From Telopea speciosissima (taxonomy: Eukaryota; Streptophyta; Magnoliopsida; Proteales; Proteaceae): a stretch of DNA of 64,000 nt. Shown in pieces: positions 1-64,000 of the stretch. Position 1 is the stretch's first letter. The number at the start of each line of letters is the position of its first letter. A program made the position numbers and the translations under genes. The notes beneath the pieces are model-generated. The model saw nothing but the letters and a program-made list of their open reading frames with translations, ran no database searches and had not been told where the DNA came from. The stretch covers positions 11,482,413 to 11,546,412 of the forward strand of contig NC_057923.1 in NCBI RefSeq assembly GCF_018873765.1, written 5' to 3'.

Positions 1-1468
1 GAAAGTTTTCCTTCACCTCGCAAGAAGGGTTCAGCTACCATCCTTGGATTCTAAAACATCCCCCCCAATTGGACAACCGTTAATACTCTCCCCTGTTACA
101 TGATACCCTCTCCCACCCATCCAAAAGCCACAGTCAAGGGATTCCCTTTCAAGATGGCTTAAGGAAAAATTGATCCTAAGAAAATTATAGAAAGAATATA
201 AAAAGAATAGTTATTAGTTTCACAATTGTTTGTGATGTTTCTAGAAGTCACAGGCAAATCTGTTTTCTATTCTCATGGTTTTTCCTATTTAAACTGTCTA
301 TTCCTGTTCAAGGTTCGGAGAATGTATATCAGTGGGGGGCTAAAATACTTCTACACATGCATGGTCATATATGGAATACATGTCAATACATAAAAAAAAA
401 TTTGATTGGATTAGACTCTAAAAATTGACACATGGTTAATCTAGACCATGTCTTCTTTATCTAACGATCGACGTGGATACATCAACTGTCCATGCGGTAG
501 AATAGGTATCTTGCTATATTTGGAAAAGTAATAGGCCCTTGTGATCATGGTTTTAAAATAAGGTATCGGATCGTGTTTGTTGGATCGGCTGATTCAAACA
601 GCTCCAATTGGGGATAATTAACTTCTTTGAGTTAAATAATTATGATATGCTCATTCCTTGTGCCTATTTTCCTTCGGGTGGTTGATTTATAAGTACAGAT
701 TTTATAACTTCATCCTATAACTATTGATTGTTCACTTTTTATTTGGGATTTCTGAATAATTATGGGAGAGGATTCTCTCACCAAGCAACATAGGAGAAGA
801 CACCAATGATGTGCGGCAAAAAAATAATGATTTTGTATATTAAAGGACAACGTGGTCATTTCATGTGAGGAAGAGAGAGACCAAAAAAAAAAGGGTGCTA
901 AGGTACCCTTCCCCTAGCGGCAATTCATAGAACATTTTCCCAAACTTTATATTTGTACTAACTATTGTGCCATTAGTAGATTCCCGCAGGTAATTGGAAT
1001 TTTTAAGTACTTACATCTGCCATAATACATATGATAATCTATCAATGGGAGTGTCAATGGCACCTCTATAAATGTATTTAGAATCAAAAGAATTTAAAGA
1101 TACAAATATAAAAGTGATTTCAAAATTAAGTTGAAGGTGACATATCATTATGTCATTATCTTGCATATTTTTCGACTACATGTGTGAAATGACACTATCA
1201 CCCTCATTGGAAAAAAATTGTACCAAAAGGATAAAAAAGTAAGATTACAAATTATTTGACACATTGAAGAGTATCAATAAGAAAATCCCTCAACCAATGT
1301 ATCAATGTTTTTCATATTATGACTATGATTAAAATAGTAAAATTTTTTGTCACTCTCCTATACTTACCCTCCCTAGACCCGCACTGGGTGCATCCTTTTT
1401 ACTCTCTTATACTGATCGTATATTTATTCAAACTATCCTACTTAAAGTTTCTTTTTTATTTTCTTTTT
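1..1468. other. AT-rich intergenic DNA, no gene seen
   Basis: I see no protein-like frame, RNA gene or clear terminal repeats. A stretch near 560-600 with repeated 'atcgg' words resembles the dispersed 'ggtatcgg' repeats near 29.9 kb and 63.4 kb and is probably a decayed copy. Confidence 0.5.
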
Positions 1469-1624
1469 GGGGAAAGTTTTCATACACGGTAGAACACAGC
1501 CGTGTATGTGAGAGAATGGGAGTTTCAAAGCATTAATTAATGGGTGGGGGTTTATGACTTTTCCAACTCTGTGGGAGGGGACACGACCGTGCATACTTAC
1601 ACGGCCGTGTATGAAAACTTCCCC
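1469..1624. mobile_element. MITE with 'cacggccgtg' terminal inverted repeats
   Basis: The left end reads GGGGAAAGTTTTCATACACGG and the right end is its near inverse (CCGTGTATGAAAACTTCCCC). The 156-bp body has no coding capacity. Similar but more decayed palindromic units with 'cacacggt...acgatcgtgcatgaaaac' lie near 18001-18150 and 37077-37210, so this is a repeated family. I could not fix a target-site duplication, so the superfamily is open. Confidence 0.7.
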
Positions 1625-1942
1625 TTTTTCTAAAAGCAAACTTTCACCTTTCCAATCTATACCATTCCTTGTTATCCACCTGTTGGAATTACCAAATCAT
1701 ACCTATAAATGTTAAAAAAATGAGACCTGATTAGAAAACCTCTCCAAGTGGGCCAGTCTAAAAATACTTTTGTCTTGTAAGAGGTATATAAATTAAGGAA
1801 TTTTAGTTCAGAAGGGAAAGAGATTTTTAAGGAGGAAAGGTTCTTTGAGAATCATTAAAGAGTGGGTGATAAGAGGGCTAGTCCGTGGAACAGATGAATC
1901 TTCTTATGAAGTAGAAGGTATCAATTGCAATCCGAAATTGAT

Positions 1943-2368
1943 ACCTTTTGGGTAGGGTTGTAAATGGATAATCAAAAATTTGAATTCGATCCGCATCCGT
2001 ATTCGTTTAGGGATATCCGTATTCGATTAGAGATATCCGAAAAAAAATCCGAATACTCTGATAAAAATCCGAATCCGAATGCTTAATTTAAAAAAATTAA
2101 ATAAATAACGATCTTGAGGGTTTTTGAAGATTCAACAGGTTCTAGAATATGAGGAGAAGAAAATCATGATCTAAAACTATGGATTGAACGTGAGTTTTAT
2201 CCACTAGGGGGAGGAAGGTTCGGGTTACACAAGGCAGAGGTGTAAACGGATGGTCAAAAATCCGAATTCGATCCGCATCCGAATCCATCCGAATCCGTTT
2301 AGAGGTATCCGTATTTGACCAGGAAATATTCGAATCCGATTACATCCAATCCGATCCGCTTACAGGCT
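1943..2368. repeat. Two related 'ATCCGNATCCG' dispersed repeats
   Basis: Two stretches (about 1943-2088 and 2238-2368) share the order 'tgtaaa(t/c)ggat(a/g)(a/g)tcaaaaat', 'gaattcgatccgcatccg' and 'gatatccgtatt'. They look like two copies of one nonautonomous element separated by about 150 bp of unique DNA. From 2369 to 2667 nothing further is recognisable. Confidence 0.5.
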
Positions 2369-3059
2369 TACTTTTGGGATTGGTGTGTGGTTTGTGTGAT
2401 TACACTTTCATCAAAAACAAAACAAAAAAAATTTGCAATCCGAAATCATTTATTGAAATTAAGTCGAATCGTTCAAATGGAAACTCATAAATCGTTTATT
2501 AATCAATTTGATTTTGATTTTAAAAAGTAAAGGCGTTTATTAAAAAACAAAAAGGGGATTGATCATGGCATTCTACATTTGTCCTTAGTGTTTTGTAAAT
2601 GACTTACACCATATAAATTAATTAATTTGTTTAAGTTTAAAGTCACAATTTGAGATTAGATGTCTTGATTTAAGCTAGGGGTGTCAATAAAGCCCGCTCG
2701 GCCCGAACCCGTCCTGAGCCCGGATTCGACCCGACCCTGATTTTTCAGCCCGAAGGGTGGGTCAGGGTTTAGGAGTAGCTTGACCCTGGCAAGGTCGGGT
2801 CGGGATCAGGTTTAGGCCTCGGGTTGAGCCCGGCCCGGCCCTACCCGACCCTGAATTGTTTATAAATAAATATATAGATATATAAATATTTATATATATT
2901 ATATTATTCTTTATCCTAACAAAAAATAATAAAAAAAACACTCAAAAGTCAAAACCCTTGATTTTAAAACTCAAAAACACTCAAAACCCTTGATTTTAAA
3001 ACTCTTTCCCTTCTCTTTCCCTTCATCGGCCGTCCCCAAACCCCATCTCTTTTCCTCTA

Positions 3060-3331
3060 CACGCTGAGAAGTACTTTCCACTGGACTCCACCATCAACGA
3101 GAAGGGACTTCTGTTGAGCTTCGAAAATCGCAACGGCAAACCATGGCGCTTACGATATTCGTACTGGAACATCAGCCAGAGCTATGTGATGACTAAAGGC
3201 TGGAGCTGGTTCGTGAAGGAGAAGAAGCTTGATGCAGGAGACATCGTGTCCTTCGAGTGCGGTGTGGGAGACTTGGGCAAGGACCATGTCTTTATTGACT
3301 GGCGGCACTGCCCTAATACCCATCACTCTTC
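3060..3331 (+). pseudogene. Captured B3 DNA-binding domain fragment (NGATHA/RAV type)
   Basis: Translation from 3060 gives [10 protein letters not shown], then [41 protein letters not shown] and FIDWR, in the order found in the B3 domain of plant NGATHA/RAV-related transcription factors. These proteins bind DNA through B3 and regulate organ growth. The first third of the domain (from about VTPSDVGKLNRL to PKQ) is absent, there is no start codon, and homology begins abruptly at the His codon. After about 3331 the frame stays open to 3497 but I do not recognise the residues. The fragment is uninterrupted across about 90 codons and sits entirely inside the hAT-type element, so it is best read as a captured piece of a host gene, not as a functional gene. 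A few residues differ from the usual consensus, as expected for a relaxed copy. Confidence 0.85.
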
Positions 3332-3544
3332 ATCCTCACTCCAACGACTAGGTCTACCACTCCGTCACCCAGTCTCCCTGGCCGCTCCGCCGCCCGTCCC
3401 ACTTCCATGGAGCCGATTTTTCTGTCTGTACACTTTGTTTCTTGGATTTTCTTCTGGTTTGGAAATTGGATTGAGAGATTTGAGAGGTTTGAAGTGAAGT
3501 TTGAAGGGTTGTTGAGGTTGAGGGTTTTACTTCATCTCTCTCTC

Positions 3545-3928
3545 TACTCTCCCACACATCATCAGGGACAGGGTCAATCAGGGCCAACCCGACCCTATTA
3601 GGGTCGGGTCGGGTTAGGGAAAACCCTGGCAGGGTCGGGTCAGGGTTGAGGGTTTCTTGGCCCTGCCAGGGTTGGGTCAGGGTCAGGGTTTAGGTTAAGG
3701 TCTCTAGGGTCAAGGTCAGGGTTTAGGCAGGCCCGGCCCAACCCTATAGGGTCGGGTCGGGTCGGGTTAGGGAAAACCCTGGAAGGGTCGGGTCAGGGTT
3801 GAGGGTTTCTTGGCCCTGTCAGGGTTTAGGTTAAGGTCTCTAGGGTCAGGGTCAGGGTTTAGGTTAAGGTCTCTAGGGTCAGGGTCAGGGTTTAGGCAGG
3901 CCCAGCCCAACCCGACCCATTGACACCC
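3545..3928. repeat. Tandem GGGTCGGG / GGGTTAGGG-rich array in the hAT-type element
   Basis: A unit containing 'gggtcgggtcgggttaggg', 'aaaaccctgg', 'gagggtttcttggccctg' and 'taaggtctctagggtcagggtc' recurs at least twice, with a shorter internal duplication. Inverse-orientation GGCCCG/GACCC words occupy the opposite end of the element (about 2690-2860), so the two ends could pair. It looks like telomere repeat in places but is not a regular array. Confidence 0.7.
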
Positions 3929-4200
3929 CTAATTTAAGCCCAACAAGAATAGGTTTATTTTTCTAATTGGCCCATAATTATTAACTGGAATTGACAACAA
4001 AACTGAAACTGAAACTGAAAGTCTGAAGTCAATAAAAACGTTTAATTGTGAACTGTTTAAAAACCGCTTAATTGGAACTGTTTATTAGTTGGTTTAGATT
4101 TAGGATATACAAAAACTAACGGAACACATCATTAATTGTTTTGTTTATCGATGTGACACTTCAAAATCCCATCCCTAACATATTCAAAATCCCACCAATT

Positions 4201-4642
4201 AAGCTCCGTTTGTTTAGAGTGGAAGGTGGGGAGGGATTGCTGAAAAGATGAGACCCACATGTTGGCAGGGTTTTGTTTGGATGGAAATATTGACGTAAAG
4301 TAACTAATTTTTTCATGAATAGTAGTCAAAGTCCCACTAATTTAGTAGGATTTTGGATTACAAAATGATGGAATTTTAAAGCGTTACATTAACAGACAAA
4401 GCAATTAATGATGTCCCCGAACTTTTGTAAGTTCACCATCTCAAATTAATCAAACAAGGTTGGTGTGGGATTTTAAAATACCACATCAGTATTTTCCCAT
4501 CCCAAGTCTCTCACTCCACCTAAGTCCCTTCTAAACAAATAGGGTCTTACCATTCATGGAAAAAATAACTTTACCTCACCAACATATGGATCCATCTTCC
4601 CAACAATCCCACCTCAACTTTTTATATAAACAAACGGAGCTT
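4201..4642. mobile_element. Tourist-like (PIF/Harbinger) MITE
   Basis: A perfect 16-bp inverted repeat, AAGCTCCGTTTGTTTA, bounds a 442-bp noncoding body. The flanks read TTA/TTAA on both sides, which fits the 3-bp TTA/TAA duplication of PIF/Harbinger elements, although the palindromic flank makes the exact boundary ambiguous. The 'CTCCGTTTGTTT' end is typical of this class in plants. Confidence 0.75.
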
Positions 4643-5323
4643 AAGATAGGTGGCACGTTGAGTCAGGGAGGGGGAAAACGACTTTAAATAAGGTTGTTCC
4701 ATTGTCTTGATCATCAGGACAGCAAGACAGGTGGGCCAGCCAGGGTCTCACAGATTTTAAATAAGACTGCAATTACTATCACTCCCCTTCTATCAGAAAT
4801 AAAATTATCATATTCCCCTACACTTAACCTTTATTTACTAAAAGTGCCTACCAAGATTTTTCCACAAAATCGATGTTTCAACTTTCTTTCTCCCCAGGAA
4901 TTTTCAAAAACCCCAAATTATCCCATTGCCGTCCCGTGACAAAATTTTAATGCATGGATTGGGAAAGTGAGAGGGAATGATCGGTATTGGTTATTTGGTT
5001 CACCACTTCACCACATCTATTGAATTTTTAATCTTATAAAAAAAAGTTTGAATTTATCAAAATACAATTGTTGCCATCACCTGCTAGAAGCATGACATAG
5101 AGATGAGTGAAGGAAAGAACAAACAGAGATTTGGGCTCTCATTTTAAATAATGCAGATTTATTAAAATGACCAAAAATACATTGCCAGGTTACATAGTAT
5201 ACGCTAGCGTTTCTTGTGTCTATTTCTCTCTTCTTTTCTATAAAATGACATATTTACCGTCTATTATGTGAGAAGAGATAGACGTAGGAAAGTAATAGTA
5301 TTCTCTATGCTGCTGTAGGACAA

Positions 5324-5405
5324 GAAACTCAATCAATTAAATATAATTTTTAAGAGATTTTTAAGAAACTCAATCAATTAAATATAATTTTTAAGAGATT
5401 TTTAT
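5324..5405. repeat. Tandem duplication of a 41-bp unit
   Basis: A 41-bp unit beginning 'gaaactcaatcaattaaat' and ending 'gagatttttaa' is present twice head to tail with essentially no differences, so the duplication is young or conserved by slippage. No coding role is visible. Confidence 0.85.
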
Positions 5406-5420
5406 AAAAATAAAGAAAGC

Positions 5421-5566
5421 AGTTTTCTATCTACGCCAGCACTCCCATGTGTCTATCTCTCTCCTCCTTAAAACAAGGGGGTAGAGATATCTTTTCACAT
5501 GGGGAGGAGAGAGATAGACTCATGAGAGTGTTGACGTAGGCCACACTCCCAGACAGAGAACTTTTT
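5421..5566. mobile_element. Palindromic MITE, 'gtctatctctctcctcc' family
   Basis: The two arms are inverted copies built around GTCTATCTCTCTCCTCC, followed outward by 'cactcccatg' and 'tacg(c/t)cag'. A second copy lies at about 30136-30250 and a decayed one around 5200-5290. The body is noncoding. The remainder of 4643-5677 has no gene that I can support. Confidence 0.6.
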
Positions 5567-5677
5567 CCCTAAAAATAATTAGGATACTCACATAATTATT
5601 AGGTTAGAGAAAGAAAAAAATACAAGTGGGCAATTAGAGCCAAAAATGAAATAACAATTCAACTTGGACAACCTAAC

Positions 5678-6961
5678 TGTTGCGTCAAGAAATCGTCGAG
5701 CGGTCCTGCGAGTGCCGTCACCTGCAAGTGGACCAAAGGGGTCAATCAGAGAGAACCGGTGTGGTCCTGGCCTAGGGCTCTCCGATGCCAAAGTTAGATC
5801 TCCTGGCGCAAACAGATGAATAGTGATTATTCAGTATGAGTTTAGATGTCCCCTATGGGGTTGTGTACCTTTGTCTTTTATAGTAGCATATGGCGGTGTG
5901 GAGAGTCCCCGTTTGATTGACGATTGTGCCGTTGAGTGGATAGAGGCCCTGGGTAACGGGGCTCTATCCTGATTGGCCATCTCCCCGTGGGAGGGAGTGT
6001 CCTGGTGGCATCAGGATCCTTGGTGGATAGATACCCGCGTGTGGTGATAACGTCCTTGGTGCTTGAATCCGTCTGGATGACGTGACCTCTAAGCGGCGGT
6101 CTAGAGTCCTGGTAGTGACATGAGTCTTAGCGATACGATCGGATCGTAGATGGGTGGCCCCCACCTCACGTGACCACGATGTTGTGCCTGGGTGAGGCCG
6201 CCGGGTGAGGAGGCCGCGCCTGGGTGAGGCCGCGCCCTGGTGAGGAGGCCGCGCCTGGGTGAGGCCGCGCCCTGGTGAGGAGGCCGCGCCTGGGTGAGGC
6301 CGCGCCTGGGTGAGGAGGCCGCGCCTGGGTGAGGCCGCGGGGTGAGGAGGCCGCGGGGTGAGGAGGCCGGCGCTGGGTGAGGCTGTGAGGAGGCCGCGTG
6401 GTGAGGAGGCCGCGGGGTGAGGAGGCCGGCTGGGTGAGGCCGCGCCTAGGTGAGGAGCCGCACTGGGTGAGGAGGCCGCGGGGTGAGGAGGCCGCGGGGT
6501 GAGGAGGCGCTGGTGAGGCCGGCGCTGGGTGAGGCTGTGAGGAGGCCGCGTGGTGAGGAGGCCGCGGGGTGAGGAGGCCGGCGCTGGGTGAGGCCGCGCC
6601 TAGGTGAGGAGGCCGCGCCTGGGTGAGGAGGCCGCGGGGTGAGGAGGCCGGCGCTGGGTGAGGCCCGCGCCTGGGTGAGGCTGTGAGGAGGCCGCGTGGT
6701 GAGGAGGCCGCGGGGTGAGGAGGCCGGCGCTGGGTGAGGCCGCGCCTAGGTGAGGCCGCGCCTGGGTGAGGCTGTGAGGAGGCCGCGCCTGGGTGAGGAG
6801 GCCGCGCCTGGGTGAGGCCACGCCCCGGATGTGCGGCCGCGCCCGAGTAGTGGCCGCCCCCGAGTGGTGTTGGGACTCCGGTTCGTTCCCCTTGGCTATG
6901 GGGCGGGTCGTCTGTGACACGTGGCGGTCGTTGATTGGCCCGGTGAATATTGGATGTATCA
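5678..6961 (-). repeat. 3' LTR of the Tat-group element
   Basis: This matches 15294-16391 nearly base for base over its first 500 bp and last 150 bp. The difference in length (1284 versus about 1098 bp) lies mainly in a GC-rich minisatellite, about 6180-6830 here, made of 'gtgaggaggccgcg' and 'gggtgaggccgcgcct' units in irregular order. Confidence 0.9.
6180..6830. repeat. GC-rich minisatellite inside the LTR
   Basis: Irregular tandem units of about 14-20 bp such as GGGTGAGGAGGCCGCG and GGGTGAGGCCGCGCCT. The same array, shorter and differently ordered, lies in the other LTR at about 15800-16250. Long open frames here on both strands are by-products of the repeat and should not be read as genes. 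Confidence 0.9.
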
Positions 6962-6979
6962 TTTGCCCCCCACTCTCTT
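6962..6979 (-). other. Polypurine tract
   Basis: Read on the minus strand, an A/G-rich run ending in GTGGGGGGCAAA directly abuts the TGATACATCC start of the 3' LTR. This is the position and composition of a plus-strand primer. From here to about 7500 there is noncoding internal sequence without a recognisable feature. Confidence 0.75.
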
Positions 6980-7510
6980 GGGATAGGATGTCCAAGAGAG
7001 TAGGTGTCTTTGCATAGTGAGGGGTCCGCTGCGAATAGACTTTCCTGTGGGGTTTGCCTGTAAATCCACTAATGAGGTAGGAGAGGTTGGGGGTTCAAAC
7101 CTTACCTCCTACACTTTTTCTTTTTGTTTTTTGTAGGTATATGTTCTTTCCTCTCCCTTCTTCTTTCACTTCTCATTTCTCTTTCTTACTTTTTGTCTCC
7201 CCTTTTGCTCTCCTTTAATTCCCCCTTTTTGTCTTTTGTCCTCTCTTTGGTGCCCACCATGTGCTTGTTTTTGGGTCACCTCCGCTAGTGTCTACTTTGA
7301 TTGATTTTGGGTCCTTGTGTTTGGGTTGTGTTATCTTGGTGCCTTGGTTTGCTTGGAAGGCTTGAGTGGTGCTTGGCTTGAGTGCCTTGCCTCTTGTGAC
7401 CTCTATCCCTTGATTGTGCCTCGTGGTGTGGCTACGTCATCGCCGTGTGCCTGTCTTTCCGCGCGGTCACCTTTTTGTCTGAGGTAAATCGGTCCCCTTT
7501 CTTTCTTTTG

Positions 7511-7514
7511 CTCT

Positions 7515-7552
<38 letters not shown>
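7511..7552. repeat. Homopolymer T tract (poly-A in element orientation)
   Basis: About forty consecutive T residues lie in the 3' section of the LTR element. Directly after it, 7555-7830 holds a GC-rich stretch of 'gtgaggccgcgcctg' words resembling the LTR minisatellite. The exact length is doubtful, as homopolymers are error-prone. Confidence 0.7.
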
Positions 7553-7556
<4 letters not shown>

Positions 7557-7977
7557 AGGGCGGTGCCTAGGTGAGGCCGCGCCTGCGGGTGTTGCTACGC
7601 CTCGGTGAGGCCGTGGTGAAGCCGTGCCTCGGTGAGGCCGCGCTGGTGTGGCCACGCCTGCGGGTGTGGCCGCGCCTGTGGATGTGGCCGCGCTTATGGG
7701 GCTTGAGGCCGCGCCTGCGTGAGGCAGCGTCTGGGTGGCCGCCGCCTGCGGGTGTGAGGCTGAGCCTGGGATGGCTGTGCCTGTGGGTGTGAGGCCGCGC
7801 CTATGGTGGCCACGGCGTGGGTGTGATGGACCCTCATGTTTGTCCACTCTCCTTCTTGTCTATGATGGATCTGCTGTTTATACTTTGCAGGTGGTCTTCA
7901 TTTCATTTTTCTTGTTGGCTTCTTGTCTGGGAGATCGTTGCTCTGACCAAGTAGCTAGTCTGCTTCATTATTTATCC

Positions 7978-8445
7978 ATGTCATCCCCTAATGACCCTGG
8001 TCCGACTGCGGTCGTGGTTGGATCCCTTGAGGAGTCTTCTTCCCCCGCTGATACTTTTTCTTCTTTGCCTTCCCCTGTTGCTAGTGAAGGGGAGGAGGAG
8101 GTTTCTGGAGATTCCCCCCTTAGTAGGGGTCGTAGGGCCTCCAGAGCTTCTATTTCTGTTGGTGACCTTAGGAGTAAGTTGGCTTTCATTCCTAGCGTCT
8201 TGACTTCTTCGGACTTGGCGGTTCGCATCCTGGAGAAGACCCGTGATTATGACTTCTCAAGGTTCTCTGAGGTCACTACGCTGCTACCTGAGACTGCTAT
8301 AGTGGCTCGTGTCTCTCCTGAGGATGATGTTGTGGTGACAGAGGAGGGTGCGGTCTTACCAGAGGAGAGTGTTGCTCATCCGGCTGAGGCTGATATGATG
8401 TCTCCTTCTGGATCAGAGGCTGCTCCTCCACTAGATGCCCCCTGA
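7978..8445 (+). other. Opposite-strand open frame of the LTR element
   Basis: A 155-codon frame starts MSSPNDPGPT and is rich in Ser, Glu, Asp and Pro, with a predicted helix-like patch around 'LRSKLAFIPSVLTSSDLAVRI'-type sequence in the middle. It runs against the direction of gag-pol and lies between integrase and the 3' LTR. Tat-group elements are known to carry additional frames, often antisense, at this place, and I infer that this is one. An open extension upstream to 7735 is GC-rich repeat and is less likely to be coding. A possible splice acceptor (tttgcag) lies at about 7889. The function is unknown. Confidence 0.5.
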
Positions 8446-8689
8446 TTTTTATAGATGTTCTTTCTAGATGTTGACTTTTTGGATGATAACTTTTGGATTG
8501 TGATGCTTACTTTTGTATGTACTTGACTCTTTCTGTAGATGTTGATATGATTTGATCCTTGTCGCTTTGATATTGATTGCATTGTCTCCTGGTGATCGTT
8601 TGCACGTTGATGCTCTCTGACCCTTGATAGTCATGGGATTTTGGTAGTGGCGTCGTGCCTTGGTGATCCTTGGACCTTGGTGGGTTAAC

Positions 8690-9460
8690 GCCTTAGGCGT
8701 AGAGCCTCAGTGTTGGCATGACGCCTTAGGCATACAGCCTCAGTGGTGGCATGGCGCCTTAGGCCTGAAGCCTCAGTGTTGGCATGACGCCTTAGGCATA
8801 GAGCCTCAGTGGTGGCATGTTGCCTTAGGCATAAAGCCTCAGTAGTGGCATGAAGCCTCAGGGGTGGCATAACGCCTTAGGCATAGAGCCTCAGTGGTGG
8901 CATAAAGCCTTAGGCATGAAGCCTCAGGGGTGGCATAACGCCTTAGGCATGAAGCCTCAGTGGTGGCATAAAGCCTTAGGCATGAAGCCTCAGGGGTGGC
9001 ATAACGCCTTAGGCATAAAGCCTCAATATTGGCATGTCGCCTTAGGCACGAAGCCTCAGTGTTGGCATATCGCCTTAGGCACGAAGCCTCAGTGTTGGCA
9101 TACCGCCTTAGGCACGAGGCCTCAATGTTGGCATATCGCCTTAGGCACGAAGCCTCAATGTTGGCATACCGCCTTAGGCACGAAGCCTCGATGTTGGCAT
9201 ACCGCCTTAGGCACGAAGCCTCAGTGTTGGCATACCGCCTTAGGCACGAAGCCTCGATGTTGGCATACCGCCTTAGGCACGAAGCCTCGATGTTGGCATA
9301 TCGCCTTAGGCACGAAGCCTCAGTGTTGGCATACCGCCTTAGGCACGAGGCCTCGATGTTGGCATACCGCCTTAGGCACGAAGCCTTAGTGTTGGCATAC
9401 CGCCTTAGGCACGAAGCCTCAGTGTTGGCATACCGCCTTAGGCACGAAGCCTCAGTTGAG
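8690..9460. repeat. 33-bp minisatellite, about 23 copies
   Basis: Units of 33 bp contain 'ccttaggcacgaagcctcag' and 'tgttggcat'. The right-hand copies are very uniform; the left-hand ones are more diverged and some are shortened. Because 33 is a multiple of three, several frames on both strands stay open and give 11-residue repeats such as MLAYRLRHEAS and ANTEASCLRRY. Each unit also contains the imperfect palindrome 'gccttaggc...gaagcctc'. It belongs to the noncoding 3' section of the LTR element. Confidence 0.95.
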
Positions 9461-9559
9461 TAGTAGAAGAAGCCGAGCATTCCCGAATTTTTTTTTCAAT
9501 TCATCCTTGAAACTGTAATGCCATCTACTGCTACTGTTGGTGGTGTCAAACTCCGCTGT

Positions 9560-10800
9560 TGTTATTTCTGCTGATAGTACTTCTTCAAGTATAGTGAGTT
9601 CCAGGTACGGTCTACCTTCTTGCCCCCTGGAGTCTTCAAGCGGTAGGTCCCTGGGCGTATCTGCTTGGAGACTATGTAGGGTCCTTCCCAGTTGGGTGAC
9701 AGCTTCCCTGCCTTCTGTGGATGTGATGCACTTGCCCTCCGTAGTACTAAATCTCCCTGGTGGAATAGCCTTTCCTTGACCCTGGCATTATAGTACCTGA
9801 CAGTACGTTGCTGGTAGGCGACGTTCCTTAGTAGTGTTCTCTCTCGGACCTCATCTATAAAGTCCAGGTTCGCCCGCAGTCTGTCGACATAGGTGCGTTC
9901 ATTGAAGTGCAGAACCCTATGGGACATGGCGCAGACCTCTATCGGTGCCAATGCTTCAGTGCCATATGCTAGGCGGAATGGGCTCTCTCCTGTGGGCGTC
10001 CGTACTGTAGTTCGGTATGCCCACAGGACGTTGGGTAGCTCTTCTACCCACTTGCCTTTGGCTCCTTCTGGCCTTTTCTTGACTCCTTCCAGTAGCGTTC
10101 TGTTGGTGACCTCCACCTGACCATTGGCCTGTGGGTATGCTACCGACACAGGCCGATAGTCGATGTTGTAGCTGTGACAGAATGCTTGGAATTTGGGGTT
10201 GTTGAATTGTCTTCCATTGTCTGAGACGAGGATTCGTGGTACCCCGAACCTGTAGATGACGTCGTCGCGGACGAACTTCTCCATCTCTGTCTCGTTATCT
10301 TGGCCAAGGGTTTAGCTTCAACCCACTTGGTGAAGTAGTCGATCGCGACGACCGGTACTTTCTTTTACGGTGCTGCGGTGAAGTTGCCTAAGATGTCGAG
10401 TCCCCACATGGCAAAAGGTATGGGGTTGAGGATTGATGTCACTTGGTGGCGGGTAGATGGGGTCTTGGGGCGAACAAGCGACATTGCTCGCACTTCTTGG
10501 CATATTGGATGGCCTCCTCTTGCATTCGTGGCCAGTATAGCCCTTGGCGGAGGATTTTGTAGGCTAGGGCTCGTCCCCCCATGTGGCTTCCACATATCCC
10601 TTCATGGACTTCGGCTAGGGCGTACTCTGCCCCCTTGGGTCCTAGGCACCGGAGTAGTGGTGCTGTTGCCCCCCGCTTGTACAGTACCCCGTCTAGGACG
10701 GTGTACTTTGCAGCTCTCATCCTGATCTTCCTTGCCTCGGCCTTGTCTTCTGGTAAGACGTCGTCCTGTAGGTAGTTGAGTATAGGGTCCATCTAGCTAG
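9560..10800 (-). other. Integrase part of the Tat-group element (fossil)
   Basis: The minus strand shows an H2C2 zinc-binding N-terminal segment (HEGICGSHMGG followed by KKCEQC), the catalytic core with VSDNGRQFNN, and a C-terminal segment with GDLVLRR and NWEGPYIV, as in Ty3/gypsy integrases. The order downstream of RNase H supports the family assignment. The part is broken. Confidence 0.9.
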
Positions 10801-11049
10801 GCCCCTCCTCAATTTCATTAACTTTCTTCTCCCGGCATGTTAGCTCATGTAATATTTCCACGTACACTGCATTGGCCAGGTTTCTGAGTTCATCATTGGC
10901 TAGCCTGGACAGTGCATCAACAGTTGCATTCTCGATCCTTAGAACTCGAACCATCTCGAACTTCTTGACCTCGAACCTCGAACCTCGAACCTTGAACTTC
11001 TACCATGGTTTGTCGATTGTGGTCCTTGGCCATGGCCAAAGACCCCCCT

Positions 11050-13060
11050 TTTTATTTTTCTTTCTTCTCTCTTTTCTTCTTTGCTTTTGGGCAGCAGCCT
11101 TTGACGGAAGGCATCCATTCATGAAATTTTATTTTTTTTTCTGGTTCTGTCTCTGGTAAGGTGCATTCAACGACAAAGTCTGCCAAGGCTTGGCCTTTGA
11201 TGGCAGTCCTGGGTTGGAACCTGATGTCATGCTCACTTAACTCCACCGCCCATGCTATCAATCGTCGGAGACGTCCGGCTTGTGCAATATCTTCTTCAAG
11301 GGTAGGTCTGTGAGGACTGTGATGGTATGGGCTTGGAAGTATGGTCGTCGCTTCCTGGCCGCCATTACCAATGCATAGGCTACCTTCTCGATCCTTGTGT
11401 ACCTGGTCTCTGCATCGATCAGGACATGGCTGACGTAGTAGATCGGCCTCTGGACTTTGTCTTCTTCCTTCAGCAGTACTGCGCTGACCGCGACAGGGGT
11501 GGCGGCCAGGTAGAGCTGCAACTCTTCGTTAGGTTCCGGTCGCCCAAGCAAGGGTGGGCTCTCTAGGTACTCCTTCAATTCTCCGAACGCCTTTTGGCAC
11601 TCTTCCGTCCATGTGAAGTTCTTAGGGCTTCGGAGGTTCTTCAATGTTTTGAAGAATGGTAAGCACTTATCACCTGATCGTGACACGAACCTGGAAAGGG
11701 CGGCAACCCTTCCATTCAACCTCTGCACCTCCCTGATCGTTCGAGGAGGTGCCATCTCTTGGATGGCCTTGATCTTGGATGGGTTGGCTTCTATTCCACG
11801 GACTGAGACCATGAACCCCGGGAATTTTCCTGACGTTACACCGAAGGCGCACTTTGCAGGTTTAGCTTCATCCGGTTCCTCCTCGATCGTGAATGCTTCC
11901 TCTAGGTCGGTCAGTCTTGGTTGGTGTGGACGCTTTTCACGAGCATGTCATCCACATATACTTCCATGTTGCGCCCGATCTGCTCCTCGAACATCTTGTT
12001 GACCATTCTCTGATAGGTGGCCCCTGCATTCTTTAACCCGAACGGCATGACGTTGTAGCAGTAGTTCTCTTTGTCCGTCCGGAATGCGGTGTAAGACTCG
12101 TCATCCTCATACATGAGGATCTGGTTGTATCCGGAGTAGGCGTCCATGAAACTCAGCATCTCATGGCCGGCGGTGGCGTCGATCAGTAGGTCGATCCGGG
12201 GCAGTGGATACTCATCTTTTGGGCGTGCCTTGTTCAGGTCGGTGTAGTCGACACACATCCTCCACTTCCCATTTGGCTTTGGTACCATGACCACGTTGGC
12301 GAGCCAGGTTGGGAACTTCTCCTTTCTGATGAACCCTGATCGGCTTAGCTTCTCGACCTCCTCCTTGATTGCTGCTTGTCGGTCGAGGGCGAAGTTACGC
12401 CGCTTCTGTTGAACGGGCTTCCTGGTTGGGTCGACATGTAGTCGGTGTTCCGCTATGGAACGTGGTATTCCTGGCATGTCGGAGGTTGACCATGCGAAGA
12501 CATCTATGTTTGCTTGGAGGAGGTGTCCAAGTTCTTCTTTCTGTTCCTTGCTTAGCAGTGAGCCGACCTGAACGACCTTGGAGGGGTCATCCTGGCTGAG
12601 TGGCCATGGGATGAGGTCTTCCACTGGCCTTCCCCTTCTCTCTGTCAGCTCATCTCTCTGGTCACTGATCATGCTCTCTAGGCAGAGTGCCACTCCACGG
12701 GTGTTGCCATTATTCTTTTTCATGAAGGTGGCGTAGCACTCCCTTGCCTTCTTCTGATCTCCTCGGACTTCGCCTACCCCGTTCTCGGTGGGGAACTTCA
12801 TCTTCAGGTGAAGTGGTGATATGACTCCTCTAAGGGCTGTCAGTGATGGTCGCCCTAAGAGGCCGTTGAAGGACACCACGGACTTGACTACCATGAAATT
12901 TACCATGATGGTTACTTGTTGAGGGTGTACCCCGAAGGTGACGGGTAGCTCTATGGTACCTCTGATGGAGGCGGTGGCACCTGAGAATCCATGGAGATAA
13001 GTGGGCTCTGGTTTGAGCTGGTCGTCCCCGAACCCGAATTGTCGATAGGCGTCCAAGGAG
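11050..13060 (-). other. Protease, reverse transcriptase and RNase H part (fossil)
   Basis: The minus strand shows the RT landmarks WRMCVDYTDLNKA, MPFGLKNAGATYQRM and VYVDDMLVKS (the YVDD catalytic box), then the RNase H landmark PIYYVSHVL. The sequence just upstream (TFGVHPQQVTIMVNFMVV and VVSFNGLLGRPSLTAL) fits the retropepsin-like region. The part is broken. Short A/T runs around 11050-11150 interrupt the otherwise GC-rich composition. Confidence 0.9.
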
Positions 13061-13084
13061 AGTACGTCAACGGACGCCCTGTGT

Positions 13085-15230
13085 CTATCGTGCCACGTGT
13101 GCAGGTCGATTGGCTACCTCCACCTGTACTACCAGGGCATCTTCATGCGGGAAGTTTAGTCCTTCCAAGTCTTCATCCGAGAAGGAGATCACCGCCTCAG
13201 TCTTGGCTATCTTGCTGGGCTTCTCTGCCACTCCCACGAACCTGGCATGAGCTTTTGCTTTTCTGGTGGACTCTTGCCCTGGTCCTCCAAGTATGGTGAG
13301 GATAGGAGGTCCCTTGGTGCCACTAGGTTCTGTGGCATCTCTCCGCTCTTCTGGGCGGTCTCTCTCTCGATCTGTTCTTCTTTCTTCTCGTCTCGGCTCC
13401 ACTCTGTCTCCGTCGCGACCTCTATCTCCTTGGCCTGAGCGGTTGTCACGTCTCCCCTTCACATACTTGTTCAAGCTTCCTGCTTTTACCAGTTGTTCTA
13501 TCTCTCTCTTCAATTGATAGCACTCCTCTGTGTCGTGCCCATTCTCTTTGTGGAAGAGACAATATTTGTTAGGGTTTCGCTTCTCTGGCGCTGCTAGCAT
13601 GGGTCGTGGCCAATGGAGTAGGTCACGGTCCTGGATCTGCATGATGTATACGGGACTGGTGGTGTTGATGGTGTGAACTCGGGGGTGCTTGCCCTCTCAC
13701 TTCTCTGCGGCGGCGGTCTGTCCTCCTGGATGGGCGGTCGCTCTGCTCTTGTCGGTGCTCTGTCCTCGACCTCTTACCCTCTTTGCGGTCATCAGGTGCT
13801 GGCCTCTTGTTGTCCTGTGGCTTGGCCTCGATTATTTTTGTTCTAGCTTGTAGTACCTCGGCCATATTTGCAAACTCGTTGCACCGCTCCAGGAGCTCTT
13901 TCATAGTCCTGGTCTCATGACGTGCCAGGTCCTTGATCAAGTCCAGGTCCCTAATACCTCCTGCTAGGGCTGCATGCTGTGTCTGGTCATCCAAGTCCCG
14001 AACCTCCAGGGACTCCTTGGTGAACCTGGTAACGTATTCCCTGAGAGATTCCCCAGGGTTCTGTACCACGTTTAGTAGATTGACGGTGGTCTTCTTTACG
14101 CTTGTGTTGCTTTGGAAACGGGTGACGAACTGTTCACATAGCTCTGCAAGCGAGCATATAGATCTCGGTCGTAGCCTGGAGAACCATGATGTGGCTGCTC
14201 CCTTAAGGGACGCAGGGAATGCCCGACAGGATACCACGTCCGACCCCCCATACAGCGTCATCATGCCATTAAAGTAGTTGATGTGGTCATTAGGGTCAGT
14301 GGTACCACTGTAGAGTTCAAAGGTGGGTAGTCGAAACCTGGAAGGTAGTGTGGCTGACATGATCTCTGCCGAGAATGGGTGTTGTCCAGGTATGGAATGT
14401 GTCTCGCCTTTGGTCTGCTTCTTCAACCCTTCCAGCTTCTCATCCAGGTCGCGGAGTCTTTGATCGAGCTCCTCGTCCCTTGTCTGCCCCCCACGCCTAG
14501 CCGGACGTTCGCTGCGGCCCCGTTCACGCTCTCTCCTGGATGTCCCCTCCCGCCTTGAGTGTTGGCGGGATGGTGAATGGTCATGCCGTGATGAACCCTG
14601 TCGTGAAGGTGAGGGGCTTTCTTCTCTGTAGGTCCGGCTTCGTCGTGGTATGTGACTTTCTTCCAGTCGTCCGTCAAACACGGACCTCCGGACCGATCTC
14701 TGCGGGCTAGACACCCTCGCCCTGGGTGTTGGCGTCCTCCCACGTTCTGACCGTGGTGAGAGGTCTCTTGTTCTCCTGGGATGCTGGGAAGGCTCCCCCC
14801 GCTGCGGAGTGGGGGTTGCCTGTCGCGCAAGTCTCTCTGATCTCGCGGCCCTGGGAGATGATCTCCTAGGGTTTGGCTCTTGTTGAGGTATGGACTCCAC
14901 CCTTGCTGCTGGTGAAGTCCTCCGACGGTGAGATGTCGCACGCTGCGTCGGGTATTCTCGAAAGAGTCGTTGTTCATCGAGGATCTGTCGTTGCAGGTCG
15001 TTGATCGACCCACGATGGGCTGGAGCATTGGGGTCAGGTGTCACCTCCACCACCACATCGTTGGCCTCGTTATTGTTGGGCTCGGCGATCACGAACTGGT
15101 CATTAAGGGGGATCTCCTCCTCCAGAGGGACATGGTCCTGGTCGTTGGCTCTGCGGCGAGAGCCCTCTGGGGGTGGTGATCCATTCCTTGCTCCGTTGTT
15201 GGTGGTGGTAGTCTTCCTTCGTGCCATTGA
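13085..15230 (-). other. Gag part of the Tat-group element (fossil)
   Basis: A long Arg/Ser/Pro-rich head is followed by the retrotransposon gag core (LPTFELYSGTTDPNDHI, FPASLKGAATSWFSRL, SLREYVTRF), then a charged linker and a zinc-knuckle-like segment (CLFHKENGHDTEECYQLK). The order and motifs are those of plant Tat/Athila-group Gag. The part is broken. Confidence 0.9.
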
Positions 15231-15272
15231 ATGAGTATGGAAGCGAGCTAGTAGCTGTAATGGCTAGCGTCG

Positions 15273-15290
15273 TTCCCACAGACGGCGCCA
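15273..15290 (-). other. Primer-binding site
   Basis: On the minus strand TGGCGCCGTCTGTGGGAA lies 4-5 bp inside the 5' LTR. The first nine bases would pair with the 3' end of a tRNA ending ..GGCGCCA, as plant tRNA-Asp does. This is the usual place and form of the primer site in plant gypsy elements. Confidence 0.75.
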
Positions 15291-15293
15291 ATC

Positions 15294-16391
15294 ATTGCGT
15301 CAAGAAATCGTCGAGCGGTCCTGCGAGTGCCGTCACCGCAAGTGGACCAAAGGGGTCAATCGAGAGAGAACCGGTGTGGTCCCGCCTAGGGCTCTCCGAT
15401 GCCAAAGTTAGATCTCCTGGCGCAAACAGGATGAATAGTGATTATTCGATATGAGTTTAGATGTCCCCTATGGGGTTGTGTACCTTTGTCTTTTATAGTA
15501 GCATATGGCGGTGTGGAGAGTCCCCGTTTGATTGACGATTGTGCCGTTGAGTGGATAGAGGCCCTGGGTAACGGGGCTCTATCCTGATTGGCCATCTCCC
15601 CGTGGGAGGGAGTGTCCTGGTGGCATCAGGATCCTTGGTGGATAGATACCCGCGTGTGGTGATAACGTCCTTGGTGCTTGAATCCGTCTGGATGACGTGA
15701 CCTCTAAGCGGCGGTCTAGAGTCCTGGTAGTGACATGAGTCTTAGCGATACGATCGGATCGTAGATGGGTGGCCCCCACCTCACGTGACCACGATGTTGT
15801 GCCTGGGTGAGGCCGCGGGGTGAGGAGGCCGCGCCTGGGTGAGGCCGCGCCCTGGTGAGGAGGCCGCGCCTGGGTGAGGCCGCGCCTGGGTGAGGAGGCC
15901 GCGCCTGGGTGAGGCCGCGGGGTGAGGAGGCCACGGGGTGAGGAGGCCGGCGCTGGGTGAGGCTGTGAGGAGGCCGCGTGGTGAGGAGGCCGCGGGGTGA
16001 GGAGGCCGGCGCTGGGTGAGGCCGCGCCTAGGTGAGGAGGCCGCGCCTGGGTGAGGAGGCCGCGGGGTGAGGAGGCCGCGGGGTGAGGAGGCCGGCGCTG
16101 GGTGAGGCCCGCCCCGGGTGAGGCGGGAGGCCGCGTGGTGAGAGGCCGCGGGGTGAGGAGGCCGCGCTGGGTGAGGCCGCGCTAGGTGGTGAGGCCGCGC
16201 TGGGTGAGGTGAGGAGGCGCGCTGGGTGAGGAGGCCGCGCTGGGTGAGGCCACGCCCGGATGTGCGGCCGCGCCGAGTAGTGGCCGCCCCCGAGTGGTGT
16301 TGGGACTCCGGTTCGTTCCCCTTGGCTATGGGGCGGGTCGTCTGTGACACATGGCGGTCGTTGATTGGCCCGGTGAATATTGGATGTATCA
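15294..16391 (-). repeat. 5' LTR of the Tat-group element
   Basis: This is the second copy of the LTR at 5678-6961. Its outer end (..TGTATCA on the plus strand) abuts the CTAAC duplication at 16392-16396. Its GC-rich minisatellite is shorter than that of the partner LTR, which shows that the array changes length faster than the surrounding bases. Confidence 0.9.
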
Positions 16392-16513
16392 CTAACCATT
16401 ACCTATAAATTTAAACTAAACAATATGATCCAATCTTGGTTTAGATACGATGGTGTAGGGAGGAAAAACAAAAAGGGGAAGGGGTATGCAAAAGGTAGGT
16501 AGGGGGTGGTGCT

Positions 16514-16731
16514 CAGGGCTTTAAACTTAGAATCGGTGACGAAATCAATCCGTATCGATTATTGATTCGGATCGAATCAGAATTGATCAAAACCGGTCCA
16601 ATTAACCTTAAAATCGATCTGAAAGGGTAGGAATCGAGGAATCTCAGGGTGAATATTTCGATTCAGAGCAGCAAAAATCAGAATCGATCAAGACCGACTC
16701 CTAATCCGATTCACCAATTTTTGAAACCCTG
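16514..16731. mobile_element. hAT-like MITE with CAGGG ends
   Basis: Inverted ends CAGGGCTTTAAA and TTTGAAACCCTG (10 of 12 matching) bound 218 bp rich in 'atcgat/gattcgg' words. The flanking 8-mers GTGGTGCT and GCGGTGAT match at 6 of 8 positions, which suggests an old hAT-type duplication. Confidence 0.6.
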
Positions 16732-17482
16732 GCGGTGATGGGCTGCTGGAAGAGGAAAACAGGAAGAGAGGGGTAGATCTCAGGGCTAATTTGGGGTTTT
16801 AAAAATAAAGGAAGAAGGAAAGCTGGAACTATGGATTTTTTTTGGAGGAATCAGAAAACAAATTTTGGATTAGAGGGTTTTGAGTAAATATAGGTTTCAT
16901 ATAGGAGAGTGATAATAATTGTCCCTTTAAACTAACGGTTGTTCAACTGTCATCAATATACTCTCAGACATGCACCTTCACAGTTCCCAATGTCTTATGA
17001 GCAAGTAGCTTTTCCTATTCCCTAAAATAATTGTAAGGGACCGTTCGTATACGGAAAGGACCATACGGCCGTCCGACACTCCCAACTATAGCCCCATGTT
17101 CCTCTGTGCCCCCACTCCCCTACGCTACTGCCCAATCTGCCACCTCCTGCTAACAAAGATACACAAATCTCACCTCTTTTTCAGTTTGGATTTTTCCCTC
17201 TTAATTTCCTAAACTACCCCTCTCTTACTCCCAAAATACCAAAACTGCCTCCCGTTCCATCATAACTTCTCCTAGTTTGACGAAACATCCCTGCCCACAA
17301 CTCTCATTTTACTCTTTTATTCATTTTGTCGTTACACAAGATGGAGCGAAAAGTGAGATGATCGTCTTGCCCTCATAAAAGGTGAAAATTCCACATTTGT
17401 TGATACTTCTGTGCAAATTCTCATCACACAGGGTCACTCTCTTTATTTATTATCTCAAATAAATGCAAGCTAAGAAAAAAAG

Positions 17483-17616
17483 GGAGAATGTTTTCTGTGC
17501 TGCAGTGCGGGCTGTGCTCAGGCACATGGGCCTGCCACTCAGGGGGTAGGGTGGTCATTGCACCACCCCCATGTGCCTGGACGTAGCCTACGCTGCGGCA
17601 CAGAGAACAATGCTCC
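17483..17616. mobile_element. Palindromic MITE, 'cacatgg...ccatgtg' family
   Basis: The left arm GGAGAATGTTTTCTGTGCTGC is the near inverse of the right arm GCGGCACAGAGAACAATGCTCC. The centre holds inverted 'ggcacatggg' and 'cccatgtgcc' words. A second copy lies at about 37547-37712. The rest of 16397-18900 contains a decayed copy of the 'cacggccgtg' family (18001-18150) and otherwise AT-rich DNA without a gene. Confidence 0.7.
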
Positions 17617-18899
17617 AAAAAAAAATTAACCAAGATTGTAAATCATTTGGCTTCACTTCGGTTGAAGGTAGGAAGGGTAAAAATAAAAATCAAATTGTTT
17701 ATCAAACGGTTTCGGAGTTGTGTGGTTGCCCACCATGTTAGAGAAATCAACTCCTGTGCGAACCTCCTAGTAGGATTTTAAATTCTTATCAAGAGGTTCA
17801 TTTCTATATAGATAGTCTCCCAGACGCACTCTCTTGCCTTATAAGAGAGGATGCCTTTGGGAAGAACTTCTATTGATTGTGAATTCATTTTATTTATATT
17901 AATACAAAGCTCCTTTTCTCCAAAAAAAATAAAAAAATCAAATTGTTTATCAAATGATTTTAATATCTAAAATTATAATCAATTAATAAATAATTCTGAT
18001 AGGAAGGATTTCGCACACGGTAGATTCTCTCATCAACTCCATCAAATAGGTGGGCTAGTAGTTTTTATGACATTTTAGTAAATGCCAATTTGACTGCATT
18101 TAATGCAGATTGTGTACATACACGATCGTGCATGAAAACTTTTGCCAATGATTTTTAAGGAATTAAATTGTATGATTTTTGTAGTTTTTGATTTTTGGTT
18201 TTTTTGTTGATTTGAGAATTACCAGTTCTAGACCTAATTAGGAATGAATCTATTTTTGAAGCCTAAAAAAGAAATAAAATACTGTTGAGCTTGAATCAAA
18301 ACATCTAGTATCAAATTGTGACTTAAATATAAAAACAATTTAAATTGATTTACATGATATGAATGCACTATAAAACACTAAAGAGTGTATATAGAATGTA
18401 AAAATTAACCAAATTTTATTCAATTTAGTACGTATAATCGGTTTGAATTGGTTTAATGTCGAATCACACCATTTAATAAACAATTTCACTTTTTAAAATC
18501 CAAACCTAATCGAACAATAAACTAAACGATTTATTGGTTTCGATTTAAACGGCTCGATTCGATTTTGTTGAATGATTTCATTTTTCAATTCACACCCTCA
18601 ATCGAAGGTCTGTGGAGTTGAGACGGGTCAATGATAGTGTTGTACTGTTTTAATTTGTTTGGACCTTGATCCGACGGTTTGGACTTTAGACCATTGGCTG
18701 AACCATCAAAGCATACGAATGATCAACTGGTCGGACCGTCGGATATGGAAGTGGCATTATCGAGATTTATAAGGCCAGAGAGGGCTTTTCAGGGAAGTGG
18801 ATCTATAAGAGTCACGATCAGAAAGACTCGATCTGTCCCCTCATACGTGAAGCGTACCACGTTAGGAAAGAGAGAGAAGGACCCGCCTGCTCCTACAAG

Positions 18900-19650
18900 A
18901 AACCGACAACAACCGAACCCCTTTCTGTGTCTCTCCCCTCCTTCCTTCTTTCGTTTACACTCCCCTCTGCAACCCTAGACACAAATGCGCACCAACTTTT
19001 TTCTGAAAGCTTCTCAGTAACCGATTCACCATGAACTGAGCTTGACATCTCTCTCTTCGACTTATAATTATGTAGTTTGGGTCTTCAGAAGATTTTATAT
19101 TTGAGCTGTGATGGTTCATTCTCCTTGAAATTTTCTGGATTTTTTATTATTTTGAGCTTGAAATTTTGAGCTTGAAGCCTAAATGGAGTAAGCCTTCTAT
19201 TGCTCCTGTTGCTGCAGAGAAATGGAGTGTTCTTCCCCCCTCGAGGCCTCAACTAGAATGATTACGAACTGCGTGTAGGTTTCAGTTTTGGATGAAGAAC
19301 AAAATTGTGTCCACCTTCTTTGATTTGGTGGGTAGATATCAAGACTCTTTACAGATTTTGGGTTACTGAAGGATTCACTGTTTGGATGCACTTGGATGGT
19401 GTCTGCACTTGAGGAGTTCGACAATGGCGAAATGTATTTGGCATATTAAGCTTATATTCTTCACTCTGTTATCCTGTACAGCATTTGAGTCTTTTAAGAT
19501 TGAAAATCTCTGATGTGATATGTTTAGCTCTTTAGCGTTGAGCTAGTTTTGAAGAAACAGGTAAGAGTTCAGGCTTTCCATCACCGTACTAGTTGCAAAA
19601 GACTTGTGGAGGGGAGATTTGATGATTTGGGGAGTAGTGGATCGGATCAG
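18900..19650 (+). promoter_or_regulatory. Probable leader region of the kinase gene
   Basis: Between the repeat-rich upstream DNA and the start codon lies about 700 bp with CT-rich stretches (18930-18965) and several short upstream ATGs. A donor-like caggtaag at about 19558 suggests that part of the leader could be spliced. No clear TATA box can be assigned. A 99-codon frame at 18679-18978 is unremarkable and probably chance. Confidence 0.35.
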
Positions 19651-22600
19651 ATGATGAATTTTCAGTGGTTCAAGCAGGTACCAAACCATGGTAGATCCGA
19701 AAGGAAACTCTCGCTTGGAGAATATAAACGAGCCGTTTCCTGGTCCAAGTACTTGGTCTCCTCTGGTGCAGAAATCAAAGGAGAGGGTGAGGAAGAGTGG
19801 AGTGCCGATTTGTCTCAGCTGTACATCGGGAATAAGTTTGCATCGGGGCGGCACAGTCGTATCTATCGCGGGGTATACAAGCAGAGAGCGGTGGCGATCA
19901 AGCTGATAAGCCAGCCTGAGGAAGACGAGGGGTTGGCAGTTATGTTGGAGAAACAGTTTACTTCAGAGGTTGCGTTGCTCTTTCGTCTCCAACACCCTAA
20001 TATTATCACTGTAAGCTCTGTTCCTTCATTGCACACTTACTCCCCTGAATTGTGAGACGAGAAGAATGTTGTCTGACACCCACACTTAAACTATGTCAAC
20101 TCTGTTTTTTTTACTAATATTTCATTACTGATTTCTTTGGTCATTTCCCTCCATGATAGTATAGGATGAGAAGAATCTGAACTCATCCATGTACACAAAA
20201 TTGTGTGTTTCTGATTTTCTAATTACTTTATCCTGTTGGACGTATGAACACTCATTTGTCTACATTACCAGTCCGCAGCAACTGTTGCTCCACATGAAAA
20301 GGTTGTCTCGCCGTTTGAAACTTAATTTCTTTACTTTATTTGCAAATTAACAGAATGATTCCCTTCTTATATTCATAAAATTTCAAGAAGATGCTTTTAG
20401 TTTTCATAAAAATTTCAAAAAGATGCTCTGATTTCCCCTTTTTTTTTTTTTTGGGTAGAGCTCTGATTTCCCTTTACCGTACTTGGTACTTAGTAGAATT
20501 CTGAGTTCTTAATTTTGAAATTCTCCAGTTATAGATATATGGCAATTTACGCACAACACTCGTTTATTATTTTATCACCCGACTGCAATACATTCTGCTG
20601 TTCTTCTCTTGATACTTTTGATGAACAAACATTTTGAACTTCACTAATGCCCACATGTGTCGCTAACAGATTTAAAGTTTGCTGGGCCAAGCTTCACTGT
20701 ACAATGTAAAGATCTCTCCAACTTTTGATCAATCCCTGCTTTTTAAAGATTCTTGGACATAAGATCTTCAAGAGGTGTTTTTTCTTTCACTATGCGAAGA
20801 CAATAAATTACCACAAACTTCAGCAGGCTATCTTCTCTAAAAGAATCACTGGATTGGTTTCTCATGCATTACCTTCTCTGGCAGTCTTTACAAATTGTAT
20901 CTTATTTCCATCTTCATGTCATCCACTACCCCTCCTGTCTTTTCTCAATGTCACCCTTGCTGCAACAACCTGTCCTGCTTTATTGTAAATTCTGGTTACA
21001 AGTGTATGATAGTCTGGATCTAGAAAATGTAACATAGCAACAGGATGTTAACCTTCATAGGTTGTCAAAGTTGTTGAAGTCATATTATTCATCCAAAGTT
21101 TTGATCTTTCTTTGCTTTGATGTCCTTCACTTTGCATAATGTGTAAAGTCCACCTAGAAAGGAACAATGTCTATGCTCAGTGTATGTACCCATACTCAGG
21201 TACACCTGGAGATCATTTCCCCCTGAATTAAAATCACCATCACAGAGTACCCTTGTCTGGTCAACTTACAGAACTTAATGAAGTGGAGGACCTCACTCCA
21301 AAAAGCCAAAACTTGATAAAAACTTTCAGAATATAGCCTCATATGTAATAATAAAAAAATAAGCCCCTGGACAAGATACTGGTTATTTTACGCTGCTGCT
21401 AGAAGAAATGCTTGTTCTTGAGTTGTGGCATTATCAGAAACTATGGAGTGGATGTAAACCAGGTGAAAGTCCTGCTTTAGCATGATCTAGGAAAGGTGGA
21501 TAGGGGTCGGTCCTATTCAAGGCATTTACTACTGGTGGCTGCCCGCAAATTCGAACCCACGCCTTTGTGGTAGCACCACAAGCTTTTTCTTCATCAGGTC
21601 TTACAGTAGTTCACTATATATCAAAGCCTAATCTGTTCTACCCATAGTTCAAGATTTCGGTTCCGAGCCTGGTTTCGACTTGGCTCGAAACCAAAATGTT
21701 TCGCAAAAGTGCGAAACACCGAAATTTCAGTCAACCTGGAAGGATTCGGTTGCAAGTTTCGGTAGAGGGTTTCGAGGCCTAAATGGCCAAATTAGGTACC
21801 GAAAATTCCTAGGAAACCTTATTTTTAGCCCTTTAAACATAGTGAAACCTTTAGATAACCCCCCCCCCCCCAAATGGTAGTTTGACTTTGAACGTAGTTT
21901 GGTACTATATGTTGTATACTGCTGCAGATATTCTTTAATATGGTCTATTCCACACAAAATTTAGTACTAGAATACACGTAATTCAATTAAACAACTTAAA
22001 TATGCATGAGGAATGAATAGACATAAAATTATAAACTATTTCATAATTATTAAATGTTATACATCATGCATGGTTTACTCCTAGAGTCAAAGATATGAAT
22101 ACGAGCAAGTCACCCCTATGCCCATTCTAGAGTCCTAGTACAGTAGTACCACATCGAGTTTCAGGCAGGATCTAAACCACTAGAATGTTATTGCTACTAC
22201 TTCAAGTTATTTTAAAAACAAAAAATAAAATCTGGCTCCGTGAAGTCATAGATCGGGCTACGGTCTGTAACATATAAATTTTGAAAGCCAACCACCAAGT
22301 ATTTAGCCAATTTTTTTGCAAAAACTAATTTTGGAGAAAGTGATATACCCTCAACTTTGAATCTTGCACAAATCTTCTAACAACACTGCAAATCGTTGCT
22401 TTCAATGCATTCCTCTACTGCCCAACAATTCGTTCCATGTTTTACTGAAATGATTTGGCCAAAAATCACAGTTTTCCCAAGATTTCATGTCGAAACCAGC
22501 AGAATTTTCATTTGAAATATGATATTTATTATAAAGCTTAAGTATCGTTTCAGATGAAATTCCTCCGAAACGGTACATGTCAAAATTTCATCGTAACACC

Positions 22601-25478
22601 CAAATTTCAACCGACATCTTGTATTCCTTTAATATCACACCATATTTCATTTTGACAAATTTTGAAACAGAATTATTTCGCAAAATCTTTAACTATGATA
22701 CTTCCATGTCTGTCTATGTCAGCTAAAGGTTGCAACTTATATGCAATTTGGGGGTCTGTGTGTGTAATTTAACTGCTTTTATTCCGCTTCATGCAGTTTG
22801 TTGCAGCATGTAAGAAACCTCCTGTGTTCTGTATCATCACTGAGTACTCATCAGGAGGCTCACTTAGAAAATACCTCCATCAGCAGGAGCCAAATTCCCT
22901 TCCACTAGATTTGGTTTTGAAATTTGCCCTTGATATTGCTCGCGGGATGCATTATCTTCATTCCCAGGGGATACTCCACCGGGACCTTAAATCTGAAAAT
23001 CTACTACTCGGTGAAGATATGAGTGTGAAGGTTGCTGATTTTGGGATCTCATGCTTAGAATCTGAGTGTGGCAGCAGAAAGGGGTTTAGAGGTACATACC
23101 GCTGGATGGCGCCTGAAATGATAAAAGAAAAACATCATACGAGGAAAGTTGATGTATACAGTTTTGGCATAGTCCTTTGGGAGCTTCTAACAGCATTGAC
23201 ACCTTTTGAGGGCTTGACATCAGAACAGGCTGCTTTTGCAGTCTCCGAGAAGGTATACTCACCTTAGTTCCTTGAGCATTGTTCATTTCTACATTAGTGC
23301 TAAATAAGAACTGTTACATGCACATGTGCAGAAATCGCCACCCTAAGCGGTTGTTGCTTCTAGAGTAGCTTGCCTATTGTTGTACCTGTATTTTCTGAAT
23401 TTAATGGGATTTAATTCCTATTATGCCTTATGGATATTTGGCCAACCAACTTTGTTAATGGAAATTGCCACAGCATAAAACTTTTGCTTACGGTATGTGC
23501 ACAGGCTAAAACTTGACCATTTAACATGTTTGTTTTTCTAAAACTACTACACAAACAAGTGTGCACCTTGGGTTGTTTCTCCATCATTTTTACCCCAAAC
23601 ATTTTAAGCCTTTTTTACCATAAAACATTCTGTAGAACCTGTAGAATGCCAGTATAGATAGTGAGCCACCTGTAAAAGAAAAAACCAAGTAGGAAACAGA
23701 GTTCTGACTTCCAAAAGCTCCCCCCCCCCCCCCACCTCCCCCACCTAAGCTATCCACCAAGTCTGCACTGTGAAGTAGCCTGATAAACTCAACTTTTCTC
23801 ACATTTGGATTGTGAAAAAGCTTGATTTTCAGGAGAAAATGATTTCTCACTTGTTGCATTACCCTCTGGAAAATGGATTGGGTGACATTCTGTCGGCCGG
23901 ATATATGCCCTTTCTTTTCTTTCCTTTTTCCAACCCAAACATGGAAAATTTTCTGAAGAAATTGCTCATTGTCTTCTCTTTTTTCTTTGTAACTTATCTT
24001 GTAGGCATCAAACATAGGAGAAAGAAGACTCTACCCAGATGGATCAGTGACACTCAGCTTATAAACTAAAAAGCTTGAAAATAGAGTACAAATCACTTAC
24101 TTGTAGCCCTAGAAAGTAATTTAAACTACTTTGTGAGAATGTGGATTCTCATACAAAGTCTACTAGTATAGTTATGGGGAGCAAATTCCTTGCCTCTGAT
24201 TTTTTTAGTTTTCTTACCTCTTTCATGAATTCTTTTATCACCAAGACTGGAAACTCTTAAATCAAATGAAGGGCAGGCTGTTTGGAGGGACTATTTGTCT
24301 TTATTCAAACCTAGAAAATTTCAAAATCTAAGTGCATGATGAACCTTCGCTATATCCTATAAGTACATAGTGTCATTAAATGTATCATTCCATCATTTAC
24401 TACTATAGCATCCTACAATGAAGCCGTAGATGTGACTCTTCAATCACCTCACAAGGTAACAAAGCCTGACATATTCATGCAGGAAAATTTCTAATTTGAT
24501 GTTTTGTTGAATTTCAAAATATAATTCTAGATCACTGTCTGCTTCGTAGCTTACATGGATTGGCAATCATGTTAGTGCATTTGTTATCAAAGTTCAACAT
24601 CTTATAAAGTTAGGTTGGTGCTTGCTCCATTGATCTCAGGGTTGCATGGTTCGTATCCTATTCCACCGGCGTACTGCTCTTACCGCCTTCTCCAAGGCTC
24701 TTGGATCTTTCTATGCCCAGCAGCTTAGCCTTCAATCTATAGTACTCGACTCAGTTAGACAAACTGATTGGGACGATGTTACTTCCCCTGAGAAAGTACA
24801 CAACTTTCTTCAGATTGCAGATTGTATCGAAGATCATTTAAAAGATGTTCTCTTCTATAAAGCATACAAAATTTGTTTATATTTAAAAGCAAAAGAAATC
24901 CTTCCCCGGGAAATATTTCCATTTCAGAACGAATAGATAACAAAAAGAAATGGCAAAAGCAAATCTGTGGAACTAGACCCTCAAAGTTCTAAAATATTAA
25001 ATGTGAATTAACATGAATGCACTGATAGAAGATGAAGCAATTTATGTGCAGATTGCCAGTTGAAGCACACTGCATATTTTGTTTGATGTTCAGATTGTAT
25101 GATTACTCAAGTAACATGAGAGACTCAATGCATATCTTTCCCATCTTCTGATTTCATGATTGATGGTTCACAATCTGCAAAATTCATTTTTTGCTTTCTG
25201 GTATCCTAATTTGGTTTTGGTTGATGCAGAATGCGAGGCCTCCATTGCCCTCCGCATGTCCAGTGGCATTAAGCTGTCTCATAAGTCGATGTTGGTCATC
25301 TAATCCAGATAAACGTCCTCACTTCGCTGAGATTGTTTCAATTCTTGAAAGTTACAGTGAATCCCTTGAACAGGATCCAACTTTTTTCACATCCTACAAA
25401 CCCCCTGAAAAACGTACTTTTCTGCGATGCATCCTGAAGTGTATAACTGTCCGTAGGTTCACTTCTTTAAAAGCCTAA
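19651..25478 (+). CDS. Raf-like (MAPKKK group C, HT1-type) protein kinase
   Basis: Three coding exons: 19651-20010, 22797-23252 and 25230-25478, with introns gtaagc..gcag, gtatac..gcag and the phase preserved. The product is 354 residues. It is a soluble Ser/Thr(/Tyr) kinase that transfers phosphate from ATP. Kinase landmarks are the glycine loop at about 60-74 (GNKFASGRHSRIYRG), VAIK with Lys84, Glu107 in the C-helix, HRDLKSEN with Asp183, DFG with Asp201 and GTYRWMAPE at about 219-227. The short N-terminus (MMNFQWFKQ, KLSLGEYKRAVSWSKYL) and the EEWSADLSQLYIGNKF lead-in place it with the Arabidopsis HT1-like clade, whose namesake controls stomatal response to CO2; its own role is not shown. 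The frame is open upstream to 19549, but residue 1 at 19651 matches the family start. All catalytic residues are present. Large introns hold repeats. Confidence 0.92.
21648..22623. mobile_element. TIR element in kinase intron 1
   Basis: The left end TTCAAGATTTCGGTT is the inverse of the right end AACCGACATCTTGTA at 13 of 15 positions, over a 976-bp noncoding body full of 'gaaatttcg' words. No clear target duplication was found, so the superfamily is undecided. A related stretch with 'ttcgaggcc(t/c)aaa(t/c)gg' lies downstream of the gene at about 25665-25930. Confidence 0.6.
24646..24936 (+). other. Unidentified 96-codon open frame in kinase intron 2
   Basis: The frame translates to a protein-like sequence (ALTAFSKALGSFYAQQLS, TDWDDVTSPEKVHNFLQIAD, CIEDHLKDVLFYKAY) with balanced composition and several plausible helices, unlike the low-complexity frames around it. 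It is preceded by a cag acceptor-like site at 24638-24640. I do not recognise the family. It could be a captured fragment of another gene or a chance frame. Confidence 0.25.
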
Positions 25479-27485
25479 CATTCTTATATGGAATTAATTA
25501 TGCAATAAGTTACCTTATTTTTCTTGAGTGGTTGCTTAATGTTAGGAACAAAAAGACTTTCTTCCATTATCAATGCATTTCCGTAGGTTCACTTCTGTTT
25601 TTTGTTGGTAGAAGACCGTAGGTTCACTTCTAAATACATTTGTTTTATGTAGAGCAAAGTTCTAAATCTCGGTTTCAAGATCAATTTTGACTCTGGCCAG
25701 ATGTATAGGGACAATACTAACGATACTAACCAGATGTATTACTTGTTGTGAAGGAATGCATTTTTTTTTTTACTTTTTCAGCAAAAAAAAATAAAAATTT
25801 GACTCTAGCCAAAACTAAGATTTCCCATATTTCAAACGAAACTAAGTCGAAAACTGGTATATTTTTGCAGCAAACTCGAAACCAAGGTTTTCGAGGCCCA
25901 AACGGGGCAATTATGAGAACCGGTTAAGAAGCCAAAATGATGGGTTATTTGGCCATTTCAAAAAGGTAGGGGAGAAGGGGAGGTTAAGAGTTCACTTGTA
26001 GGGGAGGGGGGAGGAATCAGAGGTTGAACTTCAAGCAAGAGCGTTGGAGTAAATAGGGGGGAAATTCGGGGGAGTGAGAAATTTTCCCTTAAAAATATTT
26101 AATTCACAACATATTTTCTTAATTGTGAATATTGGAGAAGTGGTAAGAAAGGATATGCATATGGTAGGGTTCGATTATAGTATGATCGCAGATAGACCCA
26201 TGGTGCCAATCCCTTGTAGGGGATATTCCTGAGATGTTGTTTTGACTACTGCTTAGACTTTTCTATTTAGTAATTTTATTCTATTTTTCTTTTTTTTCTT
26301 TTTTTTTTTTTTTTTTTTTTAAAATGATCTCTTCGGATCCATGTAGTGATCCCATTTAATTGGGATAAAGTTATGGTGGTTGTTGTTGTTGTGGTTTTCC
26401 ACAAGCTGCCACTGCCGGCATGTAATAGAACCCCCATGCCCAACAAATGGGGGCATGGGAGGGGACGCTTCATGGACTCATATGTCGGGGAGGAGAGGGA
26501 ATTCAAGAGGGCTGTACACATGAGATTATTAAGATAAAACAATATCCTTGTTCTCCAATCATAAGAACGAGTTATTGCTATAGAGGAGAAATAGGCTGAA
26601 TTGTGGTTTCTTTTTAGTAATCCTTCTTCTAACCAAAATTAGGATCGATTTTCCCTCCACCCATGGTGAATGAGATCCCATTCAATGAGAGACGGGAGAG
26701 GACAGAATGAGTATCGGGAGGATATTTTGAAACATACTAAAACCCTAGGATGGTAGGTGAACCATCCACGCTCTATGGGTGGAGGAAAACTTTGTCTCCA
26801 AAACTATATTAATTATTTGGGAGAGGGTTGTCGATGCTAGTGGTATTGGGAACCCACCATTCAGGGGGTGGACAATGGTCCTATAATAGGGTCAAGAGAG
26901 GAGAGAGAATGTCAAGAGAAAAAGAAAGAGAGGTGTTGGTGATGTTATAGCCTTGCTGCCAGCTAAAGAACCTTTTCATCAATTCTTTGTAATAAGTTTT
27001 CTTAGCTAGTATGTATTTTTATATTGTAAGGCTTTTGTGATTCTGTTATTAAATTAAATCTATCATTAGGAGAAAAAAAAGTTTTCTAGGCTTGAGTCTT
27101 GATAAGATTAGAGAGTTTCTTTAGTCTAACACCAATTTTTACCACCTGGAAGGGAGATGTAGCAATATGGATATCCAGAAAATGTTCAAGATGGCCACAT
27201 TATTAAATTTCATATTCAATTCTATCATACACCCTCCCCATATGTTGGCATCTTCCTTTTGACATTCAACTGTCTTGTCTGTCGACTATTTTTTTGTAAA
27301 AACTTTAATTTTTTCATTGAATTTTCAAAATTTTATTTTTCTAGCTTAAACTTAAGCTGAGGGAAGGAACCTCGTTCCAAGGTGGGTTAGGGGGAGTAGG
27401 AAGTTGTGGTGTTGATTCTGCTTGAGGGAGAGGGAACTTACTCGGGTAAAAATATGGAGTCTTATTTGAGTCGGATGATATATGA
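25479..27485. other. Repeat-rich intergenic DNA
   Basis: This holds a fragment of the 'ttcgaggcc' element (25665-25930), a T homopolymer at about 26292-26320, a MITE (26649-26790) and, at 27100-27300, a fragment of the family that also lies at 49830 and 53431 ('gatgtagcaatatggatatcca', '..gtcaa..cctccccatatgttggca'). I see no gene. Confidence 0.5.
26649..26790. mobile_element. MITE with 'CCTCCACCCATGG' ends
   Basis: The left end TTTCCCTCCACCCATGG and the right end CTATGGGTGGAGGAAA are inverted relatives. The body (gatcccattca.., gagagg.., aaaccctagga) is shared with 40673-40930, which carries a nested insertion. Confidence 0.7.
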
Positions 27486-27502
27486 CCAAGTCTCGTTATT
27501 TT

Positions 27503-29515
27503 TTTTGGTAAATGGAGAATTTATTGATGAGAGGGGGGAGTACCACCAGTAGCTTCAGCCACACACAGGTCTTGAAGCCACCGAATGGAATTGGGCCAAT
27601 CTGTGACGTACCCAAGCGACAGAGCCTTCCTGGCTAGAGCATCCGAAACAATATTCATAGCCCTAGGAACAAGGGAGAAAGAAATAGCAGAAAAAAAGGA
27701 TTTTAAATTGACCACATCAGCCACTAAGTTCTCCACCTCCCAACCTGGTGTTTTCCTGCCTTCGATAAAGAGAATAGCATCCTTACTATCCGAATCCACC
27801 AGCAAGTTGTTGAAGCCCAGCTCTAAAGCCAAAACGAGAGCACTACGAATAGCCATGATCTCTCCTTGGATAACTGAACCAAACATCTGAGGGAGGGAGT
27901 GCGCCCTTAATACAGCACCAGTGTGGTCTCTAAAAATCACTCCTAAACCTCCCCTGACTGCATCCTTAATGAATGCCACATCACAGTTCGCCTTCACAGC
28001 ACCCACCGGAGGGGGCAACCACTACAAGCAAAGCTGAGGACCACTGAACCTCGAGCCAGGCGAAGGGTCTCTGTGCCCAAGATCTGAAGGAACACCCGGT
28101 TTAAGCACAATGTTGTAAAACTCCAGATAAGCCGTATCAGCCATGTGGAGAACATCAGGTGGAGACCAAACCTTACCATTGAACACCTGTTCATTACGGA
28201 CGTGCCAAAGGTACCAACAAATAAAAGAGGCTCTTGAGAGAGACTTGCGAGCAAGCTTTTTGTCTTGATTTAACCAAGTATTCCAGCCTTGAGTCCAATC
28301 TTTCAAACACGGCCTATCAGCTGGAGGGTAAAATTGAAGAGGGCTTCCAAACCAAACGCTTCGAGCAAAGGGACAATAAAAAAGAATATGATCACCGGAT
28401 TCAGTTTGAGCCCCATATCTAGAACAATTCGAATCAACATTAACATGCAGAGCTTGAAGGCCATCACCCGAAGCAATAGCTTCATTACAAATACGCCACA
28501 GTAGAGCTTTAATTTTCGGGAGGGTATGCAAAGCCCAGATACGATTCCATACCTCATAAGGTGTGTGCTCCCATTGCCGAGATCTGAAAGTGGAAGCTCT
28601 AACCGATAGATCCTCCTCCTCCTTCTTTGCAAGCAGTTTATAGGCTGACTTGACTGAGAAACGCCCAGCTCTAGAAGCACCCCAGTATCTCTTATCTTCC
28701 CCAGAATTGAGACTAAGAGGAATTTTAAGAATTGCAGTCATATCAGAAGAATGAAAAATTGATTGTAACAGATTGAGATTCCAACTCCTGTTTGCATGAT
28801 CAATCAAATCTGCCACGACCATAAGACTGCACCCCTTCGGCTTTTGGAATTGCAGTTTTCCATTAGGTAGGGTCGGAACCCACCTATCATCCCAAATCCT
28901 AATTTTTGCACCATCCCCAACTCTCCAAATAAGCCCTTCCAAGAGAACATCACGGCCTACAAGCAGACTTCTCCAGCCCAAGAGGGGCGATTTCCCACCT
29001 TAGCCTCCAAAAATTCACAATGAAGGAAATAAATGGATTTTAAAAACTTTGCCCAGTGAGAGTCCGGAGAAGACCATAAACGCCAAACTACCTTCGCAAG
29101 GAGAGCACGGTTTTGGAGCTTTGAGTCTTTAAAACCTAACCCCCCTCTAGATTTAGGCCTACACAGCCGCTGCCAAGACATCCAATGGATTCTCTTCTTC
29201 TCATCAGAATCACCCCAATAAAAGTTTGCAGAAGCTTTCCTTAAAGAGTCATGAAAGGAAGAGGGGAGCTTGAAGTGGGAGCTGGCATAGTTTGCCATAG
29301 GAGCAATAGCTGCTTTAATTAACACCTCTTTCCCTGCATGAGATAGCAACTTACCCTTCCACCTTTGGAGCTTACTTAGAGTCTTCTCCTTAATGTCATT
29401 AAAAATATCCTTCTTGGCCACCCCAAAATGAGTAGGCAACCCCAGGTACTTTGTCGGGCCATCTCCATTCTTCACCTTGAGGATTCTGGCACCTTTTGAT
29501 TCTCTCATGGGTTTG
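27503..29515 (-). mobile_element. 5'-truncated L1-type LINE (end of RT, zf-RVT, RNase H)
   Basis: A perfect 17-bp duplication, CCAAGTCTCGTTATTTT, flanks the element (27486-27502 and 29516-29532), and a short A-tail on the minus strand sits at the 27.5-kb end, so this is a target-primed insertion. On the minus strand come the C-terminal part of the reverse-transcriptase ORF (KYLGLPTHFG, KLLSHAGKEVLIKA), the zf-RVT region (VGDGAKIRIWDDRW, LPKIKALLWRI) and an RNase H domain with its acidic residues (NCDVAF, GEIMAIRSA, LVDSDSKD, SDALARKA). The RT catalytic core and ORF1 are missing through 5' truncation. One frameshift lies near 28970, between RT and zf-RVT, and one in-frame TAG at 28022-28024 precedes RNase H. 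The copy is dead but fairly young. Confidence 0.93.
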
Positions 29516-29904
29516 CCAAGTCTCGTTATTTTATACCTTAGTCAAGTCTACATGACTTTTCATCAGATTTTTCAAAATTTTGACTTGATTCCGGAGACTC
29601 GCCCCAGTCAAAAACCCGATTTTCCAACTATAATATAGTAGACAATAAGCAGCTCCATCGAAAGTCTCGGAGCAACATTATAGCCCGTGTCGCTTACTCC
29701 AAATAGAGCAATTGATCAAGAAGAAATGGGAACTCCGAAATTACAAAAGAGAAGATGGAGAAGGGATAGAAATGGAAGAAAAACAACAATAACAAAATGC
29801 TTATTGCCGACCTAGAGATTGTGGAAGTCCTCCATACATCGATCTTTTTGGCTCTTGTCGGGTTTCGTGGAAGTCTAACATTAGATCAAAGAAGAGGTAG
29901 TAGC

Positions 29905-30090
29905 ATGGTTTAAGGAATCGATATCGGATCGGCTTGATCTACTAATACGATACCGATCCAAGGTAAAAATGTAAATAAAACCATTTCTTTTATCAAAATT
30001 AGAGGTTAAAACCGTATGATACAGGCCGATCCGGGTTTGTATCGTATCGGTATCTATCGAGACCGATCCCGATTTGGATAACTTGGGTTG
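29905..30090. repeat. Dispersed 'GGAATCGATATCGG' repeat
   Basis: 'catggtttaaggaatcgatatcgg' and 'gataccgatcc' words resemble those at 63430-63655 and less clearly at 545-600 and 38640-38700. It is a decayed nonautonomous element family with no coding content. Between here and the tRNA lies a palindromic MITE copy at about 30136-30250 (see 5421-5566). Confidence 0.5.
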
Positions 30091-30298
30091 TAGTGGTGTG
30101 CTCTATCTTGGCTTTTGTAATTGTATTAAGGGAAGTAGTTTTCTGTGTAGGCCAGCACTCCCATGTGTCTATCTCTCTCCTCCTCAAAACAAGGGAGAGA
30201 GGTCTCTTTTCATATGGAGAGGAGAGAGATAGACTCATGGACAATGAACTTTCTTGCTTGTATTAAATAAGCAATTGTGACTTTAAATTTTATTCATT

Positions 30299-30378
<80 letters not shown>
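30299..30378 (+). tRNA. tRNA-Leu (anticodon UAG)
   Basis: An 80-nt cloverleaf can be drawn. The acceptor GACAGTT pairs with AGCTGTC (one G:T), the discriminator base is A, the A-box is TGGCCGAGTGGT, the anticodon arm CCAGA/TCTGG carries the loop TTTAGGC with anticodon TAG, there is a long variable arm as in class II tRNAs, and the B-box is GGGTTCAAATCCC. A run of T residues 9 nt downstream provides the Pol III terminator. It does not resemble plastid trnL-UAG, so it is nuclear. No intron is present. Confidence 0.95.
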
Positions 30379-30381
<3 letters not shown>

Positions 30382-30654
30382 AATAACTTTTTTTTTAATT
30401 TTTTATAGGACTGATTGGATGCGGTTTTATCTGTGGCCCGTTCAAAAACCCATACAGATACTGGGTGAAAACTGTATGGGATATCTGATTTGATCTTATG
30501 TTTTGTTCTTTTAAAACGAACCGGTTGGGCACACTTTTAAGCTTTGTTTGACTGCAAAAAAAAATATTAAAAGAAGGGAAATGAAAATTTTAAGTATGAT
30601 TGTGCAAAAGTATTTTAAACGAGAGTAGAGAGTATCGATAATTGTAAGCATAAC

Positions 30655-31250
30655 TGAGCACCCTCTTTCTATAGCTCTCTCTTCATCATATGAAATGATC
30701 TCACTGCCCTTCCATATACGAAATCATTCTGTCACGCATCATCAGTTTGCTCTTCTATGCCACTTACTCAAAGAAAGCTCTCCCCAAAATTGATTGTAAC
30801 CTAAAGAGACATCATTGATGGTTTGGAGGAAAAACTTTCCCATAGTGTTAGAATACTATTTCCCTTTCTTTATTATATTTTCTTTCATAGTCTGACCATG
30901 TGGGATGCATATGGATGATTCTATTATTCTCTCTACCATTGGTGTGATGTACAGATTCCTCCCCATACCATCGTGTGAAACGGATCTTTATCCCCTCAAT
31001 TTACCTGGCCGTCAATTTCCTTAATTTTATTTAATAAGGGATACGAAAATGACCACCCTACCCCCTGCCTGACCGCACTGCCCGGGTGGATCCACCTCCC
31101 CCTATTAGATGGAATTGAGGAAATTAACGGGGAGGCAAATTGAGGAGATAATTTTCCGTGTGAAACCCCCTCTGGCCCTCTCCCTATTTTATTCTTTCAA
31201 AGGACTGGTAAATGGGGCTTTTATCTTTTGCCCAGCAGCCCATTAAGCTG
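30655..31250. repeat. Dispersed repeat, copy A (interrupted by a MITE)
   Basis: Sequence words in order ('atgaaatgatctcactgccctt', 'atacgaaatcatt', 'tatgccactt.ctcaaagaa', 'gacatcattgat', 'tctctaccattggtgtgatg', 'tcgtgtgaaa', 'cccagcagc') match copy B at 34976-36000. Copy A is interrupted at 30982-31157 where copy B is continuous, and copy B is interrupted at 35122-35733 where copy A is continuous. Confidence 0.85.
30982..31157. mobile_element. MITE with 9-bp target duplication (Mutator-like)
   Basis: GTGTGAAAC lies on both sides (30973-30981 and 31158-31166). The ends are inverted relatives around 'ATC.CCTCAATTT' with 'aatttcct' further in. The empty site is present at 35924-35932 in copy B of the host repeat. 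A 9-bp duplication is typical of Mutator-like elements. Confidence 0.85.
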
Positions 31251-31333
31251 GTTGTGGGCTGTGGACTATGGGCTTGGAGCATACAGTCCAGTCTGGTAAG
31301 TAGAAAGAGGCCAAACCGTGGCATCAAAATATT

Positions 31334-31379
31334 GTATATGATGTATGATGTATGATGTATGATGTATGATGTATGATGA
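31334..31379. repeat. TATGATG heptanucleotide microsatellite
   Basis: About six copies of TATGATG in tandem. From 31380 to 32511 I see only AT-rich DNA with no gene or clear repeat. Confidence 0.85.
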
Positions 31380-32511
31380 GGATTGGATATATGATTGATT
31401 AATTGAAGCAAAGGTGGGGTCCACATGTAGTGATATGAGGAATGGATGACTACCTTCTACTCTCATTACAAGATAACAATATTTAATTAAAGAACCACAT
31501 TAAAATAAAAAATAAAAAAACATTATATTAAAGAAATTTAAAATTAGGAATGTAAGAGTGATGGGGACATTTTAGTTGAAGATTGAATAGATATATTATT
31601 TTAAAATCATAAAATCAAATCAATCTCTATCACATCAAACGTTCCATTGATTTTCTTGTGATTGTTGGGATCTCAATATCTCATCAGGTTCACCATCACC
31701 CATAATATATTATTCTAATAAGACAAAATAACAATAATAATCATAGTAATAATAATTTATATCTATATTTATGTATTGTTATGTGGCAAAGTGAGCATTA
31801 TACTCACTCGGCATAGTGAAGTTTTAAAGGCAATCATTTTCTTTTTGAATTTAACACTTAGAAGGTACAAAAGAAACATCTTTTGTTTTTTTTGTTCAAA
31901 ATTTTCTGCTTTACAAATCTAGGGAACCTCTTAATAAGATTCAAACCACAAAGAAATTAGGCTCCCATTGAGTATTTAGAACGCAGCTTTCAGATATGTT
32001 GGTTGTAATGATATTTTTAAATGAGTATTCAAGGTAAATCAATCTGAGAACATCACCAATTCATGTCAAATTCAATTCATTAACAAAGTCCACTAAGACA
32101 CATTTTCGTTGCAATGATATTTTAGAGTGATTATCAGAACCTTCTCTCCCTTCATGAATTTGACACCCAAACTGAGATTTAAAAAAAAAAAAAAAACCTC
32201 AATAAGGAGTCCTAATATTTTAGAGTGCTTAACCCATTTCTTAAACAAATCAGAACATTCATAATCTCGGTTGTCTACCTAGTTTCTATTTAGTTAACCA
32301 ACGGTTTCCGGTTTTGAACTTAACCGAATTGGTAATAGAACCTATAAAATCAAAAGCACGTCGTTTATTTACAATGTGGTTTGGTTTGATCGTAAACGGT
32401 TGGTTCCGATTCCAACAATTGGTTTCGGTTTCGTTTTGATACCCTTAAATTGTGTTGCCTCCTTATGTTCGGTTCTAAGCCTTCTCCACCCCACTATGAG
32501 TGTATTCTGGT

Positions 32512-32894
32512 TAGGGGTGTCCAAAGTCGTCCCAAACCGATGAAATCGAACCAAATCTATCGAAATCAGTCAGTATCAAGTTTGATATAAGTTTATTGTA
32601 TCATGTTTTAGAATAGAGCTTTGCGACACCACATCCAAGCTAGATCGCACCAAAATCAATCTTAGAAAACTGAACTGAAACCAAACCCAAACCAATAAGA
32701 AATTAATATTAGACCGAAATTCATTAAAAACACACACACACACACACATTTTTTCATACTTAGGAATATATTTTCATGGTGTAACTGAACATGAACCAAT
32801 ATCGAACCAAATCGATGCATCTTTATTGGATCATGTTTTGGACACACTCATTCTCACCCCGAAACTGATGAAATCGACCGATTTGACATCCCTA
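32512..32894. mobile_element. hAT-type MITE, TAGGGGTGTC family
   Basis: The left end is TAGGGGTGTCCAAA and the right end TTTGACATCCCTA; the flanking 8-mers are ATTCTGGT and ATTGTGGT (7 of 8). The body is noncoding and contains a (CA)n run at about 32730-32748. It shares its ends with the gene-carrying element at 2676-3931. Confidence 0.8.
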
Positions 32895-32919
32895 ATTGTG
32901 GTATATGATGGTGCATGTT

Positions 32920-33087
32920 CTATTGCGGATTGGAATCGGCTGTTTCGACTCGGAATCAACCGAGGCCAATACCAATTAACCCGAATTCTTCGTTCAACGA
33001 GTCCGATCAAGTTAAGCCGAGTTCGATTGATTCTGATCAATTTCCGATCGAGTCTGGCCGACTCGAATCGATCCGACTGCACAATAG
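32920..33087. mobile_element. TIR element overlapping the 3' end of the UGT gene
   Basis: The ends are inverted relatives: CTATTGCGGATTGGAATCGG on the left, and on the opposite strand CTATTGTGCAGTCGGATCG at the right, both followed by '..CGACTCGG / CGAGTCGG'. The right end lies inside the reading frame of the glycosyltransferase and the stop codon at 33037-33039 lies within the element. Confidence 0.6.
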
Positions 33088-34699
33088 TCTATCAACAAAC
33101 TCTTTAATGTTCCTATCTGAGCTTCCATCTTCATCTACTGCCTCCTTAGCCAGTTCCTTCCACTTCATAGCATTCCTCCTAATCTCTATCCCTCTTTCCC
33201 CCTCCATTACTTCCCTTGTGCATCTCTCTATCTCTTCCCTTCTAGCAATACCCTTCTCATCCACCCCAGCCCTCACTCCCACTTCCCAAACATCAGCAGT
33301 TAGCTTGGCATTAGTGGTTTGGTCAATCCATTGTGGCACTGCCACCACGGGCACTCCCAAGCTTAAAGACTCTATGGTTGAGTTCCACCCACAGTGTGTC
33401 ATGAAGCAGCCCACAGCTCCATGAGCCAGCACTTCCAATTGAGGACACCAGGGCACCATAAACCCTTTCTCTGCTATCTCCTCTGCAAACCCATTTGGGA
33501 GCTTCTTGTTCTCTGATTCCCTCACTACCCACAAGAAATGGTAATTGCTTTCCTTCAGCCCAAATGCCAATTCCTCCATTTGTTCTTTTTTGAGCTCAGC
33601 TATGGTACCGAAGGATACATAGATGACAGACCCAGTTTCTCTATTGTTCAGCCAGTTCATGATGGAGTCTTCACTTGGTTTGAATAGATTGAAACCATAA
33701 TCTGTGTCTCCTTCAATCCGCTTGTCTGAGTACATAGATGGCACGGTTGGTCCTATTGTCTTGATTGGCCATTGCTTCACCATCCAATTCAATACCTGAT
33801 TGAAATATAGTAACATCAATCCCCAAATTCAAGATCCCAGTAAAGAACTAAATTCTTAGTTGTGTTTAAAGACACAGAATCATATAACTTCCTTGCATTT
33901 GAAAATCCCAAAACTAATGAGAGAATAATTACCAAATTCAAGAGCTAGAGAAACTAAAACAGAGACCCACCTTGCTCTAACTTGTCAAATGTGTAACAGA
34001 GTTCAGCTACCAAATCCAAGTGAATCTAATAAAGAATTAACAGAGACCCACCTGGTCCTCTAACTTGTCAAATGTGTTGAAGAGGATGAAATCTGCCTCT
34101 TCAAGGTTAGAGAATTGGATCAACATGATGGGCAGCAATGATGGGTAAGATTCCAAATCAGAAACAAAGGATGGCAGATCATTTATTTGAAGCAGGGGAA
34201 GTCCATCAATGGACACAGTAGGTCCTGGCACAGGAAGACTCAGAAGGCCATGTTTCACATGGTAATAGATAGAATTCACAGCACAAGACTGAGTGAAGAA
34301 TGAAGCTCCAGCTATGCCAAGCTTTTTGGCTACATCAAGAGCCCAAGGCAGAGTGGAATCATAGACAAGGCACTTAACAGGAATCCTCTGTTTCTTGATG
34401 AGTTCAAACAAGGTCTCTGAGCCGACGGCTTTGAACCGATCGTTGTAGGCTTCGACACTTGCTGCTTCGGCCATGCCACCTTTGTCGAAGCCATCGGAGA
34501 TGGGTTCGACTGTGACAGTGGTTTGGGTTTGAGTTTGGAAGGTGGAGTGGTTAAGAAGGAAGTGGGTGGTGGCAAGAGTGACTTTGAGGCCTTTGGAGAA
34601 CAAGCGTTTGGAGAATTGTAGCATTGGGTTTATATGGCCTTGGACTGGGAAAGGGAAGACTATGACTTGGGCCTTCCATTCTTTCCCTTCCTTCTCCAT
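33037..34699 (-). CDS. UDP-glycosyltransferase, UGT74-like
   Basis: Two exons on the minus strand, 34052-34699 and 33037-33795, joined by a 256-bp phase-0 intron (gtgggt..cag), give 468 residues. The enzyme is a cytosolic GT1 family protein that transfers a sugar, most likely glucose from UDP-glucose, to a small acceptor. Catalytic His22 lies in FPVQGHINPM and the activating Asp114 in LVYDSTLPW. The 44-residue PSPG box at 332-375 begins WCPQLEVLAHG, contains HCGWNS and ends with Gln, which usually favours UDP-glucose. FNTFDKLEDQVLNWM and the single intron after DKLEDQ fit UGT74; that family glucosylates carboxylic acids such as salicylate or auxin, but the acceptor cannot be read from sequence. 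The start at 34699 (MEKEGKEWKAQ) fits the family, although the frame is open farther upstream. The last 16 residues seem to come from a TIR element. Confidence 0.93.
33958..34077 (-). repeat. Duplicated exon-1/intron boundary in the UGT gene
   Basis: The stretch 'aacagagacccacct..ctctaacttgtcaaatgtg' occurs at about 34039-34077 (true donor) and again 81 bp downstream in the intron at about 33958-33995. The second copy keeps a complete donor consensus (CAAG|GTGGGT on the minus strand, at 33970), preceded by codons resembling the exon end. Confidence 0.85.
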
Positions 34700-34975
34700 T
34701 TTCTCTTTCTTAAGTTTAACCAGAACACAGAATACAGATAGAAGAACTTGTGATAGAGAACACAACTTGTAATGTCTACATTCCTTACTCCAATAATAGA
34801 ATGGAGGTGTTTTATCTTTTATCTTCACAAAATAGTAAATGGGAGAGTGTTTGTCCGGGAGCATAGTCTACATCAGCAGAAAGCACCCCACGAGTGCCTT
34901 GGACAGGAATCATTTCAAGGGGGTAGAGAGGTCAATTCAAGAGAGGGGAGGAGAGAGAAAGAGAGAGGGGAGAGC

Positions 34976-36000
34976 TAGTGAGGCTACCCTCTCTCTATCT
35001 GTATCTTTTCTTCACATGAAATGACCTCGCTGTTCTTTCATATACGAAATCATTTTGTCATACAATCATTAGTGCATTCCTCTATGCCACTTGCTCAAAG
35101 AACCCTTTCCTCTACATTGATTAGGGGTGTCAATGGGCCGGTTCAGGGTTCAGGCTTTTTGGTTTCGATGTGACTTTTATAGAAATCGAAACCAAACCAT
35201 TAAGAAATGTTCGGTTTCAATGCGGTTTCGGTTTCGGTGCGATTTGGTTTCGTGTCGGTTTCGATTTATGATAACGGGTTGATATCGGTTTGGTACCGAC
35301 TTTATATAACTAGTAAGGTCCGATTAGTGCTAATTTTTCTTCTCTTTCTCTTTTAAGTACATAAAATATTTCAAATACAATGCATCTTTGTATCCTATGT
35401 CCTATGGCCTATGGATACAATTGATTGGGTAATCACTAACAAAGGATATGAGATAAAGTGAGAAACTATCACAACACATTTAGGGGGCAATGGGGCATTA
35501 GGCATTTACTGATTTACTCATTTATCGGGTTAGGCCGGTTCGGTTTGGGTTCGGACCTAACGGTTCGGACTACCGATGCACCGTCGGGCTAGCCCAAACC
35601 AAACCAAACCGTTTGCCTTTCTGGATCCACAAACTGAACCCGAACCATTAAGAGTTCGATCCGGTGTGGTCCGGGCTCGTTCGGGCTGGTTCGGGTCGAT
35701 TTCATCGGTTCAAGTTGGGTATTGACACCCCTAATATTGATTGTAATCGTAAAAGACATCATTGATAATTTGGCTGAAAAACTTCCGAGAAACTATTTCC
35801 CTCTCATATGTGATTCTTTATTATTTTTCTTTCTCAGCTACTCTGACCATGTGAGATCCATATGAATGATTCAATTGTTCTCTCTACCATTGGTGTGATG
35901 TGCAGATTCTTCCCCACACTGTCGTGTGAAATCCCCTCCTTATTTATTCTTTAAAGGGGACTGGTGGATCATAGGGCCCAGCAGCATGTGTAGCAAAACC
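34976..36000. repeat. Dispersed repeat, copy B (interrupted by a hAT-type MITE)
   Basis: This is the partner of copy A at 30655-31250. It lies directly upstream of the UGT gene, so part of the promoter of that gene is repeat-derived. Shorter relatives ('cacatga.atgatctcactgcccttctatgtacgat') occur at about 36530-36575 and 36890-36935. Confidence 0.8.
35122..35733. mobile_element. hAT-type MITE, TAGGGGTGTC family
   Basis: The ends are TAGGGGTGTCAATGGGCCGG and ATTGACACCCCTA; the flanking 8-mers are ACATTGAT (35114-35121) and ATATTGAT (35734-35741). The related empty site AAATTGAT at 30787-30794 in copy A confirms the insertion. The 612-bp body is rich in 'ggtttcgg' and 'ggttcggg' words, with no coding content. 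Confidence 0.88.
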
Positions 36001-36248
36001 CAATAAGCTCGTTTCGAACTTGATTCACAAAGTTCACAAACCTTGTGACGTCTAATAAATAAAAAATTATAATTTTCCAATCTCAGTCATGAATTATTTT
36101 TGAAGCTTTTGTGTACCCACGGCCACGATAGAGTAGATAACATTGAAACTCTTGTTTGCTAAACAAGACATTTTACCATTAATCTAAGTGATTAGCATGT
36201 TGGGAAAATATATAACGTCCAAGGTTGAATAAAAGCGAGTAATAACTA

Positions 36249-36934
36249 ATAAGCATGGAAAAGAAGAAAAAAAAATGGGTGGGGAGGGTGAATACAATAG
36301 GGGTAAATAGTTTTATGGCAAGAGATAGTTGTTTAGACCAACGCATGGGTCAATGAGAGCACACAAATGGGCTTCACCTTAGATACAAATTTTGATTTCA
36401 TGGGAGGTACAATTCACATGCTCTTATGTCTAAGCGTAAGAGGCACATGACCAGGTTGCGTTCTTTCTCAATTTTAGGGAGAAGGTTCCTTGATGAGTGT
36501 GATAGGATGCACTACCATCTGTCTTTCTCTCTCCTCCTCACATGAAATGATCTCACTATCCTTCTATGTACGATACCATAAGAATGGAAAAGAAGAAAAA
36601 AAATGGTGGGGAGGGTGAGTACGATAGAGGTAAATAGTTTTAGGGCAAGAGATAGTTGTTTGGTCCTGTAGTGCCTAGACCAGTGCAGGGCCAATGAGAG
36701 CGCACGCGTGAGCATCAACGTGAATGTGATTTTTTATTTCATGGGTAGGGGGCAAAGTTCACGTGCTCTTCTGTTTGAGCATAGGAGCCACGCGACTAGG
36801 TTTTGTTCTTTTTCTCATAGTTTTAGGGAGAAGGTTCCCTGATGAGTGTTTGGGTAGGGTGCACTATCATACCTCTGTCTTTCTCTCTTCTCCTCACATG
36901 ACATGATCTCACTGCCCTTCTATGTACGATACTG
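36249..36934. repeat. Tandem duplication of a unit of about 330 bp
   Basis: Two successive units (about 36249-36571 and 36578-36934) share 'atggaaaagaagaaaaaaaa', 'gggtggggagggtga', 'gcaagagatagttgttt', 'tttagggagaaggttcc' and 'gatgagtgt'. The copies differ by many substitutions, so the duplication is not recent. No gene is present. Confidence 0.8.
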
Positions 36935-37076
36935 TTTTGTCGCATCTTATTGGTGTGCTCTCCTATACCCATTTGTTCAGGGAATCCTCTCTCATATTAA
37001 TAATCTCTCTCTTGAAAAAAAAAACATTTTATCAACTTCAAGGAATATTTTTGTTTAAAATATAATATAATTTTTA

Positions 37077-37210
37077 GGCAAAAGGTTTTGTGCACAATTA
37101 TGCACACAACCGCTGGATGGGGGATGAGGGTCTATATATGGTGCACCTCTCATCCAACGCTTGTGTGCATTGTTGTCACCATGCACGACCGTGCACAAAT
37201 CCTCTTCCCT
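37077..37210. mobile_element. MITE, relative of the 'cacggccgtg' family
   Basis: Arms 'aaaaggttttgtgcacaattatgcac' and 'catgcacgaccgtgcacaaatcc' are inverted relatives of each other and of the family at 1469-1624 ('tacacggt..acggccgtgtatgaaaac'). The body is noncoding. Confidence 0.5.
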
Positions 37211-37546
37211 ACTTTTTTTTTTATTCTGAAAAAGAAAAAAGGGAATATTTATTTGACAAAGCGATTATTGAATATACTAGACATGATCTAAATTAGTCAC
37301 ATGTCAAATTTCAGAGCCTAATTCAATCTCGAACCCCTTTCTTGTATCAAACATGAATTTAGGATACTTTGATTGCTACTATGCACAATTCCATAGTTCT
37401 AATCTTTCAAATCTCAAATTTTCACTTGGCAAACTTCTTTTAGCCTGAATTTTTACATTAGAACAAGTAATATTGGGGTCTATTTGTCCATAAAAGAATG
37501 TTAACAAGAACATATTCTATCAGTAATCAACCATTGAATAAATTAT

Positions 37547-37712
37547 GGGAAAATATTCTTTGCACTGGGGCGTAGGATATGCCCAAACACATGGGGGGTG
37601 GGCAAAATGACTATCCCACTCCCCTAAATGTCCGAAATGGTAGATCAGTCTTGCCCTATGTGTCTGGGTGTAGCCTATGCCCCCATGCACTCCTAGGCAG
37701 AGAATATCGCCC
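37547..37712. mobile_element. Palindromic MITE, second copy of the 17483-17616 family
   Basis: The arms are GGGAAAATATTCTTTGCACTGGGG and, inverted, CAGAGAATATCGCCC. Internal 'acacatgggggg' and 'cctatgtgtctgggtgtagcctatgc' correspond to the 17.5-kb copy. The body has diverged. Confidence 0.6.
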
Positions 37713-40672
37713 TACAAATTATACATGAGAGAATGTAGAGTATACAACAAAGGAAAGGTTTTCCCACGCTGTCAATGGAAAAGAATTTGCACGCTACCAC
37801 CAATTAGTAGTCTAAACAAAGGTATTTTCTTATGTAGATCTCACATTTTAAAAATAAATAAAGGGAGAAAGAACGTCACCCAGTCTTGTTAAACACACCG
37901 CCCCCTACGGCCTAACATAGAAGCGCGTGAAATGACCGCCACACCTCTAGTCATTTGCAGAGTTCATGGAAGGTGCAACGATCATTTCACACGCCCCAAT
38001 GTAAAGGTGCAGAAGCAGCGTGTGTTACACGACCACATGGCATTCTTTCCCATAAATAAAATAACAATACATGTATGGGGTCTTATTTTTTATGAGAGAG
38101 CATGGGAAATAATAACTTGCTTTCCCCATATAACAATTAAGGATTTACATATTTATTATGATGATTTTGAGAAAACATTTGGGAAAAAGCACAACAATAC
38201 CATAAAATCATTATCATGGTGTTTATTTAACTCTTAATATAAGAATAATTTCATGGACCATTGGGTCTAATCTCATAATGAATAAATTGACAGTTTTACA
38301 GGGTTTTTTTTCACCCCAAAAAAAAAAAAAATTGACAGTTAACTCACCATCATCCTTTTTTTGTTGGTAAAACTCATCAATTCACCATCATCCTTAATAC
38401 ATCGGTATCGGTCTCATAAAAAAGGGTAGAAGATCGTTGCCAAGCTGCATGGCTTCTATATAAGTGCGGGATCAATGAAAGCATGTACAGGGGCATCAAT
38501 TTGAGTGAAAATTTTTTCAATTCAAGGGACAAGCAATCATTTCACACGGTCTTGACTAACTTGACAGATATTTTTTTCTTAAAAAAAAATCGATAAATTT
38601 ACCCTTATTAAAAACCGTTCCATCAATACAATATCGATCAAGTATCGACCAAGACTGATACAGATCCGGTCAATCCAATACCGATATTTCAAACTATGTT
38701 CACCACCGCATCACTTCACCTTAAACAATAAAAGCCCTAACAAACTTTCTCGAAATGTCATAATTGTAGTAGAGGTGAGACTGTGAAAGAAGAAGGATTT
38801 AATGGAGCAAAAGTCTAGATTAAATTGTACGGCTTGCCAGTTAGATTTTCCATTAAAAATCATAAAAAGGAGGAGGATATTCTAGGTTGGAGGAAGTATT
38901 TCCATGCTTCACGCGTGGTTAAGCTCTGTGACAGAATTATCTTTTTCATTTCCTTCTTTCTTTATAATAATACCCACTTGGGTTCATCATATATTTATCT
39001 CTTCTAATATTTTTTTTTTGTTTTTGGGAGCACTAATATATCATTGGATTCCAAATCAATCAACCTTAGTAGATGGGAAACAAATTAGTTGTCACCCAAC
39101 CTGAAATTTTAAGGTAAATTTATTGGGAGAGAAATAATGCTGCCTGGTTACATGGTCACTATGTCAGTGTCTGATTAGGAGTGCACACTCAGGCATCTAA
39201 TCTGGGGTAGAGGCATCTTTTTGTGGCACCCCCAGTGTTGGGTGTAGGAAGACGTCAATCGACAGAGTTCTTTGTATGAAAAGAGAGTGTCAGGAAAAGA
39301 AAGACAAAAAAGATTAAAATTGTTTGAGAGAGATTTTTCCTTTATTATGCTAACTCTTATTTTCATTGTTTGTACTAAGTTTTAACTTAAAACAATTTCA
39401 TTTAATGTAGGAAAATTTTTACAGAGAAAAAATTTCATGTAAAATGTCATTTGTATGAAAGATATTTACAACGAAACAGACAGGTCTCTATTGTAAGTTT
39501 TCTATTCACAAGGTTTATTCATTTGAATGTAAAATTAAATTTTAAGGTAAAAGATCGTTTAGCTAACTCATGCATCAATATGGGGGCCAATGAAAGCACA
39601 TACATGGCATGGGCATCAATATGGATGAGATTTTTTTATTTTAAGGGGAGGGTGAACGGTACATTTGCGTACTCTTATATCTAGACTCTAGACTAGGATC
39701 TACACTGGCAACACTCTTTTCCCCTAAATTTTAAGAGAAACTTTAAAATTTAAAATTCATATTTAAGGTTTAATAATTTAAGATTAAGAGGTTTAGGTGA
39801 CCGGATTTCATGGAGATTTCTACAATTTCATCATTTTCAGACAATGGGTTCCGTCCGTTAAGGTTGAGGGTGACAATCAGTTGGGCCCTACAATTAGTAA
39901 ATTCTTTCAATAGAAAAAGAAGAAAAAAGAAAGGGTTGAAAGGGTTGTTCGAAACCCCACCTTATTAATTACTATTTATTCAATATCAACTATTTAATCT
40001 TATTTCCCAAAATGCCCTTTCATACTTTACTATTTATTCAATAAACCCATTACGCGTGATGAGTAATAAATTCGAACGTGAATAAAAAAAAACAAGGAAG
40101 ATTTTACACTGTTTGAAGGTTTGGGATCCTTCTTTTAGGGTTCATTTCCCGCCTTTTCTTCTATCCGAATTGCAATCGGATCCGTTAAACCAAGGTTTTA
40201 AAACACACAATCAGGGATCAGACCGGTTTTTTTACAAAAAAAAACAAAACAAAATTTGGTTCAGATCGATTTCAAAAAACCCTAGAATCGGCTCTTAAAT
40301 ATGAAAACTCAATGATTCTAGGATTTTAAATCATAAATTGATCGTACTCAAAATCGGTTACAACCAATTTCGATTTGAATCATTTGATTTATCGATCCAA
40401 TTCTTAATTCTTAAAATTATAGGTAGAACCAATTTAATCCCTTTTCTGAACTTGTTATGTGCTTAATTGGATTCGATATAGTGTATGAGTGTTAGATTAG
40501 ACCAACCTGGTATGAGATAGGTTAAAGAGCTTGATTTAACACGTTCCATCAGCTATGAAGCTTTTGGTTTATCGATCAAATACCTAATAAAACCATGCAT
40601 AAATAATGTGATGAACAACATGTCCACATAAGTTGAAAACCAATGAAACTACTTCGTGGCTGCATGGACCGA
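37713..40672. other. Gene-free repeat-rich DNA
   Basis: This holds a unit at about 37880-38010 with inverted 'gcgtgaaatgaccgccacacc' and 'gatcatttcacacgcc' arms, a 'ggtatcgg' relative at about 38640-38700, and 'caatgaaagcac.tacatgg.gcatcaat' fragments at about 38475 and 39590. There are no protein-like frames; the short ones are AT-rich and uninformative. Confidence 0.5.
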
Positions 40673-40930
40673 GTTTCCTTCCACCCATGGTGAATGCGAT
40701 CCCATTCATCGTAGAGTGGGAGAAGGTGGAAATGGGTATCGAGAGGGTATTTTGGAACATTTTAAAACTCTAGGAGGGGTTTGTGAGGATCCAACTCCTC
40801 TCCAGGGAGCCCAGTACCTAGGGAGTGCCCAAGGGAGCATCCAACGGTTGGGCTCCATGGAGAGGAGCACAATGCGGTTTATGAACCCTAGGATAGTGGG
40901 TGAACCGTTCTCTATGGATGGAGGTAAACT
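40673..40930. mobile_element. MITE with 'CCACCCATGG' ends and a nested insertion
   Basis: This is the second copy of the 26649-26790 element. It is interrupted at 40776-40885 by a 110-bp segment flanked by near-identical 9-mers ACTCTAGGA (40767-40775) and ACCCTAGGA (40886-40894). The uninterrupted copy at 26.7 kb has a single ACCCTAGGA at that place. The segment has inverted 'CTCCTCTCC' and 'GGAGAGGAG' arms. Confidence 0.8.
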
Positions 40931-41180
40931 TGATCTTTAATTATTAATTAAGAAAAGTAAGATGCAATTAATAAATCAGGTGGGCTGGTCGAGCCGTGGA
41001 AGGGATTGGCTGTCTTTAATAGAATGAATGAAGGGTTCATCGGTCTTTCGAGATAAAAGTTGGAGGTTGTGCCACATAGCAACTTCCAGTTAGGCAAAAC
41101 CAACAAAAACAAAACAGATGGGCAGTTGCTGGCGGTGGGGGAGAAGTTGCCTTCTGCTTGATTCGACATTCCACCTCTGC

Positions 41181-41323
41181 AACTCTCTCTCTCTCTCTCT
41201 CTCCATCAATAGAGTCTCCCCTCATATATGATAATTAAAACCTTTTGGACTTTTCCAATTATAATATAACGGCGACGAAGAAGAAGAAGAAGAAGAAGAA
41301 GAAGCAGGAGAAGAAGAAGAATA
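41181..41323. repeat. CT and GAA microsatellites upstream of the KLCR-type gene
   Basis: A (CT)n run lies at about 41181-41203 and a (GAA)n run, interrupted once by GCAGGA, at about 41276-41323. Both are within 250 bp upstream of the TATA box. Confidence 0.85.
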
Positions 41324-41429
41324 AATCTATATTTCCTGAAAGAATATACGATTTGCAGTTACCCATTCTACCCCTAATGCTATCTGTCAAAATTCTTGGT
41401 GTCTTCTTCCAACCCCTTCTTCCCCTTTG

Positions 41430-42149
41430 TATATAAGCAGAAAGGATAGATTTCTGTTCTCTGTCTCCTTCCTTTACCCAAAGACTGGAGAATACAGAAA
41501 CCTTTCCATTTTCTTTCATCATGGCGAATTGTTAAAGGTATTCTTTTTCTTTTTTTTCCCTTCTTGCTGTCTCTTATTTCCTTTTCTTATTCCTGTTTTT
41601 TAGTTTTTTTTTTTAATTTTTGGGTTCTGGGTTTCTGTTATTTTTTTCATTGCATTCGTGTTACTCTTCCATTTTGAGTTGCAGATATTGATAACCTTGT
41701 TTTTCCGTTGTTATTCGAGTCTTTACGCTCTTATTTCTTAAAATATTTGGTCTTTTTAATGTTCGATGAAATTCCTGTTCTTGATGTTAGCATTTGATTT
41801 GCCTATGAACTTGGTACCAGTTTATAGAGATCCCAGGATTGTTGAACCGAAACTTGTCATTCCTTGTTTTTCTGAATTGGGTCTAATCTTATCTATAGAC
41901 TAGAGGTCCAAAACTGCAAAAATTTCACCATTTTGTGGTTACAATTAACGTTTCTAAATTCCCAGTGTGAGTTTTCAGAGCTGTGGTTAGGCATTATTTG
42001 AATCTGTTGTGACAATTTTCACATTATCGGAAAAAATTATTTGTTAATGGAGTGTTGAATTTGTGCTTTGCTTTCATAAGTTGGTATTCTTTTGCAGGTT
42101 ATTATTTACTATAATTCAGAGTATTTATTGATTTATATCTACGATTAAG
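41430..42149 (+). promoter_or_regulatory. Core promoter and spliced leader of the KLCR-type gene
   Basis: A TATA box (TATATAAG) sits at 41430-41437. The leader then runs to a donor at 41538 (aaag|gtattc) and an acceptor at 42095-42097 (tttgcag), a leader intron of 560 bp, before the start codon at 42150. A minimal upstream frame ATGGCGAATTGTTAA (four codons and stop) lies at 41521-41535, ending just before the splice donor, and could lower translation. The intron positions are inferred from the splice signals. Confidence 0.6.
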
Positions 42150-44747
42150 ATGCCTGGCATCAATGGAGGAGAGGGGGTGGCGACTGACCTGATTGGCAAT
42201 TCATCACCTTTTAAGGAAAAGGTAGCTCCCAATAGGTCCCCGAGGAGTCCTTTGAGTCCAGGAAGTCCTCGGAGTGAGGCTCTTGATCCCCATTTGGATG
42301 GTGCTGTTGACACCTCTATAGAGCAGTTGTATGAGAATATCTGTGAAATGCAGAGCTCCGATCAATCACCGTCAAGGCGTAGCTATGGATCTGATGGTGA
42401 TGAATCAAGGATTGATTCAGAGCTGCACCATCTAGTTGGGGGAGATATGGGAGAGGCGGAGATAATGCAGGATGAGGAGAAGGAAAATGGTTCTGTGGAA
42501 AAGAAGTCTGGCAAGTTGGGTAATACCCAGTCGACCAGTCCCAAGTCTGCTAAATCTGCTTCTTCAGTAAAATCGAAGAAACCAACTAAATTGAATCCTA
42601 AGAGCAAAAAATCAAACAAGCCTCCTATTGACAAACGTGGTGATAACAATTCAGCAAAATCAAATACTGGAGTTGTTTCATTGAAGAAGCAGAGGGACTC
42701 TGCTTTGGAAGTGTCAAAATCACAGAAGGGAGCTGAGGATACATCTGAAGCAGGGTCAGAAAACCTAGAGCTTGGGCCTTTTCTTCTTCAACAGGCAAGG
42801 GAATTGTTCTCTTCTGGTGATAGTCCCCATAAAGCTCTTAAATTTGCTCTTAGAGCAGCGAAATCATTTGAGAAATGTCTGAATGACAAACCCAATTTAG
42901 ATTTGGTTATGAGTTTGCATGTCATAGCAGCAATACACTGCAGCTTAGGCCAATATGGCCAAGCAATTCCTGTTCTTGAGCGCTCAATCAAAATTCCAGT
43001 CATGGAGGAGGGCCACGATCATGCCCTTGCTAAATTTGCCGGGCACATGCAACTGGGTGATACATATGCAATGGTAAGTCAGCTTCAGAATTCCTTAATG
43101 TGCTATAGAGCAGGTTTAGAGATTCAGAAGCAAGTCTTGGGTGAAGTGGATCCAAGGGTTGGTGAGACTTGTCGCTATTTGGCTGAAGCATATGTTCAAG
43201 CACTACAGTTTGATGAGGCCGAGAAGCTGTGTCAGATGGCTCTTGACATCCACAGGGAGAATGGTCAACCTGCTTCTCTTGAAGAGGCTGCAGACAGGAG
43301 GCTCATGGGGCTTATCTGTGAAACAAAACGTGACCATGAAGCAGCCCTTGAGCATCTTGTTTTGGCTAGCATGACCATGGTGGCCAATGGTCAAGAAGCA
43401 GAGGTGGCTTCTGTTGATTGCAGCATTGGAGATACCTATTTATCTTTGGCTCGGTATGATGAAGCTATTTTTTCCTATCAGAAAGCACTCACGATGTTCA
43501 AGTCCACCAAAGGAGAGAATCATCCAGCTGTTGCTTCAGTCTTTGTTCGCCTGGCTGATTTGCATTACAGGATAGGGAAAGTAAAAGAGTCTAAGTCTTA
43601 CTGTGAGAATGCCCTACGGATTTATGGAAAGCCCATTCCAGGAATCCCCCGAGAGGAGATTGCTAGTGGTCTGACTGATGTTTCTGCTATCTATGAGTCT
43701 TTGAATGAGCCTGAGCAAGCACTCAAGTTGCTTCAGAAAGCTTTAAAGATGTATGCTGATGCCCCTGGTCAGCAAAGCACGATCGCAGGAATTGAGGCCC
43801 AGATGGGGGTCATGTATTATATGTTAGGGAATTACTCTGAGTCTTACACCTCTTTCAAGAATGCCGTTACAAAGCTCAGGGCAAGTGGAGAGAAGAAATC
43901 AGCTTTCTTCGGGATTGCCCTCAACCAAATGGGACTGGCATGCGTGCAGCGTTATGCAATAAATGAGGCTGCAGATCTGTTTGAAGAAGCAAGGAGTATT
44001 TTGGAACAAGAATATGGACCACACCATCCTGACACACTAGGAGTATACAGCAATCTTGCAGGAACTTATGATGCAATGGGCAGGTATGCAGTCTACTTCC
44101 TTCAATGATCCTTTATTATGTTCATTTGCTTTAAAAGCATGTTTTCATCTCCTCACTCTCTCGGACTAACTTCTACTTCATGATACTTTGGTTTTCTTTG
44201 CCTTTCCATAACCAATCTTTTTTTATCTCCTCTTTCATTTCCTTCCCTTCTTTCTAGTAAATGCAACGTCAGCCATTAAAGGAATAATTGTGTAGGCATG
44301 TCCACAGCCTTACCTCTCCTGATGAATAGAACTACAATAAGGAAAGTCACAAATCCGAGAAACAATTTGTGCTAGATGTAACAGTTTGTGGGGAAAAGCG
44401 AGTAAAATTCGAACTTTGAAATCTTTACTCAGGATACAAATTTTTGAGAACATATTTATTGTCAATCTATAAAGATTGAATTTATTCTTGCTTTATATAT
44501 TTTGCATTTTATGTTTTATCATCATGCTTTATGCAGGTTGGATGATGCAATTGAGATTCTGGAATATGTTGTTGGGATGAGGGAGGAGAAGCTTGGGACA
44601 GCAAATCCTGATGTAGATGATGAGAAGAGAAGGCTGGCCGAGTTATTAAAAGAAGCAGGCAGGTTCCGGAATAGAAAATCCAGATCACTAGAAGCCCTCC
44701 TCGTAACCAACTCTCTTCCTATAAATGAAGATGGCATAATGGTATGA
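42150..44747 (+). CDS. KLCR: Kinesin light chain-related TPR protein (KLCR/CMU)
   Basis: Two coding exons, 42150-44083 and 44537-44747, splice within an Arg codon (AG|G; gtatgc..gcag) to give 714 residues. Residues 1 to about 200 are Ser/Pro/Lys-rich and probably disordered, with the conserved motif DTSIEQLYENICEM at 54-67. From about 205 to 680 come TPR helices, recognisable from repeats such as ALKFALRAAKSFEKCL, HMQLGDTYAMVSQLQNSLMCY, SIGDTYLSLARYDEAIFSYQKAL and YSNLAGTYDAMGRLDDAIEIL. The family (Arabidopsis KLCR1-3, also called CMU) lies on cortical microtubules with IQD proteins and keeps cellulose-synthase tracks in place; despite the name it is not a subunit of animal-type kinesin-1. 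The C-terminus (RSLEALLVTNS) also fits. The gene appears intact, with a spliced leader upstream. Confidence 0.95.
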
Positions 44748-47700
44748 TTATGCTGGTGATGTATGCAAGCATGTATGTAAAATAGAATATTTATATAAGG
44801 TATATGGATATAAAAAAAAAAGATTAGGTGATGGGTTTGTTGATTAGATTCTTGTTGGGGTGGTTTAATGGAATAACAGGAGAGGGGATTTTGGTTATAT
44901 TTTTAATTATACCATTCTTTAGAGTCAATAGGTTGGTGTATTTGTATTCCATTGATTAAAGAACTGAGGGAATTTGTTGGTCACATTATCATTTGTATTC
45001 AATTATTTGAAGGAATATACAAGATTCCCTTTCATTGTATACCGAACTGCTCATTATGATATTACAAAATAAATGAAGTATTACACAGTATTTCTGTTAA
45101 GAGTTTGATGTGTTACTTGATAAATATTTGATTTTTTTGGAGCATTTAATGGAATTTCTTATTACATCAAGAAATGCTTAAAACTTGAATATTGGTGGCA
45201 CCATCAAGGTACAGCAGCAGACAATACCAGTATAAATTCATCAGAATTATCAGGATTTTGGTGTTCATTGAATCTATCCCTAGGGAAAATAATTTTGATA
45301 GTCATAGACTCTTGGGAAGAGGAATAACAAATAATTTGGATATAATGGAAGCACTTTGATGTTGCTTTTACACATTTTACCTGGATTTTCAGCACCATAA
45401 CCAGAACAAATCAAAAAAACTTAAATGAACACAGGGAAACTTGTGAATTATTATAAGACGATGCTGCAAAAGACTACAGATAATTAATGAGTTTTATCTT
45501 CCCTAAAAGTATATGACTCGGGTTATTTTGTGTGCGATAATGAGCTGAAATCTGAATCTCTATAACAGATTGAGGGATCGGAATCTTATCAGCTGTCTTG
45601 AGCAGTGGTTGACTGGCACCAATCCAGCTGATACTGACTGATACCACCAATCTTCCTCAAAGATCAGCCAGTATCAAGATTCAGGCATAATTGAAGAACC
45701 TGGGGAAGAAAATGTGTCTTTGGTCCAAGAAATCTGACCATGTAACTAGTTATTAGGGCCTCAAACTTATTTCCCTGTCCCATTGCCTTGGATCCAACAA
45801 GAAGAAGAAGAAGAATATAAGTAGCAGCAGTAGAGGCATATATTGGATGGTGTTCAATAGTAATCAAAGTGGACAGGTTCCAATAGCATTTGCTATTTTA
45901 TTTTAAAATAGTTCCATCTCATGCAATTGACTTTTCACCAAATTGATTCATTGCTTTATTGTAGTAGTTGTTGCCTATAATGAACTTAGGTATAGCCACC
46001 CCATCCCAATCCTGTAAGATTCACATCATATGATTAATTTATAAAACTGTATCTTTGGTAGGACATGTTTGTTATATATGAGTTATTGCTCTCAAGTTAT
46101 CTCTTCCATTCCCTTCTAATTCTTCAATAAATTATTACCCAAAAAGCAAAAAAGGTATAAAGCTTGCAATGGCTAGAGGGTTTAAGCTTCTTAATGGAAC
46201 TTTACTGCAATTCAAGAGAATCTAATTGAGATTGATGCCATTTTTTCTCACTAGAACTTCCTTGGTAGAAAGAAGAAACTGAGAAGCCTACCAACTCATA
46301 ATTCTGTAATCCTCCTCTTAGTCTTAAAACTCTTGCCAACACTGTTTTCGTCATCATTAAAGCACCCTGTTCATGTACTCTTGTTAATAATTTCCAGCTT
46401 ATAACTGCAATTTTAATGCCACAGGATTCCGAGATAGATAATAGATAGGAATGAGGAGATTGAAGTTGAAGCATCTTTTTTTTTTCATCTTTTTAAAATA
46501 AGAAACGGGAACCTTCATTATTAATCAACAAAAAGAAACATTCATTATAATTCGAATTGAATACTTACAAGGACTTGGGCACCCTCTCCTTACTACCATG
46601 CAAGACGCAACCTTACCCCCACTTTGGGGAGGTTGTTTTCAATTTCCAACCTGCGACTACTAGGTATTTGAGCAACCTTATCATTGCAACGAGGTCCACC
46701 CTCTCCTTAATAACTAATTTTTTATTGATGTACGAAGCTACATTGGTGTCGTGGGAAAACCTCTCCCTTTGCCACCTTAGGCACATAAGGGGGAAAAAAG
46801 AGAAGGAAAAATGTTCAGGGAGGGGCAGCCGCGCAGACCACGCCTAGAACACAGTTGGAATGAAATGACCGCCACAGGCCCCATGAAAGGTGAAAATCCC
46901 CCCGAGATGCCAGCGCGCTCGTTGGCTGCCGCGTGCGTGCACGTGGCCCCTGCGCTCCCACAAAAAAAAGAAATTGAGGGACCTTGGGTGTGATTTAGGT
47001 TAGTGTGTGGGACTGACTCTGCATTTTTTGCAAACGTGAGGGATCTGCCGTCAATTTCCCCCAAAAAATTAACTGCAAGACATATCCACCCTGCGGGGTT
47101 TGGGGCTGTCGCCGTCTTCCTAATTATTGGGTCCCTTGCTGTGCCGTCGGAGTCCTTCCGGTCGCTAAAGCCGCCGGCGACTAATAATTCGGCTGGCTTC
47201 TGGTTTGCATCTATTTTCAACTTCCCTTTGTTTTTATTTTCTTAAATCTTCCCGTTTCGTTTTTCAATAATTCCGCCGGAGTCTATCTCGTCTGTGTGTG
47301 GAGTGACTCTTGAATTACAAATCTATAAGCACGTGTAATCTCAAAAATTTTCATGTTTCGATGTAATCCTTTCTTATCCATGTATCCTCCCTTTTCTTGT
47401 ATGGGATTTTAGTTCTTATATGTATATCTTCAGAGACTTGCATGCTCACTGTTTGTTGAAATGTGTGCAAGAATGGATTTCCAAATTTCCGAATTTTGGA
47501 ACACTTTTGGGTCTGGAACACTCTCTCCCGTGGAAAAATGATGCTTATTTGAAGAAAAAAAATTGTACAAGACTTGTTTACTTCAACAAGCTTAAATAAT
47601 GGTCAATCTCATCCGAGATTTGCTCGCTCTTGTCCATTTTTTTCCCTCTTCTTTTGCACCATTTGCATCATACTCTATACAGGGAACATGCGATTGCTCC

Positions 47701-48103
47701 TCACTGTAAAGCCGTAGAGGTCTCAATAAAACTATTCCATATGACCTTTACTTTGTTTGCCTTCACTAGGCAAAGGGAAGCTGTTCATCAGAACCACCAT
47801 GAACACTTTGTAGTGCTTGTTACTTGGGGTTGGTTGATGAAGATGTTTGTCCTACTGCCCCAACCTTATGCAAGTTTCTTTGCAAGTGATTAAAAAATTT
47901 GATGTTGGGTATTTTTTTCCCTCATTTTCTTCTTGGTTGATTTTTCGCCTGTTTGCTGAAGAGAAGATATACTTTGATTAGTTTGCTTTGTAGATATGCT
48001 GTGTGAATGACTACCCAATATGGAATCCTTAAATTGCTTCTCATCAAATGCGTAGCTTCCTCTACCACCTAACATCCTTCTCCTAAATTTCAGAGAGAAA
48101 CCA
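44748..48103 (+). other. Intergenic region and presumed leader of the SRP receptor gene
   Basis: An AATAAA at 45067-45072 may serve the upstream KLCR-type gene. From about 46800 to 47200 the DNA is unusually GC-rich, with 'gaaatgaccgccaca' words shared with a repeat at 37.9 kb. A CT-rich stretch and a cag acceptor at 48091-48093, 10 bp before the SRP receptor start codon, suggest a leader intron there; its donor cannot be fixed. No other gene is visible; the 147-codon minus frame at 46777-47220 is compositional. Confidence 0.45.
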
Positions 48104-51100
48104 ATGGAAGAGATGAAGCAATGGACAAATGAACTACAACAATGGATACATCAAGCACTGCATTGGATTCATCAAATACCATCTGTTCAAATTTATGTTT
48201 CTATCGGTGTGCTCTTCCTGACGACAGTTTTTCTCTTGTTGGGTATGTCCTACTCTGCCCTTCTTTTGGCTCCCCCTTTTTTTTTTTTTTTTTTTTTAAT
48301 AATTCTTATCCTGAGTTTTGCTCTGCATGGTAAAAGAAAGTGTTTCTCTTAAATTGATGTATTTATGTAAATGGAAATGAAGAAATAATTCTCAGAAGCT
48401 TTCAAATGATTTTGTTGGAAATTTTCTGTTTGGTTTTGTTTATTGAGTATTAATTTTCCCTTTAGTGCTATGCTATGATAAGGTTGAAAGAAGCAAAATC
48501 TACATGATTCTCTTCCTATTATGTACTGCTTAGCTCCATTATGGCAATCTAGCAAGTACAAGCGGGTGGGAAAGAATGGCCATAGTTTATGACATATGCG
48601 TGAGTGGTGATTCTTTTTCTATAGTGACAAATGGTGAATTATTGCATGTCATGCCATGCCATACACTTGGTATGTGGTAGCCAGGGGGGAAAAAGACCTG
48701 CTATCGTGTGAAATGTTCTTAATTCAATACCATTACATGATTTATCTCACCACCACCCCCCTAAAAAAACTTAGTATGGTGATTGGCCAAGCTTTGGCAT
48801 TGGTTTATAAGGAAAAATGAGCAAGTTTCACTGCTTACATCTTTCATTTATTTTCGATGTAACTAGAACATTGATATTGACTAAGTATTGGAAAAAGTAA
48901 ATTTTGAAAGCCGAAACGCAGACATAGCTTCAATGTTTATTTCATCCTTCAAGAGAGAATCCTATGAAAGTATTTTAGTTTTTTGAGAGTTGTAAAAGAA
49001 AAAAAAAATTAGTTTTTGTTGGGCTCTATAACAAAGGAGCCCCTATCACCAAATCACTCCCACTCCCCACCCAAAAAAAAAAAAAGAGCCGGTAAAAGGA
49101 TAAAAAGAAAAGGGCAGAACACTCAAACTTGGGACCCTGCTAGGGTTGAATTCTTGAGTTGGACCCACAAAGTTTCATCCATATCCAATCTAGTACACTA
49201 CTGTGTACATAGATTAAAGATAGACTTTAGAGTCCTCTATTAGATCAATAGAATTCTCTGATGTAATTTAAAAATAAAGTGTTTCTGAATTGATCTCATC
49301 TTTAATTTTAAAATTTCAATTTTTCTAGTCCTTCAATGAAGTACCCACCATACCAATATAAATATAAATTTTGACCCATATCTTTTGATCAAAGAAAGGT
49401 TCATCAAATTTTATTTTGGTTTTCAGTGTTGATACTTGATTTGGTATATCTGTTTGCCCATTGGCAAGCTAAATTGGTTTCTTATCCTAGTTTGAGTTAA
49501 TTTCATATTATGTAACATTGTTTGAAAGTTGTTCTTCGAAAAGAAATCAAGGATAGGCTTCTGCCATCAAACAGTCATATCTGCCTTTTTTTTATTATTG
49601 CAGCTTGCTTGTTCAGACGAACAAAATATAACACTATTGTGCTTGCTGGGCTAAGTGGTAGTGGGAAAACAGTCCTTTTTCACCGGGTACACTTCTACTT
49701 TATCTGTACTGCCCCTTTAGTATATCAGTTTATGTAATTTATGGAGGTTTTGAGATTTTTAAATTTCTTAAATTTTGTTTCCATGCCCATTCTGATACTT
49801 TAGTCAGAAGAAAGATAACAATAAAGTATGGGCAAAAGTTTTTCTAGTCTGACAACACTGGAGAGTATCTCTAGTCAGGCACCAAGTTTTGCCACACGGA
49901 AAGATAATGTGGCAATTTTGACCATATGGATACCTAGAAAATGGTCTGAATTGATCACATGTCATATACTTAGATCCATCTATATACCTTCCCATGTATT
50001 GGTGGATTCCTTTGTATTTTTAGCCATCCATTTCTTTTTGGAAAAGTTTTACTTTTTCATTGAATTTTCAAAGTTTTATTTTGTCACATGGCTAGCTCCG
50101 TTTTGGCTGAAACTTGACATGTAAATAGTGAACCTTGGGGTCTATCCGTCTGTGAAATTTGCGCCGGTCTAGAGACACTCGCTACACCTACCAGACTAGA
50201 AAAACTACTCCCTAAAATATTTTTATATTCTATAGTGCTTCTTCAAATGTACAAGAAAAAAAAAAAAATTAAGATTTTAAGATTTAAATGTTTAGGAATT
50301 GACTCAAATGAGGGTTTCCTGCAATATCTAAGGTTTCAGCGAGGAAGTTTACTATTTGGATTTGAAACTGAGGCCAGGTGCAATCCAACTTCATGATGCA
50401 GAATAGATCCAAATGTCGGTAGCTCTGAGTATTGATCCAGTGATATAGTGCATGGGAAAACGATTGTGTCCCCTGTGGGGGACCTAGCTACATCACCCAC
50501 CCAACTTAATCACTGGTAAAAGTATCTAAGGGCATTTCCTGAAATAATGACTACCCACCCCATGTATTGTCATAAATGCCCCTAGATGTCCCTTCACCCA
50601 TGGTTGGGTGACCTAGCTAGGTCCTCTGCAGGTGATCCAATCACTACTCTACTGCATATATGTATGTGCTGATGTTTCTTTCATATCTCAGATTACAGAC
50701 TGCCTTTAAGTTGACTCGTGACCTTATGTGGTTCCTGTACTTAGTAGCATGCACAACTGATGAGTTTAATCCATAATTTTGTATCCCAGTTGAAATGTTT
50801 CCCTCTCTCTCTTCCCCCATCCCCCACTTCTGTTTTACTTTGCTAAATTAATCACATCTTTTTTAATCAGGAAAATTCAATTACTATCTTTTTCTTATAG
50901 ATATTGTATGGAGTAATCACATGTACCCTATCAATATGTGTACCCCTGTTTATTCCATATACTGTTTCTGAATAGCATGATCATTGTTTCCATTCCTGTG
51001 CCAGTTTCAAGATGGCTCTTTACCACAGGGTACTAATACATCGTTGGATCCAAATGAGGGCAATTTCGTGCTCTATTCTGAGTCCACTGAGGTAAATAAT

Positions 51101-52554
51101 TTATCCACTGATTCCCTTCAACCTATATTTAATTTTTACCATAGCATGGTTATATATTCAATGACTACTCTTCGCATATTTGTCAATTAGAAGACAACCT
51201 AAAAGGTCATTCTACCATGACATAATGATTGGATGACTAGAGTGCCAAGTGAGGCATCCATCTGGGGGACAATTGATTGATTGAATTACTGCAATATCCA
51301 ATTTCAACAGGCTTTTTGTGGATTTTCTGCCATACTTTCAGTTTGTTACAAAGAGCACATAGGACTATCTAGTTCTATTCAATATCTCATCCAGTCTGTT
51401 GAACTTTTGTGAAAGGAATCTCCTAGGTGTGAACCAGTTAATATTATGTGTTCTTCCATTAACCATCCTTGTGATGCATGTGCTGTTTGCTAAGAGTTTT
51501 TGTTTGCTTACTTAGTCACTTCAACTTTTATCATGTATCTCCCTTCCATGGCGTATCTGTGCTAAGTATTTTATTGCAATTATATTATTTATTTCATTTA
51601 CTTCCAACTTGTCCCTCACCTCTTAGATCCTTGTGAGCACATAATAAGAATGCTACTTTTACTAACTTATATCACTTCAAAAATAGATTTTTAACTTTCT
51701 CTATGTAATCAAGCAGTTTTTCTTTATCATTCAGTTTGAAATGCCATTGCCAGCCACCAGTGAAATTGAAAGTTAAGGCTTTGTCTTCTTTTATTATATG
51801 TGTACAGAAGCTGTTTATAACTTGACTACAAATTCTATAAATTTAGAATTAGTGGTTTAGATACATGATGCCGAAATCTTATATCCTGTGCAGAAGGGGA
51901 AAATAAAGCATGTCCACTTAGTTGATGTTCCTGGGCATTCCCATTTGCGACTTTACGAGTACTTGCCCCAAACAGCTGGCCTTATATTCGTTGTGGATGC
52001 TTTGGAGTTCCTACCAAACTGCCATGCAGCTGCAGAGTACTTCCTAGCTACAATTTTTTTTAATGATATATATGTTCTTATACTTTCTCTGACATTTTCA
52101 TCTTTTCCCATTTTGGAAGGTACCTGTATGATATTTTAACGAAAACAAGTGTTGTGAAGCGGAATATCCCAGTTCTCATACTATGCAACAAGACTGATAA
52201 AGTGACTGCTCATACCAAGGAATTCATCAGGAAACAACTGGAAAAAGCAATGTAAGGCTTCATGGAAAAACATCAGGAAGCAAGAGATGATGCCCATCAG
52301 ATAGATTTGATGTGATACTTCGATAAATTTGTATATTTTTTAACTTCTCTTCATTATGTTACAGAGACAGGCTACGGGCGTCAAGAAATGCTATATCAGC
52401 AGCTGACATTTCTAATGAATTTACACTTGGTATTGTCGGAGAAGCCTTTGCTTTCTCCCAATGCCATAATAAGGTGACTATTGCAGAAGCATCTGGACTG
52501 ACAGGTGATATTGTACAGGCTGAGCAGTTCATTAGGGAACACATCAGGCCGTAG
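48104..52554 (+). CDS. SRPRB: Signal recognition particle receptor subunit beta
   Basis: Six exons (48104-48242, 49604-49686, 51005-51091, 51894-52036, 52120-52251, 52365-52554), all with GT..AG introns and matching phases, give 257 residues. The protein is the membrane-anchored small GTPase that holds SRP receptor alpha at the ER and so takes part in co-translational targeting of secretory proteins. A single membrane span lies at about residues 28-47 (VQIYVSIGVLFLTTVFLLLA). GTPase motifs: G1 GLSGSGKT at 62-69, G3 DVPGH at 114-118 and G4 NKTD at 174-177. The conserved tail contains EAFAFSQCHNKV and ends EHIRP. The exon-4 donor (GA|gtactt) lies inside a frame that would stay open past it, and the 83-bp intron restores the family sequence EYLYDIL. 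The length equals that of other plant SR-beta proteins. The gene appears intact. Confidence 0.95.
49830..50212. mobile_element. MITE in SRPRB intron 2, 'ttttctagtct' family
   Basis: The ends are inverted: AAAAGTTTTTCTAGTCTG on the left, CAGACTAGAAAAACT on the right. The internal 'gccacacggaaagataatgtggcaa' and 'ttttgaccatatggat' match words in 53431-53886, so the two are relatives with different ends or strong divergence. Confidence 0.75.
50454..50645. mobile_element. MITE in SRPRB intron 2, 'gacctagct' family
   Basis: The left arm has GGGGGACCTAGCTACATCACCCA and the opposite strand of the right arm has AGAGGACCTAGCTAGGTCACCCA in the same order, giving an imperfect palindrome of about 190 bp without coding content. 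Confidence 0.65.
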
Positions 52555-53430
52555 AACCTGTTCGATCAGCCCTTTAGCTGCATTTTATGGGGGTGTATTA
52601 CTTCTGCACAATTTTTAAAAAAAAAAGCTCTTTAGGCCAGGTTTGTCTTAAACACATGCTTTCTCTGCCGATTAAAGGCATTCAGCCATGTAGTCCAAAA
52701 GAATTAGTCTGCTAACCATTTGATGTAGGATATGATGGTCCTGTTGATACGTTGCCTTGCATTTACTTGGAGGATGCCTCATTGCTGGGACTTACCAAAG
52801 AATTATAATTGATATTGATTAAAATTGGTTGATTAAGCACTATTCTTTAGCTTCAACTGATTTGTATTGTATTTAATTTCTACACTAGCATGCTCAGTTG
52901 ATGGCAAGAAGAGATGGAAACAATGTGAGCAGATATATGGTGCTTATTAACCGTCACCAAAAGTTACATTGTTTGTTGCACTTGGTCCTCCTATTTGATT
53001 GATAATTTTCCCTGTAAGTAAGATCAACCAATTGTTTTTTATTTTCACCCATCTATCTACGGAGCCCCAATTGTACAAAGTCGATAATGCACTCCCTACT
53101 GTTCGTGATACCCATCGCAAGACCCCCAAACCTGTAGGCAAGGGATTTCTTCATTCACCATGAGTGAAGGGAAACTGCCTTCAATACAGTATTAAGATTG
53201 CACCTAAAGCATTATCTTAGCTCTCCCATAAATGGTATGAAAGGAAGGTGGGAGATCTGACTCAGATGAATATACATACATTGCGGAATAATGATTTTTT
53301 AGGGACAGTTATAGTGTTATACAGCAAGGGAAAATGATATTTAGGAGGCTAGACACTACAATGTTATCGAAGATACATCATTTAGTCCTGCCATGTCTAT
53401 CTGTTTATAGGGAACTTGGATGTCAAATAT

Positions 53431-53886
53431 GGGAAAAATGGTTCCTACACACTTGTGGTAGGAACCTATCCTATGTAACCACTTTAAATATTGCCACATA
53501 GAAAGATGATGTGGCCATTTTGACCATTTGGATAGAGAGGTCGTAGTCTTGTTTAATCAGTGTCAAATTTCAAAACTTAATTCAATCAAATATCCTCTCA
53601 TGTATTGGCATACATCTCCATGTATGTGCATGCACTCTTACGGTATTCTAAGTTTCTAACCACTATTGTGCACTTCCTATACCCTTGGATTTTCAAAGCT
53701 TTGTTTTGCCAAATGGCAAACTCTGATACGTTCAAAAATAAACATATGAATAAGGTACCTAAGGTTCTACTAATCCATAAAATTTGAACCCCCATATGAA
53801 CTACTAGGTCTAGGTGGCATTTGTTGGCATTTAAAGTGGGCATGTAGGAAAGGCTCCTACATCAAGCGTGTAGACAGGGCTCCCAA
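53431..53886. mobile_element. MITE between SRPRB and AO
   Basis: The left end 'ggttcctacacacttgtggtagga' and the opposite strand of the right end 'tgtctacacgcttgatgtagga' are inverted relatives. The interior ('gccacatagaaagatgatgtggcc', 'tcctctcatgtattggcat') matches 49830-50212. Confidence 0.65.
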
Positions 53887-54029
53887 TAATAGAATATCTG
53901 GAAGAATTTCTTGCTTTATAGGATCAAAAAGCAGTGAGCTTAGTCCACAGCTTAGATAACCGATATGACATTGCCTCAGCATAACATCCAAGAGCAACAT
54001 TTTGTAATGGTTGCAGACTTGGCCAGACC

Positions 54030-54195
54030 AAGCACATGATTTACCCAATTTGGATCCTCTGCTGCTGCCTGCCCGTGCAGCCACCATGCAGCCTAACACA
54101 GGCAGGGGCGAAATGACCACCCTACCCATTGCCCTATAGGGCGGTCATTTGGCTGGCCGCACAGGCAGGCGGTGGCAGAGGATCACGATCCTGAT
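54030..54195. mobile_element. Palindromic MITE between SRPRB and AO
   Basis: The arms 'ggatcctctgctgctgcctgcc' and 'ggcaggcggtggcagaggatc' are inverted, as are internal 'gaaatgaccaccctaccc' and 'atagggcggtcatttgg'. Its duplex would be GC-rich. The rest of 52555-54694 shows no gene. Confidence 0.7.
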
Positions 54196-54694
54196 TTACC
54201 TCCCTCAGTAAACGGAATTAGCCAAACTACAAAGTTCCAGATTTAATGAGTTATCTTGTCAATGATGCTGCTGTATAATTTATTTCATGTTTCACATACT
54301 AAAAAGTTACACAGCAATGTCTTAGTGAACATATAAGTGTACCATGATATTGAGGCAAATATGGCAGCACATTCTAAGGAATGATTTAGGTGTGCCAAAG
54401 TTAAACAAATGATATTAGGAAACAAGAATGGCATTGAATCAACAAATAAAACACTATATTTTTATCTACTTCAAAGGGAGAAGTGTCCCCACTCAGATAC
54501 CTTTCTGAAGGTCTGTCACTTCTCTCTCCAATGGTTCCTGTAATTTCCCTCTTTTTTTTAAAATGAATATGATGCTTGTAATAGCCAAATGCTTCATCCA
54601 CAATGACTTCCAAAGGGACAGCATTTAAACTAAAAAATCTGGGGGGGGTCTAATGAATAAAGGTGAACTCTGGAAGTTAACCACCTTCATGTAG

Positions 54695-57600
54695 TCAACA
54701 GTGCTGTTGCTTGTGTAGTTGTAGAGTACTCCATGTACCCTTCACAGGAGAACAAGGGAATATAACTGTAGGCTGTCTCTTGCTCTCCTCTACATGGGGG
54801 AAATCTACAATGAAGTGGAGGCCACGGCTTTCATGCCTTGCAAGTGCACTGCTCACTACAAGTTTCGCACAACAGAAAAGATTCCTCATCTCACATGCCT
54901 GAATCCCCACCATTGTTGGCTCCCACCCCTTTCGGAATAGATACTCTTCCCACTCTGTTTCTAACTCCCCAAGCCTCCACTCTGCCATCTTCAACCGGCT
55001 TGTTGACCGCACAATCCCCACATAATCCCACATGATTGATTGCAGTTCCTCCCTCACTTCCCTTGTCCTCCTTATGATATCTGACAGAACACTGCTTCCG
55101 AGTGACATAGGAACTACTGGCCACGCCCATGAATCCAAAGAAGTGAGCTCGAGTTTCAAATTGGTCTTGTGGTCTATCGAAGGCTGCACAGCCCGTTGTG
55201 CAAACACTAGTGCCTCAAGCAATGAGTTGCTTGCCAGTCGGTTTGCACCATGCAACCCTGTGCAAGCAACCTCTCCAGCTACATATAAGCCCTGCACATT
55301 TGTCTCTCCATGAAGTCCAGCACGGACTCCCCCACACATGTAATGAGCAGCCGGAACAACTGGGATTGGCTGACATGTTATGTCTAGCCCAAAGCGAAGG
55401 CATTCAGCAGCTATGTTGGGGAAATGGGAGAGAATCTCATCTCTGGGCTTATGGCTTATATCAAGTAGCACATACCTCTCATTACGTTTCTTTAGCTGGT
55501 CATCTATACTTCTTGCAACCACATCTCTGGGAGCAAGCTCTGCTCTCTCATCGTACAGGGGCATGAACCTCTCCATGCCTAGGTTGTAAAGGATACCTCC
55601 ATCTCCCCTAACAGCTTCAGTGATGAGAAATGCATTGACACGATTCTCGCTTGGCTTGATTGGAAGGCCTTCATCAGACAAGGCAGTAGGGTGAAACTGC
55701 ACAAACCTGAGAAACATAAAGAGTAGTGAAGGACAACTCTAGATATGAACTGCAGTCATTCAAAATGGATATGGTATTGCTTATAAGAACCAAAAGTTTA
55801 ACAGTTAGGTTGGCGATTAAGGAGGTCCATTGAAAGCTAACCAATAAAGCAGGCACAATTTCAAGGTTGAGACTCACCCTCTCACAGGTCAATCCTAATA
55901 TTTCCTTCTATGCCAATAATGATACCACCTAATTTTTCAGGCCTTATTGGGATATTGATCATTTAGAGAAATTGAACAGCATGCATATTTATAATCAATT
56001 GATCCTATGAGGTTCACCAATTTGATCAATCGGAATAGGTATTTACATTAGCACAATATAATTGTTCGGATGGACAAAGATATTCTAAAGCAACTAGCTA
56101 CTAATTTACTTACTCCATGTTGGAGATTACAGCTTGAGCTCGATGGGCCATAGCAACTCCATCTCCAGTGGCTACCTGTGAACATATATAGTGGATTAAT
56201 CATTGAAGGTGGAATGATATGATAGAACCATCAGTTACAACACCTCTTTTATTATATAAGATCTACAAATTACCAACTAAACTCTCTTGGTAGAATTTGT
56301 TGAAAGGTAATGATGGTGAAAAAAAATTAACCATATGGAAACTGAAATACGACCTAAATAGGGAGTATTAATTTTACAAAATTTTAAAGGAAAAAAAGGG
56401 GAAAAGTAGCGTAACAGATCTATAACACATTACATTTCTTTTTCTCTTTTCTTTCACCTCAGCTCTGCTATTCTGCCCCAGCCCGGCTGAGGAAGAGTTA
56501 TGGGGAGGAACCATCAGTTACAACACCCCTTTTATTATATAAGATCTACAAATTACCAACTAAAGACAAAACAGGGGGGGGGGGAGAGAAAATAAAGTGA
56601 AGTGAAGGTCGCTTAACTTTCTCCTCACACAATGCACTCTCTTGGTAGAATTTGTTGAAAGGTAATGATGGTGAAAAAAAAATTAACCATATGGAAACTG
56701 AAATACGACCTAAATAGGGAGTTATAATTTTACAAAAATTTAAAGAAATAAAAGGGGAAAAGTAGCGTAACAGATCTATAACACATTACATTTCTTTTTC
56801 TCTTTTCTTTCACCTCAGTTTTTTTTTTTAATGGTCAAGAATCAAAAAGGAATAAAGGCCATCTCTGTTTCCTTATGCATGCATTTGATCTCAGTAGGAA
56901 AAATGTATGGTGCTAGTAAATCTCATGCAGTGCACATTCCAAAGGAAGCCAGCATATATGCCAGCGCCTCGTAACATTTAAACCTTAAAGACTTCATTAC
57001 GAACAGACCGGGTTCTCAACATTATAAATGTCAATACAGGTCAGACTTTTCTTTTATTTAGAAGAGAATGATAAAGCTCAAACACAGCATGAGAATGATT
57101 GTTGCAAGATGGGTTATATAGACCCTCAAGGATTTGATCAATTATAAACTTTTGAGAGCACTCACAATATCCTCCTAAATTGAATAGTATCAAATGAACT
57201 TAGATTGCCCTTTTCAACTGCGTAAATGTCAATAGGTTGACAGCAATGAGCGAAATCCCAAAGTAATTGTTAAGATTGTCTTAGTTTCCTCTTGAATCAC
57301 ATAAGAATCAAACTCTTAACAAATTCATCTGATTGTAATCCTTCAGGAGGAAAGACTAGAAAACCAGGGAATACCAGTGGATTTGTTGTTGAAGGATAGA
57401 TATGCCCTGCTCCACCAGATGCAATTAATGTCACCTTTGAGATAAATCGTACAACCTGAGAATTGTGTGCACAAAATTAGAACCAGAGAACTACAATCAG
57501 TTAATAAAGCTTCAAAGTTACTGGCGGAAGGAATTAACAAGAGAAGAAGAAATGTTGACAACTCCCAGTTTTATTACCTCTTGTGTTTCAGTATTCAGTG

Positions 57601-60600
57601 TGTCCACGCCATGGCAGAATGTTTCTGAGCCGTCCTGGAACCCATCAATAAAACACTAAGTATTCGTTGTCTCAGGATTTCTTGCCCACTTCTTTTGAAT
57701 GAATTTAGTTGTTTATTTCTAGGAAAGAAAAATCAGATACAAGTGGGGAACAATACTTGTAGAGAACATTAGATAAATTTCTATTTGCAAGATTTTGCAT
57801 ATATTGATGTGATTAGTGAAAATAAAAGAAAGCTTCACTTAAAAATAACAAGATCTTTTCCAGAAACAAAAGGAAAACCACGGATCAGCTCAAGATGCAC
57901 AAACAATGACTTTCTCTTCACACTTTCACTATTTCACTGATGTCATGCTAAGATAATTTTTACTTGTCTTCCTGAAGCAATTCACTAATTAAAACATGAA
58001 AAGAACCAACAGCGATCTTCAAGAAATGAGCTTTGCTAACCTCAGAGAATCTGTCAGGCAGTTCGCTCACTGCCCATTATGAACAAATAACATGGAATCC
58101 TTTGGCATTGGAACCCCGTAAAATAGGGGAATGGAAAGTAAAATGGGTAATTGGTCTGTAAGGCTCATGAGGTTCATAACATGTCAGGTTAGCATTTTCA
58201 TACAGAAATAATTGATTTAAAGAAACCAATACCTAAAATATTGTGGGGCTAAGTACATTAAGCCATGTATTCACAAGAAGAGGATCGCGGGCAACACTGA
58301 TTATACCTTAGGGGTTTTCCACTAGACTCATTACAACAACAACTCAACCTTATCCCAACTAAATGGGGCTGGCTACATGGATCCTAGTGAAGACAAGATA
58401 AAAAGATAAAAGAAAAGAAATGGAACACCACGACTACAACAACAAATCAGACTTAAACAAGCTCACTAGGGTCGGCTACGTGGATCCTTACCCTCCAATC
58501 AGCCCTATTCGACATCATACTTGAAACAAGACCTAAACTATGCATGTCTTTCCTCACCACTTCTCCTAGGGTCATTTTAGGCCTGCCCCTAGCTCTTTTA
58601 GAACCTTCAATCAGAATCAGGTCAGTCCTCCGAACAGGAACATCTGAAGGCCTCCATTGAACATGGCCATTCCACCAGACTCATTGCAAGGGTCAATTTT
58701 GTCTGAGAAAAAAGAAAAAGAAAAGACTACTATTGAAATGATCCCCCATGCAAAAAAACAAAAAAAGGAATAATTACATCCTATATGTTTTTATCTGTTA
58801 TTACAATATAGTTTGATGGTTGTTAACAGTTTATTATATTTCATCTTTGGCTAACCATCCATAGAGTGAAAGAGGATCAAATTGTTCAATAACTGTGAGT
58901 TTTTTATCTATGGAGATCTCAGTTCCAAGCTGTAATATTGAAAATGAATCCCAACTCTAAACCGTTTGCATGTGCATTTGTGTATATTGTGCATTATATA
59001 GTTGATAGCCCATCCACCTGATCCACCAATATGTACCCTAGATTTCTTTTGTTAATATAAACAACTGTTGACATAGCATAAGATGATGCATCCAAATCCA
59101 AAGAAACTTATTCTGCTATACTGTAGACTAAATGTATCCCAGAGACCAGATCTCTGCACCACATATAATTAAAGAAAAAAGGTAAACATAATCAAATAAA
59201 ATTTAAAAACATGCTGGGGAGAGACCTGAGATGTCAGTAAATCTATGGCAAAATGGTGCTCAAACATAAAGATGTTAGGATCATCTAGAACTGCTTTCAA
59301 TAGTGCCCGCTCAATCTCTCTCCCAGTCATATCTGCTGCATGGACAATTCTATGATGAGAGTGGCCTCCTTCCCTTGCCAGATGCAAGTTCCCATCATCT
59401 CCATGATCAAATGATGCACCCATGGAAATCAGCTCTCTAACTCTATCAGGACCTTCTGTGCATACCACCTGGATAAAGCAACTGTACATAAGAAAGACTT
59501 CAATCATGCAATGAGGGAAAATGATGGTTTTTAAACACAATTAACGCTTCAGAAAATGAGCATCTAGATCATAGATCCTTCTTTCTTCTTTTTTTTTTCC
59601 CTGGAAAGGTGTGTAATTTTGGTGCTAAAAACATGAGTAATGATGAGCAAATGTAAGTAAGATAAATGGCCAAGAATTGCCCCCAATTGGATATTTCCAT
59701 TGTCTCAGTTTGACAATCCATAAGTACGGGCAAATTGCTTCTACCAAAAAAAAAAAGTACGGGCAAATTGCTACTGGATGGATTAACCATATACATTTTT
59801 GGAATTTTATGTGATCTAAAAGTAGGTTTTATAAGACAACAGAACAACCAGGCATACCGTACAGAGCAAATTATTTTTTTCAAATGAATTTGAAGTTTCA
59901 TTTAGAACAGAGATAATAGAGTGATTATTATACAAACTCCTCTCCAGAAAATCAGTCATTTTGAGAAAAATCCAAAACAGAAACTACATCATGTCAATGG
60001 AATTCAGCCAATGTAAATAAAGTCCCTAACAGCTCCTCCTCTAGCTAATGCATCAGCTAAGAATCTCAATCTCAATCTACATAGGATTGACAAATCTAGG
60101 TGAAGGGAGAGACGTAGCCAACTATAAGATGAATTCAATGGCAAGGAATGCTACAGAGAAGAATGTTGGACAATTAAGAAACAATTTTGTTCATGGAGTT
60201 GTGTTATTGATATGGAGAGGCTGAGATGGATTAGCAGCAAAAGAAAGAACAATAAATCAGAAACAAGTGCAAAGGAACAAATATAGGAGCCGCCTCTGAA
60301 GTGATAAAATGAGGGAGTAATAATTGGGATGATTTGGAGAGGATTGCTTAATGTGAGCCTCTCTTTTTTGGCAAATATATCTTATTATTAGATCCGGTAG
60401 GTTCAATAGTTCCATAAGTCAGTAAATACATGGAAATGTTGAAACCCAATGCAATGCATGGTGGTGAACAGACAAGCAAAGTGCAAGAAGCTTACCCTAA
60501 CAGTCTCCTCATCACACAAATAAGCCCCTGCTACAATGGTGTCTCGCATGTGATTTTCTACAGAATCCAAAGGGGATAAAACAGCACTAACACCTCCTTG

Positions 60601-61503
60601 TGCATAGTTTGTGTTGCACTCATGAGGCTCAGCCTTTGTAATCACTGCTACAGATCCATGTTTTGAAACTTCGAGAGCATAGCGGAGGCCAGCAACTCCA
60701 CTGCCGATGACAGCAAAGTCAAAATACTTAGTGGTATCATCTCTCAAGCATGATATAGTAATGGTTCTGAGAGGGTTCCTATTCTCACTTATATGAGCTT
60801 TGGAAAAGTCATAACCACGGACCCGCAATAACTTGGATACGCCAGCTGACCTGTCACATAATAGGCAATGTCATAACATCACAATTAACAGAAATTTAAA
60901 AATGTATTTTAACTGAGAACAACTTTGATAACAATAAATAAAAGCATTATACGTGTTTTAAAGTATTCCAAGTTTATCTGAAATCTCTCTTCTACCACAC
61001 AGCTAACTTGCAGACTGGGCATTGGAAGTGACTTTCCCAGTTTATCTGAAGTTTGTACAAGGCATCTTCACTGGAGGACATAAGTTTTTTTAGAGGGAAG
61101 GGTTTTATTGGATGACAGAAGTGAAAGTGGAATGGTTCTCAGGAGATACCAAGAAAGTCCAGATCAATACCAGGGAAGAGGCACATGGCTCAATTTTGAA
61201 AAAATTGACAAACATTCAGTGGCACTCAACCCTAAGAATTCCCTTCAGCCAGTAAAATATTTTTTCCCCCTCACAATACAAATTACAAATCAGAATGTAA
61301 TTATGCTTGATGTTAACAACCAAACATGTGAAAGATAAATTACTGGGATCAAGATCCTCATTAAACAGGTACCTGAAAAGCTCTTTGTGTATACATCTCC
61401 TGAAGGTTACACCAGATACCCAGGAAGCTTGTCTAAAACCTTGTTCCTTAAATGATTTCACACTAAAATGCAATTGCCCACTTCCTGTCACCAGACTAGT
61501 CAT
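54695..61503 (-). CDS. AO: L-aspartate oxidase, plastid (NAD biosynthesis)
   Basis: Seven coding exons on the minus strand (61373-61503, 60496-60850, 59226-59468, 57578-57634, 57375-57455, 56114-56175, 54695-55706), with GT..AG introns in matching phase, give 646 residues. The FAD enzyme oxidises L-aspartate to iminoaspartate, which quinolinate synthase then uses, the first step of NAD synthesis in plastids; in Arabidopsis AO is also needed for the immune oxidative burst. Residues 1 to about 85 are basic and Ser/Thr-rich, as a transit peptide. FAD and active-site landmarks: GSGVAG at 93-98, NTNYAQGGVSAV, HLAREGGHSHHRIVHAADMTG at about 192-212, SGGAGHIYPSTT, HPTAL, ITEAVRGDGGILYN, PRDVVARSID, AAHYMCGGV and GLHGANRLASNSLLE. 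The length matches other plant AO proteins. All exons appear intact; introns hold repeats. Confidence 0.96.
56226..56818. repeat. Tandem duplication in AO intron 5
   Basis: Two copies, 56226-56462 and 56509-56818, share 'aaccatcagttacaacacc', 'ataagatctacaaattacc' and end 'tctttcacctcag'. The second copy has about 71 bp, including an eleven-G run, that the first lacks. Outside this the copies are nearly identical, so the duplication is recent. It lies between coding exons 5 and 6 and does not touch either. Confidence 0.9.
58326..58690 (-). mobile_element. RTE-type LINE 3' end or SINE-like fragments in AO intron 3
   Basis: Two pieces begin with (CAA)n and continue 'ccc(a/t)actaaatggggctggctacatggatcc' and 'ctcactagggtcggctacgtggatcc', then (second piece) 'cttctcctagggtcatttt.ggcctgcccct'. 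On the minus strand they end in a (TTG)n tail, as 3' ends of plant RTE-type LINEs and related SINEs do. No coding part is attached. Confidence 0.55.
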
Positions 61504-62720
61504 CTTTGCAGTGCTTCTGCTAAGACAGTGAAAAGTGAATAATGAGAGCAGATATATTTCAATACCAAGTTCTCTATCCAAGACAGGATTTTTCCTTTGT
61601 GTCTGAAGATCACAAACAAAAACGAAAGGAACTTGAAGATCACGCAATCATCACAACAACAAAATTAAACTAAGTAGAAAATGAATGACAAACTTGAGTT
61701 TGAAGGAATGCAATCTGAAAGTCTGGGAGTACATCTCCCTAAATGGTTCCAAACTGCCTTTGTCTACTTAACAAGTTACAGCTAATTACTGACCTGCTTG
61801 TCACCCACAAAAAAGAAAACCATGTGATGTGGGAGGGATGAAGGACTAAGAATGGCAATTGACAGGAGTACTTTGTTTTAACTTTGCTGTCCAACCTGGT
61901 TCCTTTTGAGTTCGCTTTCTCCGTTTAATTTTTCATATTAGGTCAATTTTTGAGTGTGTTATGACTAATGTGAGCAGGGGGCTTTATGTTTTTTAAATTT
62001 TCAAAATTAAGTCAACTTCTAGTTTGTCATGAGAGAGAGCACGGGGATGCATATTCTACTAATTTTTTCAAATCCAATCAACTTCTAATTATGTTGTGAG
62101 AACAGGGGTGTTGCATGAGTTTGTTTGTGTCCATGCGTGTATGCTAGTGGACTGAACAGCTTATAGTTGTATTTAAGGATTTCCAATATATACTATCAAT
62201 ATATTAGATGCATAAGTAAGTCTACCTAATATTCCTGTATAGTATTATTCTAATAATCAATATAATACTAGAACAACTGGAATTAACCACTACTTAGAAG
62301 GTACCAGTAGTTATTAGATATGCAGGGATAGCCAAGTAGTTGGTCTCTTTTATTACAGACTATTCGCTTATCATATTGACCATCTCCTCTAAGAGGGCCA
62401 ATTACATCAACAATCTACAGAAACCCAAGTAAAGAGACACAGGGTCACGCAAACAGGGGAGTTGTACCAGGAAGCAGTGCTAGAAACAAAACCCAGACAC
62501 ACAAACAATCCAAAATCCATTTAAAAGTAGGCAGAACAGACATATAGACAAAATCAACATCACCAGAACATGGAATTCAAAGATAAAACCAATATATGAT
62601 CCGGGTTTCCAATGAAGAACTCATTGAATGTCGAACATCGACATGAAAGGATAAAAAAAAAAACCCAACTCCAGAATTCATTGAAACATTAAAACAAACA
62701 TCAGGGCCTTGAAAACTTAC

Positions 62721-63050
62721 GTTTTCCAGCTCCGTTGTCAGTGGTTCTAGTGCGGAATAAGGGCCTTCCAGGTAACCAGGTATCCAATTTGGTTCCTCCG
62801 CCTTTGAGGTTCTAAAAAAAGAACGCAGAGAGATTTCGGATCATAGTATCCACCTCTCTAGTTTCTATTCTTTCCAGTTTAAATTCAATGGAGGGAATCG
62901 AATAATTCCGAGACGCCACATCTGACTTTGCTCCTTTCGACAGCTCTGTTCGAGAAAGAAGCATCGTCGAACTTCGTGCCATCCTTTTTGTGTGCTTGTG
63001 GGCCATACATTTTGCTAAAATTTCTCTGCTCGTGACTCCCTCGCTTTCGC
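62721..63050 (-). promoter_or_regulatory. Probable 5' leader exon of AO
   Basis: On the minus strand a strong donor (AAAAC|GTAAGT at 62720) is matched by an acceptor about 16 bp upstream of the AO start codon (TTAG at 61520-61521), giving a leader intron of about 1.2 kb. If transcription starts above 63006, the leader would contain a 64-codon upstream frame (63006-62812). The exon's upper boundary is not visible. Confidence 0.5.
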
Positions 63051-63145
63051 TTTAGGAGTAGGGACCCATTTTAGTTCGTTAAATTGTTACGTAATAGCAC
63101 CGAAAGCTACTAGGTTTCATCACCAGATCACCCACTTGCCCTTTA

Positions 63146-63415
63146 ATGGCCACTGCTATAAATGGTGCTTCGACCCTTTCTCTACGACTCTACCTTCCAA
63201 TTGGCACCAACCTGTACCTCACTCGTCATCTCTATCCATTCGAAGCATCCATGACGAATCAAAAAAAATCTCCAGTCGACAGTATCAAGAAGAAATTGAT
63301 GATAACTCTTATTGGCTCACTGCAAAATCCCAAAAGCTCCAAAAAAACACTGGCAGAAATCAGAATGGGAGAAGCGAGGGGTAAAAAGGTTCAAAGAGAT
63401 TCTGCATTTTCTTGA
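63146..63415 (+). CDS. Hypothetical protein, possible first exon
   Basis: An 89-codon frame starts MATAINGASTLSLRLYLP, which is like the beginning of a plastid transit peptide, and continues with Lys-rich sequence (MTNQKKSPVDSIKKKLM). I do not recognise it. It starts about 140 bp from the first possible ATG of the AO leader and runs the opposite way, so a shared bidirectional promoter is possible. A donor-like site (g|gtaaaa, about 63379) could end an exon earlier. Directly downstream a dispersed repeat begins, so the gene may be truncated, may continue through an intron beyond this window, or may not exist. Confidence 0.3.
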   Translation: MATAINGASTLSLRLYLPIGTNLYLTRHLYPFEASMTNQKKSPVDSIKKKLMITLIGSLQNPKSSKKTLAEIRMGEARGKKVQRDSAFS

Positions 63416-63429
63416 CACAAAGGACAAAC

Positions 63430-64000
63430 CCATGGTTCAAGGAATCGGTATCGGATATGGTCGATTCGTATTGATATTGGTAGAGATACAATACCGATAC
63501 ATAGTATTGACTCTATTGACTAAGAGTATAAATGTACTTAAAACTAAATTTATTAAATTTTAAGGGTAAAACTGTCTAATCCAGACTGATATGGGCCGTA
63601 CCAAATTGGTATTATAATCATATTGGTATTGTTCGAGACCGATATAAATCCTTTAGGACTGTGTTTGTTTGCCGGAAAAATTTTCGGTGGGCAAAAAGGG
63701 GTGGGAAAATTTCTTACTTTTTCATAGAATATGGAAAATGGATGTACTTTGGATGCATGATTGCATGAGGTAGGATATTAATAAACAAAGTTCTATGAAT
63801 CAATGATTCTGCCTATCTGTCTAGGTGGTACTTTTATTTATCCTACCCCACTAAGAATGTTAAATGGTGTGGTTTTGATTTTACAGATTGGTTTCGGTTC
63901 GGTGCATATTTTGCAAGGTATCAAAATTTATTCGATTTTCGTTATCGAATTAACAATCAGCTTATAGTACCGGTTTACATCCGATTTCAACTTTGTACAC
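63430..64000. repeat. Dispersed 'GGAATCGGTATCGG' repeat and window end
   Basis: 63430-63655 contains 'catggttcaaggaatcggtatcgg', 'gatacaataccgatac' and 'ttcgagaccgatat', as in the copy at 29905-30090. From about 63656 a second repeat-like segment starts with 'ctgtgtttgtttgccgg', resembling the ends of Tourist-like MITEs, and its other end is outside the window. No gene is seen. Confidence 0.5.

Follow-up and report, generated by a model that had tools for sequence, protein, structure and literature searches.

This locus raises the question of whether a DNA transposon of Telopea speciosissima has taken up part of a host transcription factor gene and, if it has, by what steps. In the window, by which we mean the whole stretch of 64,000 nucleotides that was analysed, we found an element of 1256 bp on the plus strand (2676-3931) that is bounded by 13-bp terminal inverted repeats, TAGGGGTGTCAAT on the left (2676-2688, plus strand) and ATTGACACCCCTA on the right (3919-3931, plus strand), the second being the exact reverse complement of the first (13/13). 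It is flanked by an 8-bp target-site duplication, ATTTAAGC, whose left copy (2668-2675) and right copy (3932-3939) are identical (8/8). Short inverted ends and an exact 8-bp duplication are the features by which a hAT element is recognized, and the initial annotation of this DNA had described both correctly. When all 64 kb were scanned for exact 8-bp repeats around ends complementary at 11 or more of 13 positions and spaced 150-3000 bp apart, this element was the sole result and the same scan with a reversed-but-not-complemented control returned 0, so the element cannot be put down to chance. Alignment and the depth profile delimit a left family end with GGGTC-type subterminal repeats (2676-3059, plus strand), a scaffold that is also present in elements lacking the B3 piece described below, while alignment and repeat families delimit a right family end with GGGTC-type repeats (3564-3931, plus strand), which in the window copy includes about 169 bp of additional tandem duplication relative to the four other B3 copies. 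The longest frame inside the element is the B3 frame, with 165 codons, and the next has 111; as both are too short for a hAT transposase, the element is non-autonomous.

Between these ends lies a captured fragment of an NGATHA-type B3 gene (3060-3422, plus strand), 363 bp or 121 codons in frame without a start codon. We searched the 823-Mb genome of the plant itself, which comprises 1287 contigs, with 2668-3939 and scored the 40 best of 1845 candidates. Among them was a parent locus on contig C6 (68079331-68079693, positions 3332-3694 of the extracted locus L009) that is 95.3% identical to 3060-3422 and does not match the element beyond that stretch. A second locus matching only the B3 part, among the same 40 candidates, lies on contig C1 and is 76% identical to 3060-3422. 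Of the 20 bases directly inside each edge, 19 are identical to the parent, compared with 5 of 20 directly outside the left edge and 4 of 20 outside the right; the last four bases of 3060-3422 match after a mismatch, possibly by chance, which leaves the right edge ambiguous. The search for a parent gene with comparable breakpoints that the initial annotation had suggested thus returned one with sharp edges on both sides, and no B3 homology was seen to run past the element.

The parent on C6 has a 540-aa open frame beginning with ATG, in which B3 is the single Pfam domain and no AP2 domain was detected by Pfam at E 0.001. The fragment itself matches Pfam B3 with an E value of 1.3e-15 over profile positions 30-85 of 101, and its best PDB match is NGA1 (5os9). 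Because the parent has B3 without AP2 in Pfam and the fragment's best solved relative is NGA1, we refer to the parent as NGATHA-type; a RAV gene was rejected as the source since the parent frame lacks an AP2 domain, and of the earlier label "NGATHA/RAV-type" only the first half is retained. Both fragment edges fall within the one uninterrupted parent frame, and since the captured stretch is intronless in the parent, a DNA template cannot be distinguished from an RNA template. The parent frame also includes an RLFGV motif that is absent from the element, which holds 121 parent codons only. In the window the B3 frame measures 165 codons from stop to stop (3000-3497), with no in-frame ATG ahead of its B3 part, and the piece lacks the start of the B3 domain, so that neither the start codon nor the full B3 domain of a functional NGATHA gene is present. 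The initial annotation had been right about the B3 motifs inside the element, about an open frame and about homology that starts abruptly without a start codon, as the drop in identity and the missing upstream ATG both attest. Its length of about 90 codons for the open stretch was too short, and the homology that it placed at 3060-3331 begins where stated and extends to 3422.

The same genome search revealed four further near-full copies that carry the B3 fragment, one on C1, two on C7 and one on C10, at 87-90% identity; since scoring covered the 40 best of 1845 candidates, the number of copies is at least five. Each of the five has a perfect target duplication (8/8), all five duplications differ, and the copies have common fragment edges with no indel across the 363 bp. 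One capture event was therefore inherited by five dispersed copies, and the other copies with the same ends and fragment that the initial annotation had proposed to look for exist, each in its own 8-bp duplication. Five substitutions relative to the parent are common to all five copies. At three of these sites the paralogue has the parental base, which dates the changes to the time between capture and spread, a dating to be read with caution for the one site that lies three bases from the right edge. At a fourth site (L009 3602) the paralogue sides with the copies, which places the change in the parent, and at the fifth it carries neither of the two bases. Divergence is 3.3-5.2% between the copies and the parent and 4.1-6.3% among the copies. 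Paralogous uninterrupted sites, the empty sites likewise anticipated, were found for two insertions. When the flanks of one further copy (L014) were joined, 38 of 40 rows ran uninterrupted across the junction at 77-87% identity, the remaining 2 being the two halves of the site itself; for the joined flanks of the window element, 26 of 41 rows ran across positions 140-160 at 67-80% identity, and the window insertion site is an old dispersed repeat. That a hAT element captured part of an NGATHA-type B3 gene is supported by the C6 parent, the five carriers, their five perfect and different duplications and their common edges, and the observation behind the initial annotation is confirmed as real.

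The window element is, beyond what the initial annotation saw, a chimera of two genes. Adjoining the B3 fragment is the remnant of an older captured fragment (3417-3563, minus strand) that is 90.5% identical over 147 aligned columns to positions 2874-3011 of a locus on contig C10 (L029) and whose first ~6 bp overlap the B3 edge. The C10 stretch comprises, on the opposite strand, the upstream region and first part of a 280-aa frame, for which no Pfam match was found at E 0.1. Sister elements (L015, L016, L018, L019) have the same left and right scaffold and a different interior, and a further one (L017) has, by its matches, the same scaffold with the same different interior as the L018 group. 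The whole C10 fragment is present in L018 (L029 2656-3011, 356 bp, 89.5%), and the last 138 bp of this 356-bp match are also found in the window element at 3417-3563. Target duplications are 8/8 in L018 and 7/8 in L019, and no matching duplication was found in L015 and L016. Besides L015-L019, most of this interior occurred only at C10:45983155-45983377 (best 40 of 121 candidates scored). Internal pieces derived from host genes elsewhere, here the C6 NGATHA-type gene and the C10 frame, together with several copies having common ends, here at least five B3 copies and 703 genome matches to the left end, place the element among those described as Pack-TYPE.

The right edge of the C10 piece is identical in the B3 group and in the C10 group, which points to a single capture of the C10 piece whose left part was later replaced by the B3 piece. 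In a tree of the left 260 bp (46 sequences), the five B3 copies group together with a support of 0.888 and the B3 copies plus the four C10-fragment elements with 0.968. The distance between the two groups is uneven along the element: 9.3% at element positions 1-255 (6.2% and 7.3% within groups), 19.2% at positions 256-382 (6.0% and 2.3%) and 2.4% in the C10-derived part at 748-888 (2.0% and 2.9%). Judging from this unevenness, the replaced tract may begin further left than the B3 piece, near position 256, or the left part may derive from another family member. As a rule, Pack-type capture has to be deduced from its final products. Here the states before and after, the whole C10 piece and the C10 piece partly replaced by B3, coexist in one genome and make it possible to read the edges and the probable sequence of events.

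The frame is still open over all 121 codons in four of the five copies, and L011 has a stop at codon 119. Private substitutions in the five copies amount to 26 nonsynonymous, 8 synonymous and 1 stop, a count that omits eight sites where two or three copies differ from the parent, compared with a neutral expectation of 21.5, 10.9 and 2.6 when the same kinds of change were redrawn over the ancestral fragment. This comparison of observed with redrawn substitutions across five copies gave no sign of purifying selection on the B3 fragment. C-to-T or G-to-A changes account for 25 of the 35 private changes, and 14 of these 25 are at CG sites; CG makes up 44 of the 202 cytosines on both strands, and changes at CG are thus over-represented, a bias as would be expected of methylated, silenced DNA. 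Neither the start codon, the coverage of the B3 domain nor the substitutions showed any sign of a working B3 gene in the element, and the apparently neutral decay of the fragment gives no support for a protein function.

Taken together, we consider it very probable that the window element is a Pack-type non-autonomous hAT element with an older C10 capture, a B3 replacement, mobilisation in trans to at least five sites and neutral decay. In such a history, a family member would have gained ~360 bp of the C10 gene, and during break repair inside an element of this kind synthesis would have switched onto the NGATHA exon and back at matches of about 2 bp, replacing the left part of the C10 piece with the B3 piece. 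A zf-BED/hAT transposase from related elements would then have moved the chimera in trans to five or more sites, where the copies would be decaying without protein-level constraint, as methylated, silenced DNA. By eye, the edges do match over 2 bp, GC on the left and TT on the right, which is too short to serve as proof of template switching. Other points that weigh against this history are the uneven distances between the two groups, the lack of a matching duplication in L015 and L016, and the four B3 frames that are still open. The reading in which two family insertions came to flank the NGATHA exon segment and were moved as one unit has a precedent, as PMC8903248 gives this model for Pack-TYPE elements, hAT included. 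We nevertheless regard it as improbable for the window element, since there are no inner family ends beside the B3 piece, the B3 piece replaces the left part of the C10 piece rather than being added to it, and both edges lie within one uninterrupted frame. The 7-kb parent locus moreover holds only loose 12-base matches to the ends (two or fewer mismatches; L009 146, 581, 1526 and 2481), none of them less than 800 bp from the captured stretch.

A pseudogene that never moved and is surrounded by hAT-like repeat by chance would account for the repetitive surroundings and for nothing else; it is refuted by the existence of four more complete copies, which have the same edges and each a perfect duplication of its own, and empty-site paralogues exist, which leaves it practically no chance. 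Another proposal is that the fragment would serve the element or its host, as a source of small RNAs acting on the NGATHA parent or as a translated B3 peptide; the initial annotation had suggested that the fragment could, if transcribed, yield small RNAs or provide a raw exon. An open frame in 4/5 copies is compatible with the peptide, and 95% identity over 363 bp should in principle suffice for small-RNA cross-targeting. We nonetheless think this unlikely, because no in-frame ATG lies upstream, profile positions 30-85 of 101 are all that remains of a B3 domain that has lost its N-terminal part, and the substitutions look neutral. Capture followed by dispersal and decay is the reading that we retain. 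For the host, a 363-bp piece 95% identical to an NGATHA-type gene, a regulator of flower development, in five silenced-looking copies makes a case of possible small-RNA cross-talk.

The element belongs to a large family. A 21-bp left-end word starting with TAGGGGTGTCAAT had 703 matches in the genome at two or fewer mismatches, and its reversed-pattern control had 0. In the window plus 60 loci, which were not a random sample (most were picked because they resemble the window element, and three represent genes), an element was counted as closed if it had a right end and a target duplication agreeing at six or more of eight positions. This gave 43 closed elements, with duplications of 8/8 in 38, 7/8 in four and 6/8 in one, which fell into 14 single-linkage clusters (85% mutual coverage of the whole element). 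Among 20 loci taken from the first 22 left ends on C1, 16 were closed, 12 of them 535-786 bp long and 4 of them 1303-1986 bp. In three loci without a right end in the stretch examined (L057, L058, L061), inspection by eye revealed no long frame like that of a transposase. A hAT transposase frame was found at L074; it runs for 731 aa without interruption and has zf-BED, hAT RNase-H and Dimer_Tnp_hAT domains. Window positions 3732-3931 are 86.6% identical over 202 columns to the right end beside this frame, with an identical 13-bp terminus. As no left end was found in the 946 bp upstream of the frame, we regard L074 as a relative rather than a proven autonomous partner. In a separate genome search, 17 places matched just the final ~200 bases of its query, and 9 of them are 600-710 bp away from a match to PF05699 (Dimer_Tnp_hAT), a figure that rests on comparing two tables and on a genome search in which the best 150 of 1799 candidates were scored.

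Other clusters have donors of their own. Elements of the L037 cluster carry pieces of an F-box gene (L072, 92%; Pfam F-box) and of a C4 locus (L071, 94-96%), and those of the L025 cluster carry pieces of a gene on C5 (L070, 92%) and of a gene on C4 (L069). The L070 piece consists of the coding start and the first bases of an apparent intron; the C5 gene is presumably BOI-like, and its peptide had no Pfam match at E 0.1. A gap between L037 and its donor L071 was rejected as a missing intron, being deletion-like between short repeats and without GT-AG ends. For the interiors of L040 and L030 the genome search found only family copies and partial matches as possible donors, and the L052 interior had two partial matches at 86%. 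The 850-bp interior of L062 occurs at 7 places at 93-100%, with partial matches of lower identity elsewhere, and only L062 itself was read as an element; L073 was rejected as its donor as it also matches the family end region.

Elsewhere in the window, a 612-bp unit (35122-35733) shares the 13-bp ends and is flanked by a target duplication that agrees at 7/8 positions, ACATTGAT/ATATTGAT; a BLAST comparison with the 43 collected elements gave no match for it at E 1e-5. Similar ends (TAGGGGTGTCCAA and TTTGACATCCCTA) stand 383 bp apart at 32512-32894 between flanking words that agree at 7/8 positions, ATTCTGGT/ATTGTGGT. Directly downstream of the element, at ~4201-4642, is a MITE-like unit with inverted ends, AAGCTCCGTTTGTTTA and TAAACAAACGGAGCTT. 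A tandem array at 8839-9480 encodes repeated peptides (EASCLRRYANT and similar) in several frames, and minus-strand frames at 9562-15227, judged by eye from their translations, resemble gag and pol genes such as LTR retrotransposons have.

In four relatives of the window element (L023, L025, L027 and L028), and not in the window element itself, the C4 gene fragment is intron-less: exons of L069 are joined and three introns, of 74 bp (GC-AG), 81 bp (GT-AG) and 124 bp (GT-AG), are exactly missing. These splice sites are among the best placements of the junctions, which can be shifted to one to three equivalent positions. The insert, at ~1003-1278 of the L025 element when compared with L069, is flanked by two copies of a 14-bp direct repeat, CTTCGTTTGGACTT, exact in three of the elements and with one mismatch in L027. 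An element with the same C5 piece (L048) has one CTTCGTTTGGACTT-like word near 1284, with one mismatch and no insert, and could be either the earlier state or the product of a deletion between the repeats. The six longest matches to the insert are all family elements, four of them being the relatives just named; C7:44391737 (L077) is 88% identical to L025 and has family ends, and a listed left end adjoins C4:61820662. Outside the family, an intron-less copy at C9:6325384-6325526 (L076) is 76% identical to the insert and extends further along the gene. As L069 is 98% identical, L076 is not the direct source of the insert, but it shows that spliced copies of the L069 gene have entered the genome. 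The spliced C4 peptide had no Pfam match at E 0.1 and one PDB match, at E 0.17.

Given the L076 copy, the direct repeat of 14 bp and the arrangement in L048, retroposition is a simpler reading of the C4 piece than RNA-templated repair. On this simplest reading of the sequences, the piece would be a retroposed mRNA that was inserted in a hAT element and then carried along. We are evenly divided on whether the family as a whole acts as a serial assembler, in which host pieces inside the same element would be replaced or added by at least two routes, DNA template switching, as with B3 over C10, and uptake of a copy of spliced RNA. The family allows one to ask how often RNA-derived copies enter DNA transposons.

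MULEs make 9-11-bp target duplications and often have long ends, and Helitrons are not known to have a target duplication or inverted ends. A Pack-MULE reading of the window element was rejected on its 8-bp duplication and 13-bp inverted ends, and a Helitron reading was rejected as a target duplication and inverted ends are both present. Rice Pack-MULEs and maize Helitrons are like the window element in being DNA transposons that shuffle gene fragments, and they belong to different superfamilies; both are named in PMC8903248. Compared with the NGATHA B3 genes of plants, the C6 parent has a B3 and no AP2 domain, and the element holds only 121 codons.

The initial annotation held that hAT carriers of host fragments are much less often reported; Pack-hAT elements have, however, already been annotated in maize and rice (PMC8903248). 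In the literature searched, the term Pack-hAT occurred in PMC8903248 and PMC8277862 only, and capture of an NGATHA gene by a hAT transposon was absent from the titles and opening lines of abstracts that were found. As described in PMC8903248, Pack-hAT elements resemble the window element in being non-autonomous and multi-copy, with hAT-like ends, an 8-bp duplication and host coding DNA. The same paper proposes fusion of neighbouring insertions as the general route and describes the stepwise addition of gene pieces for a PIF cluster, whereas here a newer fragment replaced part of an older one; and while the word intron does not occur in the main text of PMC8903248, a sister lineage here has an intron-less fragment. 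PMC8277862 supports gap filling with template switching in animals, with edge matches of median 2 bp, and its pipeline discarded by design intron-less captures from multi-exon parents. As presented there, animal Pack-TIRs are similar to the window element in their short-match internal edges, in having the piece inside the element and, in the multi-copy cases, in later amplification, and they differ in having animal hosts and in being mostly single-copy. Replacement of part of an old piece by the B3 fragment and the lack of inner ends make the template-switching route a better fit for the window element than the fusion route. The Pack-hAT kind is thus already described, and what distinguishes the window element within it is a nested and unusually readable record.
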